Of a stretch of 64,000 nt of DNA, positions 1 through 64,000 are shown piece after piece. The number at the start of each line of letters is the position of its first letter. Position 1 is the first letter of the stretch. Under the pieces are notes generated by a model. The model was not told the origin of the DNA. It worked only from the letters and a program-made list of their open reading frames with translations, and made no database searches. Source of the DNA: an uncultured Maribacter sp. (lineage in GTDB: Bacteria; Bacteroidota; Bacteroidia; Flavobacteriales; Flavobacteriaceae); NCBI GenBank assembly GCA_947504045.1, contig CANNFY010000002.1, positions 310,001 through 374,000 of the forward strand, in the 5' to 3' direction. Made by a program: the position numbers and the translations under genes.

Positions 1-137
1 AAGTAAAACGTGTTGGAGGCTAAATTTTAAATACGAAAACTGCCATACTAAAAGGTTGCGTATTTTTCTGTTAAATTTTTCATCTTGCTTTATTTTAAAC
101 TGTACATTTATCTACTACAACCAAAACTAGACAAAAA

Positions 138-1070
138 ATGGGTTCCCTTTTACACATTACAAATGGCGATAGTTTCACAAACCGTTTAAAAAAATTAAAT
201 CTAGAAGGAGATATAATTACTTGGAGAGAAATGTTGTGCGAAGGCAAAACACTAAACCAAGTAGGTAGCGAGTCTTTCTGGAAAACTAGATATGAGTTTC
301 TACATGAAAATTACAAAATATCTAAATCTTGGTTTGTTGAAAAAACATTAAAAGAATACCGCTCTTTATGTAATCATAAAAAACAGGATCAAATAGTTTT
401 ATGGTTTGAGTATGATTTATTTTGTCAAATAAATATGCTTGCAGTAATTAGCTGGCTTAAAACCCATAGAAAATACGCTCAAATATTTTTAATTTGTTCT
501 GGAAAAGAAGATAAAACAGACACACTATATACTTTAAATGAATTAACAGACGCTAAACTTCTTAAATTATATAAAAACAAAACTACACTTTCTTTAGATG
601 ATATAGAATACGCGGATTATGTTTGGCAACTTTATTGTAGTGACAATCCTATTAGATTAGAAAATTTAACCGACTTTAAAAATTATAAATTTAATTATCT
701 AGAAGATGCCATAAAAGCACACTTACAAAGATTTCCTAGTATTTCTAACGGCTTAAACCTTATGGAAAACACTATATTACAATTAGGAAACTCCCAAAAT
801 TACCCTAATAAAGAAAAATTTGTAAATACCCTAATAACGCATCAAGCAAATTTAGGTTTTACAACTACTCAATACAAAAGAGCTCTTGACCGATTAAAAC
901 CCTTATTTAACAGCTTTAACCCTGTAAAACTAACAAAAAAAGGACAAGAAATACTAGAGCAAAAAACTAGTTATTACGCTTGCATACAAAACAATGAAGT
1001 ATATTTAGGAGGTGCCTTAAAATATAATTTTCTATATAATACTACTTCCAATAAAATACTAAAATTATAA
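138..1070 (+). CDS. DUF1835 domain-containing protein
   Basis: A 310-residue soluble protein with no signal peptide or membrane segment. The first ~120 residues (LHITNGDSF, then GDIITWREMLCEGKT) fit the DUF1835 family seen widely in Bacteroidota and Firmicutes. The remainder looks helical, with a possible DNA-binding-like end around residues 230-290, but I cannot name a motif there. The family has no assigned biochemical function that I know of. It is the first gene of a tight operon: the next start lies one base after its stop and the third gene overlaps the second, so it probably works with the nucleoside phosphorylase and the binding-fold protein. The 137 bases before it hold no other gene. 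Confidence 0.8.
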   Translation: MGSLLHITNGDSFTNRLKKLNLEGDIITWREMLCEGKTLNQVGSESFWKTRYEFLHENYKISKSWFVEKTLKEYRSLCNHKKQDQIVLWFEYDLFCQINMLAVISWLKTHRKYAQIFLICSGKEDKTDTLYTLNELTDAKLLKLYKNKTTLSLDDIEYADYVWQLYCSDNPIRLENLTDFKNYKFNYLEDAIKAHLQRFPSISNGLNLMENTILQLGNSQNYPNKEKFVNTLITHQANLGFTTTQYKRALDRLKPLFNSFNPVKLTKKGQEILEQKTSYYACIQNNEVYLGGALKYNFLYNTTSNKILKL

Positions 1071-1071
1071 T

Positions 1072-1944
1072 ATGAGCCTAGCGCATTCTGAGCTTATAAT
1101 TAATACAGATGGTAGCATTTACCATTTAAATTTACTTCCTGAAGATATTGCCACTAACATAATTTTTGTTGGAGATCAAGATAGAGTTTCTAAAGTTTCT
1201 AAATATTTTGATTCTATAGAAATAAAAAAAGGGAAAAGAGAATTTATTACCCATACTGGCCATTTAAACGGACATAGAATTACAGTTATTTCTACCGGAA
1301 TAGGAACAGATAATATAGACATTGTTCTTAACGAGTTAGATGCACTTGTTAATATAGATTTTAAGACTCGAAAAATTAAAGAAAAGCACACTCAATTAAA
1401 CATAATTAGAATTGGCACCTCTGGTGCAATACAAAAAGATATTCCTGTAGATTCTTTTTTAATGAGTGAATATGTAATTGGTTTTGATGGGCTTTTACAT
1501 TTTTATGAAACAAAATTACCTTCATATAAAGAAATTTCTAATGCATTTATAGAGCATACACAATGGTCCTCTAATAAAGCAACACCATATATACTAAAAT
1601 ACGATGAAGAGCTAGGTAAAAAAATTCTATCAAATCGTATACGATTAGGATTTACTGCAACAAACACAGGGTTTTATGCGCCTCAAGGGCGTAGCTTAAG
1701 ACTTGGTGTACAAGACCCAGAGTTAAATTCAAAAATTTCTAGTTTTAAGTATCAGAAATTAAAAATAACTAATCTTGAAATGGAAACCTCTGGTATATAT
1801 GCTTTAGCATCGCTATTAAATCATAAAGCTATTTCTTTAAATTGTATTCTTGCAAATAGAAGCACTAAAGATTTTTCTAAAAAGCCAAATAAAGCTATGG
1901 AAAATTTAATACAGTATACCTTAAATAAACTTACAGAAAATTGA
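1072..1944 (+). CDS. Nucleoside phosphorylase (uridine phosphorylase-like)
   Basis: A 290-residue member of the PNP/UDP phosphorylase family, which cleaves the glycosidic bond of nucleosides with phosphate. The N-terminal FVGDQDRV segment, the STGIGTDNI loop, RIGTSGAIQ (phosphate/ribose site) and NLEMETSGIY near residues 234-243 (the Met-Glu ribose contact) are all present. These are the family's signature positions, so it should be catalytically competent. Substrate cannot be decided: uridine phosphorylase is the nearest guess, but futalosine- or MTA-type relatives share the fold. It starts one base after the DUF1835 gene and its TGA stop overlaps the TTG start of the next gene, so translation is probably coupled. 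Confidence 0.85.
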   Translation: MSLAHSELIINTDGSIYHLNLLPEDIATNIIFVGDQDRVSKVSKYFDSIEIKKGKREFITHTGHLNGHRITVISTGIGTDNIDIVLNELDALVNIDFKTRKIKEKHTQLNIIRIGTSGAIQKDIPVDSFLMSEYVIGFDGLLHFYETKLPSYKEISNAFIEHTQWSSNKATPYILKYDEELGKKILSNRIRLGFTATNTGFYAPQGRSLRLGVQDPELNSKISSFKYQKLKITNLEMETSGIYALASLLNHKAISLNCILANRSTKDFSKKPNKAMENLIQYTLNKLTEN

Positions 1945-2786
1945 AAAATATTAAAATTATTGGTGTTCCGGAACACTTTAACTTACCGTGGCATTTAGCA
2001 ATTAATGAAGGTGCTTTTTTAGAAAGAGGTATAGATTTACAATGGACAGATATACCGGAAGGCACTGGAAAAATGTGTCAAATGTTAGAAAACAAAGAAA
2101 CCGATTTAGCCATTATTTTAACTGAAGGTATTATAAAAAGTATACACGATGGCAACCCTTCTTTAATAATTCAAAAATATATTGATACTCCTTTACAATG
2201 GGGAATTCATGTAAGCAACAATAGTAAATACACCACAGTAGACCAACTAAAAAATACTAAAGCTGCCATAAGCAGATTTGGTAGTGGAAGTCATCTTATG
2301 GCGTATTTACATGCCCAACAGCAATCTTGGGAAACAAATACTTTAAAATTTGAGGTTATTAACAATCTTAATGGTGCTGTAGAAGGTTTAACTAATGGAG
2401 ATGCGGATTATTTTATGTGGGAACATTTTACCACAAAACCACTTGTAGACAAGCAAATTTTTAGAAGATTAACCGATTTTCCTACACCATGGCCATGCTT
2501 TGTAATTGCAGGAAATAAAGATTTTTTAAGTAAGAATAGCTCAGTAGTAGTACATATTTTAGAAATAATAAATATGTATACTCAAGAATTTAAATCTATA
2601 CCAAGTATAGACCGCACACTCTCAAACAAATATGAGCAAAAATTAGAAGATATACAGGAGTGGCTAAATATTACATCTTGGAGCCAAGAACAATTAAGTA
2701 AATCTACCGTAATTAAAATTCAAGAAAGTCTAAACTCTTTAAACTTAATACATACAAAATTAACTACGGAAGACGTACTATACTAA
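1941..2786 (+). CDS. Cytosolic substrate-binding-fold protein (NMT1/THI5-like)
   Basis: A 281-residue protein of the type-2 periplasmic-binding fold: VPEHFNLPWHLAINEGAFLE at the N-terminus, then ETDLAIILTEG, SRFGSGSHLMAYL (~residues 113-125) and NGDADYFMWE. This resembles SsuA/NMT1-type binding proteins. It lacks any signal peptide or lipobox, and no ABC permease or ATPase lies nearby, so it is unlikely to feed a transporter. Cytosolic relatives of the fold include enzymes (THI5, MqnA/MqnD) and sensors. I see no CCCFC motif of THI5. The start is TTG, overlapping the stop of the phosphorylase by four bases; no ATG is available in the right place. Specific function unknown. Confidence 0.75.
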   Translation: MKNIKIIGVPEHFNLPWHLAINEGAFLERGIDLQWTDIPEGTGKMCQMLENKETDLAIILTEGIIKSIHDGNPSLIIQKYIDTPLQWGIHVSNNSKYTTVDQLKNTKAAISRFGSGSHLMAYLHAQQQSWETNTLKFEVINNLNGAVEGLTNGDADYFMWEHFTTKPLVDKQIFRRLTDFPTPWPCFVIAGNKDFLSKNSSVVVHILEIINMYTQEFKSIPSIDRTLSNKYEQKLEDIQEWLNITSWSQEQLSKSTVIKIQESLNSLNLIHTKLTTEDVLY

Positions 2787-2794
2787 TTGGTATA

Positions 2795-3235
2795 TTATGC
2801 AACAACTTCTTTAAAGTGCTTATTTATAAGCTTTTTAAATTTAATATCTGATAAAGGTTTTTGTATAAACTCATTAATATAAGGGTTCTCCTTAGCTTTG
2901 CGTTTATCTTCATCACTATCGCTTATAGTTACTAGAACAATAAAAATATTCTTTTTAATTTCTTCGGGTACTAATTCATCATACTTTTCCATAAACTGCC
3001 ATCCATCCATAAGTGGCATATTTATATCTAACATAATCATACAAGGCGTAGATAATTTATCATCACCTTCAAAATCGCCTTTATTCATAATAAAATCAAG
3101 ACCTTCTTGCCCGTTTAATGTAGAATGCACATCAATATCAACATTAAGTTTATTGATAAATATTGTGTTTAAAAAGTTGCTAGACTCATCGTCGTCTATC
3201 AACAAAATTGAGTTTAAGTGAGAAAAATTGCTCAT
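2795..3235 (-). CDS. Receiver-only response regulator
   Basis: A 146-residue CheY-like single-domain receiver. The acidic cluster is at residues 14-16 (IDDDES), the phosphoacceptor is D70 (MLDINMP), the conserved Thr is T103 (LVTIS) and the conserved Lys is K126 (IQKPLS). There is no output domain, so it acts by protein contact or as a phosphorelay step. No histidine kinase is adjacent, so the partner is unknown. It converges on the upstream operon, with only eight bases between the two stops. Family assignment is firm. Confidence 0.92.
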   Translation of the reverse strand: MSNFSHLNSILLIDDDESSNFLNTIFINKLNVDIDVHSTLNGQEGLDFIMNKGDFEGDDKLSTPCMIMLDINMPLMDGWQFMEKYDELVPEEIKKNIFIVLVTISDSDEDKRKAKENPYINEFIQKPLSDIKFKKLINKHFKEVVA

Positions 3236-3342
3236 GCTATAAAATTTTTAATCTATGTGAGTTAAGTAAGTATTTAAATATAAAATCTTATAATGTAAGA
3301 ATTTACACTATTAAAGTTAAGTAAAATTAACAAAAGAAACAA

Positions 3343-4008
3343 CTACCAATCTATTTTTTTAATTTTTTTTTCTATTAAATATTTATTACACGTACTAAAA
3401 TGTTTATTTCCAAACCAATACCCTCTATTAGCACTTAAAGGTGATGGATGCCCAGAAAACAATATAAAATGTTTTTCTTTAGCTATTAATTTTTGTTTTT
3501 TCTTAGCATAACCTCCCCAAAGCATAAAAACAAGATTTTCTTGTTTTGCAGATAATTCTTTAATAACGGCATCTGTAAAGGTCTCCCATCCTTTTTTTTG
3601 ATGACTGCCTGGCTTACCTTCTTGAACGGTAAGCGTTGCATTTAACAATAAAACTCCTTGTTTTGCCCAACGCTCTAAATTTCCACTTTCTGGATACGGC
3701 ACATTTAAATCTGAAACTATCTCTTTAAAAATATTTTTTAAAGAAGGTGGGTGTAAAACACCCTCTTTTACTGAAAAACAAAGTCCGTTAGCTTGACCAT
3801 AACCATGATAAGGGTCTTGCCCTATAATAACAACTTTTAAATCATTTAAATTACAATAATTAAATGCTGCGCCAATATTTTCTTTCTCTGGGTAACAAGT
3901 ATTTTCTTCATACTCCCTTAAAACAAAATTGTTTAAATCTTTAAAATATTCTTTCTTTTGTTCTTTTTCAATTAAAGCACTCCAAGAAGTATTATAAATT
4001 TCTATCAT
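3343..4008 (-). CDS. ung: Uracil-DNA glycosylase
   Basis: A 221-residue family-1 UDG that removes uracil from DNA as the first step of base-excision repair. The catalytic water-activating motif GQDPYHG is at about residues 61-67, the uracil pocket (LCFSV) follows, LLLNATLTV is in the middle, and the DNA-intercalation loop HPSPLSANRG is at about 186-195. Length is normal for the family. It is transcribed alone on the minus strand and diverges from mutS2. No copy of the palindrome found at the repressor locus at 27.1 kb is visible upstream. Confidence 0.96.
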   Translation of the reverse strand: MIEIYNTSWSALIEKEQKKEYFKDLNNFVLREYEENTCYPEKENIGAAFNYCNLNDLKVVIIGQDPYHGYGQANGLCFSVKEGVLHPPSLKNIFKEIVSDLNVPYPESGNLERWAKQGVLLLNATLTVQEGKPGSHQKKGWETFTDAVIKELSAKQENLVFMLWGGYAKKKQKLIAKEKHFILFSGHPSPLSANRGYWFGNKHFSTCNKYLIEKKIKKIDW

Positions 4009-4152
4009 TTTAGCTAGGCATACTAATTTTAATTAAAAATAGGAAAATATGTATTTGTAAACTTAATTTTGTTAGTATCTATTTATAGTTTTTTTACTAA
4101 AGGGCTTTAAACATCTTAAATCTTATTTTTTTTACAATTGATTACCAATGCC

Positions 4153-4160
4153 TACCTTTG
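4153..4160 (+). promoter_or_regulatory. Candidate -7 box (TAnnTTTG) of mutS2
   Basis: TACCTTTG matches the Bacteroidota sigma-A -7 consensus TAnnTTTG and lies 18 bases before the mutS2 ATG. A TTG lies at 4138-4140, but only 12 bases away, too close for a good -33 box, so the promoter is only half matched. Confidence 0.45.
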
Positions 4161-4178
4161 TAATCTACCAAAATTTAC

Positions 4179-6350
4179 ATGGAAAGTATACTTAATAAAA
4201 CATTACAGGATTTAGAATTTCCTACAGTTCTTAAGCAAATAGCAGCAAGATGTGTTACTGAACTTGGTAAAGAACAAGCTTTACACATTACTCCTATACA
4301 AGAAGAAGAGGAATTACTAAAAATATTAGGGCAAACCTCCGAATATGTATCTTCTTTAATAAGCGAGAACAAAATTCCTAGTCATAGTTTTGAAAGTATT
4401 AACAACGAGCTTAAACTTTTAAAAATTGAAAACACAACTTTAGAACTCTTAGGGTTTAGAAAAATTAGTAGTATATGCACTATTGTTTTAACACAAAAAA
4501 AGTTTTTTAAAAAATTTAAAGATTACTACCCACTACTTTATACCTATAGCGAAGGTTTTGCCGAAAATTCTGAAATACCCCTTTCCATTAATAGTGTAAT
4601 AGATAAGTTTGGCGAAATAAAAGATAATGCCTCTACCCTATTATTAGACCTTAGAAGACAAATAAATGGAGTAAAAGGAAAAATTAATCAAAGTTTTTTA
4701 TCCGCATTACACACATACCAAAGTTCTGATTATTTAGACGATATAAGAGAATCTGTTGTTGAAAACCGTAGAGTTCTTGCAGTAAAAGCAATGTATCGTA
4801 AAAAAATAAAAGGTTCCGTAATGGGCACCTCAAAAACAGGAAGTATAATTTATATAGAACCTGAAGCTACTTTAAGATATAGTAGAGAACTTAACAATTT
4901 AGAGTTTGAAGAAAAAGAAGAAATACAACGTATTCTTAACCAGTTAACAAATACAATAAGACCATTTGCATATTTACTTAAAGAATACCAAAGTTTTTTA
5001 TGCCATATAGATATTACTGCATCTAAAGCAAAATATGCTACAGAAATGAATGCGCTTTTGCCAACAATAAGCAATGAAAAAGAAATGTATTTAAGAGATG
5101 CATACCACCCTTTGCTATATTTAAGTAATAAATTAAAAAACGAAAAAACTTTTCCGCAAACCATAACTTTACACCCAGAAAATAGAATTATAGTTATTTC
5201 CGGCCCAAATGCTGGCGGAAAGAGTATTACCCTAAAAACTATTGGTTTATTACAAATAATGTTACAAAGTGGTTTATTAGTACCTGTGCATGAACGTAGT
5301 AAAATGTGTTTGTTTGATAAGGTTTTAACGGATATTGGAGATAATCAGTCTATAGAAAATCAACTAAGTACCTATAGCTATAGACTTAAAAACATGAATC
5401 AGTTTTTACGTAAGTGTAACTCTAAAACCTTATTTTTAATTGATGAATTTGGTACAGGTAGTGATCCAGAATTAGGTGGTGCCCTAGCAGAAACTTTCCT
5501 AGAAGTATTTTATGAAAGACAAGCTTACGGTGTAATTACCACCCATTATGCTAATTTAAAATTGTTAGCAAATGAGCTCCCTCACATATCTAACGCAAAT
5601 ATGCTTTTTAATGGTAAAACCTTAGAACCTACTTTTCAATTAGTATTAGGAGAAGCAGGAAGTTCTTTTACATTTGAAGTAGCACAAAAAAATGGAATAC
5701 CATACAGCTTAATAAATAAAGCAAAAAAGAAGATAGAGCGTGGTAAAGTCCGTTTTGACGCTACTATATCTAAAATGCAAAAAGAACGTAGCAAAATGGT
5801 TAAAACAGGTTCTAGGTTACAGGAAGAAGAAACCAAAGCAAGGCAAGAAAGCAAGCGTTTAGAAGAATTAAACACAAAAATTAAATCTAAACTTGAAAAT
5901 TATCAGGAGCTATACGATAATAACCAACGTATGATTTATTTAGGAACTAAAATAAACACCTTAGCTGAACGCTATTTTAGAGACAAAAAGAAAAGAATTT
6001 TAGTTTCTGAAATGCTTAGAGTGGTTGAAACCGAAAATAGTAAACGAAAAAAGAAAACTGCTAAGCAAGTAAAAATAGAAAAAGCCAAAAAAGCCACTAT
6101 AGAGAAAGAGGTTATTGAAAAAGTAAAGGTAATACGACAAGAAAAAAAGGAAGAAAAGAAAAAAGCAATTGTTAAAGAAAAAAATAAACCTAGGCCAATT
6201 TTTAAAGTTGGAGATCGTGTTCGATTAATAGACAGCAAATCTGTTGGAAGCATAGATAAACTAGAAAAAAACAAAGCGTTTATTAATTATGGCATGTTTA
6301 CAACAAACGTTAGCATAGATAAACTAGAACTTGTAGAAAGAAAAAAATGA
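4179..6350 (+). CDS. mutS2: MutS2-family ATPase lacking the Smr domain
   Basis: A 723-residue MutS2-type protein. The helical core/clamp region spans ~1-300, the ABC-type ATPase ~320-530 with Walker A GPNAGGKS near residue 343, Walker B LFLIDEFGTGSD near 418, and a switch region ITTHYANLK. A long Lys/Glu-rich coiled coil follows (~530-670), and a small KOW/Tudor-like end (FKVGDRVRLI). Classical MutS2 proteins are nearer 780 residues and end in an Smr nuclease domain with LDLRG and HGxGxG motifs; none is seen here. Known MutS2 roles are ribosome-collision rescue or anti-recombination; without Smr the cleavage role may be absent or supplied by another protein. It overlaps the next gene by four bases. 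Confidence 0.9.
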   Translation: MESILNKTLQDLEFPTVLKQIAARCVTELGKEQALHITPIQEEEELLKILGQTSEYVSSLISENKIPSHSFESINNELKLLKIENTTLELLGFRKISSICTIVLTQKKFFKKFKDYYPLLYTYSEGFAENSEIPLSINSVIDKFGEIKDNASTLLLDLRRQINGVKGKINQSFLSALHTYQSSDYLDDIRESVVENRRVLAVKAMYRKKIKGSVMGTSKTGSIIYIEPEATLRYSRELNNLEFEEKEEIQRILNQLTNTIRPFAYLLKEYQSFLCHIDITASKAKYATEMNALLPTISNEKEMYLRDAYHPLLYLSNKLKNEKTFPQTITLHPENRIIVISGPNAGGKSITLKTIGLLQIMLQSGLLVPVHERSKMCLFDKVLTDIGDNQSIENQLSTYSYRLKNMNQFLRKCNSKTLFLIDEFGTGSDPELGGALAETFLEVFYERQAYGVITTHYANLKLLANELPHISNANMLFNGKTLEPTFQLVLGEAGSSFTFEVAQKNGIPYSLINKAKKKIERGKVRFDATISKMQKERSKMVKTGSRLQEEETKARQESKRLEELNTKIKSKLENYQELYDNNQRMIYLGTKINTLAERYFRDKKKRILVSEMLRVVETENSKRKKKTAKQVKIEKAKKATIEKEVIEKVKVIRQEKKEEKKKAIVKEKNKPRPIFKVGDRVRLIDSKSVGSIDKLEKNKAFINYGMFTTNVSIDKLELVERKK

Positions 6351-6757
6351 TTCCTAATAATAAAAAGATTATATTGTTTGATGGTGTTTGTAATTTATGC
6401 AATGGAGCAATACAGTTTATTATAAAAAGAGACACTAATAATATTTTCTTATTCTCTCCTTTGCAAAGCGAAACAGGACAAAAGCTTTTAAATGAGCGTA
6501 AAATAGATTCTAAGAACATTGATTCTATAATACTTATAGAACCAAGTATAGCATATTATATAAAATCTAATGCTGCTTTAGAAATTGCCAAACAGTTAAA
6601 CTCCCCATGGAAACATATACACCTATTTAAAGTGTTTCCCCAAGGTTTTAGAGATTTCGTATACGATTTTATTGCTAAAAATAGATATAATTGGTATGGT
6701 AAAAAAGAGCAATGCATGGTTCCAACAGCTGAATTAAAAGCAAAATTTTTACCCTAA
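6347..6757 (+). CDS. DCC-family thiol-disulfide oxidoreductase-like protein
   Basis: A 136-residue DUF393/DCC1-like protein. The hallmark DxxCxxC is residues 12-18 (DGVCNLC), followed by a thioredoxin-like pattern (FSPLQSETGQKLL) and a C-terminal GFRDFVYDFIAKNRYNWYG, characteristic of the family. The family is predicted to be a redox protein, but the reaction is not established. It overlaps mutS2 by four bases and is therefore translationally coupled to it, an arrangement that may only be operonic convenience. Confidence 0.88.
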   Translation: MIPNNKKIILFDGVCNLCNGAIQFIIKRDTNNIFLFSPLQSETGQKLLNERKIDSKNIDSIILIEPSIAYYIKSNAALEIAKQLNSPWKHIHLFKVFPQGFRDFVYDFIAKNRYNWYGKKEQCMVPTAELKAKFLP

Positions 6758-6786
6758 AACATCTAACATATAGTATATATAAAAAT

Positions 6787-7848
6787 ATGAAGAAAAGATA
6801 CACTATTCCCCTAATTATATTATTTCTTCTAATAATTTTTCGTCTACTACTACCTACTATAATTAAAAATTACGTTAACAATGTACTTTCAGATATTCCA
6901 GAATATTCCGGACATGTAGAAAGTATAGACCTTGCTTTTTATAGAGGGGCATATGTTATTCACAATCTAACTATTACTAAAGTTAAAACAGGTAATAAAC
7001 ACCCCTTTTTAAACTTTAAAAAAACAGATATTTCCATAGAGTGGAAATCATTATTAGATGGTAGAATTTTAAGTGAAATTATAATAACAGACCCTAAATT
7101 AATATATGTATCAGAAGACCAACATGCCGAAGATATAAAAGCAGAATCGTGGACAAAAGCATTAACCAGCTTAGTACCTATTGATATTAACCGCTTAGAA
7201 ATAGTTAATGGCACTGCAGCTTTTATTGACCCACAAGCTGATCCAGCCATAAACCTAAATCTACAAAGCATTAAATTAGTTGCCAATAATCTACGTAATG
7301 TAATACAACAAGAACGTATTTTACCTTCAGAAGTTAACGCCTCTGCAGTTTCTTTTGGAAATGGAGAATTAACAATTAATGGTAAAATGAATTTAGTAAA
7401 AGAAATACCAGATATAGATATTTCGCTATCACTTGTAAAAGCAGATATTACCTCTCTTAATAATTTTACACAGCATTACGCAAAAATAGACTTTGATAGT
7501 GGTGTTTTTGAATTATTTGGTGAAATTGCTATTGCAGACGGTTACCTCAAAGGCTCCATAAAACCAATATTAAAAAACACTAAACTTATAAATAAAAAAG
7601 ACTCTTTTTTAAGTGTGCTTTGGGAAGGTTTTGTAGGCTTTTTTAAATTTATTCTTAAAAATCAAAAAAATAAAACCTTAGCCACAAAAATACCAATTGA
7701 AGGAAATTTAAATAATGTTGGAGCTAAAGTATGGCCAACAGTTACTGGTATTTTTAAAAATGCATGGATTAAAGCTTTTACAGAAAAGGTAGACGATGAT
7801 ATTAGTTTTAAAGATGCTGAAAAAGAAGCTGATAAGTTAAAAAAATAA
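6787..7848 (+). CDS. DUF748 (AsmA-like) envelope protein
   Basis: A 353-residue protein with one N-terminal membrane anchor (residues ~5-25, hydrophobic IPLIILFLLIIFRLLL) and a long periplasmic beta-rich part typical of DUF748/AsmA-like repeats: YRGAYVIHNLTITK, ISIEWKSLLDGRILSEIIITDPKLIY, INRLEIVNGTAAFIDP. AsmA-like proteins are thought to bridge inner and outer membranes and move phospholipids; this one is short for a transporter bridge. It lies 29 bases after the DCC gene and may share its transcript. Confidence 0.75.
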   Translation: MKKRYTIPLIILFLLIIFRLLLPTIIKNYVNNVLSDIPEYSGHVESIDLAFYRGAYVIHNLTITKVKTGNKHPFLNFKKTDISIEWKSLLDGRILSEIIITDPKLIYVSEDQHAEDIKAESWTKALTSLVPIDINRLEIVNGTAAFIDPQADPAINLNLQSIKLVANNLRNVIQQERILPSEVNASAVSFGNGELTINGKMNLVKEIPDIDISLSLVKADITSLNNFTQHYAKIDFDSGVFELFGEIAIADGYLKGSIKPILKNTKLINKKDSFLSVLWEGFVGFFKFILKNQKNKTLATKIPIEGNLNNVGAKVWPTVTGIFKNAWIKAFTEKVDDDISFKDAEKEADKLKK

Positions 7849-8011
7849 AAGCTTAACATAAAAGCAACACGACTAAATAAAACACTAAATATCAAACTCT
7901 TAAAATAAATCATATACGATTTATTTCATTTACGCCACCCTATAATTAGTAGTAATTTTACCCATGTAAGTACTAAAAACACTAATTTTACATTAGTTAT
8001 ATTAATTTTTT

Positions 8012-9256
8012 ATGAAAAAAATATCGCACTGGCTTTATAACGAATTACAAAACTTAGGAGTTTCCGAGGTTTGGGCTAAATACCTAAACATGCTTATTCT
8101 AGTAATTTTACTAGCCATTGTTTTATTTCTGGTAGATTTAATTATCAAAAGAATTATTATTAGTGCTTTTGGAAAACTAACCAACAAATCCAAAACACAG
8201 TTTGATGATTTTTTAGTTCAGAACAAAACTCCTAGAAACATAGCGCATATTGCCCCTATAATTATTGCATACAAAACCGTTCCACATATATTTAGAGATT
8301 TTCCAGACATAGAAAACATAGTTTTTAAAGCTATTGAGGTATTTGGTATTGTTCTTTTTCTTTGGATTGTTCGCAGCTTATTAAACACTTTAAAAGATTT
8401 TTTTAAGACCCTACCAAATCTTAAAGACAAACCAATAGATAGTTATATACAGGTGTTCATGATTTTTTCATGGTTTATAGGAATTCTTTTTGCCTTTTCC
8501 ATTATTACAGGAATGGAGCTTTGGAAATTTCTTACCGCCTTAGGTACTGCTTCTGCTGTTATAATTTTAGTTTTTAAAGACACAATATTAGGTTTTGTTG
8601 CAAGTTTACAGGTTTCTATAAACGACATGGTTCGAATTGGAGATTGGATAACCTTTGAAAAATATGGTGCAGACGGCGATGTTATAGAAATTAATCTTTC
8701 TACAGTAAAAGTTCAAAACTTTGACAAAACAATTACAACCATACCAACTTATGCTTTAATTTCCGATTCTTTTAGAAACTGGCGTGGCATGACTAATGCC
8801 CAAGGCAGACGAATTAAGAGAGCTTTAATTATAAAACAAGAAAGTATACACTTTTTAACGCAAAGTGAATTAAACGACCTTAAAAACATAAGCATCTTAT
8901 CCCCTTACCTATCCTCTAAAGAAGAGGATATAAATGCATTCAATAATCAAAATAATATAGACAAGTCTTTTTTAATAAATGGTAGAAATCTTACTAATAT
9001 TGGTGTTTTTAGAAAATATGTAGACCTGTATTTAAACAACCATTCTGGAATAAATAAAGACATGATGATTATGGCTAGGCAACTTGCTCCAACTAGCCAA
9101 GGTCTTCCTATTGAAGTTTACGCATTTAGTTCAGACAAACGTTGGGAAAATTATGAATATATAATGGCAGATATTTTTGATCATTTAATTGCTGCAATCC
9201 CGTATTTTAATCTAGAAGGATTTGAATTGCCAAGCAGTTCTAATTTTAAAAAATAA
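8012..9256 (+). CDS. MscS-family mechanosensitive channel
   Basis: A 414-residue inner-membrane protein with about four to five predicted membrane helices in the first 190 residues. The MscS pore-lining helix and beta domain follow: TALGTASAVIILVFKDTILGFVASLQVSINDMVRIGDWI, then GADGDVIEINLSTVKVQNFD. The downstream part (RNWRGMTNAQGRRIKRAL) is as in the YbdG/MscM branch. It should open under membrane tension to release solutes on osmotic down-shock. Monocistronic, followed by a strong hairpin terminator shared with the convergent symporter gene. Confidence 0.9.
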   Translation: MKKISHWLYNELQNLGVSEVWAKYLNMLILVILLAIVLFLVDLIIKRIIISAFGKLTNKSKTQFDDFLVQNKTPRNIAHIAPIIIAYKTVPHIFRDFPDIENIVFKAIEVFGIVLFLWIVRSLLNTLKDFFKTLPNLKDKPIDSYIQVFMIFSWFIGILFAFSIITGMELWKFLTALGTASAVIILVFKDTILGFVASLQVSINDMVRIGDWITFEKYGADGDVIEINLSTVKVQNFDKTITTIPTYALISDSFRNWRGMTNAQGRRIKRALIIKQESIHFLTQSELNDLKNISILSPYLSSKEEDINAFNNQNNIDKSFLINGRNLTNIGVFRKYVDLYLNNHSGINKDMMIMARQLAPTSQGLPIEVYAFSSDKRWENYEYIMADIFDHLIAAIPYFNLEGFELPSSSNFKK

Positions 9257-9289
9257 AAAAAGGGTTTAAATAAGCTTAAACCCTTTTTT
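9255..9289. terminator. Bidirectional intrinsic terminator
   Basis: AGGGTTTAA (9261-9269) pairs with TTAAACCCT (9276-9284) across a six-base loop. It is flanked by A6 on the left and T6 on the right, so it works for both the channel gene and the convergent symporter gene. Confidence 0.85.
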
Positions 9290-9303
9290 ATATCATTTTT
9301 CGC

Positions 9304-10629
9304 TTAACGAACTTCTTCTAAATTATCATCCCAATTTTTTACATTAGGCTTTCCTAACTTACCTACAGATTTAGCAACAATCATAGAAACTGTAGCGTCT
9401 CCTGTAATATTAATCACAGTTCTAAACATATCTAATGGCCTGTCAACAGCAAAAATTAATGCCAAGCCAATTGCTAACTTGTCAGCAGGAAAACCAACAG
9501 CTTCAAGCACAATAACCAACATAACCATTCCTGCTCCAGGTACAGCAGCAGTTCCTATAGAAGCTAGTAAAGCTGTTAATACAATTATTAATTGATCACT
9601 TAAAGTTAAATCAAAACCTAAAGCCTGAGAAATAAAAACAGCAGCTACCCCTTGGTATAGACTAGTACCGTCCATATTAATTGTTGCTCCAACTGGCAAA
9701 ACAAAACTAGAAACCTCTTTATCTACACCAATATGTTCTTCTACCCTTTCCATTGTAACCGGTAAAGTAGCAGCACTAGAGCTAGTAGAAAATGCTAATA
9801 ATTGTGCAGGACTAATTTGCTTAAGAAACCAAAAAGGGTTCTTTTTTGTAAATATAGATACTATTGTACAGTAGAATACTACCATTAAAAAAAGACCTAA
9901 AAGAACTACGCCTGCATATTTTAATAAAGCCAGTAGTAATTCTGGGTCACTTGAAGACACAACAACATTTGCTAGTAATGCAAATACTGCAAAAGGAGCC
10001 GACAACATAATTAAGTCTACCATTTTAAGAACTACATCATTTAAAGAATCAAAAAACTTTTTTAAAGGATCCGATTTCTTTTCTCCGATAAGCAACATAG
10101 ATATCCCCATAAAAATGGTAAAAAATATTACTTGTAACATTAATTTATTATTAGTCATAGCTGCCAAAGCATTATCCGGAACCATATCTTCTAAAAATTT
10201 TAATGGGCCAACGTTTTTTTGTCTTGCAGCTTCTTCCATTTTTGCTACAACAGCACTATCGTTAGCATAGGCTTCTGTAAGCTTAGAAATAGTAGCTTCT
10301 GAAATACCATCTCCTGGCTGTAAAACATTTACCAACAAAAGACCTAAAATAATAGATACAACAGTAGTACAAATGTATATTACTATGGTTCTAAGACCTA
10401 TATTTCTAAATTTAGAAATATCTTTTAAGTCTGAAATTCCTTTAATTAAAGAAGCAAGAATTAAAGGAATTGCAATAAGCTTTAAAAGTTTTATAAAAAT
10501 TGTTCCTAGAGGCTTTATCCAATTAATAACAAAATTAGAGCCCCAGCTAAATTGGTTCATTACAAAACCAAAAAGAACACCCAACACCATTCCGATGAGG
10601 ATTTTCCAATGCAATTCAAGTTTTTTCAT
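9304..10629 (-). CDS. Dicarboxylate/amino-acid:cation symporter (DAACS family)
   Basis: A 441-residue GltP/DctA-type sodium- or proton-coupled symporter for glutamate, aspartate or C4-dicarboxylates. Visible are eight or so hydrophobic helices, the serine-rich re-entrant loop LAFSTSSSAATLPVT, the NMDGT motif (TINMDGTSLYQG) in helix 7, and the second re-entrant loop ASIGTAAVPGAGMV. The helix 8 substrate site FAVDRPLDMFRTVINITGD carries the Asp and Arg/Asn expected. An insertion of about 40 residues rich in Ala/Glu (LTEAYANDSAVVAKMEEAARQK) between early helices is common in Bacteroidota members. Substrate is not determined. Monocistronic. Confidence 0.92.
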   Translation of the reverse strand: MKKLELHWKILIGMVLGVLFGFVMNQFSWGSNFVINWIKPLGTIFIKLLKLIAIPLILASLIKGISDLKDISKFRNIGLRTIVIYICTTVVSIILGLLLVNVLQPGDGISEATISKLTEAYANDSAVVAKMEEAARQKNVGPLKFLEDMVPDNALAAMTNNKLMLQVIFFTIFMGISMLLIGEKKSDPLKKFFDSLNDVVLKMVDLIMLSAPFAVFALLANVVVSSSDPELLLALLKYAGVVLLGLFLMVVFYCTIVSIFTKKNPFWFLKQISPAQLLAFSTSSSAATLPVTMERVEEHIGVDKEVSSFVLPVGATINMDGTSLYQGVAAVFISQALGFDLTLSDQLIIVLTALLASIGTAAVPGAGMVMLVIVLEAVGFPADKLAIGLALIFAVDRPLDMFRTVINITGDATVSMIVAKSVGKLGKPNVKNWDDNLEEVR

Positions 10630-10686
10630 TTAGTCTATTTTAGTCGTTTGTAAGATACCTAATTAGACTTAAAAACCCTTAAAAAT

Positions 10687-11751
10687 TTACAGTTTAATTG
10701 TTCTATTAAGAAGCATATAGTCCGCAATAACCAAAGCCGCCATTGCCTCAACAATTGGCACTGCTCTTGGAACAACACATGGATCATGACGTCCTTTGCC
10801 TTTAGTTTTAACCATATTGCCATCTTTATCTATAGTCTCATAAGGCTGTATAACTGTAGCAACTGGCTTAAATGCAACCTTAAAGTAAATATCCATACCA
10901 TTACTTATACCTCCCTGAATACCACCACTATAGTTAGTTTTTGTAGTTCCATCGGAATTAAATTTATCGTTATGCATACTCCCTTTCATTTTTACCCCTT
11001 CAAAACCACTACCATACTCAAAACCTTTTACTGCGTTTATAGACAACATTGCTTTTCCTAACTCTGCATGCAACTTATCAAAAGCAGGTTCTCCTAAACC
11101 AATAGGTACATTTTTTATAACACATGAAATTACCCCACCAATAGTATCCCCTTCCTTACGAACGTCTTTAATGTAGTCTTCCATTTTTAATGCCATAGCA
11201 GGATCTGGGCAACGAACAGGATTAGATTCTGTTAGAGAAAAATCTAACTCTTTATAATCTTTATTTAATTGAAGTTCCCCTACTTGAGAAACATAAGCAT
11301 TAAAAGTAATAGTATTTAAAAACTGCTTAGCAATAGCTCCTGCAACCACTCTACTTGCAGTCTCACGTGCAGAACTTCTTCCACCCCCTCTATAATCTCT
11401 AAAACCGTACTTTTTGTCATACACATAATCTGCATGAGATGGCCTGTAAGAATCTTTAATATGCCCGTAATCTTGAGATTTTTGATTTGTATTAAAAATT
11501 GCAAAACCAATTGGAGTTCCTGTTGTTTTTCCTTCAAAAATTCCTGAATGAAAATCTACCGTATCTGGCTCTTTACGCTGTGTAACAATTGCAGATTGAC
11601 CTGGTTTACGTCTATTAAGTTCTTCTTGAATTTTTTCAAAATCCAATTTTATTCCAGAAGGACAACCATCAATAACACCACCAATTGCAACGCCATGAGA
11701 TTCTCCAAAAGTGGTTAGTTTAAAAAGGTTTCCAAAGGTATTACCTGCCAT
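10687..11751 (-). CDS. aroC: Chorismate synthase
   Basis: Converts 5-enolpyruvylshikimate-3-phosphate to chorismate, the last shared step of aromatic amino-acid synthesis, using reduced FMN. Signatures present: [18 protein letters not shown] at the N-terminus, the RPGQS loop, [21 protein letters not shown], and the C-terminal [21 protein letters not shown] chose ATG at 11751 (MAGNTFGN), giving 354 residues, the family's usual length. The reading frame stays open to 11850 with a hydrophobic 33-residue extension, but a TACCTTTG promoter box lies inside that extension on the same strand, so the longer start is unlikely. Confidence 0.95.
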
Positions 11752-11768
11752 AGTACTTTTATTTACAA

Positions 11769-11776
11769 CAAAGGTA
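11769..11776 (-). promoter_or_regulatory. Candidate -7 box of aroC
   Basis: On the minus strand TACCTTTG matches TAnnTTTG and ends 17 bases before the ATG at 11751, placing the transcript start just upstream of it. No convincing -33 TTG is seen. It supports the shorter aroC start. Confidence 0.5.
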
Positions 11777-11937
11777 ATTGTTAAAAAAGAAAATAAAAAG
11801 CATAACGCTCTTAATATTCTCCTAACCTTAGTTTTGCATATTACAACCATTTTTAACTTTTAAGTGCTAATAAATTGATTTTAATTTCACGCTTAGGTTT
11901 TAATAAATATTTTAATTTGTAGGAAAGCTCCTTAGAT

Positions 11938-12804
11938 TTGAAAAAAAGAAAAATTGAAGTAGTAGTAATTTCCGATGTGCATTTAGGTACACCAAAATGC
12001 CATGCAGATGAGTTACTTAATTATTTAAATAGCATACAACCCAAAACACTTATTCTTAACGGGGATATTTTAGACACTTGGAAAAAAAATGAAGAATATT
12101 TTCCTTCTTCACATATAAAGGTTATTAGAAAAATTCTAGGAATGTCCACGAAAGGAACTAAAGTTTATTACATAATTGGAAATCATGATCAGAACCTTAG
12201 AAAGTTTAATCAAAAGCTAACCCAAAGCCTTCAAATATGCAATAAGCTAATATTAAATTTAAATGGTAAAAAGGCTTGGTTTTTTCATGGCGATGTTTTT
12301 GATATAGATTTAAAAACCAATAAATTATTTGCAAAATTAGGCAGTACTGGCTACAAGCTATTACTTAAAATAAACAAATGTATAAATTGGACATTTGCTA
12401 AAATTGGAAAAAAAAGATTTACACTTTCTAAAAAATTCAAAAAAAGCATAGAAAAATACACGAAGGATATTGCAAATTTTGAAAAGACTGTAAGTGAACT
12501 TGCTATAGATAACAGCTATTCTTATGTAATATGCGGGCATACTCATGTTCCAAAAAAGCAAGACTTTTTTACTGAAAAGGGCAGCTGTACCTATTTAAAT
12601 TCTGGCGATTGGGTAGAAAACCTAACTGCTTTAGAATACTCTTTTAAACGCTGGAAGGTTTATAAATACAACCATGATAAATTAATTCCGTTTTTTGCAG
12701 ACGAAGAATTAAAAAATATGAACCTACAAGATTTGATTGATTCTTTAACTAGTAAAGAAAACCCAGAAAAAAAATCGCCCATTCTAAAAAAAGCTAAAGC
12801 ATAG
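11938..12804 (+). CDS. LpxH-like UDP-2,3-diacylglucosamine diphosphatase-family metallophosphoesterase
   Basis: A 288-residue calcineurin-like phosphoesterase. All five metal-ligand blocks are visible: VISDVHLG (residues ~11-18), LNGDILDTW (~40), GNHDQNLR (~80), HGDVFD (~120) and CGHTHVPK (~200). The arrangement matches the LpxH-like branch in Bacteroidota, which hydrolyses UDP-2,3-diacylglucosamine to lipid X in lipid A synthesis at the inner membrane; other substrates cannot be excluded. The start is TTG, placed directly before the MKKRKIEVVVISD opening. Its last 11 bases overlap the 3' end of the convergent dehydrogenase gene. Confidence 0.82.
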   Translation: MKKRKIEVVVISDVHLGTPKCHADELLNYLNSIQPKTLILNGDILDTWKKNEEYFPSSHIKVIRKILGMSTKGTKVYYIIGNHDQNLRKFNQKLTQSLQICNKLILNLNGKKAWFFHGDVFDIDLKTNKLFAKLGSTGYKLLLKINKCINWTFAKIGKKRFTLSKKFKKSIEKYTKDIANFEKTVSELAIDNSYSYVICGHTHVPKKQDFFTEKGSCTYLNSGDWVENLTALEYSFKRWKVYKYNHDKLIPFFADEELKNMNLQDLIDSLTSKENPEKKSPILKKAKA

Positions 12805-15703
12805 CCTCTTTAAATATAGTAATTGGGTGTTTTGCCTGTCTTTTAGTACCATCATAAATTTGATGCCTACAACTTGTCCCATTTGCGGCAATTATGGTTT
12901 CTTTTGATGCATTTCTTACCGCCGGAAATAACTTTAACTCTCCAACCTGCATACTTACATTATAGTGCTCCTCTTCATAACCAAAAGAACCAGCCATACC
13001 ACAGCAACCAGAACTAATAATACTAACAGTATAGTTTTCTGGTAAATTAAGCATATCAAAAGTTACTTTCTGATTAGACAAAGATTTTTGATGACAGTGG
13101 TTGTGTATTTTTACCTCTTTAGCTTCTGTAGTAAATAACTCTTTTGTAATTATTTCTTTTGCAATTTGGTCCGCTAAAAACTCTTCTACTAAAAAAGAAT
13201 TAGCAGCTATTGCCTTTACTGTTTCTTTATCGCTAGACAATCTTGCATACTCATCTCTAAAAGTTAAAATTGCCGAAGGCTCCAAACCAACAATAGGAAT
13301 ATTTTGCTCTACAATAGGCTTTAGTTTTTCTATGTTTTTAAGAGCAAGCTCTTTTGCTTGTTTTAAAAAACCTTTAGATAAATATGTTCTACCACTTTCT
13401 CCATAAAAAAGCGAAACATCGTAGCCCAATTTTGTAAACACATCAATAGCATCTTTACCAAGGTCAACATCTAAATAATTTGTAAATTCGTCTATATAAA
13501 TTACAAGTTTTCCATTCAATACAGTATTCTTATTACTAGACACTTGTAATCTTTTATCAAAATTAAAACTTGAAACTTTAGGCAGTGCTCTTTCTTTTGC
13601 AACTCCTGAGCTTTTTTTAATTAATCCGCTAATAAATTTAGAGGTAAACATTGCATTTGTAACACCCGAAAACTTACTTCCCAATCGGTTCATTTTTGTA
13701 CTATGCGCAAACATTTTTGCTCTTCTAGAATACCCATTTACCTCTTGATATTGGTATAAAAACTCTGCTTTTAATGTAGCTACATCTACATTACTTGGAC
13801 ACTCGCTAGAACATGCTTTACAACTTAAGCATAAATCAAAAACCTCTTTTAACTCTTTACTATCAAATTTATTACTCTTATCTGATGTTGTTAAAAACTC
13901 TCGCAAAGCATTAGCTCTACCTCTAGTAGTATCTTTTTCGTTTTTAGTTGCCTGATAACTTGGACACATTGCCCCAGACATATGATGCGTTTTTCTACAA
14001 TCACCACTACCATTACATTTTTCTGCTGCCCTTAAAATTCCTTCATCTGCAGAAAAATCTAAAAGCGTCTTTATTTCCGGCTCCTCTCTATCAACCTCAT
14101 AACGCAAAGATTGATCCATAGGATATGCATCTACTATTTTACCTGGATTAAATATATTATTGGGGTCAAAATAAGATTTTACCCTGCGCAGTAATTCGTA
14201 GTTTGCCTCTCCTATCATTAAAGGAATAAATTCCGCCCTAACAATACCATCTCCATGTTCTCCACTAAAAGAACCTTTATATTTTTTTGTTAATAAAGCA
14301 ACATCGGTTGTTATATCTCTAAACAACCCAACATCTTTCCCTTTTTTTAAATTTAATATTGGTCTTAAATGCAGCTCCCCTGCACCAGCATGTGCATAGT
14401 AAACTGCTTTTTGGTCATATTTTTGCATAATAGAAGTAAACTCTCCTATAAAGTCTTTTAAATCCTCTACAGCAACCGCTGTATCTTCTATACATGCAAC
14501 GGCTTTTTTATCCCCCACAAGGTTGGCTAACAATCCTAATCCTGCTTTTCTAAGCGTTATTGCTTTTGCTATATCTCCGCCTTTTAAAATAGCTTCTGCA
14601 TAACTAAGATTAGATTTTTTTACAGTTCTTAACACTGCCTGTATTTGCTCTTCTAAATCTGCCTCAGTATTGCTACTAACCTGAAGCATTAGAAGTGCCT
14701 CTGGGTCTCCATCTACAAAAAATCTATTTGCTAATTGCTCTCTGTTATTTTTAGTACAATCTAAAATAACCTTATCCATCATTTCACACAGATGCAAATT
14801 ATTTTCCATTAATGGAGCAACATCTGTTAAACAATCTTCTAAAGAATTGTAGTGTGTAATTACCATTGCAGAAAGCTTTGGAGGTAAATCGTCTAACTTA
14901 ACAGTAATTTCTGTTGTAAAAGCCAAAGTTCCTTCACTTCCGCTTAGTAAATTACATAAATTAAATGGCTTATCTGAATCTCCAAAAACAACATTATCCA
15001 ACAGCTCATCTACTGCATACCCAGTGTTTCTTCTGTGTATAGATGGTTTTGGAAACTCTTTAATTATTTCTTCTTTTATTAATTTGTCATTCAGTTCTTT
15101 ATATATATTAGAATAAAGCTTTCCTTCAAGTGTTTCTAATTTCATTTTTTCATGAAATTCTTCTTTAGAAACATCTTTAAATTCTACCTCAGAACCATCG
15201 GACAATATTGTTTTTAACGAAACAATTTTATCTCTTGTAACACCATATTGAATTGAGGTTGTTCCGGATGAATTATTACCAACCATACCACCTATCATAC
15301 ATCTATTTGAGGTTGATGTATTAGGTCCAAAAAACAAACCATAAGGTTTTAAATGTAAGTTTAACTCATCTCTTATTACACCAGGTTGTAATGTAACCTG
15401 CCTTTTATCTTGATCTACATGAAGTATTTTAGTAAAATTCTTAGAAACATCTACCACAATACCATCTCCAACACATTGCCCAGCTAATGAAGTTCCTGCT
15501 GTTCTTGGTATTAAACCCAAATTATTTTTAGTGGCAAAAGAAATTAATTTTTTAATATCTGCCACAGACTCTGGAAAAGCTACTGCCATTGGCATTTTTC
15601 TATAAACAGAAGCATCTGTAGCGTATAAAGTTCTGCTTAAATCATCAATTTGTAATTTTCCTTCTAACGAATTTCCTAATTCTTGTAAAACTATTTTTTC
15701 CAA
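12794..15703 (-). CDS. FAD-linked oxidase fused to Fe-S/CCG domains (D-2-hydroxyacid dehydrogenase type)
   Basis: A 969-residue fusion. An N-terminal FAD-binding_4 domain (PRTAGTSLAGQCVGDGIVVDVS, ~residues 60-85) leads into a FAD-oxidase C domain containing the GEHGDG motif (~475). Next comes a GlpC/HdrD-like ferredoxin segment with CNGSGDCRKTHHMSGAMCP and CLSCKACSSECP (~560-650), and finally a C-terminal cysteine-rich region (HNHCHQKSL, SSGCCGMAGSFG). The layout is that of single-chain D-lactate/glycolate/2-hydroxyglutarate dehydrogenases that pass electrons to the quinone pool at the inner membrane. Substrate unresolved. The predicted start is TTG. Monocistronic. Confidence 0.88.
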   Translation of the reverse strand: MEKIVLQELGNSLEGKLQIDDLSRTLYATDASVYRKMPMAVAFPESVADIKKLISFATKNNLGLIPRTAGTSLAGQCVGDGIVVDVSKNFTKILHVDQDKRQVTLQPGVIRDELNLHLKPYGLFFGPNTSTSNRCMIGGMVGNNSSGTTSIQYGVTRDKIVSLKTILSDGSEVEFKDVSKEEFHEKMKLETLEGKLYSNIYKELNDKLIKEEIIKEFPKPSIHRRNTGYAVDELLDNVVFGDSDKPFNLCNLLSGSEGTLAFTTEITVKLDDLPPKLSAMVITHYNSLEDCLTDVAPLMENNLHLCEMMDKVILDCTKNNREQLANRFFVDGDPEALLMLQVSSNTEADLEEQIQAVLRTVKKSNLSYAEAILKGGDIAKAITLRKAGLGLLANLVGDKKAVACIEDTAVAVEDLKDFIGEFTSIMQKYDQKAVYYAHAGAGELHLRPILNLKKGKDVGLFRDITTDVALLTKKYKGSFSGEHGDGIVRAEFIPLMIGEANYELLRRVKSYFDPNNIFNPGKIVDAYPMDQSLRYEVDREEPEIKTLLDFSADEGILRAAEKCNGSGDCRKTHHMSGAMCPSYQATKNEKDTTRGRANALREFLTTSDKSNKFDSKELKEVFDLCLSCKACSSECPSNVDVATLKAEFLYQYQEVNGYSRRAKMFAHSTKMNRLGSKFSGVTNAMFTSKFISGLIKKSSGVAKERALPKVSSFNFDKRLQVSSNKNTVLNGKLVIYIDEFTNYLDVDLGKDAIDVFTKLGYDVSLFYGESGRTYLSKGFLKQAKELALKNIEKLKPIVEQNIPIVGLEPSAILTFRDEYARLSSDKETVKAIAANSFLVEEFLADQIAKEIITKELFTTEAKEVKIHNHCHQKSLSNQKVTFDMLNLPENYTVSIISSGCCGMAGSFGYEEEHYNVSMQVGELKLFPAVRNASKETIIAANGTSCRHQIYDGTKRQAKHPITIFKEAML

Positions 15704-15794
15704 AGTGGTACAATTTTGAATGCAAATTTAAGTTTTTATTGTGTGAGCTCAGTTGAACACAGGCTCATTTTTTATAATTCAAAAAAGAAAAAAT

Positions 15795-16289
15795 ATGAAA
15801 ATAATAAAACTGCTTACGCTAATCTTCTGTTTTACAACACTTAGTACTAATGCCCAAGAAATAGCAGATCATGCTATTGGTCTTCGTTTAGGAGATAGCG
15901 ATGGCTTTGGAGCAGAAATATCTTACCAACATTTACTTTCTAGAACAAATAGAATGGAGTTAGATTTAGGTTTTAGAGACCACAGAAATTATAATGCTTT
16001 TAAATTAGCCGGGTTATACCAATGGGTATTACCTATTGACAATGGTTTTAACTGGTATTACGGAGCTGGGGCAGGTATTGGCAGTGTAAGTTTTGGAAAT
16101 ATACCTAATGATGATGATTATAGTGGTGCATTTGTTTTTGCTGCAGGAGATATTGGCGTAGAATATAATTTTGACTTTCCGCTATTACTATCCTTAGATT
16201 TTAGACCAGAAATTGGCATAGTAGGCTATAAAGGCTTTTCAGATAATTTTGATTTTGATATAGCACTTGGCGTACGCTATCAATTCTAA
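15795..16289 (+). CDS. Small outer-membrane beta-barrel protein
   Basis: From ATG 15795 the product is 164 residues with a clear signal peptide (KIIKLLTLIFCFTTLSTNAQ, cleavage after Ala-Gln region). About eight amphipathic strands follow (IGLRLGDSDGFGAEISYQHL, RMELDLGFRDHRN, WYYGAGAGIGSVSFG, GDIGVEYNFDFPLLLSLDFRPEIG), ending in Phe (GVRYQF) as expected for a BAM-inserted barrel. The frame also opens at a TTG at 15753, but the signal peptide argues for the internal ATG. Function unknown; OmpX/OmpW-size barrels often are adhesins or small porins. Confidence 0.8.
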   Translation: MKIIKLLTLIFCFTTLSTNAQEIADHAIGLRLGDSDGFGAEISYQHLLSRTNRMELDLGFRDHRNYNAFKLAGLYQWVLPIDNGFNWYYGAGAGIGSVSFGNIPNDDDYSGAFVFAAGDIGVEYNFDFPLLLSLDFRPEIGIVGYKGFSDNFDFDIALGVRYQF

Positions 16290-16311
16290 ATAAATTTCAC
16301 AAAATAATAAG

Positions 16312-16345
16312 AGCTCTTAACAGTAAATGTTAAGAGCTTTTTTTA
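16312..16345 (+). terminator. Intrinsic terminator
   Basis: A perfect 11-bp stem, AGCTCTTAACA with TGTTAAGAGCT, five-base loop, followed by T7. It ends the small barrel-protein transcript. Confidence 0.88.
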
Positions 16346-16360
16346 TTTCCTTTATATAAG

Positions 16361-16368
16361 TACATTTG
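16361..16368 (+). promoter_or_regulatory. Candidate -7 box of the TlpA-type gene
   Basis: TACATTTG matches TAnnTTTG, directly after the preceding terminator and 22 bases before the ATG at 16391. No good -33 element is seen. Confidence 0.4.
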
Positions 16369-16390
16369 CCTGATATAAAATTTAAGCATT

Positions 16391-17521
16391 ATGAAAAGAA
16401 TTCTTTTACCTGTATTATTAATTATAACAATGATTGCATGTAATCAAAAACCTGAAGGTTATGTTGTTAATGGTACTTTAAGAGGTGAAGTTACAGATAG
16501 CACAAAGGTTATACTTAAAAAAATTGGAGAGAACAACCAAGCCACACCAGTAGACACTGCCTACACTACCAAAGGAGAATTTTCTTTTTCTGGCGCACCA
16601 ACCACACCTGAGTTACATTATCTTTTTGTAGACAAATCTCCTGGTTTTACTGTATTTGTTCTTGAAAATGGCGAAATTGAAATTTCGGCACAAAAAGACA
16701 GTCTAAGTTTTGCTAAAGTTGAAGGTTCTTTACAAAATGATATTTTTTCTAGCTATAAAGAAAAAACACAATCTATGTCAGAAAGAGCAATGTCTATCCA
16801 AAAAGATTTACAAAACGCTTCAAAAAACAAAGATGAAGCAAGCATTACGGCTCTAAGTGATGAGATGAAAGAATTACAAGAGGAATATAAAAATTTTGAA
16901 CTAGAGTATATTAAAGCAAACCCTAACGGATTAATATCTGCATTACTAATAGACCGTGCTGCTGCCTCTAAAGCTTCCTCTATAGAAGAGTTAAAAGAGC
17001 TGTACAACAACCTTACTCCAGAAATAAAAGAAAATAAAGCTGGTAAAAAAGCTTTAGAAAAAATAACTCTTTTAGAGGAAAAAGAAGCTGCAAACAAAAA
17101 AACAGCTATAGGAAGTAAAGCTCCAGATTTTTCTGCAAAAAACCCAGAAGGCAAAGAAATATCTTTAAATTCTGTTTTAGGAAAAGTTACTTTAATAGAT
17201 TTTTGGGCTGCATGGTGCAGACCGTGTAGAGCAGAAAACCCTAATGTTTTGGCTGTTTATAAAAAATACCATGATAAAGGACTTAATATTATTGGGGTGT
17301 CTTTAGATAAGGATGGTGACAAATGGAAAAAAGCAATAGCGGATGATAAGTTAGAGTGGAACCAAGTTTCTAATCTTGCATATTTTAATGATGAAATTGC
17401 TAAACTTTATAATGTAGATGCAATACCTGCTGCTTTTTTATTAGATGAAAATGGAGTAATTATTGCCAAAAACTTAAGAGGAAATGCTTTGGAACAAAAA
17501 GTAGCAGAGCTTCTTAACTAA
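16391..17521 (+). CDS. TlpA-family thiol-disulfide lipoprotein with DUF4369 domain
   Basis: A 376-residue lipoprotein: signal peptide with lipobox MIAC at residues ~14-18, a DUF4369 beta domain (~25-120: GTLRGEVTDSTKVILKK), a Lys/Glu-rich helical linker (~120-240), and a C-terminal AhpC/TSA-thioredoxin domain. The redox motif is WCRPC near residues 274-278 within LIDFWAAWCRPCRAENPN, with the cis-Pro loop AIPAAFLLD. Such proteins reduce disulfides in the envelope, for example in cytochrome c maturation or under oxidative stress; many Bacteroidota encode several. It stands alone between two hairpins. Confidence 0.92.
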   Translation: MKRILLPVLLIITMIACNQKPEGYVVNGTLRGEVTDSTKVILKKIGENNQATPVDTAYTTKGEFSFSGAPTTPELHYLFVDKSPGFTVFVLENGEIEISAQKDSLSFAKVEGSLQNDIFSSYKEKTQSMSERAMSIQKDLQNASKNKDEASITALSDEMKELQEEYKNFELEYIKANPNGLISALLIDRAAASKASSIEELKELYNNLTPEIKENKAGKKALEKITLLEEKEAANKKTAIGSKAPDFSAKNPEGKEISLNSVLGKVTLIDFWAAWCRPCRAENPNVLAVYKKYHDKGLNIIGVSLDKDGDKWKKAIADDKLEWNQVSNLAYFNDEIAKLYNVDAIPAAFLLDENGVIIAKNLRGNALEQKVAELLN

Positions 17522-17536
17522 GTATAGTTTACAAAA

Positions 17537-17575
17537 AAAGAAAGCCCAAAACTTAACGTTTTGGGCTTTCTTTTT
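17537..17575. terminator. Bidirectional intrinsic terminator
   Basis: A 16-bp perfect stem (AAAGAAAGCCCAAAAC with its complement) and a five-base loop sit between two convergent lipoprotein genes. A-run and T-run flanks suit both directions. Confidence 0.9.
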
Positions 17576-17589
17576 AAATATAAATAGAC

Positions 17590-19233
17590 TTAAAATTTAT
17601 TATTATAATCTATAAATTTACCTTCTACATTAACAGTTCCGTTTCTTCTAACACTACCAATAACGTTTACAACAGAATCTTCTCCTATGAACTCTATTGT
17701 AGCACCATCATTAAGAACTAAATCTCCATAAATAGTTAAGTTACCTTCTACTCTAAACGTAGCGCCAGAGTTTATATTAATATTACTGGTTCTATTATTT
17801 CTACCTACAACAAAAGTACCGTTCATTTCAAATAAGGCATTTGCATTAATATTTACGTCATTTTGAACTGTCCAAGAACCACATAAAAGTAAATCTCCAC
17901 CAACATTTACACTATTAAATCTTTTAGAACCTCTGTAAGACAGTGTTTGGTTTGTATTAATATTAAGATTAGCACTTCCGGAATAAGAAGACAAGTCAGA
18001 ACAACGTGTTTCTAAACTTTCGTCAGGTTTATTTAGTTTTATAATTTGTAACCCTGCCTTACCTGAAGCAGCAAATACATAATCTCCTTTTGTAGTTACA
18101 TAGTTAATAGAACCTTCTAACTCTATAATACCAACTAAATCTACATCGCCATCTTGTTCCTCTGACAAACATAATCCTGCACCTCCATTTGCCATTAACA
18201 AAACTTCATCATTAACAGCTACTGCGTTAGTTACAATGTCTTGAGAATCTACACCATCAGGGTTAATTAAAATAGGTACATACTCTTTTAAACTTCCACT
18301 AGCAATAGTATAAACTCCCGCTCCATTAGAACCTTCTGCAACAACAATATTATCCGCATAAAAATCTAGAGTTCTTTTTGTATTTATACCAAAATCGCTA
18401 TTAATTGCAATGGTATTTACTGAATTTAAGTTTTGATCCAAAATAGAAACTCCTGCACTTGCATCTAAAATTGCTACCGAGTTTTCGTTTACAGCTACAG
18501 AACGTAAGTCTAAAAATTCAGCTTCATTAATAACTTCTAAAGTATTTTTATTGTAAACAGATAATGTACCTTCTTGTCCACTAGTTACATAAACATTATC
18601 ATTATTTACAACAATATCTGTGGCATTATACCCTTCTTGAAAAGCATATAAAATATTTGAAACTCCTGTAAACCTACCGTTAGAAACTTCTATTTTTCCA
18701 ACAAAAGAATTACTAGTAGCTCTTACCGATGTTTCTGCATCTACACCTCCTACAAAGTATAAGTATTGATTATCATATTGTAAAGAATTTATATCTGCGT
18801 TTGAGTAATACAAACGAGATGTTACTCTTGGGTCATTTGGATCACTAACATTAATAATATCCATAGCTCCTGCATAACCATCTTCAACAGTATTATAAGA
18901 AACATATGCATAATCTCCATCTACATATACATGAGAAGCGGTAAGGTTTTCTCCTCCAGAAAACGAAGGTGCATCTACCTGTGCAACAAGTGTAAGTGGG
19001 TAATCTCCTGCTAATTCTTCATCCTTAGAGCTTAAACCTGATTTTCCTGTAGTAGAAAATTCTTCGTAAATATCTAATACACCTGCATTTTCATAAACAA
19101 TGCTATTCTCAAGCGTTTGCTCATTAGTTTCTATCGAAATATCGTCTTGGGTTTCATTAAATACGGTAGTTTCATCTACACACGAAGTCATTAAGCCTAA
19201 AAAGGCCAATACAAAATAGGGGGTCTTTTTCAT
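17590..19233 (-). CDS. LVIVD-repeat-type surface lipoprotein with C-terminal beta-helix-like region
   Basis: A 547-residue lipoprotein (lipobox LMTSC, Cys ~18). Residues ~70-410 carry repeated beta-propeller-like units such as YVDGDYAYVSYNTVEDGYAG followed by MDIINVSDPNDPRV, YLYFVGGVD and GDYVFAASGKAGLQIIKLNKP, the form of LVIVD repeats. Residues ~420-547 switch to short Asn/Gly/Val repeats (NINTNQTL, GDLLLCGSWTVQNDVNINANA, GNLTIYGDLVLNDGATIEF) that look like a small right-handed beta-helix. No type IX secretion tail is visible. Likely surface-exposed; ligand unknown. A TAATTTTG box lies about 40 bases upstream. Confidence 0.75.
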   Translation of the reverse strand: MKKTPYFVLAFLGLMTSCVDETTVFNETQDDISIETNEQTLENSIVYENAGVLDIYEEFSTTGKSGLSSKDEELAGDYPLTLVAQVDAPSFSGGENLTASHVYVDGDYAYVSYNTVEDGYAGAMDIINVSDPNDPRVTSRLYYSNADINSLQYDNQYLYFVGGVDAETSVRATSNSFVGKIEVSNGRFTGVSNILYAFQEGYNATDIVVNNDNVYVTSGQEGTLSVYNKNTLEVINEAEFLDLRSVAVNENSVAILDASAGVSILDQNLNSVNTIAINSDFGINTKRTLDFYADNIVVAEGSNGAGVYTIASGSLKEYVPILINPDGVDSQDIVTNAVAVNDEVLLMANGGAGLCLSEEQDGDVDLVGIIELEGSINYVTTKGDYVFAASGKAGLQIIKLNKPDESLETRCSDLSSYSGSANLNINTNQTLSYRGSKRFNSVNVGGDLLLCGSWTVQNDVNINANALFEMNGTFVVGRNNRTSNININSGATFRVEGNLTIYGDLVLNDGATIEFIGEDSVVNVIGSVRRNGTVNVEGKFIDYNNKF

Positions 19234-19377
19234 AAAATAGGTTGTTTAATTAGATTTGGGTTCTAACGTAACGTCAAAATTAAACTTTATGTATACCTCC
19301 GCCTGTATTTTTCGATGAAATGCGCTTACTATTAGTTATTTAACTATTAACTATAGATACAATTATTAACAAGGGTA

Positions 19378-20028
19378 TTACAACTTACCCATTCTCTCCA
19401 TTGCTATAAGAATAATAATAGGAACTGCTAATAAAAGTACTATTAAAGTATCTGTAACCAGTAAATTAGGTCTAAAAAGAAGCGTTATAACATACCCACC
19501 TATTGCTCCTCCAAAGTGCGCTGTATGCCCTATATTACCCAGTCTACTTTTCATACCATAAATAGAATACAATAAATAGCCTATACCTACAACGTAAGCT
19601 GGCAACGGAATTGGGATAAACATAATTCCTAATTGCATATTGGGCTCTAACAAAATGGCTGCATACAAAATACCTGTTACTGCACCACTTGCCCCTACCG
19701 CAGAATAATAAGGTTCGTCTTTATGAAAAAATAAAGCCAACATACTACCTGCAGCAAGACTTGCTATATAAACTAAAAGGAATTTTCCTGGACCAAAATA
19801 ATCTATAACTACATCTGCAAAAAAATACAGTGTAAACATATTCATAAATAGATGCGATATATCTACATGTAAAAATCCTGAGGTAAACATGCGTTCTTTT
19901 TGCCCTGCTTTTATTGGTCCTATACCAAATTTATAACGGTCAAAGAATGCAGAATCATTAAAACCCTTAAAAGAAACTATAATATTAGCTGCCATTACTG
20001 CAATAGTAGCTATATGAAGATTGTTCAT
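19378..20028 (-). CDS. Rhomboid-family intramembrane serine protease
   Basis: A 216-residue, six-helix membrane protease. The catalytic Ser lies in GASGAVTG (~residues 111-118) and the catalytic His in HTAHFGGAIGGY (~168-180); the L1-loop HVDISHLFMNMFTLYFF with conserved His/Asn is present. It cleaves transmembrane segments of unknown substrates. It diverges from the acyltransferase gene, with 59 bases between the starts. Confidence 0.93.
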   Translation of the reverse strand: MNNLHIATIAVMAANIIVSFKGFNDSAFFDRYKFGIGPIKAGQKERMFTSGFLHVDISHLFMNMFTLYFFADVVIDYFGPGKFLLVYIASLAAGSMLALFFHKDEPYYSAVGASGAVTGILYAAILLEPNMQLGIMFIPIPLPAYVVGIGYLLYSIYGMKSRLGNIGHTAHFGGAIGGYVITLLFRPNLLVTDTLIVLLLAVPIIILIAMERMGKL

Positions 20029-20051
20029 TATCTAAATATTTATATACCTTT

Positions 20052-20069
20052 CAAATATAACTATATTTG
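20052..20069. promoter_or_regulatory. Back-to-back divergent -7 boxes
   Basis: TATATTTG occurs on the minus strand at 20052-20059 (towards rhomboid) and on the plus strand at 20062-20069 (towards the acyltransferase), two bases apart. Both match TAnnTTTG; -33 elements are not evident. Confidence 0.5.
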
Positions 20070-20087
20070 CTAATTATAATATAGAAT

Positions 20088-20981
20088 ATGCAGTTGATAG
20101 CTTTTGTTTTAACATATCCCTTACTATGGGTTATCTCTAGACTACCATATAAATTATTTTATTTTTTCTCTGATATAATATTTGTTATTGTCTATCAAAT
20201 TTTTGGTTATAGAAAAAAAGTAGTTAGAAACAACCTAGCACTCGTTTTTCCTAAAAAAAGTAATACAGAACTTAAAAGAATAGAAAAAGATTTTTATAAA
20301 CACATGTGCGATATGTTTTTAGAAATGATAAAAACAATGCACCTATCTAAAGAAGAAGTAAAAAAAAGATACCATGTAAGCAATCTTCCTGTTTTGCAAG
20401 ATATTGCCAAGAACAAAAGTGTTTTAGTAGTTTGTGCGCATTACGCAAATTGGGAATGGAATGTTAGTATTAACAATTACGTAGATGCAAAAGGATATGC
20501 TGTTTATCAAAAAATAAGCAACAAACATTTTGATTCTTGGATTACAAAAACTAGAGCCAAATGGAACACCACGTTAATTACACAAGCAGAAACTGTTAAA
20601 ACTGTAATAACCAATACTAAAAACAACGTTAGAGCAATTTACGGAATGGTAAGCGACCAATCGCCAATGGTTAGTAAAGCGCAATACTGGGCAGAATTTA
20701 TGGGTATTAAAGTTCCCATTTTTAATGGCGCAGAAACAATGGCCAGAAAACTAGATTTAGCTGTTGTTTTTTTAAAAGTAAGTAAAGTAAAAAGAGGGTA
20801 TTATAACGCTGAATTTATTCCTATTACAGATAAGGCCAAAGAAACTGAAGTAAATGAAATTACCGACCAATTTTTACGATTAGCAGAACAACAAATAAAA
20901 GAAAAACCAGAACATTATTTTTGGACACATAGAAGGTGGAAACACAGAAACAAAAAACCTAAACAAAATAAAAAAGCCTAA
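20088..20981 (+). CDS. Lysophospholipid/lipid A late acyltransferase (LpxL/HtrB family)
   Basis: A 297-residue inner-membrane-associated acyltransferase. An N-terminal hydrophobic stretch (LIAFVLTYPLLWVISRLPYKLFYF) precedes FGYRKKVVRNNLALVFP, typical of the family. The catalytic HX4E motif is HYANWE near residue 118, and SDQSPM (~190) and the C-terminal FWTHRRWKHR are conserved. It adds secondary acyl chains to lipid A or a related lipid. Standard length, and its end is inside a terminator shared with glmM. Confidence 0.92.
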   Translation: MQLIAFVLTYPLLWVISRLPYKLFYFFSDIIFVIVYQIFGYRKKVVRNNLALVFPKKSNTELKRIEKDFYKHMCDMFLEMIKTMHLSKEEVKKRYHVSNLPVLQDIAKNKSVLVVCAHYANWEWNVSINNYVDAKGYAVYQKISNKHFDSWITKTRAKWNTTLITQAETVKTVITNTKNNVRAIYGMVSDQSPMVSKAQYWAEFMGIKVPIFNGAETMARKLDLAVVFLKVSKVKRGYYNAEFIPITDKAKETEVNEITDQFLRLAEQQIKEKPEHYFWTHRRWKHRNKKPKQNKKA

Positions 20982-21003
20982 TACTATCGTACTAGGCTTT
21001 TTA
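20971..21003. terminator. Bidirectional terminator overlapping the acyltransferase stop codon
   Basis: AAAAAGCCTA (20971-20980) pairs with TAGGCTTTTT (20993-21002). The left arm contains the last codons and most of the stop. A- and T-tracts serve both convergent genes. Confidence 0.75.
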
Positions 21004-21023
21004 TTGCTTTTACTATTTTAAAA

Positions 21024-22412
21024 TTATATTTCAGCAATTGCTTTTATCTCAGCAATTATCTTATCTGCTAAACTATCTGCTTCATTCTGACTTTTAGCCT
21101 CTGTATAAATTCTTATAATTGGCTCTGTATTAGATTTACGCAAATGCACCCAATTATCTGCAAAATCAATCTTTACACCATCTATAGTAGAAATTTCTTC
21201 CGCTTCATACTTTTTAGCCATAGCAACTAAAATACCATCTACATCTAAGTCTGGAGTTAATTGTATTTTCTTTTTGCTCATAAAATAGCTTGGGTAGCTA
21301 GCTCTTAATTCCGCAACGGTACCTCCTGTTTCTGCCATATGCATTAAAAATAATGCAGTTCCAACTAAAGAATCTCTTCCATAATGACTTTCAGGATAAA
21401 TAATACCTCCGTTACCCTCACCTCCAATAATAGCATTATTAGCTTTCATTTTAGTAACAACATTTACTTCACCTACTGCAGCGGCCTCATATGTGCCTCC
21501 GTGTTTTTCCGTAATATCTCTTAGCGCTCTAGAGGAAGATAAATTAGAAACCGTATTTCCTTTCGTTTTACCTAAAACATAATCTGCACAAGCTACTAGT
21601 GTATATTCTTCTCCAAACATTTCACCATCATTACTTATAAAAGCTAAACGATCTACATCTGGATCTACCACTATACCAAAATCTGCTCTTTCTTTTACCA
21701 CTAAATCACAAATATCTCCTAAATGCTCTTTTAAGGGTTCTGGATTATGTGGAAAATGACCTGTAGGATTGCAATACAACTTTATAACATCTACACCTAA
21801 AGCCTCTAAAAGTCTAGGAATAGCAATTCCTCCTGTAGAGTTTACGCCATCTACAACTACTTTAAATTTTGCTTTTTTAATAGTATCTGCATCAACCAAC
21901 GGCAAATCTAAAACTTCATCTATATGAATATCTATATAAGCATCATTTCTAGTAATAACTCCTAAATTATCCACCTCAGAAAAAATAAACTCTTCCTTTT
22001 CTGCAAGTTCTAAAATAACCGCCCCTTGTGCAGCATCTAAAAACTCCCCTTTTTCATTTAGCAATTTTAGAGCATTCCATTGTTTAGGATTATGACTTGC
22101 TGTTAAAATAATTCCTCCATCTGCATTTTCAAGCGGTACCGCTATTTCTACTGTTGGTGTTGTAGATAGATCCAAGTCTACCACATTTATACCTAAACCA
22201 GTAAGTGTTGCAACTACAAGATTTTGTATCATTTCACCAGAAAGCCTTGCATCTCTACCTATTACTACTTTTAATTTTTCTTTATTAGAATACCCTTTTA
22301 ACCAAGTACCATATGCTGCTGCAAATTTTACAGCATCAATTGGAGTTAAATTTTCTCCTGGCTGTCCACCTATAGTTCCTCGTATTCCTGATATTGATTT
22401 AATTAGTGTCAT
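21024..22412 (-). CDS. glmM: Phosphoglucosamine mutase
   Basis: A 462-residue phosphohexomutase that interconverts glucosamine-6-P and glucosamine-1-P for UDP-GlcNAc, feeding peptidoglycan and lipid A. The phosphoserine loop TASHNP is near residue 100, the metal loop DPDVDRLAF near 243, the sugar-binding GEGNGGIIYPESHYGRDS near 330, and the phosphate-binding RKSNTEPIIRIY near the end. Phosphomannomutase/phosphoglucomutase activity cannot be ruled out, though Bacteroidota GlmM is the closest pattern. TATATTTG lies 25-32 bases before its start on the minus strand. Confidence 0.88.
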   Translation of the reverse strand: MTLIKSISGIRGTIGGQPGENLTPIDAVKFAAAYGTWLKGYSNKEKLKVVIGRDARLSGEMIQNLVVATLTGLGINVVDLDLSTTPTVEIAVPLENADGGIILTASHNPKQWNALKLLNEKGEFLDAAQGAVILELAEKEEFIFSEVDNLGVITRNDAYIDIHIDEVLDLPLVDADTIKKAKFKVVVDGVNSTGGIAIPRLLEALGVDVIKLYCNPTGHFPHNPEPLKEHLGDICDLVVKERADFGIVVDPDVDRLAFISNDGEMFGEEYTLVACADYVLGKTKGNTVSNLSSSRALRDITEKHGGTYEAAAVGEVNVVTKMKANNAIIGGEGNGGIIYPESHYGRDSLVGTALFLMHMAETGGTVAELRASYPSYFMSKKKIQLTPDLDVDGILVAMAKKYEAEEISTIDGVKIDFADNWVHLRKSNTEPIIRIYTEAKSQNEADSLADKIIAEIKAIAEI

Positions 22413-22515
22413 AAATTATGATAAAAAAAGTTTTTGCAAATATACAGGTCTATTTCTTATCCTAAAGTTTAGCATTTCGTAAATTCGACATTAAGAAAAA
22501 TACCATACACCTTTT

Positions 22516-23100
22516 ATGAACTTTTTAGCACACATTTATTTGTCTTTTGGAGATGATGAAATTACCATCGGAAATTTTATAGCAGACAGCATAAGAGGCA
22601 ACAAATACACTCACCTACCCTTACGAGTACAACAAGGAATACATTTACACAGACATATTGATACGTTTACAGATTCGCATAAAATTCCTAAAATAAGTAG
22701 TAAACGCCTGCACAAAAATTACAGCCACTATAGTAGAGTTATTGTAGATATTTTTTATGATCATTATTTAGCAAAAAACTGGACAACCTATTCGGATATT
22801 CCCTTAGATGTTTTTGTGAACAATTTTTACAATTTATTAGAAGACAATTACACCATATTACCAGACGGAGTAAAACGAATGATGCCTTATATGATAAGTG
22901 ATAATTGGATATACAATTATGCCAACTTAAAAGGCATAGATCGTGTACTTAACGGTATGAATAGACGAACAAAAAATAAATCTAAAATGAATTTTGCAAT
23001 TTTAGATTTAGAGAAACATTATAGCGCCTTTGAAGAAGAGTTTACTACTTTTTTTGATGAATTAATTGTTTTTTCTAAGCAAAAATTTATTTCTTTATAA
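22516..23100 (+). CDS. AcpH-like acyl carrier protein phosphodiesterase (DUF479)
   Basis: A 194-residue protein with the DUF479 signature MNFLAHIYLSFGDDEITIGNFIADSIRG, then GIHLHRHIDTFTDSH and VIVDIFYDHYLAKNW. The His/Asp positions form an HD-like metal site. E. coli AcpH removes 4'-phosphopantetheine from acyl carrier protein; whether flavobacterial members do the same is untested to my knowledge. It stands between glmM and ggt, facing ggt in the same direction with a 43-base gap. Confidence 0.82.
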   Translation: MNFLAHIYLSFGDDEITIGNFIADSIRGNKYTHLPLRVQQGIHLHRHIDTFTDSHKIPKISSKRLHKNYSHYSRVIVDIFYDHYLAKNWTTYSDIPLDVFVNNFYNLLEDNYTILPDGVKRMMPYMISDNWIYNYANLKGIDRVLNGMNRRTKNKSKMNFAILDLEKHYSAFEEEFTTFFDELIVFSKQKFISL

Positions 23101-23143
23101 AGACTAATTATTTCACAAATAAAAACTTAAAAAACAGACGCTT

Positions 23144-24829
23144 ATGTTAAAAAAACTTCTCCTACTCTCTATTTTTCTGATAACAATTAATTGCAAAACA
23201 AAAAAAATAATTCCTACAGGTCTTGTTTCCGAAAAAGCAATGGTAGTTTCTGCTCGTTCCGAAGCTTCTGAAATAGGTGTTTTTATCCTAAAAAAAGGGG
23301 GCAATGCTTTTGATGCAATGGTTGGTACAGAAATGGCTTTAAATATTGCCTATCCTTTTGCCGGAAGCATGGGCGGTGGTGGCTTTATGGTTTACAGAAA
23401 AAGTAATGGCGAAATTGGCAGCTTAGATTATAGAGAAAAAGCGCCCCTATCTGCCCATAAAGATATGTATTTAGACAGCCTAGGTAATGTAATACCCGGA
23501 AAAAGTACTGTTGGCGCAACTGCTGTTGGGGTTCCAGGAGGAGTAGCAGGACTTATAGAAGTACATAACAAATTTGGAAAACTACCATTACAAGAAATTT
23601 TAGAACCCGTAATACAATTAGCTGAAAAAGGAATTATAGTAACGGAAAAACAAGCAAAACGTCTTGATAATGTTAGAGAAAAAATTATTCAGGTAAGTGG
23701 CGAAAAAACATTGTTTGCTCAAAAATTTAAAGTTGGAGACACCATAAAACAACCTGCACTAGCAAATACATTACAAATAATAGCTAAAGAAGGTCATGAT
23801 GGGTTTTACAAAGGCGCAGTAGCAAAAACATTAGCTTCTTTTATTCAAGAAAAAGGAGGGTATATAACCGAAGAAGATTTAGCTAAGTATACAGCAAAAT
23901 GGAGAAAGCCAATTACTTTTAAGTATAAAGATTTAAAAATTATTTCTATGAGTCCGCCTAGCAGTGGTGGAGTTACTATACATCAGATTTTTAGCATGAT
24001 TAAGCCGCATAACATTGCAAAATTTGGCCATAATTCTCCTAAAACTATACAAGTATTTACAGAAGCTTCTAGAAGAGCTTACGCAGATAGAAACTATTAT
24101 TTAGGTGATCCTGATTTTGTAGATATTCCTTTGGATGTTCTTTTAAGTGAAAATTATTTAGCAGAAAGAATGAAAAATTTCTCTTTTGATAAAGCCACAA
24201 AGTCTTCCGAAATAGAAAAAGGAACCATACAAACATCTGAAAGTATGGAAACCACCCACTACTCTATTGTAGACCAAGAAGGTAATGCCGTATCTGTTAC
24301 AGAAACTTTAAATGGAGCTTATGGATCTAAATTATTTTGTGACGAACTCGGCTTTTTCTTAAATAATGAAATGGATGATTTTAGTGCAAAACCTGGGGTG
24401 CCAAATATGTTTGGCTTAATTGGTGCTGATGCCAACAGTATTGCTCCCGAAAAAAGAATGCTAAGTAGTATGACACCTACCATTGTAGAAAAAGATAACA
24501 AACTATGGATGGTTGTTGGCACACCAGGTGGCTCTACAATTATTACCGCAGTAGCACAAACTATACTTAATACCTATGAATTTAACTTAAGTATGCAAGA
24601 AGCGGTTAATGCTCCACGTTTTCATCACCAATGGTTACCAGATATGATTTTCTTTGAACCTCAAGGTTTTTCTACAGAACTTAAACAAGAATTAAAAAGC
24701 AAAAACTACATTATAAACGAAAAAAGAACTCCAATAATTGGTAAGGTAGACGCTATACTTGTTTTGCCTGATGGAAAACTAGAAGGTGGCGCTGACAAAA
24801 GAGGTGATGATACTGCTATTGGCTTTTAA
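23144..24829 (+). CDS. ggt: Gamma-glutamyltransferase (lipoprotein form)
   Basis: A 561-residue envelope enzyme of glutathione and gamma-glutamyl compound breakdown. The N-terminus LLLLSIFLITINCK is a lipoprotein signal. The N-terminal nucleophile Thr begins TTHYSIVDQ near residue 370, where the proenzyme cleaves itself; GSMGGGGFMVY, PPSSGGVT and the small-subunit GTPGGSTI loop are all present. It should act on the periplasmic face of a membrane. The next gene starts 13 bases later and is probably co-transcribed. Confidence 0.94.
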   Translation: MLKKLLLLSIFLITINCKTKKIIPTGLVSEKAMVVSARSEASEIGVFILKKGGNAFDAMVGTEMALNIAYPFAGSMGGGGFMVYRKSNGEIGSLDYREKAPLSAHKDMYLDSLGNVIPGKSTVGATAVGVPGGVAGLIEVHNKFGKLPLQEILEPVIQLAEKGIIVTEKQAKRLDNVREKIIQVSGEKTLFAQKFKVGDTIKQPALANTLQIIAKEGHDGFYKGAVAKTLASFIQEKGGYITEEDLAKYTAKWRKPITFKYKDLKIISMSPPSSGGVTIHQIFSMIKPHNIAKFGHNSPKTIQVFTEASRRAYADRNYYLGDPDFVDIPLDVLLSENYLAERMKNFSFDKATKSSEIEKGTIQTSESMETTHYSIVDQEGNAVSVTETLNGAYGSKLFCDELGFFLNNEMDDFSAKPGVPNMFGLIGADANSIAPEKRMLSSMTPTIVEKDNKLWMVVGTPGGSTIITAVAQTILNTYEFNLSMQEAVNAPRFHHQWLPDMIFFEPQGFSTELKQELKSKNYIINEKRTPIIGKVDAILVLPDGKLEGGADKRGDDTAIGF

Positions 24830-24841
24830 CTAGTTGATTAC

Positions 24842-25540
24842 ATGAAAATTATAAAAATTATTGCTTCTATTATTGGCGTTTTAGCACTAGTATTTGGTGT
24901 TTTATTTTTAATTTACAACAAACCCATACCAAAAGGTATAAAAGGAGATGAAGCCGATGCCTTAGCTAACAAAATGTTAGAAGCAATTAACTATAATGCA
25001 TATCAAAAAACACATTTTTTGGAATGGTCTTTTAATGGTGGGAAACACACCTATAAATGGAATAAGAAAAATGGAACTGTACTAGTAAAATGGGATTCTT
25101 ATACTGTAGACCTTAATTTAAGTGATACCGCTCTTAGTATAGTTACAAAAGAAAACGCAGAAGTAAGTGCCAAAGAAGCCCGAGAGGCACGCAATACTGC
25201 ATGGAATTATTTTAATAACGATTCTTTTTGGTTAGTTGCTCCTTTTAAAGTGTTTGATAAAGGAACCGAAAGAAAGGTAGTTACCTTAGATAATGAAGAT
25301 AAAGCATTACTAATTAGTTATAGTCAGGGTGGCTCTACACCAGGCGATTCTTATTTATGGAAATTAAACTCTAAAGGCTTTCCAGAAAGTTACAAAATGT
25401 GGGTAAATATATTACCTATTGGAGGTGTAGAAGCCAGCTGGGATTCTTGGAAGAAAATGGAAAGTGGTATATTTTTACCTACTTCCCATAAAATAGGTCC
25501 TATAAAATTAGATATGGGAACAGTAAAAGCCTACAATTAG
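24842..25540 (+). CDS. Conserved membrane-anchored protein of unknown function
   Basis: A 232-residue protein with one N-terminal membrane helix or uncleaved signal (KIIKIIASIIGVLALVFGVLFLIY). The rest looks like an extracytoplasmic beta-rich domain with many Trp/Tyr (FLEWSFNGGKHTYKWNKKNGTVLVKWDSYTVDL, WNYFNNDSFWLVAPFKVFDKG), reminiscent of lipocalin- or LolA-like folds in pattern but without a diagnostic motif. It follows ggt at 13 bases. I do not recognise a function. Confidence 0.6.
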   Translation: MKIIKIIASIIGVLALVFGVLFLIYNKPIPKGIKGDEADALANKMLEAINYNAYQKTHFLEWSFNGGKHTYKWNKKNGTVLVKWDSYTVDLNLSDTALSIVTKENAEVSAKEAREARNTAWNYFNNDSFWLVAPFKVFDKGTERKVVTLDNEDKALLISYSQGGSTPGDSYLWKLNSKGFPESYKMWVNILPIGGVEASWDSWKKMESGIFLPTSHKIGPIKLDMGTVKAYN

Positions 25541-25560
25541 TTTTATTCAAAAAATACACC

Positions 25561-25986
25561 ATGATAGTTAAAAGATTAAGTACTGAAGAACTTAACAAAA
25601 CAGTTCAAAACCAAATAACAGAATTATACAAACAACTAAACAGTAGTATTAATCAACTGTCTATAGAACAAATTCTGAGTACTACAAATGACACTATAAT
25701 AATTGTTTGCGAAGAGAATAAACAAATAATTGGTATTGCCATGATAGCAAAATATAAAGTAATATCTGGTTATAAAGGAATTATAGAAGATGTTGTTGTT
25801 CATGAGGAACACAGAAGAAAAGGTATTGGCAGAAAGTTAATTCTTAACTTATTAGAAGAAGCCCAAAATTGCAACCTTACAGAAGTTCTACTTTTTTCTG
25901 GTCATCATAGAGTAAATGCCATTTCATTGTATAAAAGCGTTGGCTTTACATTAAAAAATAGCGGCATGTATACTCTAAAAATTTAA
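25561..25986 (+). CDS. GNAT-family N-acetyltransferase
   Basis: A 141-residue acetyl-CoA-dependent acyltransferase. Motif A (VVVHEEHRRKGIGRKLILNLLEEA, with the R-x-x-G-x-G acetyl-CoA loop) lies at ~80-105, and motif B (SGHHRVNAISLYKSVGFTL) at the end. Substrate unknown. It follows the preceding gene by 20 bases. Confidence 0.88.
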   Translation: MIVKRLSTEELNKTVQNQITELYKQLNSSINQLSIEQILSTTNDTIIIVCEENKQIIGIAMIAKYKVISGYKGIIEDVVVHEEHRRKGIGRKLILNLLEEAQNCNLTEVLLFSGHHRVNAISLYKSVGFTLKNSGMYTLKI

Positions 25987-26018
25987 TAGGATACAACAAA
26001 ATTTATATCCTTTGTTAA

Positions 26019-26053
26019 TTGCATTTTTCTATTAAAAAATCTAATTATTTTTG
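26019..26053 (+). promoter_or_regulatory. Candidate promoter of ppnP
   Basis: TTG at 26019-26021 and TATTTTTG at 26046-26053, separated by 24 bases, one more than the usual 17-23 of Flavobacterium promoters. The -7 box ends 23 bases before the ATG. Confidence 0.5.
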
Positions 26054-26076
26054 CGTCAAATTATAACTAAATTAAA

Positions 26077-26358
26077 ATGTTTAAGACCAATTCCTATTTT
26101 GACAATAAAGTTCTATCTATTGCTTTTGATTCTAACGAAGGTAATGCAACCGTTGGCGTAATGGCTCCTGGAGAATATACTTTTGGAACAACATCTAAAG
26201 AATATATGACAGTTGTATCTGGTGAAATGGAAGTGCAATTACCAGGAAGTACAGATTGGAAAACCTACAAGCCTTATGAAATGTTTGAAGTAGAAGCTAA
26301 CCAATCTTTTAATGTTAAGGTAAGTGTAGATACTTCTTATAAATGCATATACAAGTAA
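26077..26358 (+). CDS. ppnP: Pyrimidine/purine nucleoside phosphorylase
   Basis: A 93-residue cupin of the PpnP (YaiE, DUF1255) family: MFKTNSYFDNKVLSIAF, GVMAPGEYTFGT, MTVVSGEMEVQLPGS and NQSFNVKVSVDTSYKCIYK are all diagnostic. The E. coli enzyme phosphorolyses a broad set of nucleosides. It ends one base before the convergent repressor gene's 3' end. Confidence 0.92.
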   Translation: MFKTNSYFDNKVLSIAFDSNEGNATVGVMAPGEYTFGTTSKEYMTVVSGEMEVQLPGSTDWKTYKPYEMFEVEANQSFNVKVSVDTSYKCIYK

Positions 26359-26359
26359 A

Positions 26360-27121
26360 CTACTTGTTAGTTTTATTTATTTGATTCTTTAATTCCTCCA
26401 TAGATTCTTGGAGTTGTTTTAGTAATCCTTTTTCTGTTGTTGCATCAATACCAAAAGTAATTTTACTATTTACTTCCCATATTTCTTGTATCTGGTGTGG
26501 CTCTATATCATAAGGAGGATAAGATTCATTTAAAGAGACCAAAGTAACATTGGTAGAATTTGGTTTACTAATTACTTTTTTTACTAAAACAGCATCTTGT
26601 AGTACAACTACATAAATTTTATTAGCACTTACATCTCTTAAATCTTCAGTTGCTTTTGCTAGTACCCACTCTCCTGGTTTTAAATTAGGAAGCATACTAT
26701 CCCCTTCTACTTGGAAACCTCTGTATGTTGCATTTCTAAACTCTGGTAGTGGCAAATCAAAAGCAGGTAATTCTTTATACCAACTTGTATCTTCAATATT
26801 TTGAGGATATCCAGCCGCGGCTTTTGCATTTACTAAAACCATATTATCTCTATCAGAAGAATCTACCGTAACAACTTTAGGAATAACACTTGTAGAAGAG
26901 GTTTCTATATATTGCTGAGAACTCTCTCCAAATAACCAAAGCGGATTAATCTTATACTTTTTTAAAAGTTCTACGACTACTTTACCAGATAATTTGGTTC
27001 TACCTCTTTCTATATCTGCCGTTGTGCTAGAAACTCCTATTTGTTTTGCAAATTCAGATTGTGTAAAACCCAACTCTCTTCTTAAATCTGTGAATCGTTT
27101 TAAAATAGCATCATTTTCCAT
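26360..27121 (-). CDS. LexA/S24-type self-cleaving transcriptional repressor
   Basis: A 253-residue repressor from ATG 27121. A Cro/C1-type helix-turn-helix is at residues ~10-55 (ELGFTQSEFAKQIGVSSTTADIERG). The C-terminal half is a LexA/UmuD S24 peptidase: putative scissile Ala103-Gly104 (KAAAGY), nucleophile Ser142 (EGDSMLPNL) and general base Lys181 (VLVKKVI), 39 residues apart as in this class. Such repressors cleave themselves when stimulated by RecA filaments and release a damage regulon. The frame also opens at TTG 27127. A TTG-N18-TATATTTG promoter ends three bases before the ATG, so the transcript may be leaderless. The divergent intergenic palindromes suggest autoregulation. Confidence 0.88.
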   Translation of the reverse strand: MENDAILKRFTDLRRELGFTQSEFAKQIGVSSTTADIERGRTKLSGKVVVELLKKYKINPLWLFGESSQQYIETSSTSVIPKVVTVDSSDRDNMVLVNAKAAAGYPQNIEDTSWYKELPAFDLPLPEFRNATYRGFQVEGDSMLPNLKPGEWVLAKATEDLRDVSANKIYVVVLQDAVLVKKVISKPNSTNVTLVSLNESYPPYDIEPHQIQEIWEVNSKITFGIDATTEKGLLKQLQESMEELKNQINKTNK

Positions 27122-27124
27122 ATT

Positions 27125-27153
27125 CAAATATACATAATTTGGAGTATATCCAA
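27125..27153 (-). promoter_or_regulatory. Predicted promoter of the S24 repressor (leaderless)
   Basis: On the minus strand TTG (27151-27153), 18 bases, then TATATTTG (27125-27132): a full match to the TTG-N17-23-TAnnTTTG consensus. The -7 box ends three bases before ATG 27121, so transcription would begin at or next to the start codon. The TTG lies within the operator at 27138-27154. Confidence 0.55.
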
Positions 27154-27154
27154 A
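27138..27154. promoter_or_regulatory. Operator 1 (TTTGGA-N5-TCCAAA)
   Basis: A 17-bp palindrome, TTTGGAGTATATCCAAA, with perfect six-base arms. It overlaps the predicted -33 of the repressor gene. Confidence 0.6.
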
Positions 27155-27162
27155 AAATATAC

Positions 27163-27175
27163 TGGAAAATTTCCA
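27163..27175. promoter_or_regulatory. Operator 2 (TGGA-N5-TCCA)
   Basis: TGGAAAATTTCCA, same half-site and same five-base spacing as operator 1; centre 23 bp from its centre. Confidence 0.55.
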
Positions 27176-27180
27176 TAATT

Positions 27181-27193
27181 AGGAATTATTCCA
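27181..27193. promoter_or_regulatory. Operator 3 (AGGA-N5-TCCA)
   Basis: AGGAATTATTCCA, the weakest copy (one mismatch in the TGGA arm), 18 bp from operator 2 and immediately abutting the plus-strand -7 box at 27194. Confidence 0.45.
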
Positions 27194-27201
27194 TATTTTT
27201 G
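27194..27201 (+). promoter_or_regulatory. Predicted -7 box of the divergent small gene
   Basis: TATTTTTG, a perfect TAnnTTTG, 23 bases before ATG 27225. Its upstream side, where a -33 box would sit, is covered by operators 2 and 3, as expected for repression. Confidence 0.55.
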
Positions 27202-27224
27202 GATTGATAATAAAATTTGACACT

Positions 27225-27419
27225 ATGGTTTTTAACGAAATACATTCCAAATTACAAGCTATTGCTACTATTAGCGAGGAAGATTCATTTATTAGAGTAA
27301 TTCCTAGAAAAAATATAAACACTTCATTTTTTGGAAATATTCCAAAAAACAAAACATTACAGACAAACATGAAAGTAATTAAAAGCGCAAATGCGATACA
27401 ACTTTCCTTATTTAATTAA
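27225..27419 (+). CDS. Small protein with C-terminal sliding-clamp-binding motif
   Basis: A 64-residue ORF from ATG 27225 (the frame also opens at TTG 27204, too close to the predicted transcript start). The sequence is mixed, without membrane segment. The last six residues are QLSLFN: QLSLF (59-63) is the consensus bacterial beta-clamp-binding pentapeptide QL[SD]LF, at a free C-terminus where such motifs usually function. It starts the operon divergent from the S24 repressor, and the DUF4130 gene begins two bases after its stop. An ATG at residue 49 could also give a 16-residue peptide retaining the motif. Could be a remnant of a longer clamp-binding repair gene. Function inferred only. Confidence 0.6.
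   Translation: MVFNEIHSKLQAIATISEEDSFIRVIPRKNINTSFFGNIPKNKTLQTNMKVIKSANAIQLSLFN
27327..27349. promoter_or_regulatory. Operator 4, inside the small gene
   Basis: A 23-bp palindrome with perfect ten-base arms: TTTTTTGGAA, three bases, then TTCCAAAAAA. It contains TTGGA-N5-TCCAA, the same form as operators 1-3, and is the best match of the four. It lies about 100 bases downstream of the start codon. Confidence 0.5.
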
Positions 27420-27421
27420 TT

Positions 27422-28183
27422 ATGGAAGAAACTAAGACATTAATTTATGACGGTAGCTTTAATGGTTTTTTAACTGCTGTATTTGTAGGTTTTGAAGAAA
27501 AAAGAAAAACTTTAAATATCAGCAAAAGAACATCTTGTAATAACAACTTATTCACAAAAACTAAAATAATATTTACAGACATGAATAAAGCTGAACGTGT
27601 TTGGAAAACAATTCAAAATAAAAATAGCACTGCTCTAAAAAATATTTATTTTACTTTTTTAAGCGAAAAGAAAAACATAGAAAATGTATTGTATCTATAT
27701 ATCAAAAGTTTATTTAACCCTTACCAAGCAGCACAAATAGGCTTTTCAATTACAGAACAAATTAACATTGAGGATGTTTCTTTAACTGTTGCAAAAGAAA
27801 AAAGATATTTAGAAAAAACTATAAAATTTAAAGAATCTAATGATGGTGTTTTTTACACAAATATTGCTCCTGACTTTGATGTTATACCTTTATTATCAAA
27901 ACATTTTAGAATTAGATTTAATAAAAAACCATGGTTAATTTATGATGTAAATAGAAATTACGGTATTTATTATGACACTCGCAGTATTGAAATAATTGTG
28001 CTTGATACAAATCAAATATTTAAAGCCTCACAAAGTAAACTGAGGAACAATAGTGCAAAAATTAAAATATTAAACAAACACTTTAATAAAAATAACATAA
28101 TAACAATGGTAATCAATAAACTAAAACAAAATAATTTTCCATTGAATAACAGTAAATTAAACTTAAATAGAATTGCAAATTAA
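27422..28183 (+). CDS. TIGR03915/DUF4130 family putative DNA repair protein
   Basis: A 253-residue protein. The opening TLIYDGSFNGFLTAVFVGFEE, the middle ERVWKTIQNK and LYLYIKSLF, and the C-terminal KRYLEKTIKFKESNDGVFYTNIAPDFDVIPLLSKHFRIRFNKKPWLIYDVNRNYGIYYD are diagnostic. Family members are found beside a radical-SAM protein (TIGR03916) or fused to a uracil-DNA-glycosylase-like domain, and are presumed to act on damaged or modified DNA; the reaction is unknown. Here neither partner is adjacent. The gene follows the clamp-motif ORF by two bases, in an operon probably under the S24 repressor. It converges on the Tudor-like gene, ending one base away. Confidence 0.85.
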   Translation: MEETKTLIYDGSFNGFLTAVFVGFEEKRKTLNISKRTSCNNNLFTKTKIIFTDMNKAERVWKTIQNKNSTALKNIYFTFLSEKKNIENVLYLYIKSLFNPYQAAQIGFSITEQINIEDVSLTVAKEKRYLEKTIKFKESNDGVFYTNIAPDFDVIPLLSKHFRIRFNKKPWLIYDVNRNYGIYYDTRSIEIIVLDTNQIFKASQSKLRNNSAKIKILNKHFNKNNIITMVINKLKQNNFPLNNSKLNLNRIAN

Positions 28184-28708
28184 TTACTTTTTTACTCCAA
28201 TAAAATGGTCGCTTTTATTATTAAATAGAACATTAAATGTAGTAAGACTTCCGTAAATTCTAGTTATATACTGTTGTAAATCTACCTTTTCTTGGTCGTC
28301 TAAATTTTTACTAGAATTAATTTTTTGTTCCATAACCCTAATTCTATCTCGAACCATTACAATTTTATGAAAAAAGGTGTCAATTGGTATTTCTTTATTA
28401 GCCAAATTAGCATCTGCAGGTTGTAACACTAAAGTTCCTTTTTTCCATTTATCTGCTATTGGTGTTACAGAAGAAGCATCGCTCCATTTACGTAAAATAG
28501 AAATTAAAGATTGTTCTACTTCTGAAAAGCTAATTGTATCCACTTCATCTGTAACAGTTTCAATTATTTCAAAATCAGAATCCAAAGAAATTGTTTCTAT
28601 TCCACTATCTATAAAAGTTACCCAGTATAAAGAAGGGGAAACATTTGTAATAACACCTTTACCAAACTCACTATGGTTTATTCGAGAACCTATACCTAAA
28701 ATATTCAT
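28184..28708 (-). CDS. Tudor-like (PcrA C-terminal-type) domain protein, function unknown
   Basis: A 174-residue soluble protein. Residues 4-50 (LGIGSRINHSEFGKGVITNVS then YWVTFIDSGIETISL) have the G-x-x-[IV]-x-H-x-x-F-G-x-G-x-[IV] pattern found in the C-terminal Tudor-like domain of PcrA/UvrD, and closely resemble that domain in this window's own helicase (VGALVNHTRFGRGKVLNL at ~42.1 kb). The remaining ~120 residues are helical and conserved in type (KWKKGTLVLQPAD, DTFFHKIVMVRDRIRVMEQKIN). In PcrA this domain binds RNA polymerase; for this protein that is inference. It sits between the DUF4130 gene and uvrA. Confidence 0.65.
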   Translation of the reverse strand: MNILGIGSRINHSEFGKGVITNVSPSLYWVTFIDSGIETISLDSDFEIIETVTDEVDTISFSEVEQSLISILRKWSDASSVTPIADKWKKGTLVLQPADANLANKEIPIDTFFHKIVMVRDRIRVMEQKINSSKNLDDQEKVDLQQYITRIYGSLTTFNVLFNNKSDHFIGVKK

Positions 28709-28810
28709 ATTCTAATTACTATCTAAAAAATTACAAACACGAATTTAAAACTATGTTAGTAATTAACAAAAACTAAACAATGTCAACATAAATATTAATT
28801 ACCAAAACTG

Positions 28811-28818
28811 TAACTTTG
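28811..28818 (+). promoter_or_regulatory. Candidate -7 box of uvrA
   Basis: TAACTTTG matches TAnnTTTG and ends 16 bases before the uvrA ATG. No -33 TTG at the expected place and no TTGGA-N5-TCCAA operator are seen. Confidence 0.45.
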
Positions 28819-28834
28819 CAACTTTGCCATAAAA

Positions 28835-31669
28835 ATGATAAACTACGAGGAAAATATTGAAGTTAAGGGAGCTAGAGCTCATAACCTTAAAAATATAGAT
28901 GTAACCATACCTAGAGAAAAACTTGTTGTTATTACAGGTTTGTCAGGCAGTGGTAAGTCCTCTTTAGCATTTGACACTATTTATGCAGAAGGGCAAAGAA
29001 GGTATATAGAAACCTTTTCTGCCTATGCACGTCAATTTTTAGGCGGATTAGAAAGACCCGATGTTGATAAAATAGATGGGTTATCTCCGGTTATTGCTAT
29101 TGAGCAAAAAACAACTTCTAAATCTCCTAGATCAACCGTAGGTACGATTACCGAAATTTATGATTTTTTAAGATTACTTTTTGCAAGAGCTGGAGACGCT
29201 TATAGCTATGAAACTGGCGAAAAAATGGTTAGCTATAGCGATACTCAAATTAAAGAGCTTATACAAACAGATTATCTAAATAAAAAAATATCTGTATTAT
29301 CTCCTGTTATTAAATCTAGAAAAGGGCATTACAGAGAGCTTTTTGAGCAAATTGCCAAACAAGGCTTTGTAAAAGTACGCGTAGATGGCGAAATAAAAGA
29401 TATTGTAAAAGGTATGAAAGTAGACCGTTACAAAACTCATGATATAGAGATTGTAATAGACCGCTTAAAAATTAACACCACTTCAGATTTAGACAAAAGA
29501 CTTACCGAAACTATTAATACCGCTATGTATAGTGGAGAAAATGTTTTAATGGTTTTAGAAGAAGGCTTTCCTGAACCACGCTATTTTAGTAGAGATTTAA
29601 TGTGTCCTAGTTCGGGCATATCATATCCATCTCCTGAGCCTAATACCTTCTCTTTTAATTCTCCTAAGGGAATGTGTAAAAACTGTAGTGGCCTTGGGCA
29701 TGTATTTGAAGTTAATGAAAGTAAAATATTTCCAGATAAAAAACTTTCTATAAAAGCTGGAGGCATTGCTCCTCTTGGTCCGTATAAAAACTCTTGGGCT
29801 TTTAAACAGATAGATACTATAGCACAACGCTATAATTTTAAGATTACCGATACCATAAATAATATACCAAAAGAAGCCTTAGAGATTCTTTTATACGGCG
29901 GAAAAGAAAGTTTTGAAGTAGAATCTAAAACATTAGGTGTTAAAAGAAACTATAAAATAGACTACGAAGGCATTTCTAACTTTATAAAAAGTCAATTTAA
30001 CGAGGCTGAATCTACCTCTATAAAAAGATGGGCTAAAGAATATATGGACAAAATTGTTTGTCCAGATTGTAAAGGTTCTCGTTTACGAAAAGAGTCTTTA
30101 AACTTTAAAATTAACGAAAAAAACATATCCGAATTATCTAATTTAGATATATCTGATTTAGCTTCTTTTTTCAACAAATTAGATAAAAATCTAGACGCAA
30201 ATCAATTAATTATAGCCGAAGAAATTATAAAAGAAATAAAAACTAGAGTACAATTTCTTTTAGATGTTGGCTTAGATTACTTGTCTTTAAACCGTAGTTC
30301 TAAAACCCTATCTGGCGGAGAAGCTCAGCGTATTAGGCTAGCAACCCAAATTGGGTCTCAATTAGTTGGTGTACTTTATATTTTAGATGAACCTAGTATT
30401 GGATTGCACCAAAGAGATAATGTTCGTTTAATAAAATCTTTAGAAACCTTAAGAGATATTGGAAACTCTGTTATTGTTGTAGAACATGACCGTGATATGA
30501 TAGAGCGTGCAGATCATGTTATAGACATAGGGCCAAAAGCCGGAAAACATGGTGGAGAAATAATTTCAGAAGGGAATCCTAAAGATTTAAAAAACCATAA
30601 AACACTTACTGCAGATTATATTACCGGTAAAAAAGGTATTGTAATTCCTGAAAAACGCAGAAAGGGAAACGGAAAAAAAATACATTTAAAAGGTTGTACA
30701 GGAAATAACCTTAAAAATATAGATGTAGAGTTTCCTCTTGGAAAAATGATTGGAGTAACTGGTGTTTCTGGAAGCGGAAAATCTACCCTAATAAACGAGA
30801 CCCTATACCCTATTATGAACGCCCATTACTTTAATGGCGTTAAAATTCCTATGCCGTATAAAAAAATAACTGGGTTGGAGCATATTGATAAGGTTATAGA
30901 CATAAACCAAGCTCCAATAGGCAGAACACCACGTTCTAACCCAGCTACATACACCGGAGTTTTTAGCGAAATACGTTCTTTGTTTACAAAAACTCCTGAA
31001 GCTGCAATACGTGGCTACAAACCTGGTCGTTTTAGTTTTAATGTAAAAGGAGGTCGTTGCGAAACCTGTCAAGGTGGAGGGCTAAAAGTTATTGAAATGA
31101 ACTTTTTACCAGATATATATGTAGAATGCGAAACATGTAATGGCAAACGCTTTAATAGAGAAACCTTAGAGGTACGCTACAAAGGAAAATCAATAGCAGA
31201 TGTTTTAGAAATGACTATTGATGATGCTGTTTCTTTTTTTGAAGCTATTCCAAAAATATACCGCAAACTAAAAACCATACAAGATGTTGGTTTAGGCTAT
31301 ATATCATTAGGACAACAATCTACCACACTATCTGGAGGTGAAGCACAACGAATAAAACTAGCAACAGAGCTTTCAAAAAGAGACACAGGTAACACTTTTT
31401 ATATATTAGACGAACCAACAACAGGTTTACATTTTGAAGATATTCGTGTGTTAATGGAAGTTTTAAACAAATTAGCAGACAAAGGAAATACTGTTTTAGT
31501 TATAGAACACAACTTAGATGTAATTAAAATGGTAGATTATATTATAGATATTGGGTACGAAGGCGGAAGAAATGGAGGCATGGTTGTTGCAACAGGTACA
31601 CCAGAAAAAGTTAGTACAGACAAAAAAAGTTATACCGCAAAATTCTTAGCTAAAGAATTAAGTATGTAA
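28835..31669 (+). CDS. uvrA: Excinuclease ABC subunit A
   Basis: A 944-residue damage-recognition ATPase of nucleotide-excision repair. Two ABC ATPase modules are seen: Walker A GLSGSGKSS near residue 36 and GVSGSGKST near 642, with signature motifs LSGGEAQRIRLATQIG and LSGGEAQRIKLATEL and matching Walker B segments (LYILDEPSIGLHQRD, FYILDEPTTGLHFED). Zinc sites CPSSG...CKNCSGLG and CETCQGG...CETCNG are present. Length is normal. LOG-family gene follows 43 bases later. Upstream of it lie DNA-metabolism genes on both strands. Confidence 0.97.
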   Translation: MINYEENIEVKGARAHNLKNIDVTIPREKLVVITGLSGSGKSSLAFDTIYAEGQRRYIETFSAYARQFLGGLERPDVDKIDGLSPVIAIEQKTTSKSPRSTVGTITEIYDFLRLLFARAGDAYSYETGEKMVSYSDTQIKELIQTDYLNKKISVLSPVIKSRKGHYRELFEQIAKQGFVKVRVDGEIKDIVKGMKVDRYKTHDIEIVIDRLKINTTSDLDKRLTETINTAMYSGENVLMVLEEGFPEPRYFSRDLMCPSSGISYPSPEPNTFSFNSPKGMCKNCSGLGHVFEVNESKIFPDKKLSIKAGGIAPLGPYKNSWAFKQIDTIAQRYNFKITDTINNIPKEALEILLYGGKESFEVESKTLGVKRNYKIDYEGISNFIKSQFNEAESTSIKRWAKEYMDKIVCPDCKGSRLRKESLNFKINEKNISELSNLDISDLASFFNKLDKNLDANQLIIAEEIIKEIKTRVQFLLDVGLDYLSLNRSSKTLSGGEAQRIRLATQIGSQLVGVLYILDEPSIGLHQRDNVRLIKSLETLRDIGNSVIVVEHDRDMIERADHVIDIGPKAGKHGGEIISEGNPKDLKNHKTLTADYITGKKGIVIPEKRRKGNGKKIHLKGCTGNNLKNIDVEFPLGKMIGVTGVSGSGKSTLINETLYPIMNAHYFNGVKIPMPYKKITGLEHIDKVIDINQAPIGRTPRSNPATYTGVFSEIRSLFTKTPEAAIRGYKPGRFSFNVKGGRCETCQGGGLKVIEMNFLPDIYVECETCNGKRFNRETLEVRYKGKSIADVLEMTIDDAVSFFEAIPKIYRKLKTIQDVGLGYISLGQQSTTLSGGEAQRIKLATELSKRDTGNTFYILDEPTTGLHFEDIRVLMEVLNKLADKGNTVLVIEHNLDVIKMVDYIIDIGYEGGRNGGMVVATGTPEKVSTDKKSYTAKFLAKELSM

Positions 31670-31712
31670 GGCTTTAATTAAAAAATAGACTATTAACAAT
31701 AGTAAATAACAT

Positions 31713-32399
31713 ATGAGAAAAGAATTGCACCATAAAGGTTGGAACGAAATTAAAACAAATGACTCTTGGGCCCTATTTAAAATAATGGGTGAATTTGTAA
31801 ATGGGTTTGAAAAAATGAGTAAAATTGGACCTTGTGTATCTATTTTTGGATCCGCAAGAACCAAAGAAGATAATGCATATTACAAATTAGCGGTAGACAT
31901 AGCTAAAAGTATTGCCGATGCAGGTTATGGTGTTATTACTGGTGGTGGTCCAGGAATTATGGAAGCTGGTAATAAAGGTGCCAATTTAGCAGGAGGAACA
32001 TCTGTTGGTTTAAATATCGATTTGCCTTTTGAGCAACATGACAACCCTTATATAGATGGGGATAAAAGTTTAGATTTTGATTATTTCTTTGTACGCAAAG
32101 TAATGTTTGTAAAATACTCTCAAGGTTTTGTTGTAATGCCAGGAGGGTTTGGAACTCTAGATGAACTTTTTGAGGCTATTACACTTATACAAACCAATAA
32201 AATAGAAAAGTTTCCAATTATTTTGGTAGGATCTAAATTTTGGGCTGGATTAATGGAGTGGGTAAAAAACACAATGCTTACCGAAGGTAATATTAGTCCT
32301 AAAGATTTAGATTTAATAAAAACTGTAGATACTGCAGAAGAAGTTGTAGAAATAATTGATGCTTTTTACAAAAGCCGATCATTAAGTCCAAATTTTTAA
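31713..32399 (+). CDS. LOG-family protein (TIGR00730, Rossmann fold)
   Basis: A 228-residue lysine-decarboxylase-like/LOG protein. The two signature motifs are GGGPGIMEAGNKGA (~75-88) and PGGFGTLDELFEAI (~142-155). Characterised members hydrolyse nucleoside 5'-monophosphates to base and ribose 5-phosphate (cytokinin-activating activity in plants and some bacteria). It follows uvrA and precedes the GTG start of the large fusion gene by six bases. Confidence 0.9.
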   Translation: MRKELHHKGWNEIKTNDSWALFKIMGEFVNGFEKMSKIGPCVSIFGSARTKEDNAYYKLAVDIAKSIADAGYGVITGGGPGIMEAGNKGANLAGGTSVGLNIDLPFEQHDNPYIDGDKSLDFDYFFVRKVMFVKYSQGFVVMPGGFGTLDELFEAITLIQTNKIEKFPIILVGSKFWAGLMEWVKNTMLTEGNISPKDLDLIKTVDTAEEVVEIIDAFYKSRSLSPNF

Positions 32400-32405
32400 T
32401 ATTTA

Positions 32406-35252
32406 GTGCATAAGTTCCCTAACATATTAAATTTAGCATGCACACTCTATTGTATTTTTTGTTTGCATTTTGCTTTTGGGCAACATATAAACACGCTTAC
32501 AGTAAATTTAAACGAAGAAACTAAAGAGCTACACATACAACAAGAATTTGTGTATAAAAATTCTTCCAACTACTCTTTAGGGTATTTATATTTTAATGAT
32601 TGGGCTAACGCTTATTCTGATAAAACTACTGGTTTAGCAAAACGTTTTGCTGAAGAATTTAAAAAAAGTCTGCATTTAGCTAGAGATAATGAAAGAGGGT
32701 ATACACAAATATTAAGTGCTGTAGATCATGAGTATAGAGGATTACATTGGCAAAGAGAAAACAGTAAAGACATTTTAAAAATAAGATTAAATGAACCTTT
32801 ACTGCCTAACAAATCTATTACCCTATTCATTACTTACACCGTAAAATTACCTATGAATAAATTTACCCCATACGGCTATAGCAACAAGGGTAATTATTAT
32901 TTAAAAGATTGGTATTTAACCCCTGCGGTATATGATGGAAAATGGAGAATGTATTCCAATAAAAATTTAGAAGATTTATATACAGATGTTACAGAAACTA
33001 CGGTAAACTTCAACTATCCTTCAAATTTAATTTTAACCACAAATTATAGAAAATTAGGAAACTCAAAATACCCAATAAGACAACTTGCACAGTTAAAAGG
33101 TGTTAAACAAAAAAGTTGTGAAATTCTCTTAAACACTTCCAAACAATTTACAACACATGTAACACCATATATGACAGTTGTAACAGACCTTAAAGCTCCA
33201 AAATATAACAGTATTGCTCAAGGAATTTCTATTACCAATGTTACCAAATTTATACATGAAAATTTAGGAAAATATCCACACCCACAATTACTAGTTAGCC
33301 AAATAGATTACAACAAGAGTCCTTTATACGGTATTAATCAATTACCATCTTTTATAAGACCCTACGAAGAACAATTTCAATATGAAATGAAATTCTTAAA
33401 AACAGCTTTAAATAGCATTTTAAGAGAAACCATTTTTATAGACCCAAGAAAAGACCAGTGGGTAAACCAAGCAATAGCAAATTACTTATTAATATCTTAT
33501 GTAGAAAAAAACTACCCTAATCAAAAACTTTTAGGAAAGCTTTCTAAAATATGGGGAATTAGAAGTTTTAATTTGGCGAAAATGGATTTTAACGACCAAT
33601 ACCCTTTCTTGTATAATGTTACGGCACGTAAAAACACAGACCAACCGTTAACTACACCTAATGATTCTTTAATAAAATTTAATCAAAAAATTGCAAATAA
33701 ATACAAAGCAGGACAAGGGCTTACGTATTTAGGAGACTATATTGGCGATGAAAAAATAAATGAAAGTATTAAAACCTTTTATAAATATTACCAAAGAAAT
33801 ACGGTTAAAGTTTTAGATTTTGAATCTATTTTAAAACGCTCAACAACTAAAGACATTAATTGGTTTTTTAAAGATTACGTTTCTACCGATCGTAAAATAG
33901 ATTTTAAAATAAAGAATGTTGAAAAAACGGAAGACTCCTTAAAAGTTACTTTAAAAAATAAAGAAGGAACTAATGTTCCTATTTCTCTTTTTGGATTAAA
34001 AAAAGACTCTGTAGTATCTACCTACTGGTTTACAGATATTAAAGAGCTAAAAACTATTACTATACCTAAAAAAGGCGAAGATAGATTAGTATTAAACTAC
34101 GACAAAAAAATTCCTGAATTCAACCAAAGAGATAACTGGAAGTCTTTAAAAGGTTTTTTATCAAGTAATAGAAAACTTAAGTTTCAATTCTTTCAAGATA
34201 CCGAAAACCCAAATTACAATCAAGTATTCTATGTTCCAACAATAAGCTTTAATATTTATGATGGTTGGTCTCCTGGCATGCGATTGCACAACAAAACCCT
34301 ATTAAGAAAACCTTTTATATATGATTTTTCGCCCTCATATTCTTTTAGAGAAAAAGCTTTTGTAGGTTACGGAAAATTATCCTATCAAAAACTGCTAAGT
34401 AAAAGTGGATTATATGTAGCTAATTATTCTATAAACGGTTCTACATTTCACTTTCAAGAAAATTCTAGATATTCTACAATTACACCATCAATAAGTTTTG
34501 GCTGGAGACCAGCAGATTTAAGGTCTAATAAAAGGCAATTACTAAGATTCCGCTATGTTAATGTTTTTAGAAACAAAGATGAAAGCATAGAAAATTTTGA
34601 AACTCCACCAGATTATAGTGTTTTAAATGCTCGTTATATAAATAGCAATACAGGTATTATAGACTATTCCTCTTGGTTTGTAGATGCCCAACACGCTAGC
34701 GATTTTTCTAAACTAGTTTTTGAGTGGGAGTATCGTAAACTTTTTCAAAATAACAGACAGTTAAACCTTCGTTTTTTTGCAGGTAAATTTTTAAGAAACA
34801 AAACCACAGGTTATAATGACCCTAATTTTTATAGCTTTGCTTTAGACCGCCCAACAGATTATTTATTTGACTACAGTTACCTTGGAAGATCTGAAGACTC
34901 TGGCTTATACAGCCAACAAATTGTTATATCTGAAGGTGGTTTTAAATCTAGAATTAATAATCCATTTGCTAACGATTGGATGGCTACAACAAACGCCAGT
35001 ATAAACCTCTGGAGATGGATTGAAGTTTATGGTGATGCTGGTTTACTAAAAAACAAAGGAACAAGAGAGCGTTTTGTTTACGATGCAGGAATGCGTCTAA
35101 ACTTAGTAACCGATTATTTTGAATTATACTTACCCTTTTATTCTAATAATGGTTGGGAAATAGCACAACCAAAATATGAAGAAAAAATACGATTTATTAT
35201 TACTGTAAGCCCCAAAACCCTAATTGGCTTATTTACAAGAAAATGGTTTTAA
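32406..35252 (+). CDS. Degenerate M1-type peptidase domain fused to a predicted outer-membrane beta-barrel
   Basis: A 948-residue exported protein (signal LACTLYCIFCLHFAFGQ). Residues ~25-520 follow the M1 aminopeptidase plan: N-terminal beta domain, GIN-QLPSF where GAMEN is expected, and DQWVNQAIANYLLISYVEKNYP in the place of WLNEGFATYY. The zinc-binding HExxH is not there: the aligned segment reads LKTALNSILRETIF, without His. It is therefore probably not an active metallopeptidase. Residues ~590-948 are strand-rich with aromatic edges (YGKLSYQKLLSKSGLYVANYSI, RQLNLRFFAGKFLRN, INLWRWIEVYGDAGLL) ending in Trp-Phe, as expected for an outer-membrane barrel. GTG start. Role unknown. Confidence 0.75.
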   Translation: MHKFPNILNLACTLYCIFCLHFAFGQHINTLTVNLNEETKELHIQQEFVYKNSSNYSLGYLYFNDWANAYSDKTTGLAKRFAEEFKKSLHLARDNERGYTQILSAVDHEYRGLHWQRENSKDILKIRLNEPLLPNKSITLFITYTVKLPMNKFTPYGYSNKGNYYLKDWYLTPAVYDGKWRMYSNKNLEDLYTDVTETTVNFNYPSNLILTTNYRKLGNSKYPIRQLAQLKGVKQKSCEILLNTSKQFTTHVTPYMTVVTDLKAPKYNSIAQGISITNVTKFIHENLGKYPHPQLLVSQIDYNKSPLYGINQLPSFIRPYEEQFQYEMKFLKTALNSILRETIFIDPRKDQWVNQAIANYLLISYVEKNYPNQKLLGKLSKIWGIRSFNLAKMDFNDQYPFLYNVTARKNTDQPLTTPNDSLIKFNQKIANKYKAGQGLTYLGDYIGDEKINESIKTFYKYYQRNTVKVLDFESILKRSTTKDINWFFKDYVSTDRKIDFKIKNVEKTEDSLKVTLKNKEGTNVPISLFGLKKDSVVSTYWFTDIKELKTITIPKKGEDRLVLNYDKKIPEFNQRDNWKSLKGFLSSNRKLKFQFFQDTENPNYNQVFYVPTISFNIYDGWSPGMRLHNKTLLRKPFIYDFSPSYSFREKAFVGYGKLSYQKLLSKSGLYVANYSINGSTFHFQENSRYSTITPSISFGWRPADLRSNKRQLLRFRYVNVFRNKDESIENFETPPDYSVLNARYINSNTGIIDYSSWFVDAQHASDFSKLVFEWEYRKLFQNNRQLNLRFFAGKFLRNKTTGYNDPNFYSFALDRPTDYLFDYSYLGRSEDSGLYSQQIVISEGGFKSRINNPFANDWMATTNASINLWRWIEVYGDAGLLKNKGTRERFVYDAGMRLNLVTDYFELYLPFYSNNGWEIAQPKYEEKIRFIITVSPKTLIGLFTRKWF

Positions 35253-35362
35253 ATATTTTCATATTCATAAAACAAAGCAACAATAGTTATTTAAATTTTA
35301 AATAATAACACATTTATTCTTTAAAATATGAAAATACTGCAATTAAATTGTAGGTAATATGG

Positions 35363-35393
35363 TTGCTTTACTCTAAATGTTTCGGTATTTTTG
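35363..35393 (+). promoter_or_regulatory. Promoter of the E1 alpha/beta gene
   Basis: TTG at 35363-35365, 20 bases, TATTTTTG at 35386-35393: full agreement with the Flavobacterium housekeeping consensus. It ends 19 bases before the start codon at 35413. Confidence 0.7.
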
Positions 35394-35412
35394 TGAAAAT
35401 CATATTTTCTAG

Positions 35413-37824
35413 ATGGATATCTCTACAAAAACAAGTAACGACATTTCTTTTGAAGATTTTAGAATACAAATATTACAAGACTACAAAACAGCATTTTTAA
35501 GTAGAACTTGTAGTTTACTTGGTAGAAAAGAAGTGCTTACTGGAAAAGCCAAATTTGGTATTTTCGGAGATGGTAAAGAACTTCCACAACTTGCCATGGC
35601 AAGATCTTTTAAAAATGGAGATTTTAGAAGTGGTTATTATAGAGACCAAACTTTTATGATGGCTATTGGTGTACTAAAGCCAAAAGATTTTTTCCATGCC
35701 CTTTATGCAACTACAGATATAGAAAAAGAACCTATGAGTGCTGGTAGGCAAATGATTGGTCATTATCTAACAGCAAGCCTTAACGAAGATGGTAGCTGGA
35801 AAAGCATAGTACAGCAAAAAAATACGAGTAGTGATATTTCTTGTACTGCCGGTCAAATGCCTAGACTATTAGGTTTAGCACAAGCATCTAAAATTTATAG
35901 AAATTTAAAAGATATTGATGCTTCTAATTTTTCGGTAAATGGAAACGAAATAGCTTGGGGAACCATTGGAAATGCAAGTACAAGCGAAGGAATGTTTTTT
36001 GAAACTATTAATGCTGCCGGAGTATTACAAGTTCCAATGGTAATTAGTATTTGGGATGATGAGTATGGTATATCAGTACCAGCAAAACACCATACCACAA
36101 AAGAAGATATTTCTAAAATATTAAGTGGTTTTCAAAGAACCAATAAAGAAAAAGGATTAGAACTTTTAAAAGTTAAAGGATGGGATTATACTGCTTTAAT
36201 GCATGCATATGAAAATGCAGAAGATATAGCCAGAAAAGATCACGTTCCTGTAGTTATACATGTAACAGAACTAACCCAGCCACAAGGGCATTCTTCCTCT
36301 GGATCGCATGAACGTTATAAGAGTGAAGACCGTTTAGAATGGGAAAGAGAGAACGATTGTAATAAACGTTTTAAAGAGTGGATTCTTGAAACTAGAATAG
36401 CTTCTGAAGAAGAATTAGAAACTATAGAAAAAGAAATAAAAAAAGAAGTTAGACTAGCAAAAAGAGAAGCTTGGGCAGAACACCTAACTACACAAATAAA
36501 TGCTAAAAGAGAGCTAGTTAGCTTATTAGAAAAGGCTGCCAATAAAAGCCCAAATAAAGTTTTTGTTTCTAAAGTAAAAAACGACCTTATTGCAATAGAC
36601 GAGCCTATAAAAAAAGACCTTGCTAGTAGTGCCAGAAGAGCTATGCGCTATCTTATTGGAGAAAACACTCTAGAAAAAGAAAATTTAATTGTTTGGACAA
36701 AAAAATATTTAGAAAATGCCCAAGCAAAGTTTAGCACAAACCTATATAGCGAGAAAAAGTCTAAGGCAACAAATATTAAAGTTATAAAACCAACTTATGA
36801 TAATAATGCAGAACTCATAGATGGAAGAATAATTTTAAGAGAAAATTTTGATGCAATATTTAAAAAATTCCCCGAAGTATTAATTTTTGGAGAAGATACC
36901 GGTACTATTGGTGATGTAAACCAAGGTTTAGAAGGCTTGCAAGCTAAATACGGAGAATTACGAATTGCAGATACCGGAATAAGAGAAACAACAATAATAG
37001 GGCAAGGTTTAGGTATGGCTCTTAGAGGATTAAGGCCTATTGCTGAAATTCAATACTTAGACTATATTTTTTACGCTATGCCTACATTAACAGATGATTT
37101 AGCCACTACCCTATATAGAACTAATGGACTTCAAAAAGCTCCTTTAATTGTACGTACAAGAGGACACCGATTAGAAGGCATTTGGCATTCTGGTTCACAA
37201 ATGGGAGGATTAATTCATCTATTAAGAGGAATGTATATTCTTACCCCAAGAAACATGACACAAGCAGCTGGTTTCTACAATACATTAATGAAAAGCGACG
37301 AACCTGCATTAGTTATTGAGAGTTTAAATGGGTATAGACTAAAAGAGCCAAAACCAACAAACCTAGGAGAATATACTGTACCTATTGGGGTTACAGAAAC
37401 TATAAAAGAAGGAACAGATATTACCTTATTATCTTATGGATCCACACTTAGAATTGTTGAAAAAGCAGCTAAAGAACTTGCAGAAGTAGGTATTGATGCG
37501 GAAATTATAGATGCACAAACACTTTTACCTTTTGATATTAATCACGATGTTTTAAAAAGTATTAAAAAAACCAATAGATTATTAATTATTGATGAAGATG
37601 TTCCTGGCGGATGCTCTGCATATTTATTAGACGAAATTGTAAATAAACAAGGTGGTTACCAATACCTAGATAGCCAACCGGTAACACTTTCTGGAAAAGC
37701 ACATAGACCAGCATATGGTTCTGATGGAGATTATTTTTCTAAACCAAACTCAGAAGATATTTTTGAAAATGCTTATGAAATTATGCATGAGGCCAATCCT
37801 AATGATTATCCTAAATTAATGTAA
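35413..37824 (+). CDS. Fused branched-chain/2-oxoacid dehydrogenase E1 alpha-beta
   Basis: An 803-residue single-chain thiamine-diphosphate E1. The alpha part (~1-370) carries the ThDP region GTIGNASTSEGMFFETINAAGV and SIWDDEYGISVPAKHHTTKEDI; the beta part (~460-803) opens with LIFGEDTGTIGDVNQGLEGLQ and has GQGLGMALRGLRPIAEIQYLDYIFYAMPTL and SHIVDE-like IIDEDVPGGCSAYLLDEI. It decarboxylates 2-oxo acids from Val/Leu/Ile (or pyruvate) and reductively acylates a lipoyl E2. The fused form is usual in Flavobacteriia. E2 and E3 genes are not adjacent, so they lie elsewhere. Isolated by a long upstream gap with a good promoter. Confidence 0.9.
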   Translation: MDISTKTSNDISFEDFRIQILQDYKTAFLSRTCSLLGRKEVLTGKAKFGIFGDGKELPQLAMARSFKNGDFRSGYYRDQTFMMAIGVLKPKDFFHALYATTDIEKEPMSAGRQMIGHYLTASLNEDGSWKSIVQQKNTSSDISCTAGQMPRLLGLAQASKIYRNLKDIDASNFSVNGNEIAWGTIGNASTSEGMFFETINAAGVLQVPMVISIWDDEYGISVPAKHHTTKEDISKILSGFQRTNKEKGLELLKVKGWDYTALMHAYENAEDIARKDHVPVVIHVTELTQPQGHSSSGSHERYKSEDRLEWERENDCNKRFKEWILETRIASEEELETIEKEIKKEVRLAKREAWAEHLTTQINAKRELVSLLEKAANKSPNKVFVSKVKNDLIAIDEPIKKDLASSARRAMRYLIGENTLEKENLIVWTKKYLENAQAKFSTNLYSEKKSKATNIKVIKPTYDNNAELIDGRIILRENFDAIFKKFPEVLIFGEDTGTIGDVNQGLEGLQAKYGELRIADTGIRETTIIGQGLGMALRGLRPIAEIQYLDYIFYAMPTLTDDLATTLYRTNGLQKAPLIVRTRGHRLEGIWHSGSQMGGLIHLLRGMYILTPRNMTQAAGFYNTLMKSDEPALVIESLNGYRLKEPKPTNLGEYTVPIGVTETIKEGTDITLLSYGSTLRIVEKAAKELAEVGIDAEIIDAQTLLPFDINHDVLKSIKKTNRLLIIDEDVPGGCSAYLLDEIVNKQGGYQYLDSQPVTLSGKAHRPAYGSDGDYFSKPNSEDIFENAYEIMHEANPNDYPKLM

Positions 37825-37840
37825 TAAACTTTTAAGCAAA

Positions 37841-38842
37841 TTACATTATTTTAACTAGTAACTCTTTTAGCAAATCTGATGCAGAAAGGGCATTTGCCCC
37901 CACTCCTTTTCCTTTTAAATCCATTATTCTTAAATGGCTAATAATTTGACTTACATTACGCATAGGGTAATTTTTTGCGGCAAGTTGAAACTCATTAACA
38001 AAATAAGGGTTAATACGTAATTTACTAGCTACATTTTTAGAAGAGCGATCCTTTAAACCGTGGTATTGCAATAGCTGCATAAAAAATAAATTTAACACCG
38101 AAACGGTTAATACAAATGGGTTATCTTTTTGATTTTGAGCAAAATAATTTATTATTCTTGTTGCTTTTATAATATTGCGTTCCCCTATCGCCTTTTTTAA
38201 CTCAAAATTATTATAATCTTTACTTATGCCAATATGCTCCTCTATATGTGCTGGTGTTATTTCGGTATTTTTTGGAAGTGCTAATTTTAATTTTTCTAGC
38301 TCGTTATTAATTTTACTTAAATCTGTTCCCAAATAGTCTACCAGTAAAATAGCAGCTTTATTAGAAATTGTATATCCACTAGAACGCAAAACTTTTCTCA
38401 ACCAATCGGACACCTGGTTTTCATATAATTTTTTACTTTCAAAAATTACCCCCTTTTTCTTTATTTCTTTAGAAAGATTTTTTCTTTTATCAAGCTTCTT
38501 GTATTTGTAGCAAATTACTAAAACTGTTGTCTCCTGTGGGTTTTTAACATAATCTATAAGGTTTTCTATTGTTCTAGATAAATGCTGTGCCTCTTTTACC
38601 ACAAGAACCTGATAAGGAGCCATCATAGGGTATCGTTTTGCATTACTAACAATATCTTCTACAGAAACATCTTTCCCATACAAAACCATTTGATTAAACC
38701 CTTTTTCCTCTTCAGAAAGTACATTTTTCTCAATATATTCCGAAATTTTATCAATATAATATGGCTCTTCGCCAAACAAGAAGTAAATAGGCTTTATATT
38801 ACCTGCCTTAATATCCAATACAATTTGTTTTACTTCCTCCAT
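37841..38842 (-). CDS. holA: DNA polymerase III delta subunit
   Basis: A 333-residue clamp-loader delta subunit that opens the sliding clamp. It has the N-terminal RecA-like fold without Walker A (KPIYFLFGEEPYYIDKISEYIE), PMMAPYQVLVVKEAQHLS, the central SYTISNKAAILLVDYLGTDLSKINNELEKL and a C-terminal helical collar. Length and order are normal. It diverges from the small HsdR_N nuclease-like gene with 26 bases between starts. Confidence 0.9.
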   Translation of the reverse strand: MEEVKQIVLDIKAGNIKPIYFLFGEEPYYIDKISEYIEKNVLSEEEKGFNQMVLYGKDVSVEDIVSNAKRYPMMAPYQVLVVKEAQHLSRTIENLIDYVKNPQETTVLVICYKYKKLDKRKNLSKEIKKKGVIFESKKLYENQVSDWLRKVLRSSGYTISNKAAILLVDYLGTDLSKINNELEKLKLALPKNTEITPAHIEEHIGISKDYNNFELKKAIGERNIIKATRIINYFAQNQKDNPFVLTVSVLNLFFMQLLQYHGLKDRSSKNVASKLRINPYFVNEFQLAAKNYPMRNVSQIISHLRIMDLKGKGVGANALSASDLLKELLVKIM

Positions 38843-38868
38843 TAAAAAAAAATCATCAAATTTGCGGT

Positions 38869-39315
38869 ATGTTACCTTTAAATTTCAAGAAATACAATTT
38901 TCGATTCAAAAATAACGAAAATAAGGTGCAAATTTTTGATGTTGTTCGTAAAAAATTTGTTCAATTACAACCCGAAGAATGGGTAAGACAACATGTAGTA
39001 CATTTTTTAATAGAAGAAAAAAACTACCCTTTAAGTCTTATTAATGTAGAAAAACAACTAACAATCAACAGCTTAAAAAAAAGATATGATATTGTTATTT
39101 TTAACCCAGATGGTAGCATAGAGCTTTTGGTAGAATGTAAAGCTCCTAAAATAAAAATTACCCAAAACACTTTTAATCAAATAGCAACCTACAATATGCA
39201 ATTAAATGCAAATTATTTAATGGTTACTAACGGATTACAACATTTATACTGTAAAATGGATTTTATAGAAGAAAAATATACCTTTTTAAGGCAAATTCCT
39301 GATTTTAGCCGTTAA
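38869..39315 (+). CDS. Orphan HsdR N-terminal-type nuclease domain protein
   Basis: A 148-residue protein equal to the HSDR_N (PF13588-like) endonuclease domain alone. PD-(D/E)xK features: Asp in RYDIVIFNPDG (~81), ECK in LLVECKAPKI (~97-99), preceded by EWVRQHVVHFLIEEKNYPLSLINVEKQL. No HsdM, HsdS or helicase is present nearby, so it is not part of a type I restriction system. This gene is commonly found next to holA in Bacteroidota, which hints at a housekeeping DNA role. It precedes the glycosyltransferase by 11 bases. Confidence 0.82.
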   Translation: MLPLNFKKYNFRFKNNENKVQIFDVVRKKFVQLQPEEWVRQHVVHFLIEEKNYPLSLINVEKQLTINSLKKRYDIVIFNPDGSIELLVECKAPKIKITQNTFNQIATYNMQLNANYLMVTNGLQHLYCKMDFIEEKYTFLRQIPDFSR

Positions 39316-39326
39316 TTTGCACCGTT

Positions 39327-40328
39327 TTGAATATAGCTGTAGTAATACTTAATTGGAATGGAGAGGTACTTTTAGAAAGATACCTACCCTCTGTTGTAAA
39401 ATATTCTGAGGGCGCAGACATTTATGTTGCTGATAATGCCTCTACAGATGATTCTATTTCTTTTTTAAAAAAGAATTACCCTTCTATTAAAATTATACAA
39501 AACTCTATTAATGGTGGTTTTGCAAAAGGCTATAATGATGCCTTACAACATGTTACAGCAGATATTTACTGTTTATTAAATTCAGATGTAAAAGTCACTA
39601 AAAATTGGTTAACACCAATAATTAATGCCTTTAAAAATATTCCAGAAGCATCTATTATACAACCAAAAATACTAGACCACATGCGCAAAGAATATTTTGA
39701 GTATGCTGGTGCAGCAGGTGGGTATATAGATCAACTTGGATATCCATTTTGTAGAGGTAGAATTTTTCAGGCTTTAGAGAAAGACATGGGCCAGTATAAT
39801 GATATTCAAGAAATTTTCTGGGCAACCGGGGCATGTATGTTTATTAAAAGTGATGTTTACCATTCTATAAATGGTTTTGACGAAGATTATTTTGCTCATC
39901 AAGAAGAGGTAGATTTGTGCTGGAGAGCAAAAAACATAGGACATAAAGCTTTTTATGTTGGAGAATCTAGTGTTTATCACCTTGGAGGATCTACACTAAG
40001 CAATATGAATCCAAAAAAAACATATTTAAATTTTAGAAATTCTCTCTACTCTATAACCAAAAATTTGCCTCGTAGAAAAGCATTTATTATTATTTTTATA
40101 AGGCTAATATTAGATGGTATTGCCGGAACACGTTTTGTTTTTCAATTAAAACCAAAACATTGTTTAGCCATTATAAAAGCACATGTAAGTTTTTATACGA
40201 ACTTCAGAAAAATGTATAAAAAAAGAGAAAAGAAAAATTTTGTAGAAAATTATTATGCTACAAAGTCCATTGTTTGGTCTCATTTCGTACATCAAGTAGC
40301 TAGGTTTAGCATTTTAGTAAAAGATTAA
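39327..40328 (+). CDS. Family 2 glycosyltransferase
   Basis: A 333-residue GT-A enzyme: VVILNWNGEVLLERYLPSV, VADNASTDDSI, GGFAKGYNDAL, LLNSDVKV (DxD-type metal site) and FDEDYFAHQEEVDLCWRAK. This is the rhamnosyl/rhamnan-type GT2 pattern of surface polysaccharide synthesis. A possible membrane-associated helix is seen near residue 260 (RKAFIIIFIRLIL). TTG start, 11 bases after the nuclease-like gene. Donor and acceptor unknown. Confidence 0.88.
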   Translation: MNIAVVILNWNGEVLLERYLPSVVKYSEGADIYVADNASTDDSISFLKKNYPSIKIIQNSINGGFAKGYNDALQHVTADIYCLLNSDVKVTKNWLTPIINAFKNIPEASIIQPKILDHMRKEYFEYAGAAGGYIDQLGYPFCRGRIFQALEKDMGQYNDIQEIFWATGACMFIKSDVYHSINGFDEDYFAHQEEVDLCWRAKNIGHKAFYVGESSVYHLGGSTLSNMNPKKTYLNFRNSLYSITKNLPRRKAFIIIFIRLILDGIAGTRFVFQLKPKHCLAIIKAHVSFYTNFRKMYKKREKKNFVENYYATKSIVWSHFVHQVARFSILVKD

Positions 40329-40430
40329 CTAAATTACAGTACATATAATTTTACAATTGTATAATTTTGCTATTTAATACTAGAAAAACCATTAATAAAA
40401 TATAAATTATTTAAATTAAGTTTTAGAACT

Positions 40431-41273
40431 ATGAAAAAAGTTATTTTAGGATGTTTAGGAGTAACTCTATTGCTATCCTCATGTGTATCTCAAAAAAAAT
40501 ATGCAGAGTTAGAAGCAAAAGCTAAAGAAACTCAAGATTTATTAAATTCTGCTACAGTAAAATTAAATGACTGTTTAGAAGATAATGCAAAAATTAAAAC
40601 TTTAGAAGATCAAAATGCTTTTCTTAAAGCAAACAATCAAGAGTTAATTAACAATATGGGTAACTTAACTACCCTAACAACTAAAGGAGCAGAAAACTTA
40701 GAAAAATCTTTAGAAAGTTTACAAGAAAAAGATTTAACTATCAGAAAATTAAACAATGCTATTACACGTAGAGATTCTGTAAACTTATCTTTAGTACAAA
40801 GTCTTAAAGGTGTTCTTGGTAATTTAGACGATGAGGATATAGAAATTAGTGTAGAAAAAGGTGTTGTATTTGTATCTATTTCTGACAAGCTATTATTTAG
40901 CAGCGGAAGCTATAACATTACAAGCAAGGCTAAAAAAGTTTTAGGTAAAGTTGCTCAAGTAGTAAACAACAAACCAGATTTTGAATTTATGGTAGAAGGG
41001 CATACAGATGATGTTCCTTACAGAAGTGGTGTTTTAATTGACAACTGGGATTTAAGTGTTAAACGTGCTACTGCAGTTGTACGTGTTTTACAAAACGATT
41101 ATAATGTAGATCCTAAAAGAATGACTGCAGCAGGTAGAGCTGAGTTTGTTCCATTATCTACAACCGAAAAATCTAGAAATAGAAGAACAAGAATTGTTGT
41201 ACTTCCTAAAATTGATCAATTTTATAGTATGATTGAAGAAGGAATGAAAGATCCTGCTATTGGAGGAAAATAA
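40431..41273 (+). CDS. OmpA-family lipoprotein
   Basis: A 280-residue lipoprotein (lipobox LLSSC, Cys ~18). A long coiled coil runs over ~25-125, and a C-terminal OmpA domain (~150-255) binds peptidoglycan: MVEGHTDDVPYRSG, NWDLSVKRATAVVRVLQNDY and SRNRRTRIVV give the Asp and Arg that hold diaminopimelate. It should tether the outer membrane to the wall. A TAATTTTG box lies 60 bases upstream. A decayed paralogue is at 47420. Confidence 0.92.
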   Translation: MKKVILGCLGVTLLLSSCVSQKKYAELEAKAKETQDLLNSATVKLNDCLEDNAKIKTLEDQNAFLKANNQELINNMGNLTTLTTKGAENLEKSLESLQEKDLTIRKLNNAITRRDSVNLSLVQSLKGVLGNLDDEDIEISVEKGVVFVSISDKLLFSSGSYNITSKAKKVLGKVAQVVNNKPDFEFMVEGHTDDVPYRSGVLIDNWDLSVKRATAVVRVLQNDYNVDPKRMTAAGRAEFVPLSTTEKSRNRRTRIVVLPKIDQFYSMIEEGMKDPAIGGK

Positions 41274-41294
41274 TTTCTTATACAGAATAAAATA

Positions 41295-41320
41295 TAAAAG
41301 CAGCCAATTGGCTGCTTTTA
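41295..41320. terminator. Perfect-palindrome bidirectional terminator
   Basis: TAAAAGCAGCC and its complement flank an AATT loop, making a 26-bp perfect palindrome that separates the OmpA gene from the convergent Sua5 gene. Confidence 0.88.
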
Positions 41321-41345
41321 TTATTTTAAATAATATCCTGTAGGA

Positions 41346-41966
41346 TTATAAAATATTTAAACTTCCTTTTCCTTCTCGTATTACCTCTTGTTTTCCTTCC
41401 GATAAATCTATAATAGTAGAGGCTACATTATCTCCATAACCACCATCAATAACAATATCTACTAAATTATTCCACTTCTCATAAATAAGTTCTGGATCTG
41501 TAGTATATTCTAATAATTCATCTTCATCTCTAATAGATGTAGAAACTATTGGATTACCCAACTCTTCTACTAAAATTCTTGCAATAGCATTATCAGGAAC
41601 TCTAATACCTACTGTTTTTTTCTTTTTAAAATCTTTTGGTAAATTATTATTACCCGGAAGAATAAATGTATATGGCCCTGGTAAAGCTCTTTTTAATATT
41701 TTAAACGTGGAGGTATCTATTTGCCTAACATAATCAGACATATTACTTAAATCTTTACAAATAAAAGACCAATTAGCTTTTGCTAATTTTACCCCTTTAA
41801 TTCTTGCAATTTTTTCTAAAGCTCTTGTATTTGTAATATCACAACCTAAACCATAAACAGTATCAGTAGGATAAATAACCAAACCTCCTTTTCGTAAGAC
41901 ATCTACAACACGTTTTACTTGTTTAGGATTAGGGTTTTCTTCATATATTTTAATTAGTTCTGCCAT
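41346..41966 (-). CDS. L-threonylcarbamoyladenylate synthase (Sua5/YrdC/YciO family)
   Basis: A 206-residue YrdC-domain protein. KRVVDVLRKGGLVIYPTDTVYGLGCD (~17-42) is the characteristic start; KANWSFICKDLSNMSDYVRQI, GPYTFILPG and VGIRVPDNAIARILVEELGNPIVSTS follow. It makes threonylcarbamoyl-AMP for the t6A37 modification of ANN-decoding tRNAs. The YciO branch is an alternative reading, since the C-terminal Sua5 extension is absent. It lies nine bases from the helicase gene, in the same direction. Confidence 0.85.
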   Translation of the reverse strand: MAELIKIYEENPNPKQVKRVVDVLRKGGLVIYPTDTVYGLGCDITNTRALEKIARIKGVKLAKANWSFICKDLSNMSDYVRQIDTSTFKILKRALPGPYTFILPGNNNLPKDFKKKKTVGIRVPDNAIARILVEELGNPIVSTSIRDEDELLEYTTDPELIYEKWNNLVDIVIDGGYGDNVASTIIDLSEGKQEVIREGKGSLNIL

Positions 41967-41975
41967 AAAAACACG

Positions 41976-44300
41976 TTAAAGTACTTCTAATTTAGCAAAA
42001 CGCAATAATAACTTTTTTATATCTCCTTTATCAAATTGAATTTCCGCTTTACGATCACTACCTATTCCTTCTAAATTTAATACTTTTCCCCTACCAAATC
42101 TTGTATGGTTTACTAATGCACCAACAACTAAGCCTGGATCTATTGTGTTTGTATTTGCAACAGGTTTTGACAATTCGGGCTTAATTTTACGAAGTTTTCT
42201 AAGTTGATTTTCTGTAGGTTTACCAACTAAAGGCGGAGTACCTCTTTTAGGTTTTGTTTGTCTTAATTTACTTTTGTCTACTTCGCCAAAAATATCAGAA
42301 TCTACAAAAGATTTATAACGGAAACCACCATCTACTGGGGTTAAGTTTTCTACATATTTTTCATCTATCTCTTCTATAAACCTACTTGGCTCAGCATCAA
42401 TTAATTTTCCCCAACGGTATCTGTTTTGCGTATAAGTTAAATAAGCTTGTTTTTCTGCTCTAGTTAATGCTACATAAAATAATCTTCTTTCTTCTTCAAG
42501 CTCGCTACGAGTATTCATACTCATACCAGAAGGAAACAAATCTTCCTCCATACCCACAATATATACATATGGGAACTCTAATCCTTTAGACATATGTATT
42601 GTCATTAATGCAACTCTATCATCATCACCAGGATCATTATCTAGATCTGTTGCAAGAGCTACATCTTCTAAAAATTCACTTATATTACCCGTAGCACCGT
42701 CTAATTCTTTTTGTCCTTCTACAAAATCTTTAATTCCGTTAAGTAGCTCTTCAATATTTTCCATACGAGCAATACCTTCTGGCGTACCATCTTTTTTAAA
42801 CTCTAATAAAACACCCGCTTTTTTTGCTACGTGTTCTGAAAGTGTAAAAGCATCGGTAGTTTCATTCATTACCTGAAAACTCTGAATCATAGTAATAAAG
42901 TCTACTAATTTTCTTTTTGTTCCTGCATTAATTTTTAGATTAATACGATCTAGATTTTGTATAACTTCAAAAATAGAACGCCCGTAATGATTTGCTGCTA
43001 CAACTAATTTATCAATTGTTGTTTGCCCAATACCTCTTGCAGGAAAGTTAATTACACGCTTTAAAGCTTCTTCATCTTTTGGATTTATTACCAGCCTTAA
43101 ATAGGCTAAAACATCTTTAATTTCTTTACGCTGATAAAAAGAAAGTCCACCATAAATTCGATATGGAATATCTCTTTTTCGTAAGGCATCTTCAATTGCT
43201 CTAGATTGCGAATTGGTTCTGTATAACACAACAAATTCTCCATTTTTAAGCTGATGTTGCATCTTATTTTCAAAAATAGAGCCTGCAACAAACCTACCTT
43301 CTTCCGCATCGGTAATACTCCTATGAATTTTTATAGCAGGTCCTTCATCATTATCTGTCCAAACTACCTTATCTAACTGGGTCTTATTATTTGAAATTAC
43401 TGAGTTTGCTGCATTAACAATATTCTTAGTTGATCTATAATTTTGCTCTAAACGATACATAGCAACATTATCATAATCTTTCTGAAAATTTAAAATATTA
43501 CTAATATTAGCTCCTCTAAAAGAATAAATACTTTGAGCATCATCCCCAACTACACATATATTTTGAAATCTATCTGATAGTGCTTTTATAATTAAATATT
43601 GAGAGTGGTTAGTATCTTGATACTCATCTACCAAAATATATTTAAATCTATCTTGATATTTCATTAACACCTCTGGAAATCTATTTAAAAGCTCATTTGT
43701 TCTAAGTAGAAGGTCATCAAAATCCATAGCGCCTGCTTTAAAACAACGATCTACATACTGCTGGTATATTTCACCTAACCTAGGCCTTTTGGCCATAGCA
43801 TCTGCTTCTACCAGCTCCGGATTATTTAAATACGCTTTTACAGTTATTAAGCTATTTTTATAAGATGATATTCTGCTTTGAATTTGCTTATATTTATATA
43901 CATCTTTATCTAAACCTAATTCTTTAATTATAGAAGAAATTAAACGTTGTGAATCTTGCGTATCATAAATAGTAAAATTTGCTGGGTAACCTAGTTTACT
44001 ACCGTCTACTCGTAAAAGTTTTGCAAAAACGGAGTGGAAAGTTCCCATCCATAAATTTTTAGCGTCAGAGTTACCAACAATATTGGCAATTCTTGCTTTC
44101 ATTTCACGAGCAGCTTTGTTGGTAAAAGTAAGTGCTAAAATGTTAAAAGAATCTACACCTTGCGCCATTAAATGGGCTATTCTAAAAGTAAGTACTCTTG
44201 TTTTTCCTGAACCAGCGCCAGCAATAACAATCATAGGACCATCTTTATGCAATACAGGCGCTTTCTGCGCATCATTCAAACCATCAATAAAACTACTCAA
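41976..44300 (-). CDS. UvrD/PcrA-type DNA helicase
   Basis: A 774-residue SF1A helicase. Walker A AGAGSGKTR (~27-35), DEYQDTN (~223), FRGA/QNYRS motifs, and motif VI VALTRAEKQAYL are all present. The C-terminal Tudor-like domain (VGALVNHTRFGRGKVLNL, final ~50 residues) fits PcrA/UvrD. Roles: unwinding in nucleotide-excision and mismatch repair, and removal of RecA or stalled polymerase. The start is a TTG. No TTGGA-N5-TCCAA operator is seen upstream. Confidence 0.93.
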   Translation of the reverse strand: MSSFIDGLNDAQKAPVLHKDGPMIVIAGAGSGKTRVLTFRIAHLMAQGVDSFNILALTFTNKAAREMKARIANIVGNSDAKNLWMGTFHSVFAKLLRVDGSKLGYPANFTIYDTQDSQRLISSIIKELGLDKDVYKYKQIQSRISSYKNSLITVKAYLNNPELVEADAMAKRPRLGEIYQQYVDRCFKAGAMDFDDLLLRTNELLNRFPEVLMKYQDRFKYILVDEYQDTNHSQYLIIKALSDRFQNICVVGDDAQSIYSFRGANISNILNFQKDYDNVAMYRLEQNYRSTKNIVNAANSVISNNKTQLDKVVWTDNDEGPAIKIHRSITDAEEGRFVAGSIFENKMQHQLKNGEFVVLYRTNSQSRAIEDALRKRDIPYRIYGGLSFYQRKEIKDVLAYLRLVINPKDEEALKRVINFPARGIGQTTIDKLVVAANHYGRSIFEVIQNLDRINLKINAGTKRKLVDFITMIQSFQVMNETTDAFTLSEHVAKKAGVLLEFKKDGTPEGIARMENIEELLNGIKDFVEGQKELDGATGNISEFLEDVALATDLDNDPGDDDRVALMTIHMSKGLEFPYVYIVGMEEDLFPSGMSMNTRSELEEERRLFYVALTRAEKQAYLTYTQNRYRWGKLIDAEPSRFIEEIDEKYVENLTPVDGGFRYKSFVDSDIFGEVDKSKLRQTKPKRGTPPLVGKPTENQLRKLRKIKPELSKPVANTNTIDPGLVVGALVNHTRFGRGKVLNLEGIGSDRKAEIQFDKGDIKKLLLRFAKLEVL

Positions 44301-44480
44301 ATCTTCTATAATTTTTAAAATGTGAATTTAGTTATTATTGGCTATAGTACTGGTCTAAAGTATTATTAATTATGAACAAATGAAACTGTATTTTTTAATA
44401 TTAATAAAGGTTCTTTGGACAAAAACTCTTACAATTTGAATATCTTTAAAACTTTAAATGCCTAAAGACCATATTATCTC

Positions 44481-45755
44481 ATGAAAAAAATTGTCTTCCT
44501 TTTTATACTTCTTATAAGTAACTCTCTTTTATCACAAAACTCCATTGAGGATAAAGAGTATCAAAATATTAATCAAAAAGTAATTGATTGGCGAAGAGAT
44601 ATTCATCAAAACCCAGAGTTATCTAATAGAGAATTTAAGACTGCAGAAAAGATTGCAGAACATTTAAAATTTTTAGGAATAGAAATACAAACTAAAGTTG
44701 CTCATACAGGTGTAGTTGGTATTTTAAAAGGAAAAGAAGGGAAAAAAGTTGTTGCCTTAAGAGCAGATATAGATGCTTTACCTGTTACAGAGCGTAATAA
44801 TTTGGAGTATAAATCTAATGTTACCTCTACTTTTTTAGGTAAAAAAGTAGGTGTTATGCATGCTTGTGGCCATGATACACATACAGCAATTTTAATGGGC
44901 GTTGCTGAAATTTTATCAAAAAATAAAGATAAAATTAATGGAACAATAAAATTTATTTTTCAACCTGCAGAAGAAGGTCCCCCACCAGGAGAAGAAGGTG
45001 GCGCAAAACTTATGATTAAAGAAGGGGTTCTTAAAAACCCCGATGTAAATGCCATTTTTGGTCTACATATAAACTCTGAAACTCCTGTTGGAACCATACG
45101 GTATAAGTCTGGTGGTACAATGGCTGCTGTACAACGTTTTGTAATTAATGTTAAAGGCAAACAAACACATGGATCCCAACCATGGAAAGGCGTAGACCCA
45201 ATTTTAATTAGTGCCAAAATTATTGATGGTTTACAAACTATAATTAGTAGAGAAGTTAATCTTACCAAAGAAGCTGCCGTAATTAGTGTTGGAAAAATTA
45301 GTAGTGGCGTACGTTTTAATATAATTCCAGAAAGTGCGGAGCTTATTGGAACTATAAGAACTTTAGATTATGATATGCAAAAATTAATTACCAAAAGAAT
45401 GCAAGAAATGGTACCATCTATAGCTAAAACTTATGGTGGAGAGGCAACTATTACTTTTGAAAATTTTACAGATATTACTTTTAATGAGCCCTCTCTTGTA
45501 ACTACAATGTTACCTACTCTACAAAAAGTTGCCGGTAAAAAAAATGTACAAGAACAAAAGGCTGTTACTGGTGGTGAAGATTTTTCGTATTTTCAAAATG
45601 AAGTTCCTGGTTTTTATTTCTTCTTAGGAGGAATGGCTCCTGGAACTACAGAATCTTTTCCGCACCATACTCCAGATTTTAAAATAGACGATAGCGGTTT
45701 ACTTTTAGGGGTAAAAGTATTAACTGAAATGAGTATTGACTATTTAAATAATTAG
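44481..45755 (+). CDS. Exported M20-family amidohydrolase
   Basis: A 424-residue metallohydrolase with a signal peptide (KIVFLFILLISNSLLSQ). M20D-type motifs are RRDIHQNPELSNREFKTAE, HACGHDTHTAIL (metal ligands ~133-139), PAEEGPP (Glu catalytic/metal), FGLHI, and GGEDFSYFQNEVPGFYF. This class removes acyl or amino-acid groups (hippurate, IAA-conjugate or N-acyl amino acid hydrolase types). Substrate is not determined. The 180-base gap to the helicase holds only weak AT-rich signals. Confidence 0.9.
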   Translation: MKKIVFLFILLISNSLLSQNSIEDKEYQNINQKVIDWRRDIHQNPELSNREFKTAEKIAEHLKFLGIEIQTKVAHTGVVGILKGKEGKKVVALRADIDALPVTERNNLEYKSNVTSTFLGKKVGVMHACGHDTHTAILMGVAEILSKNKDKINGTIKFIFQPAEEGPPPGEEGGAKLMIKEGVLKNPDVNAIFGLHINSETPVGTIRYKSGGTMAAVQRFVINVKGKQTHGSQPWKGVDPILISAKIIDGLQTIISREVNLTKEAAVISVGKISSGVRFNIIPESAELIGTIRTLDYDMQKLITKRMQEMVPSIAKTYGGEATITFENFTDITFNEPSLVTTMLPTLQKVAGKKNVQEQKAVTGGEDFSYFQNEVPGFYFFLGGMAPGTTESFPHHTPDFKIDDSGLLLGVKVLTEMSIDYLNN

Positions 45756-45837
45756 TTTTTCTTCAATCTCTAAAAGCAAATTTGTTTATTTTTTGTGTTA
45801 TTTTTGACCAAATTTTCCACTAAAGGGACTTATACTT

Positions 45838-47400
45838 ATGGATACTATTTTTGACTTTTTTTCTCGCATTTCGTGGTGGATGTGGATTTTAGCTGTTCTT
45901 ATAATTATTGCAATTAGAGATATATTTATACAAAAGTCGCATACCATAAGTCATAATTTTCCAATAGTAGGGCACTTAAGATATTGGTTAGAAAGTATTG
46001 GGCCAGAAATGCGTCAATATTTTGTTGCAAATAATAGAGAGGAACTACCTTTTAATAGAATTGAACGTGGTTGGATATATGCTTCTGCAAAAAAAGAAAA
46101 TAATTACGAAGGCTTTGGTACAGATAGAGATTTATTTGAACACCAACATATTTTTATAAAAAACCAAATGATTGGGTATAAAGTACCTGAAAATCATCCT
46201 AATACAAAAGACAACACATTTTTACCTTGTGCAAAAATAATTGGAGCATATAATAATAGAGCTAAGCCATTTAGACCTGCATCTGTTATAAATGTATCTG
46301 CTATGAGTTTTGGTTCTTTATCTGCTGCTGCTGTAGAAGCTTTAAATAAAGGAGTACACAAAGCTGGAGCATACCATAACACAGGAGAAGGCGGACTCTC
46401 CCCATACCATAAACATGGTGGTGATGTTGTTTTTCATTTTGGTACTGGCTACTTTGGGGTACGATCAAAAGATGGTAATTTATCTATTGAAAAATTAAAA
46501 AAACTAACCCAAGAAAATCCTTGTATAAAAGCCATTGAAATTAAACTTTCTCAAGGTGCTAAACCAGGAAAAGGTGGTGTTTTACCAGGGGCAAAAATAA
46601 CTCCAGAAATTGCAGAAATTAGAGGTGTAGAAGTTGGTAAAGATGTTCTTTCACCTGCTACGCACAAAGCTTTTAGTAATGTTAAGGAGTTAATGGAACT
46701 TATTGAGACCATAGCAAATGAAACAGGACTCCCTGTTGGTATAAAAGGTGCTATTGGTAAGTTAAAACAATGGGAAGAACTTGCCAACATTATGCTAAAG
46801 ACTGGTAAAGGTCCAGATTTTATTACGGTAGATGGTGGCGAAGGTGGTACTGGAGCTGCTCCTCCGAGTTTTGCAGACCATGTTTCTTTACCTTGGGTAT
46901 ATGGTTTTTCTAGCCTATATAGAATGTTTTCTGAAAAAGGACTTACAGAAAGAATTGTATTTATTGGTAGTGGTAAATTAGGATTTCCTGCAAAAGCAGC
47001 AATGGCATTTGCTATGGGTGTAGATTGTATAAATGTTGCTCGTGAAGCTATGATGAGTATTGGATGTATACAAGCACAAGTATGCCACACAAACCGATGT
47101 CCTGCTGGTATTGCAACACAAAGTAAATGGTTACAAAATGGTGTAAATGTTCCGTTAAAATCGGACAGATTAGCACAATATTTTAAAACCTTTAGAAAAG
47201 AATTTTCAGAAATTACCCATGCAGCTGGCTATGAGCATCCTTGTGAGTTTAACATGGACGATGTTCAAGTAAATGTTGATGATACAGATTTAAATAAAAC
47301 CTTAAGAAGCACCTATAAATACCAAAAAACTAAAGTGCCATTTAACGGCGTACAAGAATTGTATGACTGCCCACACTTAGGCACAATAAAACAACATTAA
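45838..47400 (+). CDS. Membrane-anchored FMN-binding glutamate-synthase-like protein
   Basis: A 520-residue GltS alpha-type domain (FMN-binding TIM barrel) preceded by one membrane helix (WWMWILAVLIIIAIRDIFI, ~12-30). Barrel signatures: VSAMSFGSLSAAAVEAL, HNTGEGGLSPYH, IEIKLSQGAKPGKGGVLPG, FITVDGGEGGTGAAP and the Cys-rich CHTNRCPAGIATQ, which in glutamate synthase holds the 3Fe-4S cluster. There is no amidotransferase domain, so glutamine-dependent synthesis is not expected; the reaction of these stand-alone proteins is not known to me. TATTTTTG lies 31 bases upstream. Confidence 0.85.
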   Translation: MDTIFDFFSRISWWMWILAVLIIIAIRDIFIQKSHTISHNFPIVGHLRYWLESIGPEMRQYFVANNREELPFNRIERGWIYASAKKENNYEGFGTDRDLFEHQHIFIKNQMIGYKVPENHPNTKDNTFLPCAKIIGAYNNRAKPFRPASVINVSAMSFGSLSAAAVEALNKGVHKAGAYHNTGEGGLSPYHKHGGDVVFHFGTGYFGVRSKDGNLSIEKLKKLTQENPCIKAIEIKLSQGAKPGKGGVLPGAKITPEIAEIRGVEVGKDVLSPATHKAFSNVKELMELIETIANETGLPVGIKGAIGKLKQWEELANIMLKTGKGPDFITVDGGEGGTGAAPPSFADHVSLPWVYGFSSLYRMFSEKGLTERIVFIGSGKLGFPAKAAMAFAMGVDCINVAREAMMSIGCIQAQVCHTNRCPAGIATQSKWLQNGVNVPLKSDRLAQYFKTFRKEFSEITHAAGYEHPCEFNMDDVQVNVDDTDLNKTLRSTYKYQKTKVPFNGVQELYDCPHLGTIKQH

Positions 47401-47419
47401 AATATTATAAAAAACAGAT

Positions 47420-48202
47420 ATGAATATAAAACTACCACTTTTTGCACTACTACTCTTTTCTTGCATTGCTGTACAAGCACAAAGAAAAAGTGATTTAATT
47501 AATGAAATAAACCTTTTAAGAGCACAACTAGACTCAACCAACATAGAACTTGCTTCTGCTAAAAAAAATGGAACTGTTAATGCAGAAAAAGCGACTTCTT
47601 TTGAAAAACAAGTACATGAGTTACAAGATGCAAATACCACACTATTAAAAAACTTAAATAGTTTTGCTCAAATATCTAGTAAAAACTCTGAAAGTGTAAA
47701 CAAAGCGCTTGCTAGTTTAGAAGAAAAAGAAAAACAGTTAAGCATTTTTACAGATGCCATTAGCAGTCATGATTCTACTGCAGTTGTTGTACTAACCAAC
47801 ACAAAACAAATACTTGGTGAAGATGCTAAAATAGGGGTAACTAATAGCAGTACTGTTGTAATTTCTAAAGATTTAACATCATTATTTGGAACAGACACAA
47901 ACACTACTGTAACCGAGGAAACTAAAACTTGGTTAAGTAAAATTGCATCTATTCTTAACACTAATCCTAATACTGTAATTACAATAGAAGGTTTAAGTAT
48001 GACCGGAGATTTAAACACGCCTACATTACAAGCTTCCTCTATTAGCAACATATTAATTAAAGACTTAGCTATTAATGCCGAAAGAGTTTCTATTGAAGTA
48101 AAAGATGGCGGTTTTAAAGAAGGGATTAACTTTAAAATACATCCAAATTACGAAGCTTTTTATCTTACTGCGCGTGAAGGTGTTAAAAACGGAAACAAAT
48201 AA
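47420..48202 (+). CDS. Decayed OmpA-like periplasmic protein (paralogue of the gene at 40431)
   Basis: A 260-residue protein with signal peptide LPLFALLLFSCIAVQAQ. It aligns by plan with the OmpA lipoprotein at 40431: coiled coil with NTTLLKNLNSFAQISSKNSESVNKALASLEEKE, then an OmpA-like domain and closing PNYEAFYLTAREGVKNG (compare KIDQFYSMIEEGMKD). The peptidoglycan motif is gone: no TD..(R)..N..LS..RA, and no NRR box; the region reads EGLSMTGDLNTPTLQASSISN. It may still bind a partner but probably not diaminopimelate. It follows the FMN gene by 19 bases. Confidence 0.75.
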   Translation: MNIKLPLFALLLFSCIAVQAQRKSDLINEINLLRAQLDSTNIELASAKKNGTVNAEKATSFEKQVHELQDANTTLLKNLNSFAQISSKNSESVNKALASLEEKEKQLSIFTDAISSHDSTAVVVLTNTKQILGEDAKIGVTNSSTVVISKDLTSLFGTDTNTTVTEETKTWLSKIASILNTNPNTVITIEGLSMTGDLNTPTLQASSISNILIKDLAINAERVSIEVKDGGFKEGINFKIHPNYEAFYLTAREGVKNGNK

Positions 48203-48317
48203 CTAATTTAATTAACGCATTTAAATTCCTTCAGGTAATAATAAATTATAGTAACCACTTTTACATAATTTTTATAAAATTACATCGTTCTTACATGCAG
48301 TAACAAAAACCAACATC

Positions 48318-48836
48318 ATGACCGAAGAAGGAATTTTACAAATGTTTGCTTATTTATTACCTGCTGTTGTAACAGGAGCGGTTTCTTTTTATTTTTTTAG
48401 ATTACATACTAAAAACGAAGAAGGTAGAAGACGTTTTTTATTACATAAAGACAGCCAAACAAACACCTTACCAATACGATTACAAGCATATGAAAGAATG
48501 GCTCTTTTTTTAGAAAGAATTGCTATTCCTAGTTTAGTTGTTAGAGTAGCTCCAAAATCCTCTGACAAAAACGAATATGAAAATTTACTTATTAAAAGTA
48601 TTGAAAACGAATTTGAGCATAATTTATCGCAACAAATATATATGACCGATGAATGTTGGAATATTATTAAAGCAGCTAAAAGTGCAACTATACAAATGAT
48701 CCGCAAAGCAGCTTTAAGTGAAACTGATTCTGCAGATAAATTAAGAGAAGATATTTTAACAGAAACCATGGACAAAGCTTCGCCTTCTGGAACTGCACTA
48801 GCGTACGTTAAAAAGGAAATTGGAGAATTGTGGTAA
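48318..48836 (+). CDS. DUF7935-like conserved flavobacterial membrane protein
   Basis: A 172-residue protein with one N-terminal membrane helix (FAYLLPAVVTGAVSFYFF) and a conserved cytoplasmic helical domain (TLPIRLQAYERMALFLERI, EFEHNLSQQIYMTDECWNIIKAAKSAT). The pattern is typical of a small family common in Flavobacteriaceae without known function. Transcribed alone, converging with the patatin pair, four bases between stops. Confidence 0.65.
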   Translation: MTEEGILQMFAYLLPAVVTGAVSFYFFRLHTKNEEGRRRFLLHKDSQTNTLPIRLQAYERMALFLERIAIPSLVVRVAPKSSDKNEYENLLIKSIENEFEHNLSQQIYMTDECWNIIKAAKSATIQMIRKAALSETDSADKLREDILTETMDKASPSGTALAYVKKEIGELW

Positions 48837-48840
48837 CTAA

Positions 48841-49731
48841 TTATTTTGGCACATTAAATTTTGCCTCTGCATAATTAAAACCTTGCTCCCACCACTCTGT
48901 CATTAATTTTTTATTAAATACTAAAGAGTTCTCCGTTAGTTTTGTTGGTGTATAATATAAATTTAATTTAACGCCTTTATGTTTTGCCGCCAAAATACCT
49001 TCAGAAATATCATGATGTTCTATTTGGTCTAAAACAAACCCATAAATACTAAGCATTAATGAGAATGGGTTTTTACCTAAAACTTTATTATGTTCCATTT
49101 TTTCGGACTCTAAAATAACAGCATCAATTTCTGTAGCTCCTCTCCTAACCGCTTCTCGTATTGGTAAAACACAACCTAATCCTCCGTCTCCATACTCAAA
49201 ACCATCTTTTTTTACTAAAGACATAAATGGAATATAGTTACAAGATATCCACATCCAATCACAAAATTCGTCATAAGTAAATTCTTTTATAGACTTATAT
49301 TCTACTCTGTTTTTAGATAAATTAGAAACCGTTACAACAACGTCTTTATAGGTTGCTATAATTTGATTAAACTCTTCTATAGAAAAATTTTTCCTAATAG
49401 TTCTTCGTAAAGATTTACTCTCTCCAAACGTTCTTTTCTTTTTTATAAACTGCAAAAAAGTTGTCATAAAGTTTATAGAAACAAACTCTCTATCTCCTTT
49501 TTTACGAACCACAAAAGGATTTAAACTAAATATTTTTCGTTGTGTAACATTGGTATATAAATCATACAACTTACCAACTTTATTTAATGCTAACTGAGGT
49601 ATTAAAAGACTTCCTGTTGATGTACCAACAAGCAAATCATAATCTCTCTTTTCTATTTCCATTAAATATTGTGCAACACCACCTGCAAAGGCTCCTTTAC
49701 TTCCTCCTCCACTAATTACTAAGGCTCTCAT
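48841..49731 (-). CDS. Patatin-like phospholipase (second of tandem pair)
   Basis: A 296-residue patatin from ATG 49731: oxyanion hole GGGSKGA (8-14), nucleophile elbow GTSTG with Ser38, and catalytic Asp in YGDGGLG (~200), so the Ser-Asp dyad is intact. It should be a lipid acyl hydrolase. The frame extends 18 residues upstream, but that part lies inside the preceding gene and the MRALVIS start matches its neighbour exactly. It starts one base after the neighbour's stop; the two share ~50% of visible motifs and are a tandem duplication. Confidence 0.88.
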   Translation of the reverse strand: MRALVISGGGSKGAFAGGVAQYLMEIEKRDYDLLVGTSTGSLLIPQLALNKVGKLYDLYTNVTQRKIFSLNPFVVRKKGDREFVSINFMTTFLQFIKKKRTFGESKSLRRTIRKNFSIEEFNQIIATYKDVVVTVSNLSKNRVEYKSIKEFTYDEFCDWMWISCNYIPFMSLVKKDGFEYGDGGLGCVLPIREAVRRGATEIDAVILESEKMEHNKVLGKNPFSLMLSIYGFVLDQIEHHDISEGILAAKHKGVKLNLYYTPTKLTENSLVFNKKLMTEWWEQGFNYAEAKFNVPK

Positions 49732-49732
49732 T

Positions 49733-50632
49733 CTATTGTATCTGACTAGTTTTTGTGTTTTTAAATTTGGCAAAGTTATAACCACTTTCCCACCATTTAC
49801 TCATTTTTTCTTTATTAAAAATTAAGGAGTTTGTAGTTAAAACGGTAGGAGTATAATATAAATTAATTATTGCATTATTATGATTTGCAACATATTTACC
49901 AATACGTATATTTTGATTTTCAATACGATCTAACATAAATTCAAACATATTAGTAAGTAAAGAAAAGGCATTTTTTGATGGCATTCTATTTAAATGACTT
50001 ACCTCTGTTTGCAAAACTATAACATCTATTTCTGTAGCGCCCCTTTTTATTGCTTCTTCTATTGGAACCATATTTCCTAAACCACCATCTGCATACTCGC
50101 ATCCATTTTTACGTGCTAAAGTCATAAAAGGAGTATAATTACAAGATATCCAAACCCACTCGCAAAAATCATCATAGTCATAATCATTTACACTCTTATA
50201 CTCTACTGTGTTTTGCGATAAATTAGAAACGGTTACCACAACTTCTTTTGGTCCATTTTTAAGATCTAAAAACTCTTCTTCTGTTATGGTCTCTTTTATT
50301 AGTTTTAATAAATTATAACTTTCTCCAAAAGTTTTACTTCCTCTAAAAAAATTTTTAAATACGTTCCAATGGTCTATACCTATAGCGTTTAAACCATGCT
50401 TATTTTGAATTACAAAAGGACAGTTACTAAATATACTTTTTTGATTTACAGAAGTGTAAACCTCTTTAATCTTATCTATTTTATGTAATGCTAAATGAGA
50501 AATTAATAAACTTCCTGTAGAGGTTCCTAAAAAAATTTCATAGTTATAGTTAAGCTCTTGCATTAAATATTGCGAAACTCCGCCTGCAAAAGCTCCTTTA
50601 CTACCTCCACCAGAAATTACTAAAGCTCTCAT
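49733..50632 (-). CDS. Patatin-like phospholipase (first of tandem pair)
   Basis: A 299-residue patatin: GGGSKGA at 8-14, GTSTG with Ser38, DGG in YADGGLGNMVP (~200). No signal peptide, so cytosolic or secreted by another route. Its ATG shares its first base with the TAA stop of the upstream M1 peptidase, so it is translationally coupled to it, and its own stop nearly touches the next patatin. Peptidase-patatin-patatin is one operon read leftwards. Confidence 0.9.
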   Translation of the reverse strand: MRALVISGGGSKGAFAGGVSQYLMQELNYNYEIFLGTSTGSLLISHLALHKIDKIKEVYTSVNQKSIFSNCPFVIQNKHGLNAIGIDHWNVFKNFFRGSKTFGESYNLLKLIKETITEEEFLDLKNGPKEVVVTVSNLSQNTVEYKSVNDYDYDDFCEWVWISCNYTPFMTLARKNGCEYADGGLGNMVPIEEAIKRGATEIDVIVLQTEVSHLNRMPSKNAFSLLTNMFEFMLDRIENQNIRIGKYVANHNNAIINLYYTPTVLTTNSLIFNKEKMSKWWESGYNFAKFKNTKTSQIQ

Positions 50633-52734
50633 TATTTTTGTACTAGTTCTTTTATATAACGGTATTTTTTTTCATTTAATTCTTTCAACTGCAATTTAAT
50701 TCTTGCCTTATATTCTTTATCTTCTACTAATTTAACTAATAAATTTCTTGCAAATTTTTTAAATTGCCAACTATGGTGTTCACTTGCTATTATAAGATTT
50801 TTTAGGCTTTTAGTATCTAAACCAATAGTTTCGTTTAAAAATTGAAAAGCACTAATACGAGTTTCTATACTATAATTTGGAGCAGTATAATTTACTAATT
50901 CTTTATAATAATTTCCTGTATTAAAACTATTATAGTCTGGTGTAACCATTGCCAATGTTAGCCAAAGTAATCTTATATTTTTATTTGGTAAACCTACAAT
51001 AGTATTGGTTTTATCTAAATATATATTTCGCTTTTCAGGAAAACTACTCCATAAGGCAAATAAAGCATTTTCTTGTGTTACATAACTTTTATCCTCTAAA
51101 AGCGTTTCAAAAAAAGGTTGCAGCTCTTCTGGTATTTTAATGGTTGATTTAGCTACTGCTCTTCGTATTTTTATATCCGATGTACCTAAAGCCATTTGTA
51201 TAAAACTTGGCGATAAATAGGTATAAAAGTTTTTAATTATTCTAGATTTTAATTCTGCTGAATTTGTTTTATTCCAATACCCTTGTATTATTTTTTCTTT
51301 ATGTATATAACTGGAACTTGCTATAACTACTTCTTCTTCTATAAAATTTAATATTTTAATTTCTTCGGATTTTGAAGCTAAATGTTTTATTACTTCTTCA
51401 TATGGAAAAGTTTTTTCTAACAGCCATTTATTTTTAAATTCTATAAGATTTTCTCCACCAGCATCTTCAATTTCTTTAATAAAATTTTCTACTTCTACAT
51501 TTTTAAATTGGTATTTTTTTAAATAAGAAATTACTCCTTTTTTAAAAACAGTATCTCCAACTTTTTCTCGCAACATATGTAATGCCCATGCTCCTTTTTC
51601 ATAAAATGTAAGACTACTAGCTTTAGGGTCTAGTAAAGATTCTCCTTTTTCATTATTTTGATTTTTATAAATGGCTCTTGCACTATCAAATAATTTCCAA
51701 TAATAATGCTCCGAACCAAATATTTCTTTTTCAGCTACATAAGAATAATATGTTGCAAACCCTTCATGCAGCCAATGGCTATTACCATCTTTTTCTGTTA
51801 TTAAATTTCCAAACCATTGATGCGCTAATTCATGTGCGTTAACAGTAACATAATTTTTATCTACAAAAGACAACGAGTCTATTACATAGCCATCTGAAAA
51901 TACAGTAGTTCCAGTATTTTCCATTCCGGCATATAAAAAATCATGTACAGGAATTTGCTTATAGTTTTGCCACGGATAAGAAAATCCAATTTCTGACTCT
52001 AAAAAATTAAAAATTTCTTTAGAATACCTATATGTAGGTTCTATAAGTAAACTATCTTTTGGATAATAATAGAATTGTAAAGGAATGCCACTTTTAGATT
52101 TCTCCTCCACATATTTATAATTTCCTATAGCAAAAGCTACTAAATAGCTACTCATAGGTTTATCCATAGAGTATGTCCATAAATTCGTATTTTCTTTCTC
52201 TTGTTTTTCTATAAGTTTCCCGTTAGAAATTACGGTGTAGTCTTTCTCAAACTCAATAGCAATATCAAACACCACCTTTTCTGTCATATCATCAAAACTA
52301 GGCAACCAATGGCTTGTGTATTTCCCTTGTCCTTGTGTCCAAATCTGACCATTTTTGTTTAATTCTTCAGAAGTAGTATCCCAACCAACAAAATAAACCG
52401 TTTGCTTAGGAACTGCCTTATAGTTAAGAGTTATAGAATATACCTTGTTTTTTTTGAAAGCATGTTTTATAGATATTTTAGAATTGGTGTTTAAAAAATC
52501 TACTTTTTTCTTGTTTAATAAAACAGATGTAAACACCATGTTATTCGCATCTAAAAAAACATAACTAACATCTTCTAAAACCTTAAATTCATAAGTTACT
52601 ATGCCTTTTACAGCCTTTTCTTTAACAATAGGAGTTAGCAAAACTTTTGCATTTAAAAAATCTACTTTCTCTTGTGTTTGAGAAAATAAACTTATGCTAA
52701 TTAAAAAAAATAATACCTTAAAAAATAGTTTCAT
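50632..52734 (-). CDS. Exported M1-family aminopeptidase
   Basis: A 700-residue metalloprotease with a signal peptide (LFFKVLFFLISISLFSQ). The zinc site is complete: HELAHQWFG near residues 298-306 and WLHEGFATYYSY 19 residues on supplies the third ligand Glu; GMENTG (~272) is the exopeptidase motif. It should trim N-terminal residues from periplasmic peptides. Contrast the degenerate M1 domain at 32406. Promoter box TAAATTTG on the minus strand at 52764-52771. Confidence 0.92.
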   Translation of the reverse strand: MKLFFKVLFFLISISLFSQTQEKVDFLNAKVLLTPIVKEKAVKGIVTYEFKVLEDVSYVFLDANNMVFTSVLLNKKKVDFLNTNSKISIKHAFKKNKVYSITLNYKAVPKQTVYFVGWDTTSEELNKNGQIWTQGQGKYTSHWLPSFDDMTEKVVFDIAIEFEKDYTVISNGKLIEKQEKENTNLWTYSMDKPMSSYLVAFAIGNYKYVEEKSKSGIPLQFYYYPKDSLLIEPTYRYSKEIFNFLESEIGFSYPWQNYKQIPVHDFLYAGMENTGTTVFSDGYVIDSLSFVDKNYVTVNAHELAHQWFGNLITEKDGNSHWLHEGFATYYSYVAEKEIFGSEHYYWKLFDSARAIYKNQNNEKGESLLDPKASSLTFYEKGAWALHMLREKVGDTVFKKGVISYLKKYQFKNVEVENFIKEIEDAGGENLIEFKNKWLLEKTFPYEEVIKHLASKSEEIKILNFIEEEVVIASSSYIHKEKIIQGYWNKTNSAELKSRIIKNFYTYLSPSFIQMALGTSDIKIRRAVAKSTIKIPEELQPFFETLLEDKSYVTQENALFALWSSFPEKRNIYLDKTNTIVGLPNKNIRLLWLTLAMVTPDYNSFNTGNYYKELVNYTAPNYSIETRISAFQFLNETIGLDTKSLKNLIIASEHHSWQFKKFARNLLVKLVEDKEYKARIKLQLKELNEKKYRYIKELVQK

Positions 52735-52763
52735 GGTTTTTGGGGGTTATTGTCAACACTCTC

Positions 52764-52771
52764 CAAATTTA
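52764..52771 (-). promoter_or_regulatory. Candidate -7 box of the M1-patatin operon
   Basis: TAAATTTG on the minus strand matches TAnnTTTG and lies 29 bases before the ATG at 52734. No -33 TTG is seen. Confidence 0.4.
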
Positions 52772-52819
52772 GCATTTTACTTTGTTGCATTCTTATTAGC
52801 TATACCCTAATTTAGACGA

Positions 52820-54925
52820 ATGAATGCAAATTATTTACAAACACCTATAGCATATTTAAAAGGAGTTGGCCCAAACAGGGCAAATTCTTTACAATCAGAG
52901 CTTGGTATTTCTTGCTTTCAAGATCTTCTTAATTTTTTTCCTAATAGATATATAGATAAAACCAAATATTATAAAATTGCAGAATTACAACGTAGTAATG
53001 CAGATGTACAAATTATAGGAAAAATTATTCATTTAAAAACTGTTGAACAAAAAAGAGGAAAACGTTTAGTTGCAAAATTTGTAGATACTACTGGGGAAAT
53101 TGAATTGGTTTGGTTTAGAGGTCAAAAATGGATAAAAGAGAATATAAAAATTAACAAACCATATGTAATTTTCGGAAAATGTAATTGGTATAATGGTAAA
53201 TTTTCAATGCCGCATCCAGAAATGGAGTTACTCCAAGAACATGAAAAAGGAGTTAAAATTACTATGCAACCTATTTACCCATCTACAGAAAAACTTAGTA
53301 ATTCTGGAGTAACCAATAAGGTTATTAATAAAATGATGCAACAATTATTTTTAGGATGTAAAGGTCAATTTTCAGAATCTTTATCTCCAAAAATTATTCA
53401 TGAATTACGCTTAATATCTAAAAGTGAAGCCTTATTTAATATTCATTTCCCTAAAAATCAAGAACTTTTAGCTAAAGCACAATTTAGACTAAAGTTTGAA
53501 GAGCTTTTTTATATACAATTACAATTATTAGGAAAAAATAAATCTAGAAAACAACGTATAAAAGGTTTTATTTTTGACAAAGTTGGCTCCTATTTCAATA
53601 CTTTTTACAACAATAACCTTCCTTTTGAACTTACTAATGCGCAAAAAAGAGTTGTAAAAGAAATTAGAGTAGATTTAGGTAGCAGTGCACAAATGAATAG
53701 ATTATTACAGGGCGATGTTGGTTCCGGAAAAACTATTGTAGCTTTAATGACAATGTTATTAGCTATAGATAACGGATACCAAGCATGCCTAATGGCACCT
53801 ACCGAAATTTTGGCTAATCAGCATTTTAATGGTATTCAAGAACTTTTAGGAGACTTAGGTATTAAAATTGGAATTTTAACAGGAAGCGTAAAAAAATCGC
53901 AAAGAACAATTATTCATGAACAATTAGAAAACGGAGAACTACACATACTAATTGGTACACATGCGTTATTAGAAGACAAAGTAAAATATAAAAATTTAGG
54001 CCTAGCCATTATAGATGAGCAACATAGATTTGGAGTTGCACAACGCTCTAAACTATGGCATAAAAATGAGCTCCCTCCACATATTTTAGTAATGACAGCC
54101 ACTCCTATTCCAAGAACATTGGCTATGAGCTTATACGGCGATTTAGATATTTCGGTTATAGATGAATTACCTCCGGGAAGAAAACCAATAAAAACAGTAC
54201 ACAGATACGATTCTAACAGATTAAAAGTATTTGGTTTTATAAAGGAAGAAATAAAAAAAGGGCGTCAAATTTATGTGGTTTACCCACTAATACAAGAATC
54301 TGAAGCACTAGATTATAAAGATTTAATGGATGGGTATGAAAGTATTGTACGAGATTTTCCACAACCAAAATATCAAATATCTATTGTACATGGGCAAATG
54401 AAACCAGCAGATAAAGATTATGAAATGGAGCGTTTTGCAAAAGGAGAAACTCAAATAATGGTAGCTACTACGGTTATAGAAGTTGGTGTTAATGTTCCAA
54501 ACGCATCTGTTATGATAATAGAAAGTGCAGAACGTTTTGGCCTATCACAACTACACCAATTAAGAGGGCGTGTAGGACGTGGAGCAGACCAAAGCTTTTG
54601 TATATTAATGACTAGCCATAAGCTTTCCAATGATTCTAAAACAAGACTAGAAACTATGGTTAAAACTAATGATGGTTTTGAAATTTCTGAAGTAGATTTA
54701 AAACTACGTGGACCAGGAGATATTATGGGTACACAACAAAGCGGTATGCTACATCTTAAAATAGCAGATATTGTAAAAGATAATGACATTTTAAAAACAG
54801 CAAGATTTCATGCTATACAATTATTAAAAGAAGACCCAACTCTAGAAAACACAAACAATTTGGTAGTAAGGCATATGTATGCGCAAATTATAAAACACAA
54901 AAATATTTGGAATTATATAAGTTAA
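52820..54925 (+). CDS. recG: ATP-dependent DNA helicase RecG
   Basis: A 701-residue SF2 helicase that regresses stalled forks and processes Holliday junctions. The wedge/OB domain spans ~50-160 (DVQIIGKIIHLKTVEQKRGKRLVAKFVD), Walker A GDVGSGKT near 298, DEQH near 398, TATPIPRT, and the C-terminal VGVNVPNASVMIIESAERFGLSQLHQLRGRVGRG and TRAD-type end. Length is normal. It diverges from the M1 peptidase operon. Confidence 0.96.
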   Translation: MNANYLQTPIAYLKGVGPNRANSLQSELGISCFQDLLNFFPNRYIDKTKYYKIAELQRSNADVQIIGKIIHLKTVEQKRGKRLVAKFVDTTGEIELVWFRGQKWIKENIKINKPYVIFGKCNWYNGKFSMPHPEMELLQEHEKGVKITMQPIYPSTEKLSNSGVTNKVINKMMQQLFLGCKGQFSESLSPKIIHELRLISKSEALFNIHFPKNQELLAKAQFRLKFEELFYIQLQLLGKNKSRKQRIKGFIFDKVGSYFNTFYNNNLPFELTNAQKRVVKEIRVDLGSSAQMNRLLQGDVGSGKTIVALMTMLLAIDNGYQACLMAPTEILANQHFNGIQELLGDLGIKIGILTGSVKKSQRTIIHEQLENGELHILIGTHALLEDKVKYKNLGLAIIDEQHRFGVAQRSKLWHKNELPPHILVMTATPIPRTLAMSLYGDLDISVIDELPPGRKPIKTVHRYDSNRLKVFGFIKEEIKKGRQIYVVYPLIQESEALDYKDLMDGYESIVRDFPQPKYQISIVHGQMKPADKDYEMERFAKGETQIMVATTVIEVGVNVPNASVMIIESAERFGLSQLHQLRGRVGRGADQSFCILMTSHKLSNDSKTRLETMVKTNDGFEISEVDLKLRGPGDIMGTQQSGMLHLKIADIVKDNDILKTARFHAIQLLKEDPTLENTNNLVVRHMYAQIIKHKNIWNYIS

Positions 54926-55014
54926 CTGACTAAATAATTATAAAATATCACAAAAAATGGTCTTGAACATCGTAATTTATACCCACAATAATTTCTAAAA
55001 ACAACTAGTTTTAA

Positions 55015-55022
55015 TAGCTTTG
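55015..55022 (+). promoter_or_regulatory. Candidate -7 box of the leu operon
   Basis: TAGCTTTG matches TAnnTTTG and ends 23 bases before leuC. No clear -33 element. I see no leader peptide rich in Leu codons and no T-box in the 120 bases upstream. Confidence 0.4.
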
Positions 55023-55045
55023 TTAGCTTAGAATACAAATAAATT

Positions 55046-56458
55046 ATGAGTACAAAAAAGACGTTATTTGATAAAGTGTGGGATTCACACGTGGTAAAAC
55101 ATGTAGAAGATGGTCCAGATGTATTGTTTATAGACCGTCATCTGGTGCATGAAGTTACTAGCCCAGTTGCATTTTTGGGTATTAAAAACAGAAAATCAGG
55201 AGTTTTATTTCCTAATAAAACTTTTGCAACGGCAGATCATAACACGCCAACCATAAATCAGCACTTACCTGTTACTGATCCACTTTCAGCAAACCAACTT
55301 AAAGCATTAGAAGAAAATGCAAAAGAACATGGTATTTCTCATTGGGGACTTGGGCATGAAAAAAATGGTATTGTGCACGTTGTAGGACCTGAATATGGTA
55401 TTACACAACCTGGAGCTACAATTGTATGTGGAGATTCTCATACTTCTACACACGGTGCTTTTGGAGCAATTGCATTTGGTATTGGTACTTCTGAGGTAGA
55501 AATGGTTTTATCTACACAGTGTATTATGCAGCCTAAGCCTAAGAAAATGCGTATTAATATTGAAGGTGATTTAAACTTTGGAGTTACTCCTAAAGATGTT
55601 GCCCTATATATTATCTCTAAATTAACTACTTCTGGTGCTACAGGATACTTTGTAGAATATGCTGGTGATGTTTTTGAAAACATGACAATGGAAGGCCGTA
55701 TGACAGTTTGTAACCTAAGTATAGAAATGGGTGCTCGTGGAGGAATGATTGCTCCAGATGAAAAAACTTTTGAGTACGTTAAAGGTAGAGAGTTTACGCC
55801 AACTGGTGCTGCTTGGGATAAAGCAATGGCGTACTGGAAAACCTTAAAAACAGATGAAGGAGCTACTTTTGATAAAGAACTTACTTTTAGTGCTGCAGAT
55901 ATAGAACCTATGATTACGTATGGTACCAATCCTGGTATGGGAATGGGAATATCTAAAAGTATACCAAATGCTGAAGATTTAGAAGGTGGTGTTGCTACAT
56001 ATAAAAAATCTTTAGGGTATATGGACTTTAATGAAGGGGAAGATATGATAGGTAAACCTATTGACTTTGTTTTTATTGGTAGTTGTACTAATGGTCGTAT
56101 TGAAGATTTTAGAGCCTTTACCTCTATAGTAAAAGGACGTAAAAAAGCAGACCATGTAACTGCATGGTTAGTACCAGGATCCCATAAAGTTGAAGCTGCT
56201 ATTAAAGAAGAAGGTCTTTTAGATATTTTAACAGAGGCTGGTTTTGAACTTAGAGAACCAGGATGTTCTGCTTGTTTAGCAATGAATGATGATAAAGTAC
56301 CTGCTGGAAAATTAGCAGTAAGTACATCTAACAGAAACTTTGAAGGTCGTCAAGGTCCAGGTTCTAGAACCTTACTTGCTTCTCCTTTAGTTGCTGCAGC
56401 TGCTGCGGTTACAGGTAAAGTAACAGATCCAAGAGAATTAATGAAAGAATTGGCATAG
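55046..56458 (+). CDS. leuC: 3-isopropylmalate dehydratase large subunit
   Basis: A 470-residue aconitase-family subunit. Iron-sulfur ligands lie in GSCTNGR (~347) and [10 protein letters not shown] (~406-409), with substrate-binding [25 protein letters not shown] and [20 protein letters not shown]. With LeuD it isomerises 2- to 3-isopropylmalate. First gene of the leuC-leuD-synthase-leuB operon. Confidence 0.96.
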
Positions 56459-56465
56459 CCAATTT

Positions 56466-56532
56466 GCTTTTAGCTATTGGCTTTGGGCCTTTAGCTATTT
56501 AAAAAATAAATATTAAGCCAATAGCTAAAAGC
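56466..56532. repeat. 18-bp perfect inverted repeat between leuC and leuD
   Basis: GCTTTTAGCTATTGGCTT (56466-56483) and its exact complement (56515-56532) are separated by 31 bases. Shorter related words (CTTTAGCTATT, AGCTAGAGGC) surround it. It can form a long hairpin within the operon transcript; there is no T-run, so it is not a standard terminator. Confidence 0.8.
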
Positions 56533-56555
56533 TAGAGGCAAAAAGCTATAAAAAA

Positions 56556-57152
56556 ATGGCATACGATAAATTTGAAATATTAAATAGTACAGCTGTTCCA
56601 CTTCCTATAGAGAATGTAGATACAGACCAAATAATTCCAGCTCGTTTCTTAAAAGCTACAGAACGTAAAGGTTTTGGAGATAATCTTTTTAGAGATTGGC
56701 GTTACAATGGAGACGATACTCCCAAATCTGATTTTGTTCTTAATAACCCTACATATTCTGGCAAGATTTTAGTTGGCGGTAAGAACTTTGGTTCTGGTTC
56801 TTCTAGAGAACATGCTGCTTGGGCAGTTTATGATTACGGATTTAGATGTGTAATCTCTAGCTTCTTTGCAGATATTTTTAAAGGAAACTGTTTAAACATA
56901 GGCGTTTTACCAGTGCAGGTTTCTCCAGAATTTTCTGCAAAAATATTTGCAGAAATTGAAGCTGATCCAAAAACTGAAATTTCTGTTAATTTACCAGAAC
57001 AAACCGTTACCATAGTAAAAACAGGAGAAAAAGAATCTTTTGAAATTAATGGGTATAAAAAGCAAAATATGCTTAATGGATTTGATGATATAGATTATTT
57101 AAACAACATCAAATCAGACATTACAGAATTTGCAAAAGAACTACCTTTATAA
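56556..57152 (+). CDS. leuD: 3-isopropylmalate dehydratase small subunit
   Basis: A 198-residue swivelling subunit: [65 protein letters not shown]. These substrate-binding loops are intact and length is normal. Separated from leuC by 97 bases that hold the inverted repeat. Confidence 0.96.
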
Positions 57153-57189
57153 TACACTTAAGATATAAGCAGCTATTGCTTTTTATAGC

Positions 57190-58707
57190 ATGAAAAAAAG
57201 AAAAATTGAAATAATGGATACCACCCTGAGAGATGGTGAACAAACCTCAGGAGTATCCTTTTCATCTTCCGAAAAACTTACACTAGCACAACTTTTATTA
57301 GACGAACTTAAAGTAGACCGCATTGAAGTTGCGTCTGCAAGAGTTTCTGATGGTGAACTATTAGCTGTGCAAAAAATTACAGACTGGGCTGCAGAAACTG
57401 GCAACCTAGAACGTGTAGAGGTTTTAACTTTTACAGACGGAGGAATTTCTTTAGATTGGATGCAAAAAGCAGGTGCAAAAGTGCAAAACCTTTTAACCAA
57501 AGGTTCTCTTAATCACTTAAAATACCAGCTTAAAAAAACACCTGAAGAACATTTTTCAGATATTGCAACTGTATTTAAAAAAGCAAAAGAAAAAGGAATT
57601 ACAAATAATGTTTACTTAGAAGATTGGAGTAATGGCATGCGTAATTCTAAAGAATATGTTTTTCAGTTTCTAGATTTTTTAGCTACGCAACCTGTTAAAC
57701 GTATTTTATTACCAGATACATTAGGTATATTAACACACACAGAAACATATTCTTTTATTTCTGAAATAGTAGAACGCTATCCTAACTTACATTTTGATTT
57801 TCATGGTCATAACGATTATGATTTGGGAGTTGCCAATGTAATGGAAGCTGTAAAAGCTGGTTGTCATGGTCTACACCTTACTGTAAACGGTATGGGAGAA
57901 AGAGCTGGTAATGCTCCAATGGCAAGCGTAATTGCAGTAATAAATGATTTTTTACCAGAGGTAACTATAAATGCAAATGAAACTGCCTTACACAAAGTAA
58001 GCAAATTAGTTTCTGCTTTTACAGGATTTAGAATTCCTGCGAATAAACCAATTGTTGGCGATAATGTTTTTACACAAACAGCTGGTATTCATGCAGATGG
58101 AGACAATAAGAACAATCTTTATTTTAACGATTTACTTCCAGAACGTTTTGGACAAAAACGTAAATATGCGCTTGGTAAAACCTCTGGAAAAGCAAATATT
58201 CAGAAAAATCTACAAGATTTAGGACTAACTCTTAATGATGAAGATTTAAAAAAAGTAACTCAAAAAGTAATAGCTCTTGGAGATAAAAAAGAGCGTGTTA
58301 CAAAAGAAGATTTACCATACATAATTTCTGATGTATTAGATAGTAAAGAATATCTAAATAAAGTTAGCATTAAATCATATGTTCTTACACATTCTAAAGG
58401 ATTAAAACCTTCTACCACTATTGCTATAGAAATAGAAGGGAAAATTAGCGAAGAAAATGCCCAAGGAGATGGACAGTTTGATGCTTTTATAAATGCATTA
58501 AAAAAAGTATATAAAGCCAAAAAAATGGATTTTCCTAAGCTTACAGATTATACAGTACGTATACCTCCTGGTAGTAATTCTGATGCACTTTGCGAAACTA
58601 GTATTACATGGGAAAAAGAAGGTAAAGAATTTACCACACGTGGCCTAGATTCAGACCAAACAGTATCTGCTATTAAGGCAACAGAAAAAATGTTAAACAT
58701 CATATAA
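57190..58707 (+). CDS. Isopropylmalate/citramalate synthase-family enzyme
   Basis: A 505-residue HMGL-like TIM barrel (DTTLRDGEQTSGVSFSS at the start, HGHNDYDLGVANVMEAVKAG metal site ~206-225, NGMGERAGNAP) followed by the C-terminal LeuA-type regulatory domain (~370-505). It condenses acetyl-CoA with 2-oxoisovalerate (LeuA) or with pyruvate (CimA). Position between leuD and leuB favours leucine synthesis; the N-terminal barrel has a citramalate/homocitrate-like look. ilvA is 4 kb away, so threonine can already supply isoleucine. Substrate undecided. Confidence 0.85.
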   Translation: MKKRKIEIMDTTLRDGEQTSGVSFSSSEKLTLAQLLLDELKVDRIEVASARVSDGELLAVQKITDWAAETGNLERVEVLTFTDGGISLDWMQKAGAKVQNLLTKGSLNHLKYQLKKTPEEHFSDIATVFKKAKEKGITNNVYLEDWSNGMRNSKEYVFQFLDFLATQPVKRILLPDTLGILTHTETYSFISEIVERYPNLHFDFHGHNDYDLGVANVMEAVKAGCHGLHLTVNGMGERAGNAPMASVIAVINDFLPEVTINANETALHKVSKLVSAFTGFRIPANKPIVGDNVFTQTAGIHADGDNKNNLYFNDLLPERFGQKRKYALGKTSGKANIQKNLQDLGLTLNDEDLKKVTQKVIALGDKKERVTKEDLPYIISDVLDSKEYLNKVSIKSYVLTHSKGLKPSTTIAIEIEGKISEENAQGDGQFDAFINALKKVYKAKKMDFPKLTDYTVRIPPGSNSDALCETSITWEKEGKEFTTRGLDSDQTVSAIKATEKMLNII

Positions 58708-58752
58708 ATAATAAATTAAAATTTTAGCAAAAGCTAAAAGCAAACTATACTT
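58708..58752 (+). repeat. Repeat-derived spacer before leuB
   Basis: TTTTAGC-AAAA-GCTAAAA forms a small hairpin, followed by AAGC, and shares the words GCTAAAAGC with the leuC-leuD inverted repeat. Confidence 0.5.
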
Positions 58753-59808
58753 ATGAAATTAAATATCGCATTATTAGCTGGGGACGGAATAGGTCCTGAA
58801 GTAATAGACCAAGCAGTTAAAGTATCAAATAAAATAGCAGAAAAATTTGGTCATGATATTACATGGACACCTGCATTAACAGGAGCTGCTGCCATTGATG
58901 ATTGTGGAGAACCTTACCCAGATAGTACACATGCCGTTTGTGAAGCTGCAGATGCTGTATTATTCGGAGCTATTGGGCATCCTCGTTTTGATAATGATCC
59001 TTCTGCTAAAGTAAGACCAGAACAAGGTCTTCTTAAAATGCGTAAAAAATTAGGATTATTTGCTAATGTAAGGCCTACATTTACTTTTCCTTCTTTAATT
59101 GAAAAGTCTCCTTTAAAAAGAGAACGTATTGAAGGAACAGACCTAATAATTCTTAGAGAACTTACTGGAGGTGTTTATTTTGGTGAAAGAGGTAGAAAAG
59201 ACAATAACAATACTGCTTTTGATACTATGACCTATACAAGACCTGAAATTGAGCGTATTGCTCGTAAAGGTTTTGAAATTGCAATGACACGTTCTAAAAC
59301 TTTATGTTGTGTAGATAAAGCTAATGTATTAGAATCTTCTAGACTTTGGAGAGAAACCGTACAAGCAATGGAAAAAGACTATCCAGAAGTAACCGTTTCT
59401 TATGAGTTTGTAGATGCTGTTGCTATGCGTTTAGTACAATGGCCAAATTCTTATGATGTAATGATAACTGCTAACTTATTTGGAGATATTTTAACAGATG
59501 AAGCTTCTGTAATTTCAGGATCTATGGGACTTATGCCGTCTGCATCTGTTGGAGAAAAAACAAAATTATACGAACCAATACACGGTTCTTATCCACAAGC
59601 AGCAGGAAAAGATATTGCTAACCCTTTAGCAACTGTATTATCTGCCGCTATGATGTTTGAAGATTTTGGCTTAACAGAAGAAGCTAAAACCATAAGAGAT
59701 GTTGTAAATAAATCTTTAGCGGAAGGTTATGTTACTGAAGATTTAGCGGAAGGCGGAACTTCATATAAAACAAGCCAAATTGGAGATTGGTTAGTAGCTA
59801 ATATTTAA
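58753..59808 (+). CDS. leuB: 3-isopropylmalate dehydrogenase
   Basis: A 351-residue NAD-dependent oxidative decarboxylase of leucine synthesis. Marks: LLAGDGIGPEVIDQ, the substrate loop RTRRENT-like LRELTGGVYFGERG, catalytic Lys/Asp in NVLESSRLW and NLFGDILTDEASVISGSMGLMPSASVG, and the adenosine loop HGSYPQAAGKDIANP. Last gene of the operon, followed by a strong terminator. Confidence 0.95.
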   Translation: MKLNIALLAGDGIGPEVIDQAVKVSNKIAEKFGHDITWTPALTGAAAIDDCGEPYPDSTHAVCEAADAVLFGAIGHPRFDNDPSAKVRPEQGLLKMRKKLGLFANVRPTFTFPSLIEKSPLKRERIEGTDLIILRELTGGVYFGERGRKDNNNTAFDTMTYTRPEIERIARKGFEIAMTRSKTLCCVDKANVLESSRLWRETVQAMEKDYPEVTVSYEFVDAVAMRLVQWPNSYDVMITANLFGDILTDEASVISGSMGLMPSASVGEKTKLYEPIHGSYPQAAGKDIANPLATVLSAAMMFEDFGLTEEAKTIRDVVNKSLAEGYVTEDLAEGGTSYKTSQIGDWLVANI

Positions 59809-59826
59809 TACTAACTTACTAATTTT

Positions 59827-59863
59827 AAAAAAGCCTCTGAAATTAAATTTCAGAGGCTTTTTT
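59827..59863. terminator. Bidirectional terminator after leuB
   Basis: A 17-bp perfect stem (left arm AAAAAAGCCTCTGAAAT, 59827-59843) with a three-base loop, ending in T7. It separates leuB from the convergent serine hydrolase. Confidence 0.92.
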
Positions 59864-59865
59864 TA

Positions 59866-61188
59866 TTATTGATAAATTGGATTATTATTAAAATCTAAAT
59901 GTGCGGCATAACTATTAGAAATTTCATCATCCTTTGTATTAGATAACTTATAAACACTCTCCACTATCTTATGTACATCTGGTATTACATGCTTTGCCAA
60001 CCTAGAATTACCATTTAGCAGAACACAAATACCTAAATCTTCTTCCGGAAACATTGCAATTTCATTTCTATAATTATTTACACTTCCACCATGATGCCAC
60101 ATTTTAGTTATTTTTTTTGAGTCTTCTTTTTTAAACTCGTGTATACGCCATCCAAAACCATAATACGATTTTATATGTCCTTCCCAGCGTTGGTAGTATT
60201 TACTTTGCCCCTTTAACGCAACAAAAGGATGAAACACTTCTTCAATAGCTTTTTTAGGCATTACTTCCGGGTTGTGCCCTAATAAAAAACGCATCCATTT
60301 TGCCATATCTAAAGAGCTTGCATTAATACCACCAGCAGCTACCGCATTATAATATTTATTAGTTAAGGGTAAACTTTTCCAATTTTTTCCTCTCTTAACA
60401 TGTGGTAAAGCCACATTATTACTTTTATTTAAAACATTATAATCCATAGAAACAGTAGACATTCCTAGTGGTTTAAAAAACCTATTGGCTAATGTTGTTG
60501 TTATTTTATTTCCTGTTGCTTTTTTAAACACCTCTTGACTTAAAGAAAACATAGCATTTTGATAACTATAAACTTCTCCTGGCAAACTAATAGGTGTAAC
60601 CTCATTAAATCGTTTTGCAATAGAAGAAACCGATATTCCTGCCTCTACTAAATTGGTAAAGCTATGATATGGCGTACCTGAAGTATGTGATAAAATATGT
60701 GCCAATTTTACTTCAGAAGTATTCTTGTTTGACCCAAAATGAAACTCAGGAATGTAATCTACAATCTTATCATCCCAACTAATTTTGCCTTCATATTTTA
60801 AATCTGCTGCTAAAACACCGGCAAAACCTTTAGAAAGAGAACCTAATCTAAAAACAGTTTCTCCATTTACTATGTCAGTTTTATTTATTTCTCTTTTACC
60901 AAAACCATCCGAAATAATAATTGAATCTCCTTGTACTACACTTACACCTGCACCAACTATATCGCCAGATTTAATTGCCTTTTCAAAATAAACATGTAAT
61001 AAATTATGTAATTTTTTCTGCTGTTTTTTATACGTCTGCTTTTTTTCTTTATTTACCTTAATTTGCTCACTAGTTAGCATTGTTAAGGGTTTTTTATTTG
61101 CTGGTTTATTTTTTGATATTTTGGATGTAGTAGTTATTGCAATAAATAACACTGCTAAAACTCCTAAAATTATCTTAGATTTTTTCAA
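59866..61188 (-). CDS. Class C beta-lactamase-like serine hydrolase
   Basis: A 440-residue penicillin-binding-fold hydrolase, membrane-anchored by an N-terminal helix (KIILGVLAVLFIAITTTS). Active site: S117-x-x-K120 (RLGSLSKGF), Tyr-x-Asn in VYSYQNAMFS, and HGG in MWHHGGSVNNYRN. Such proteins are peptidases or esterases; beta-lactamase activity cannot be assumed. The predicted start is TTG. The stop lies just past the shared hairpin. Confidence 0.88.
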   Translation of the reverse strand: MKKSKIILGVLAVLFIAITTTSKISKNKPANKKPLTMLTSEQIKVNKEKKQTYKKQQKKLHNLLHVYFEKAIKSGDIVGAGVSVVQGDSIIISDGFGKREINKTDIVNGETVFRLGSLSKGFAGVLAADLKYEGKISWDDKIVDYIPEFHFGSNKNTSEVKLAHILSHTSGTPYHSFTNLVEAGISVSSIAKRFNEVTPISLPGEVYSYQNAMFSLSQEVFKKATGNKITTTLANRFFKPLGMSTVSMDYNVLNKSNNVALPHVKRGKNWKSLPLTNKYYNAVAAGGINASSLDMAKWMRFLLGHNPEVMPKKAIEEVFHPFVALKGQSKYYQRWEGHIKSYYGFGWRIHEFKKEDSKKITKMWHHGGSVNNYRNEIAMFPEEDLGICVLLNGNSRLAKHVIPDVHKIVESVYKLSNTKDDEISNSYAAHLDFNNNPIYQ

Positions 61189-61320
61189 AGTATTTATTTT
61201 GGTTAAATGGTTTATGGGTAATAAATAAAACCTTAAAACGTATTTATTTACAAAATGTTTTACCTAAAAAAATCAAAATCCATTTTCAATTAGATACAAT
61301 AGTCTTTTTAACTTATTTAA

Positions 61321-61355
61321 ATAAAAAACCTCAAAAGAAATACTTTTGAGGTTTT
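61321..61355 (-). terminator. Terminator of gapN
   Basis: AAAACCTCAAAAG (61325-61337) pairs perfectly with CTTTTGAGGTTTT (61343-61355), five-base loop, with T6 on the minus strand. It ends leftward transcription from gapN. The remaining 61189-61320 holds nothing I can name. Confidence 0.85.
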
Positions 61356-61379
61356 AGAAAGAGTTTTTATACTGCTTTA

Positions 61380-62969
61380 TTACAATATATAATCTGTACT
61401 TACAAAATTAGAAACTTTAGCATCTAGTAATTGTTCTATAATTTCTGTATTTAAATCGTTGTCTTTAAACGCTACAAATGTTCTAATTGAAAAAGAACGT
61501 AAAGCATCATGCACACTTAATGTTGCTTGAGCAGAATCTTTTCTTCCTGTAAATGGATAAACATCTGGACCTCTCTGGCAAGAACTATTTAAATTAACTC
61601 TACAAACTAAGTTTACTAGAGAATCTATTAATGGAGCAAGAGCATAAATATCTTTTCCAAATAAACTTACTTGTTGCCCGTAATTACTTTCTGCCATATC
61701 ATCTAAAGGCTCTTCTATATCTTTAAAAGGAACAACAGGTATTACTGGTCCAAATTGCTCTTCTTGATATACACGCATTTCTTTAGTAACAGGAAATAAA
61801 ACTGCAGGCCATATATAATTTTCAGTAGTTTTACCTCCTTTTTTATTTAGAATTTTTGCTCCCTTATTCTTTGCATCGTCAATTAACTCTTGAATATATT
61901 GTGGTTTATTTGGTTCTGGTAATGGTGTTAATTTTGCGCCATCTTCCCATGGGTTACCAAATTTTAAAGCATCAACTTTTTCTGCAAAACGTTTATTAAA
62001 TTCTTCTAAAATATCTTCATGTACATATAACACTTTTAATGCTGTACAACGTTGCCCATTAAAAGATAACGTACCTGCTAAACACTCATTTATTGTTAAA
62101 TCTAGATCTGCATCGGGCAATACAATTGCAGGGTTTTTAGCTTCTAAGCCTAAAACCAATCGTAAACGATTACTCTTAGGGTGTTGCTCTTGTAGAGCAT
62201 TTGCAGATTTACTATTACCAATTAAAGCAAGGGCATCTACTTTTCCTGTTTGCATAATAGGTGCTGCAACTGCCCTACCTCTACCAAAAATAATATTTAC
62301 TACTCCTTTAGGAAAACTACTTTGAAAAGCCTCTAAAAGTGGCGTAATTAATAATACCCCATGTTTTGCTGGCTTAAATATGGTAGTATTACCCATTATT
62401 ATAGCTGGAATTAATAACGCAAAAGTTTCATTAAGAGGATAGTTATAAGGTCCTAAACAAAGTACAACCCCTAATGGTCCTCTTTTTATATGTGCATAAA
62501 CTCCATCATGTTTTTGAAATTTAGCTGCATTACGATCTAATTGCTTATAATCTTCAATAGTATCATTAATATACTCTACAGTACGATCAAATTCTTTTTC
62601 TGAATCTGGTAAAGATTTTCCAATTTCCCACATTAAAAGCTTAACAATCTCCTCACGTTTTGTGCTCATTTTTTGAACAAAGGTCTCCATACATTCTATA
62701 CGGTCTTTTACATGCATTGTAGGCCATACACCTTGACCTTTATTATATGCCCCTAGAGCAGCATCTAAGGCACTTAAAGCTTCTGGTTCTCCCATATCTG
62801 GAATAGTACCTAAAAGTGTAGGTTTATACTCTTTAGTAGAAGATATGGTAGAAAAAACTTCTGTAGAATTACCATCCCATTCTTTTAATTCTCCATCTAC
62901 CAAATATTGTTTTTGGTTTATAGTTTCTGTAATTTGAAATTGCTCCGGAATTAGCACCTCGTTACTCAT
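61380..62969 (-). CDS. gapN: NADP-dependent glyceraldehyde-3-phosphate dehydrogenase-type aldehyde dehydrogenase
   Basis: A 529-residue ALDH-superfamily enzyme. The cofactor-binding [32 protein letters not shown] is near residue 170, [18 protein letters not shown] holds the catalytic Glu (~275), and [17 protein letters not shown] holds the catalytic Cys near 308. NADP-GAPDH converts glyceraldehyde-3-P to 3-phosphoglycerate without phosphate, making NADPH and bypassing ATP formation. Specificity is inferred from overall resemblance. A 14-bp palindrome lies 113 bp upstream of its start. Confidence 0.82.
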
Positions 62970-63081
62970 TTTTGTTCTTTTTTAAGAATTTGATTTTATC
63001 ACATTCATTACGTACAACTAAGTTAGTAAAAAACACAGGTAAATAACCTTCTAAATTATCTAATTTATAAGTAGTTATAAC

Positions 63082-63095
63082 CGAAAACGTTTTCG
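63082..63095. promoter_or_regulatory. LacI-type operator candidate upstream of gapN
   Basis: CGAAAACGTTTTCG is a perfect 14-bp palindrome with a central CG, the form typical of LacI/GalR-family operators. It lies 113 bp before the gapN ATG and 37 bp beyond the ilvA stop. Confidence 0.55.
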
Positions 63096-63131
63096 ATTTT
63101 TATTTTTCCAAAGAAGGTTCTAAAAGGTAGA

Positions 63132-64000
63132 TTATACCAGGTATTGAAAAAGGTCTGGCTTGTTATTTAAATACTCACCAAAGAAATTATTTTCTTTCAT
63201 TCTTACTATTAAAGGCTCTAAATCCGCAGGGCTTTTTAACTCTATTCCTACTACTGCAGGTGCGTTTTCTTTACTAGATTTTTTAGAGTATTCAAAGTGT
63301 GTAATATCGTCTGTAGGGCCTAAAATTTCAGTAACAAATTCTTTTAAAGCTCCTGGCCTTTGCGGAAAACGAACCATAAAATAGTGTTTTAACTGTCCGT
63401 ACAATAAAGCTCTTTCTTTTATTTCTGCAGTACGTGTAATATCGTTATTACTACCACTAATTATACAGACTACGTTTTTACCTTCTATTTCTTTTTTAAA
63501 ATAGTCTAAAGCTGTTATTGTTAAAGCTCCTGCTGGTTCAACAACTACAGCATCTCTATTATATAAATCTAAAATGGTTTGGCACACTTTACCTTCTGGT
63601 ACCGTTTGTATTTTATATAAATTATTTTTACAAACATTAAAAGTAAGATCACCAACTCTTTTTACAGCTGCGCCATCAATAAATTTATCTATAGTTTGTA
63701 ATGTAGTATTTTCTCCATTAGTAATAGAGGTTTTCATGGAGGGTGCTCCTTCTGGCTCTACTCCTATTATTTTAGTATTTGGAGAAAGTGATTTTATTAC
63801 TCCTAAAATTCCAGAAGCAAGTCCGCCTCCGCCAATGGGAACAAAAATATAATCTATAGGGCTTTTAGTTTGCTCTAAAATTTCTAATCCAACGGTTCCT
63901 TGTCCTTCTATAATTTTAGGGTCATCAAAAGGGTGAACAAAAGTTTTATTGTTTGTATCGCAAAAGGTTTTTGCTGCATTAAAGGAGTCATCAAAAGTAT
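63132..64000 (-). CDS. ilvA: Threonine ammonia-lyase, 3' part (runs off the window)
   Basis: The last ~289 residues of a PLP-dependent threonine deaminase that makes 2-oxobutanoate for isoleucine. The phosphate-binding VPIGGGGLASG, GVEPEGAPSM, VVVEPAGALTI and a short C-terminal ACT-like domain (KHYFMVRFPQRPGALKEFVTEILG) are visible. The frame is open to the window edge; an ATG at 63737 inside it is not the start, because family motifs lie upstream of it. The N-terminal part with the catalytic Lys lies outside the window. Confidence 0.94.
   Translation of the reverse strand, partial: TFDDSFNAAKTFCDTNNKTFVHPFDDPKIIEGQGTVGLEILEQTKSPIDYIFVPIGGGGLASGILGVIKSLSPNTKIIGVEPEGAPSMKTSITNGENTTLQTIDKFIDGAAVKRVGDLTFNVCKNNLYKIQTVPEGKVCQTILDLYNRDAVVVEPAGALTITALDYFKKEIEGKNVVCIISGSNNDITRTAEIKERALLYGQLKHYFMVRFPQRPGALKEFVTEILGPTDDITHFEYSKKSSKENAPAVVGIELKSPADLEPLIVRMKENNFFGEYLNNKPDLFQYLV

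Follow-up and report, generated by a model that had tools for sequence, protein, structure and literature searches.

Positions 27225–27419 of the plus strand of the window, by which we mean the whole analysed stretch of 64,000 nucleotides, encode a small protein (MVFNEIHSKLQAIATISEEDSFIRVIPRKNINTSFFGNIPKNKTLQTNMKVIKSANAIQLSLFN; 64 residues plus stop codon, no cysteine) with the putative sliding-clamp-binding motif QLSLF at residues 59–63 (codons 27399–27413, plus strand), followed by N64 as the last residue. A sequence-only reading of this DNA had described such a protein and the translation confirms it. The gene is located between a divergent HTH/peptidase S24 gene and a TIGR03915/DUF4130 gene, whose ATG starts 2 bases past the small-gene stop codon, and domain profiles agree with the repressor and the DUF4130 gene that had been named in the same reading. 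We see an even chance that the small protein is induced by the SOS response and acts as a subunit tethering the DUF4130 protein from its operon to the clamp, replacing the tag that the radical-SAM protein TIGR03916 carries itself.

Using genome searches we found the small gene at the same site in six of eight genus genomes (G000, G002 and G004–G007), the named carriers being Maribacter vaceletii and further Maribacter isolates, while G001 and G003 have no small gene and their S24 and DUF4130 genes are about 105 bases apart. The ATG at 27225 is kept in all six copies, among which 29 of the 64 positions are invariant. Pairwise dN/dS lies between 0.15 and 0.47 in 14 of the 15 genus pairs and the 15th pair shows zero amino-acid changes; judged by this pattern of substitution, the small ORF is a real gene under purifying selection in the genus. 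All five residues of QLSLF are constant across the six copies and four of the five codons vary, exclusively synonymously, which points to selection on the protein and so, indirectly, to translation.

According to the available text of two reports the clamp-binding consensus is QL[S/D]LF or more broadly QxxLF, and it is often found at the C-terminus (PMC12309361, PMC4549789). Among the 124 ORFs of at least 50 aa in the six frames of the window only the ORF described here has QL[SD]LF at most three residues from its C-terminus, with about 0.001 such cases expected by chance from the composition. In the best 80 of 314 relatives, a set that is not a census, we counted 2133 distinct ORFs of at least 50 aa; 71 of them have Q[LMF]xLF at most three residues from the end, and these are 64 radical-SAM proteins, six small homologues and one frame over a radical-SAM deletion scar. 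An alignment of 19 members of the small family shows Q[L/F]xLF at most three residues from the C-terminus in every one, and this motif is the best-conserved part of the protein: M1, A14, Q59, L62 and F63 do not vary and L60 is present in at least 90% of the rows, even though the identity to the window protein is only 21–29% outside the genus. Thus all 19 members possess the sequence feature of clamp-binding-motif proteins (QL[S/D]LF or QxxLF at an accessible place) and are predicted to bind DnaN. None of the 19 had a match among the NCBIfam, Pfam and PHROGs profiles or the PDB sequences.

To see how the gene is distributed we used a profile of 19 homologues and detected it in 19 genomes, from 13 genus codes, out of the 299 of the family (E up to 1e-3); as the alignment was made from homologues already in hand, most of these matches are there by construction, and the new finds are G168 and G319. 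Profile searches located TIGR03916 in 89 and TIGR03915 in 119 of the 299 genomes. All 89 are within the 119 (lists compared by eye), leaving 30 genomes with DUF4130 only, G149 being among them by a C-terminal DUF4130 fragment only. The small gene is present in 17 of these 30 genomes, in two of the 89 with the radical-SAM gene and in none of the 180 without DUF4130 (E up to 1e-3), where most of the 17 radical-SAM-less carriers are rows used to build the profile. Fisher p values are about 1e-10 (17/30 versus 2/89) and about 1e-8 (19/119 versus 0/180), with genomes treated as independent despite their common ancestry. Six weak matches (E 0.01–0.1), one of them overlapping a radical-SAM gene end, were taken as chance. 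The four matches in 296 order genomes and the three in 396 class genomes are all inside this family.

The same picture is obtained from the individual loci. Outside the genus 28 loci lack the radical-SAM gene (27 genomes and the second copy of G252), 14 of them with the small ORF, 13 without it and one (L096, from the above-mentioned G149) dropped as unusable, since it has a DUF4130 fragment only and no BLAST match. The 14 ORFs encode 53–75 aa, lie between S24 and DUF4130 and end with Q[LF]xLF, and their stop is in all 14 cases at most seven bases from the DUF4130 start, with an ATG overlap in L073. L074 and L083 were counted as being without the small gene, as a relaxed pattern hit unrelated frames there, whereas L099 does have the gene; L149 (no S24 on the contig) and L118, L128, L133, L151 and L156 (repeat contigs) were left out, and the radical-SAM, S24 and DUF4130 sets contain near-identical pairs from two collections. 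Orthologues between S24 and DUF4130 genes therefore do keep the terminal motif, namely all 19 aligned members and two further proteins with QLNLF, and the loss of the motif that would have spoken against the sequence-only reading was not seen among them. As S24 and DUF4130 are kept without the small gene in 13 of the 28 non-genus loci and in two of the eight genus genomes, the proposed tether is dispensable.

The radical-SAM protein TIGR03916, which we take to be COG4277, was searched for by profile in the eight genus genomes and was found in none of them. Elsewhere it carries the same tag, since Q[LM]xLF is present near its C-terminus in 65 of 65 loci (among the best 80 of 314 relatives) and in 30 of 30 of a second, partly overlapping set. 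In total the terminal motif is found in 93 of 93 distinct sequences, all of them taken from a single bacterial family or from MAGs assigned close to it, at 0–8 residues and usually one residue from the end. The likeness extends to the other end of the protein. Residues 1–23 of the small protein (27225–27293, plus strand) form an N-terminal module whose pattern, I..KL...A..G..D, falls in register with the beginning of TIGR03916, and the first 22 residues of the radical-SAM protein (M.FERIKEKLNILADAAKYD) can be matched without gaps, from residue 1 onwards, to those of the small family (EI..KL...A..G..D). Comparing the profiles gave the in-register placement as the best of all offsets on the 420-column radical-SAM profile, and its score was reached by 0 of 5000 column shuffles in register and by 3 of 5000 over all offsets, while the control profiles (S24, DUF4130) scored below zero. 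With single sequences 15 of the 19 members scored above shuffled versions of themselves (p < 0.05), the exceptions being L076, L084, L087 and L090, and hhalign of the two families gave a probability of 13% and an E value of 0.002. The N-terminal likeness, as judged from these alignments, is thus significant for the family, weak pair by pair and altogether not strong. In addition, the small protein is not a member of TIGR03916, as it has 64 aa and no cysteine versus a radical-SAM core of about 415 positions with cysteines. The AlphaFold model of the radical-SAM protein was poor (mean pLDDT 38, 7 sequences) and was not used, and no sequence relative of it was found in the PDB. In L119, L163 and L111 gaps of about 400–960 bases are located between the radical-SAM gene and DUF4130.

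The gene following the small ORF (27422–28183, plus strand) encodes a TIGR03915/DUF4130 protein without its TIGR03916 partner. It scores 138.5 bits versus the curated TIGR03915 cut-off of 112.25 (positions 1–200 of 243) and 74.6 versus 27 for Pfam DUF4130. A C-terminal signature, [KRS]RYW[KR]Y[LM], is present in the DUF4130 proteins of 72 of 72 radical-SAM loci, two of two loci with both genes and one of one with the deletion scar, and it is absent from 20 of 20 small-gene loci and from 19 of 19 loci with neither gene; the DUF4130 protein of the window has lost it. The comparison covered L031–L032, L069–L095, L097–L176 and L200–L201; some of its rows are near-identical, and the pattern was written after the sequences were seen. 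Among the 19 loci with neither gene one-residue departures occur, KRSWKYL (L164) and KRHWKYL (L176), as after a recent loss. The RYWKYL signature may serve as a contact with the radical-SAM protein or contribute to an active site shared by both proteins. Since the rest of the protein is conserved, with YDG invariant in 17 aligned DUF4130 proteins and dN/dS below 0.5 in all comparisons of four genus copies, DUF4130 is still in use without its radical-SAM partner. Its AlphaFold model (mean pLDDT 82.5) had as best Foldseek matches the PAP phosphatase 8a8k (E 4e-4) and RecJ 5f56 (E 5e-3), both with low TM-scores of 0.35–0.40. We take both to be DHH-type phosphoesterases, and the modelled fold may resemble this class, which is a hint and not an assignment; a comparison with PDB sequences gave no convincing match (one at E 0.27). 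DUF4130 is called a predicted mutagenesis-related enzyme in the available text of one report (PMC3765255), and no demonstrated activity was found in the literature searched.

On the other side of the small gene the divergent HTH and peptidase S24 repressor is encoded at 26360–27121 on the minus strand, with an alternative TTG start being possible at 27127. Three GGA-N5-TCC boxes, which we regard as LexA-type operators, are located in the promoter between them (GGAGTATATCC at 27141–27151, GGAAAATTTCC at 27164–27174 and GGAATTATTCC at 27182–27192). Three such boxes are present in the divergent promoter of all eight genus genomes, and the pattern formed by the tandem of operators 2 and 3 is matched nowhere else in the 3.46-Mb assembly. 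A fourth box (GGAAATATTCC, 27333–27343) lies inside the small gene within the FGNIPKN codons and is found as GGA-N5-TCC in all six genus genomes having the gene. Synonymous variation at codons of invariant residues was seen in 1 of 6 cases in block 35–42, which contains this box, versus 10 of 15 in codons 1–30, in small numbers and in an AT-rich genome that favours these codons; from the few synonymous changes over the box, the conservation of FG[N/D]IPKN is probably at least partly at the DNA level. The box might be a roadblock or feedback site. In the small genes of other genera no such AT-rich internal box was seen, and L070 holds two GC-rich matches.

The divergent repressor agrees with the published GGA-N5-TCC group of non-canonical LexA by its HTH and peptidase S24 domains and by the sites that its promoter contains, and for this reason the small gene and DUF4130 are probably an SOS operon that would be induced by DNA damage in this species. 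The repressor-controlled operon with a DNA-repair-family gene of the sequence-only reading is thereby borne out as far as LexA-type operators are present and DUF4130 is of a family associated with repair. We take COG1573–COG4277 to be the DUF4130/radical-SAM pair and the PA0069-family radical-SAM protein to be of the same family as SplB. In the available text of the relevant report GGA-N5-TCC is the site of a Flavobacteriaceae group of non-canonical LexA, as demonstrated by gel shifts using the protein of S. agarivorans; damage-induced derepression of this LexA group is reported in other species (PMC8565304). The non-canonical LexA regulon of Bacteroidetes described there thus resembles the locus in its S24 repressor, its GGA-N5-TCC operators and its COG1573–COG4277 repair operon, and the radical-SAM protein SplB is named as a further member (PMC8565304). 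In the genome of the window a single box, TGGATTTATTCCA, is found about 8 bases upstream of a PA0069-family radical-SAM gene (L202, around 1501; 473 bits versus a cut-off of 360). As a genome-wide scan with TGGAWWWWWTCCA gave 6 sites versus 14 for the reversed control, showing no enrichment of the single-box pattern, we do not speak of a regulon on the strength of single boxes; with a looser operator pattern there were 6 matches in the forward and 5 in the reverse direction, compared with 5 and 5 for the control.

From these observations we propose the following model. Upon DNA damage the non-canonical LexA would come off the GGA-N5-TCC boxes, and the two frames, which almost touch, would be expressed together as the small protein and DUF4130. 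The contact with DUF4130 would be made by the N-terminal module, which is probably helical, the basic linker could be flexible or touch DNA, and the free C-terminal QLSLF would dock in the DnaN pocket. DUF4130 would in this way be brought to the clamp without the radical-SAM partner, which elsewhere bears the same terminal motif. As two genomes pair the small gene with a complete, motif-bearing radical-SAM gene, it cannot be only a substitute. We put forward tentatively a wider version of the model, which we would not expect to hold in full: a stand-alone SOS-induced clamp tether, having both ends of TIGR03916 and no enzyme core, might switch DUF4130 between radical-SAM-dependent and radical-SAM-free clamp-bound repair complexes, with feedback in the genus by the LexA operator inside its own coding sequence.

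The sequence-only reading had suggested either a clamp adaptor or a replication brake during damage. We favour its adaptor half, given that the radical-SAM protein usually partnering DUF4130 shares the terminal motif and is lacking from 17 of the 19 small-gene genomes; its brake half gained no support and is still conceivable. As a brake, the SOS-made free clamp peptide would fill the DnaN pocket and slow the polymerases like SocB of Caulobacter, DUF4130 being merely co-transcribed. Such a function would suit a consensus clamp peptide that is free at the terminus of so small a protein and encoded next to LexA-type operators, and suppressors of SocB and RipA map to the same hydrophobic clamp pocket in the available text of the report (PMC12795458). 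However, a brake need not be linked to DUF4130, which is present in all 19 small-gene family genomes (E up to 1e-3), and the homologues at the inspected loci sit in the S24–DUF4130 operon, whose radical-SAM protein has the same motif, while a mere blocking peptide does not need a conserved N-terminal module; altogether we think that a brake is unlikely. An adaptor that delivers another protein to the clamp or to degradation, with DUF4130 being mechanistically unrelated, could equally be built from a short N-terminal module, a variable linker and a clamp peptide, but no sign of a second partner was seen and the linkage favours DUF4130, making this explanation improbable to us. We would be similarly surprised to find a co-repressor of the adjacent S24 repressor like DdrR of Acinetobacter. 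The divergent layout is the same and the intragenic operator ties the small gene to the repressor, yet conservation within the protein is highest in the clamp motif, and S24 is kept in all 13 non-genus loci and both genus genomes without the small gene, at least three GGA-N5-TCC boxes being present in 12 of the 13 non-genus intergenic stretches (none in L085).

The least probable explanation in our opinion is a decaying relic of the radical-SAM gene, left by an internal deletion that spared both ends. Both ends of the small protein do resemble those of TIGR03916, and a true deletion of this gene is seen in L129 (around 3440–3500), where it was removed in place and only its last codons (QQLSLFN) are left, directly after the S24 promoter and before an intact DUF4130 gene. 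This scar, however, is without ATG and without the N-terminal module, and a loss of function does not agree with the purifying selection in the genus and the occurrence in 13 genera. Moreover, G168 and G319 (one genus code) have S24, the small gene (ending QLNLFD and QLNLFE), a complete radical-SAM gene (ending QLSLFN) and DUF4130 in tandem, so that the small gene forms its own cistron in these genomes and is not just a deletion relic. An internally deleted radical-SAM gene is thus ruled out as the whole story and is possible as the origin. Strict mutual exclusion of the two genes was rejected as well: a motif scan found both in none of 65 radical-SAM loci (among the best 80 of 314 relatives), yet the profile search gave these two genomes elsewhere.

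Among known systems the TIGR03916 protein is most similar to the small protein, sharing the operon slot, the terminal Q[LM]xLF and the first about 22 residues in register, but it is a protein of about 420 residues with a radical-SAM core whereas the small protein has no counterpart to what lies between the two ends, and both coexist in two genomes. The clamp-targeting toxins SocB and RipA are aimed at the clamp pocket, as published for them and predicted here; as far as their description in the available text goes, they differ in being toxin–antitoxin systems, while the small gene adjoins LexA-type operators and is linked to DUF4130 (PMC12795458). DdrR is encoded divergently from UmuDAb in Acinetobacter and helps it to bind its operator, and a small protein divergent from an S24-type repressor is the only feature common to both; no clamp motif is mentioned for DdrR in the available text, whereas the motif is the conserved core of the protein here (PMC11332147). 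PolC and transposases have a C-terminal QLxLF clamp peptide as well, but the available text describes them as large enzymes bearing their own tag, unlike the separate small protein found here (PMC12309361, PMC4549789). The terms ‘clamp’, ‘small protein’, ‘DUF4130’ and ‘hypothetical’ are absent from the main text, as available, of the report on the non-canonical LexA regulon (PMC8565304). Among the matches listed in our literature search, by titles and the beginnings of abstracts and mainly in open-access papers, no description of such a small clamp protein was found, and in the same kind of literature the terminal clamp motif of the radical-SAM member was not found in print. Clamp-motif proteins as such are known; apparently new, as far as the literature was searched, is a LexA-linked tether that stands alone and is paired with DUF4130.

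If the model is correct, a repair protein would be recruited to the replication clamp via a separable subunit, and clamp tethering would be central to the so far uncharacterised SOS repair by DUF4130 and TIGR03916. In some marine flavobacteria the small protein seems to take over the tag of the missing repair enzyme, and, having 64 residues as well as a peptide contact and a partner that are both predicted, it is directly testable. Its possible origin is the two ends of a duplicated radical-SAM gene. In a tree of the S24 repressors, which left out L053, L075, L081, L085, L093, L095 and every second radical-SAM row, the small-gene state requires five changes, four of them forced by well-supported branches, which argues for repeated gene loss, gain or exchange; a larger quick tree gave six and three. 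Genome G252 (L046, L081) has two TIGR03915 genes, a full-length one beside the radical-SAM gene and a divergent one beside S24.
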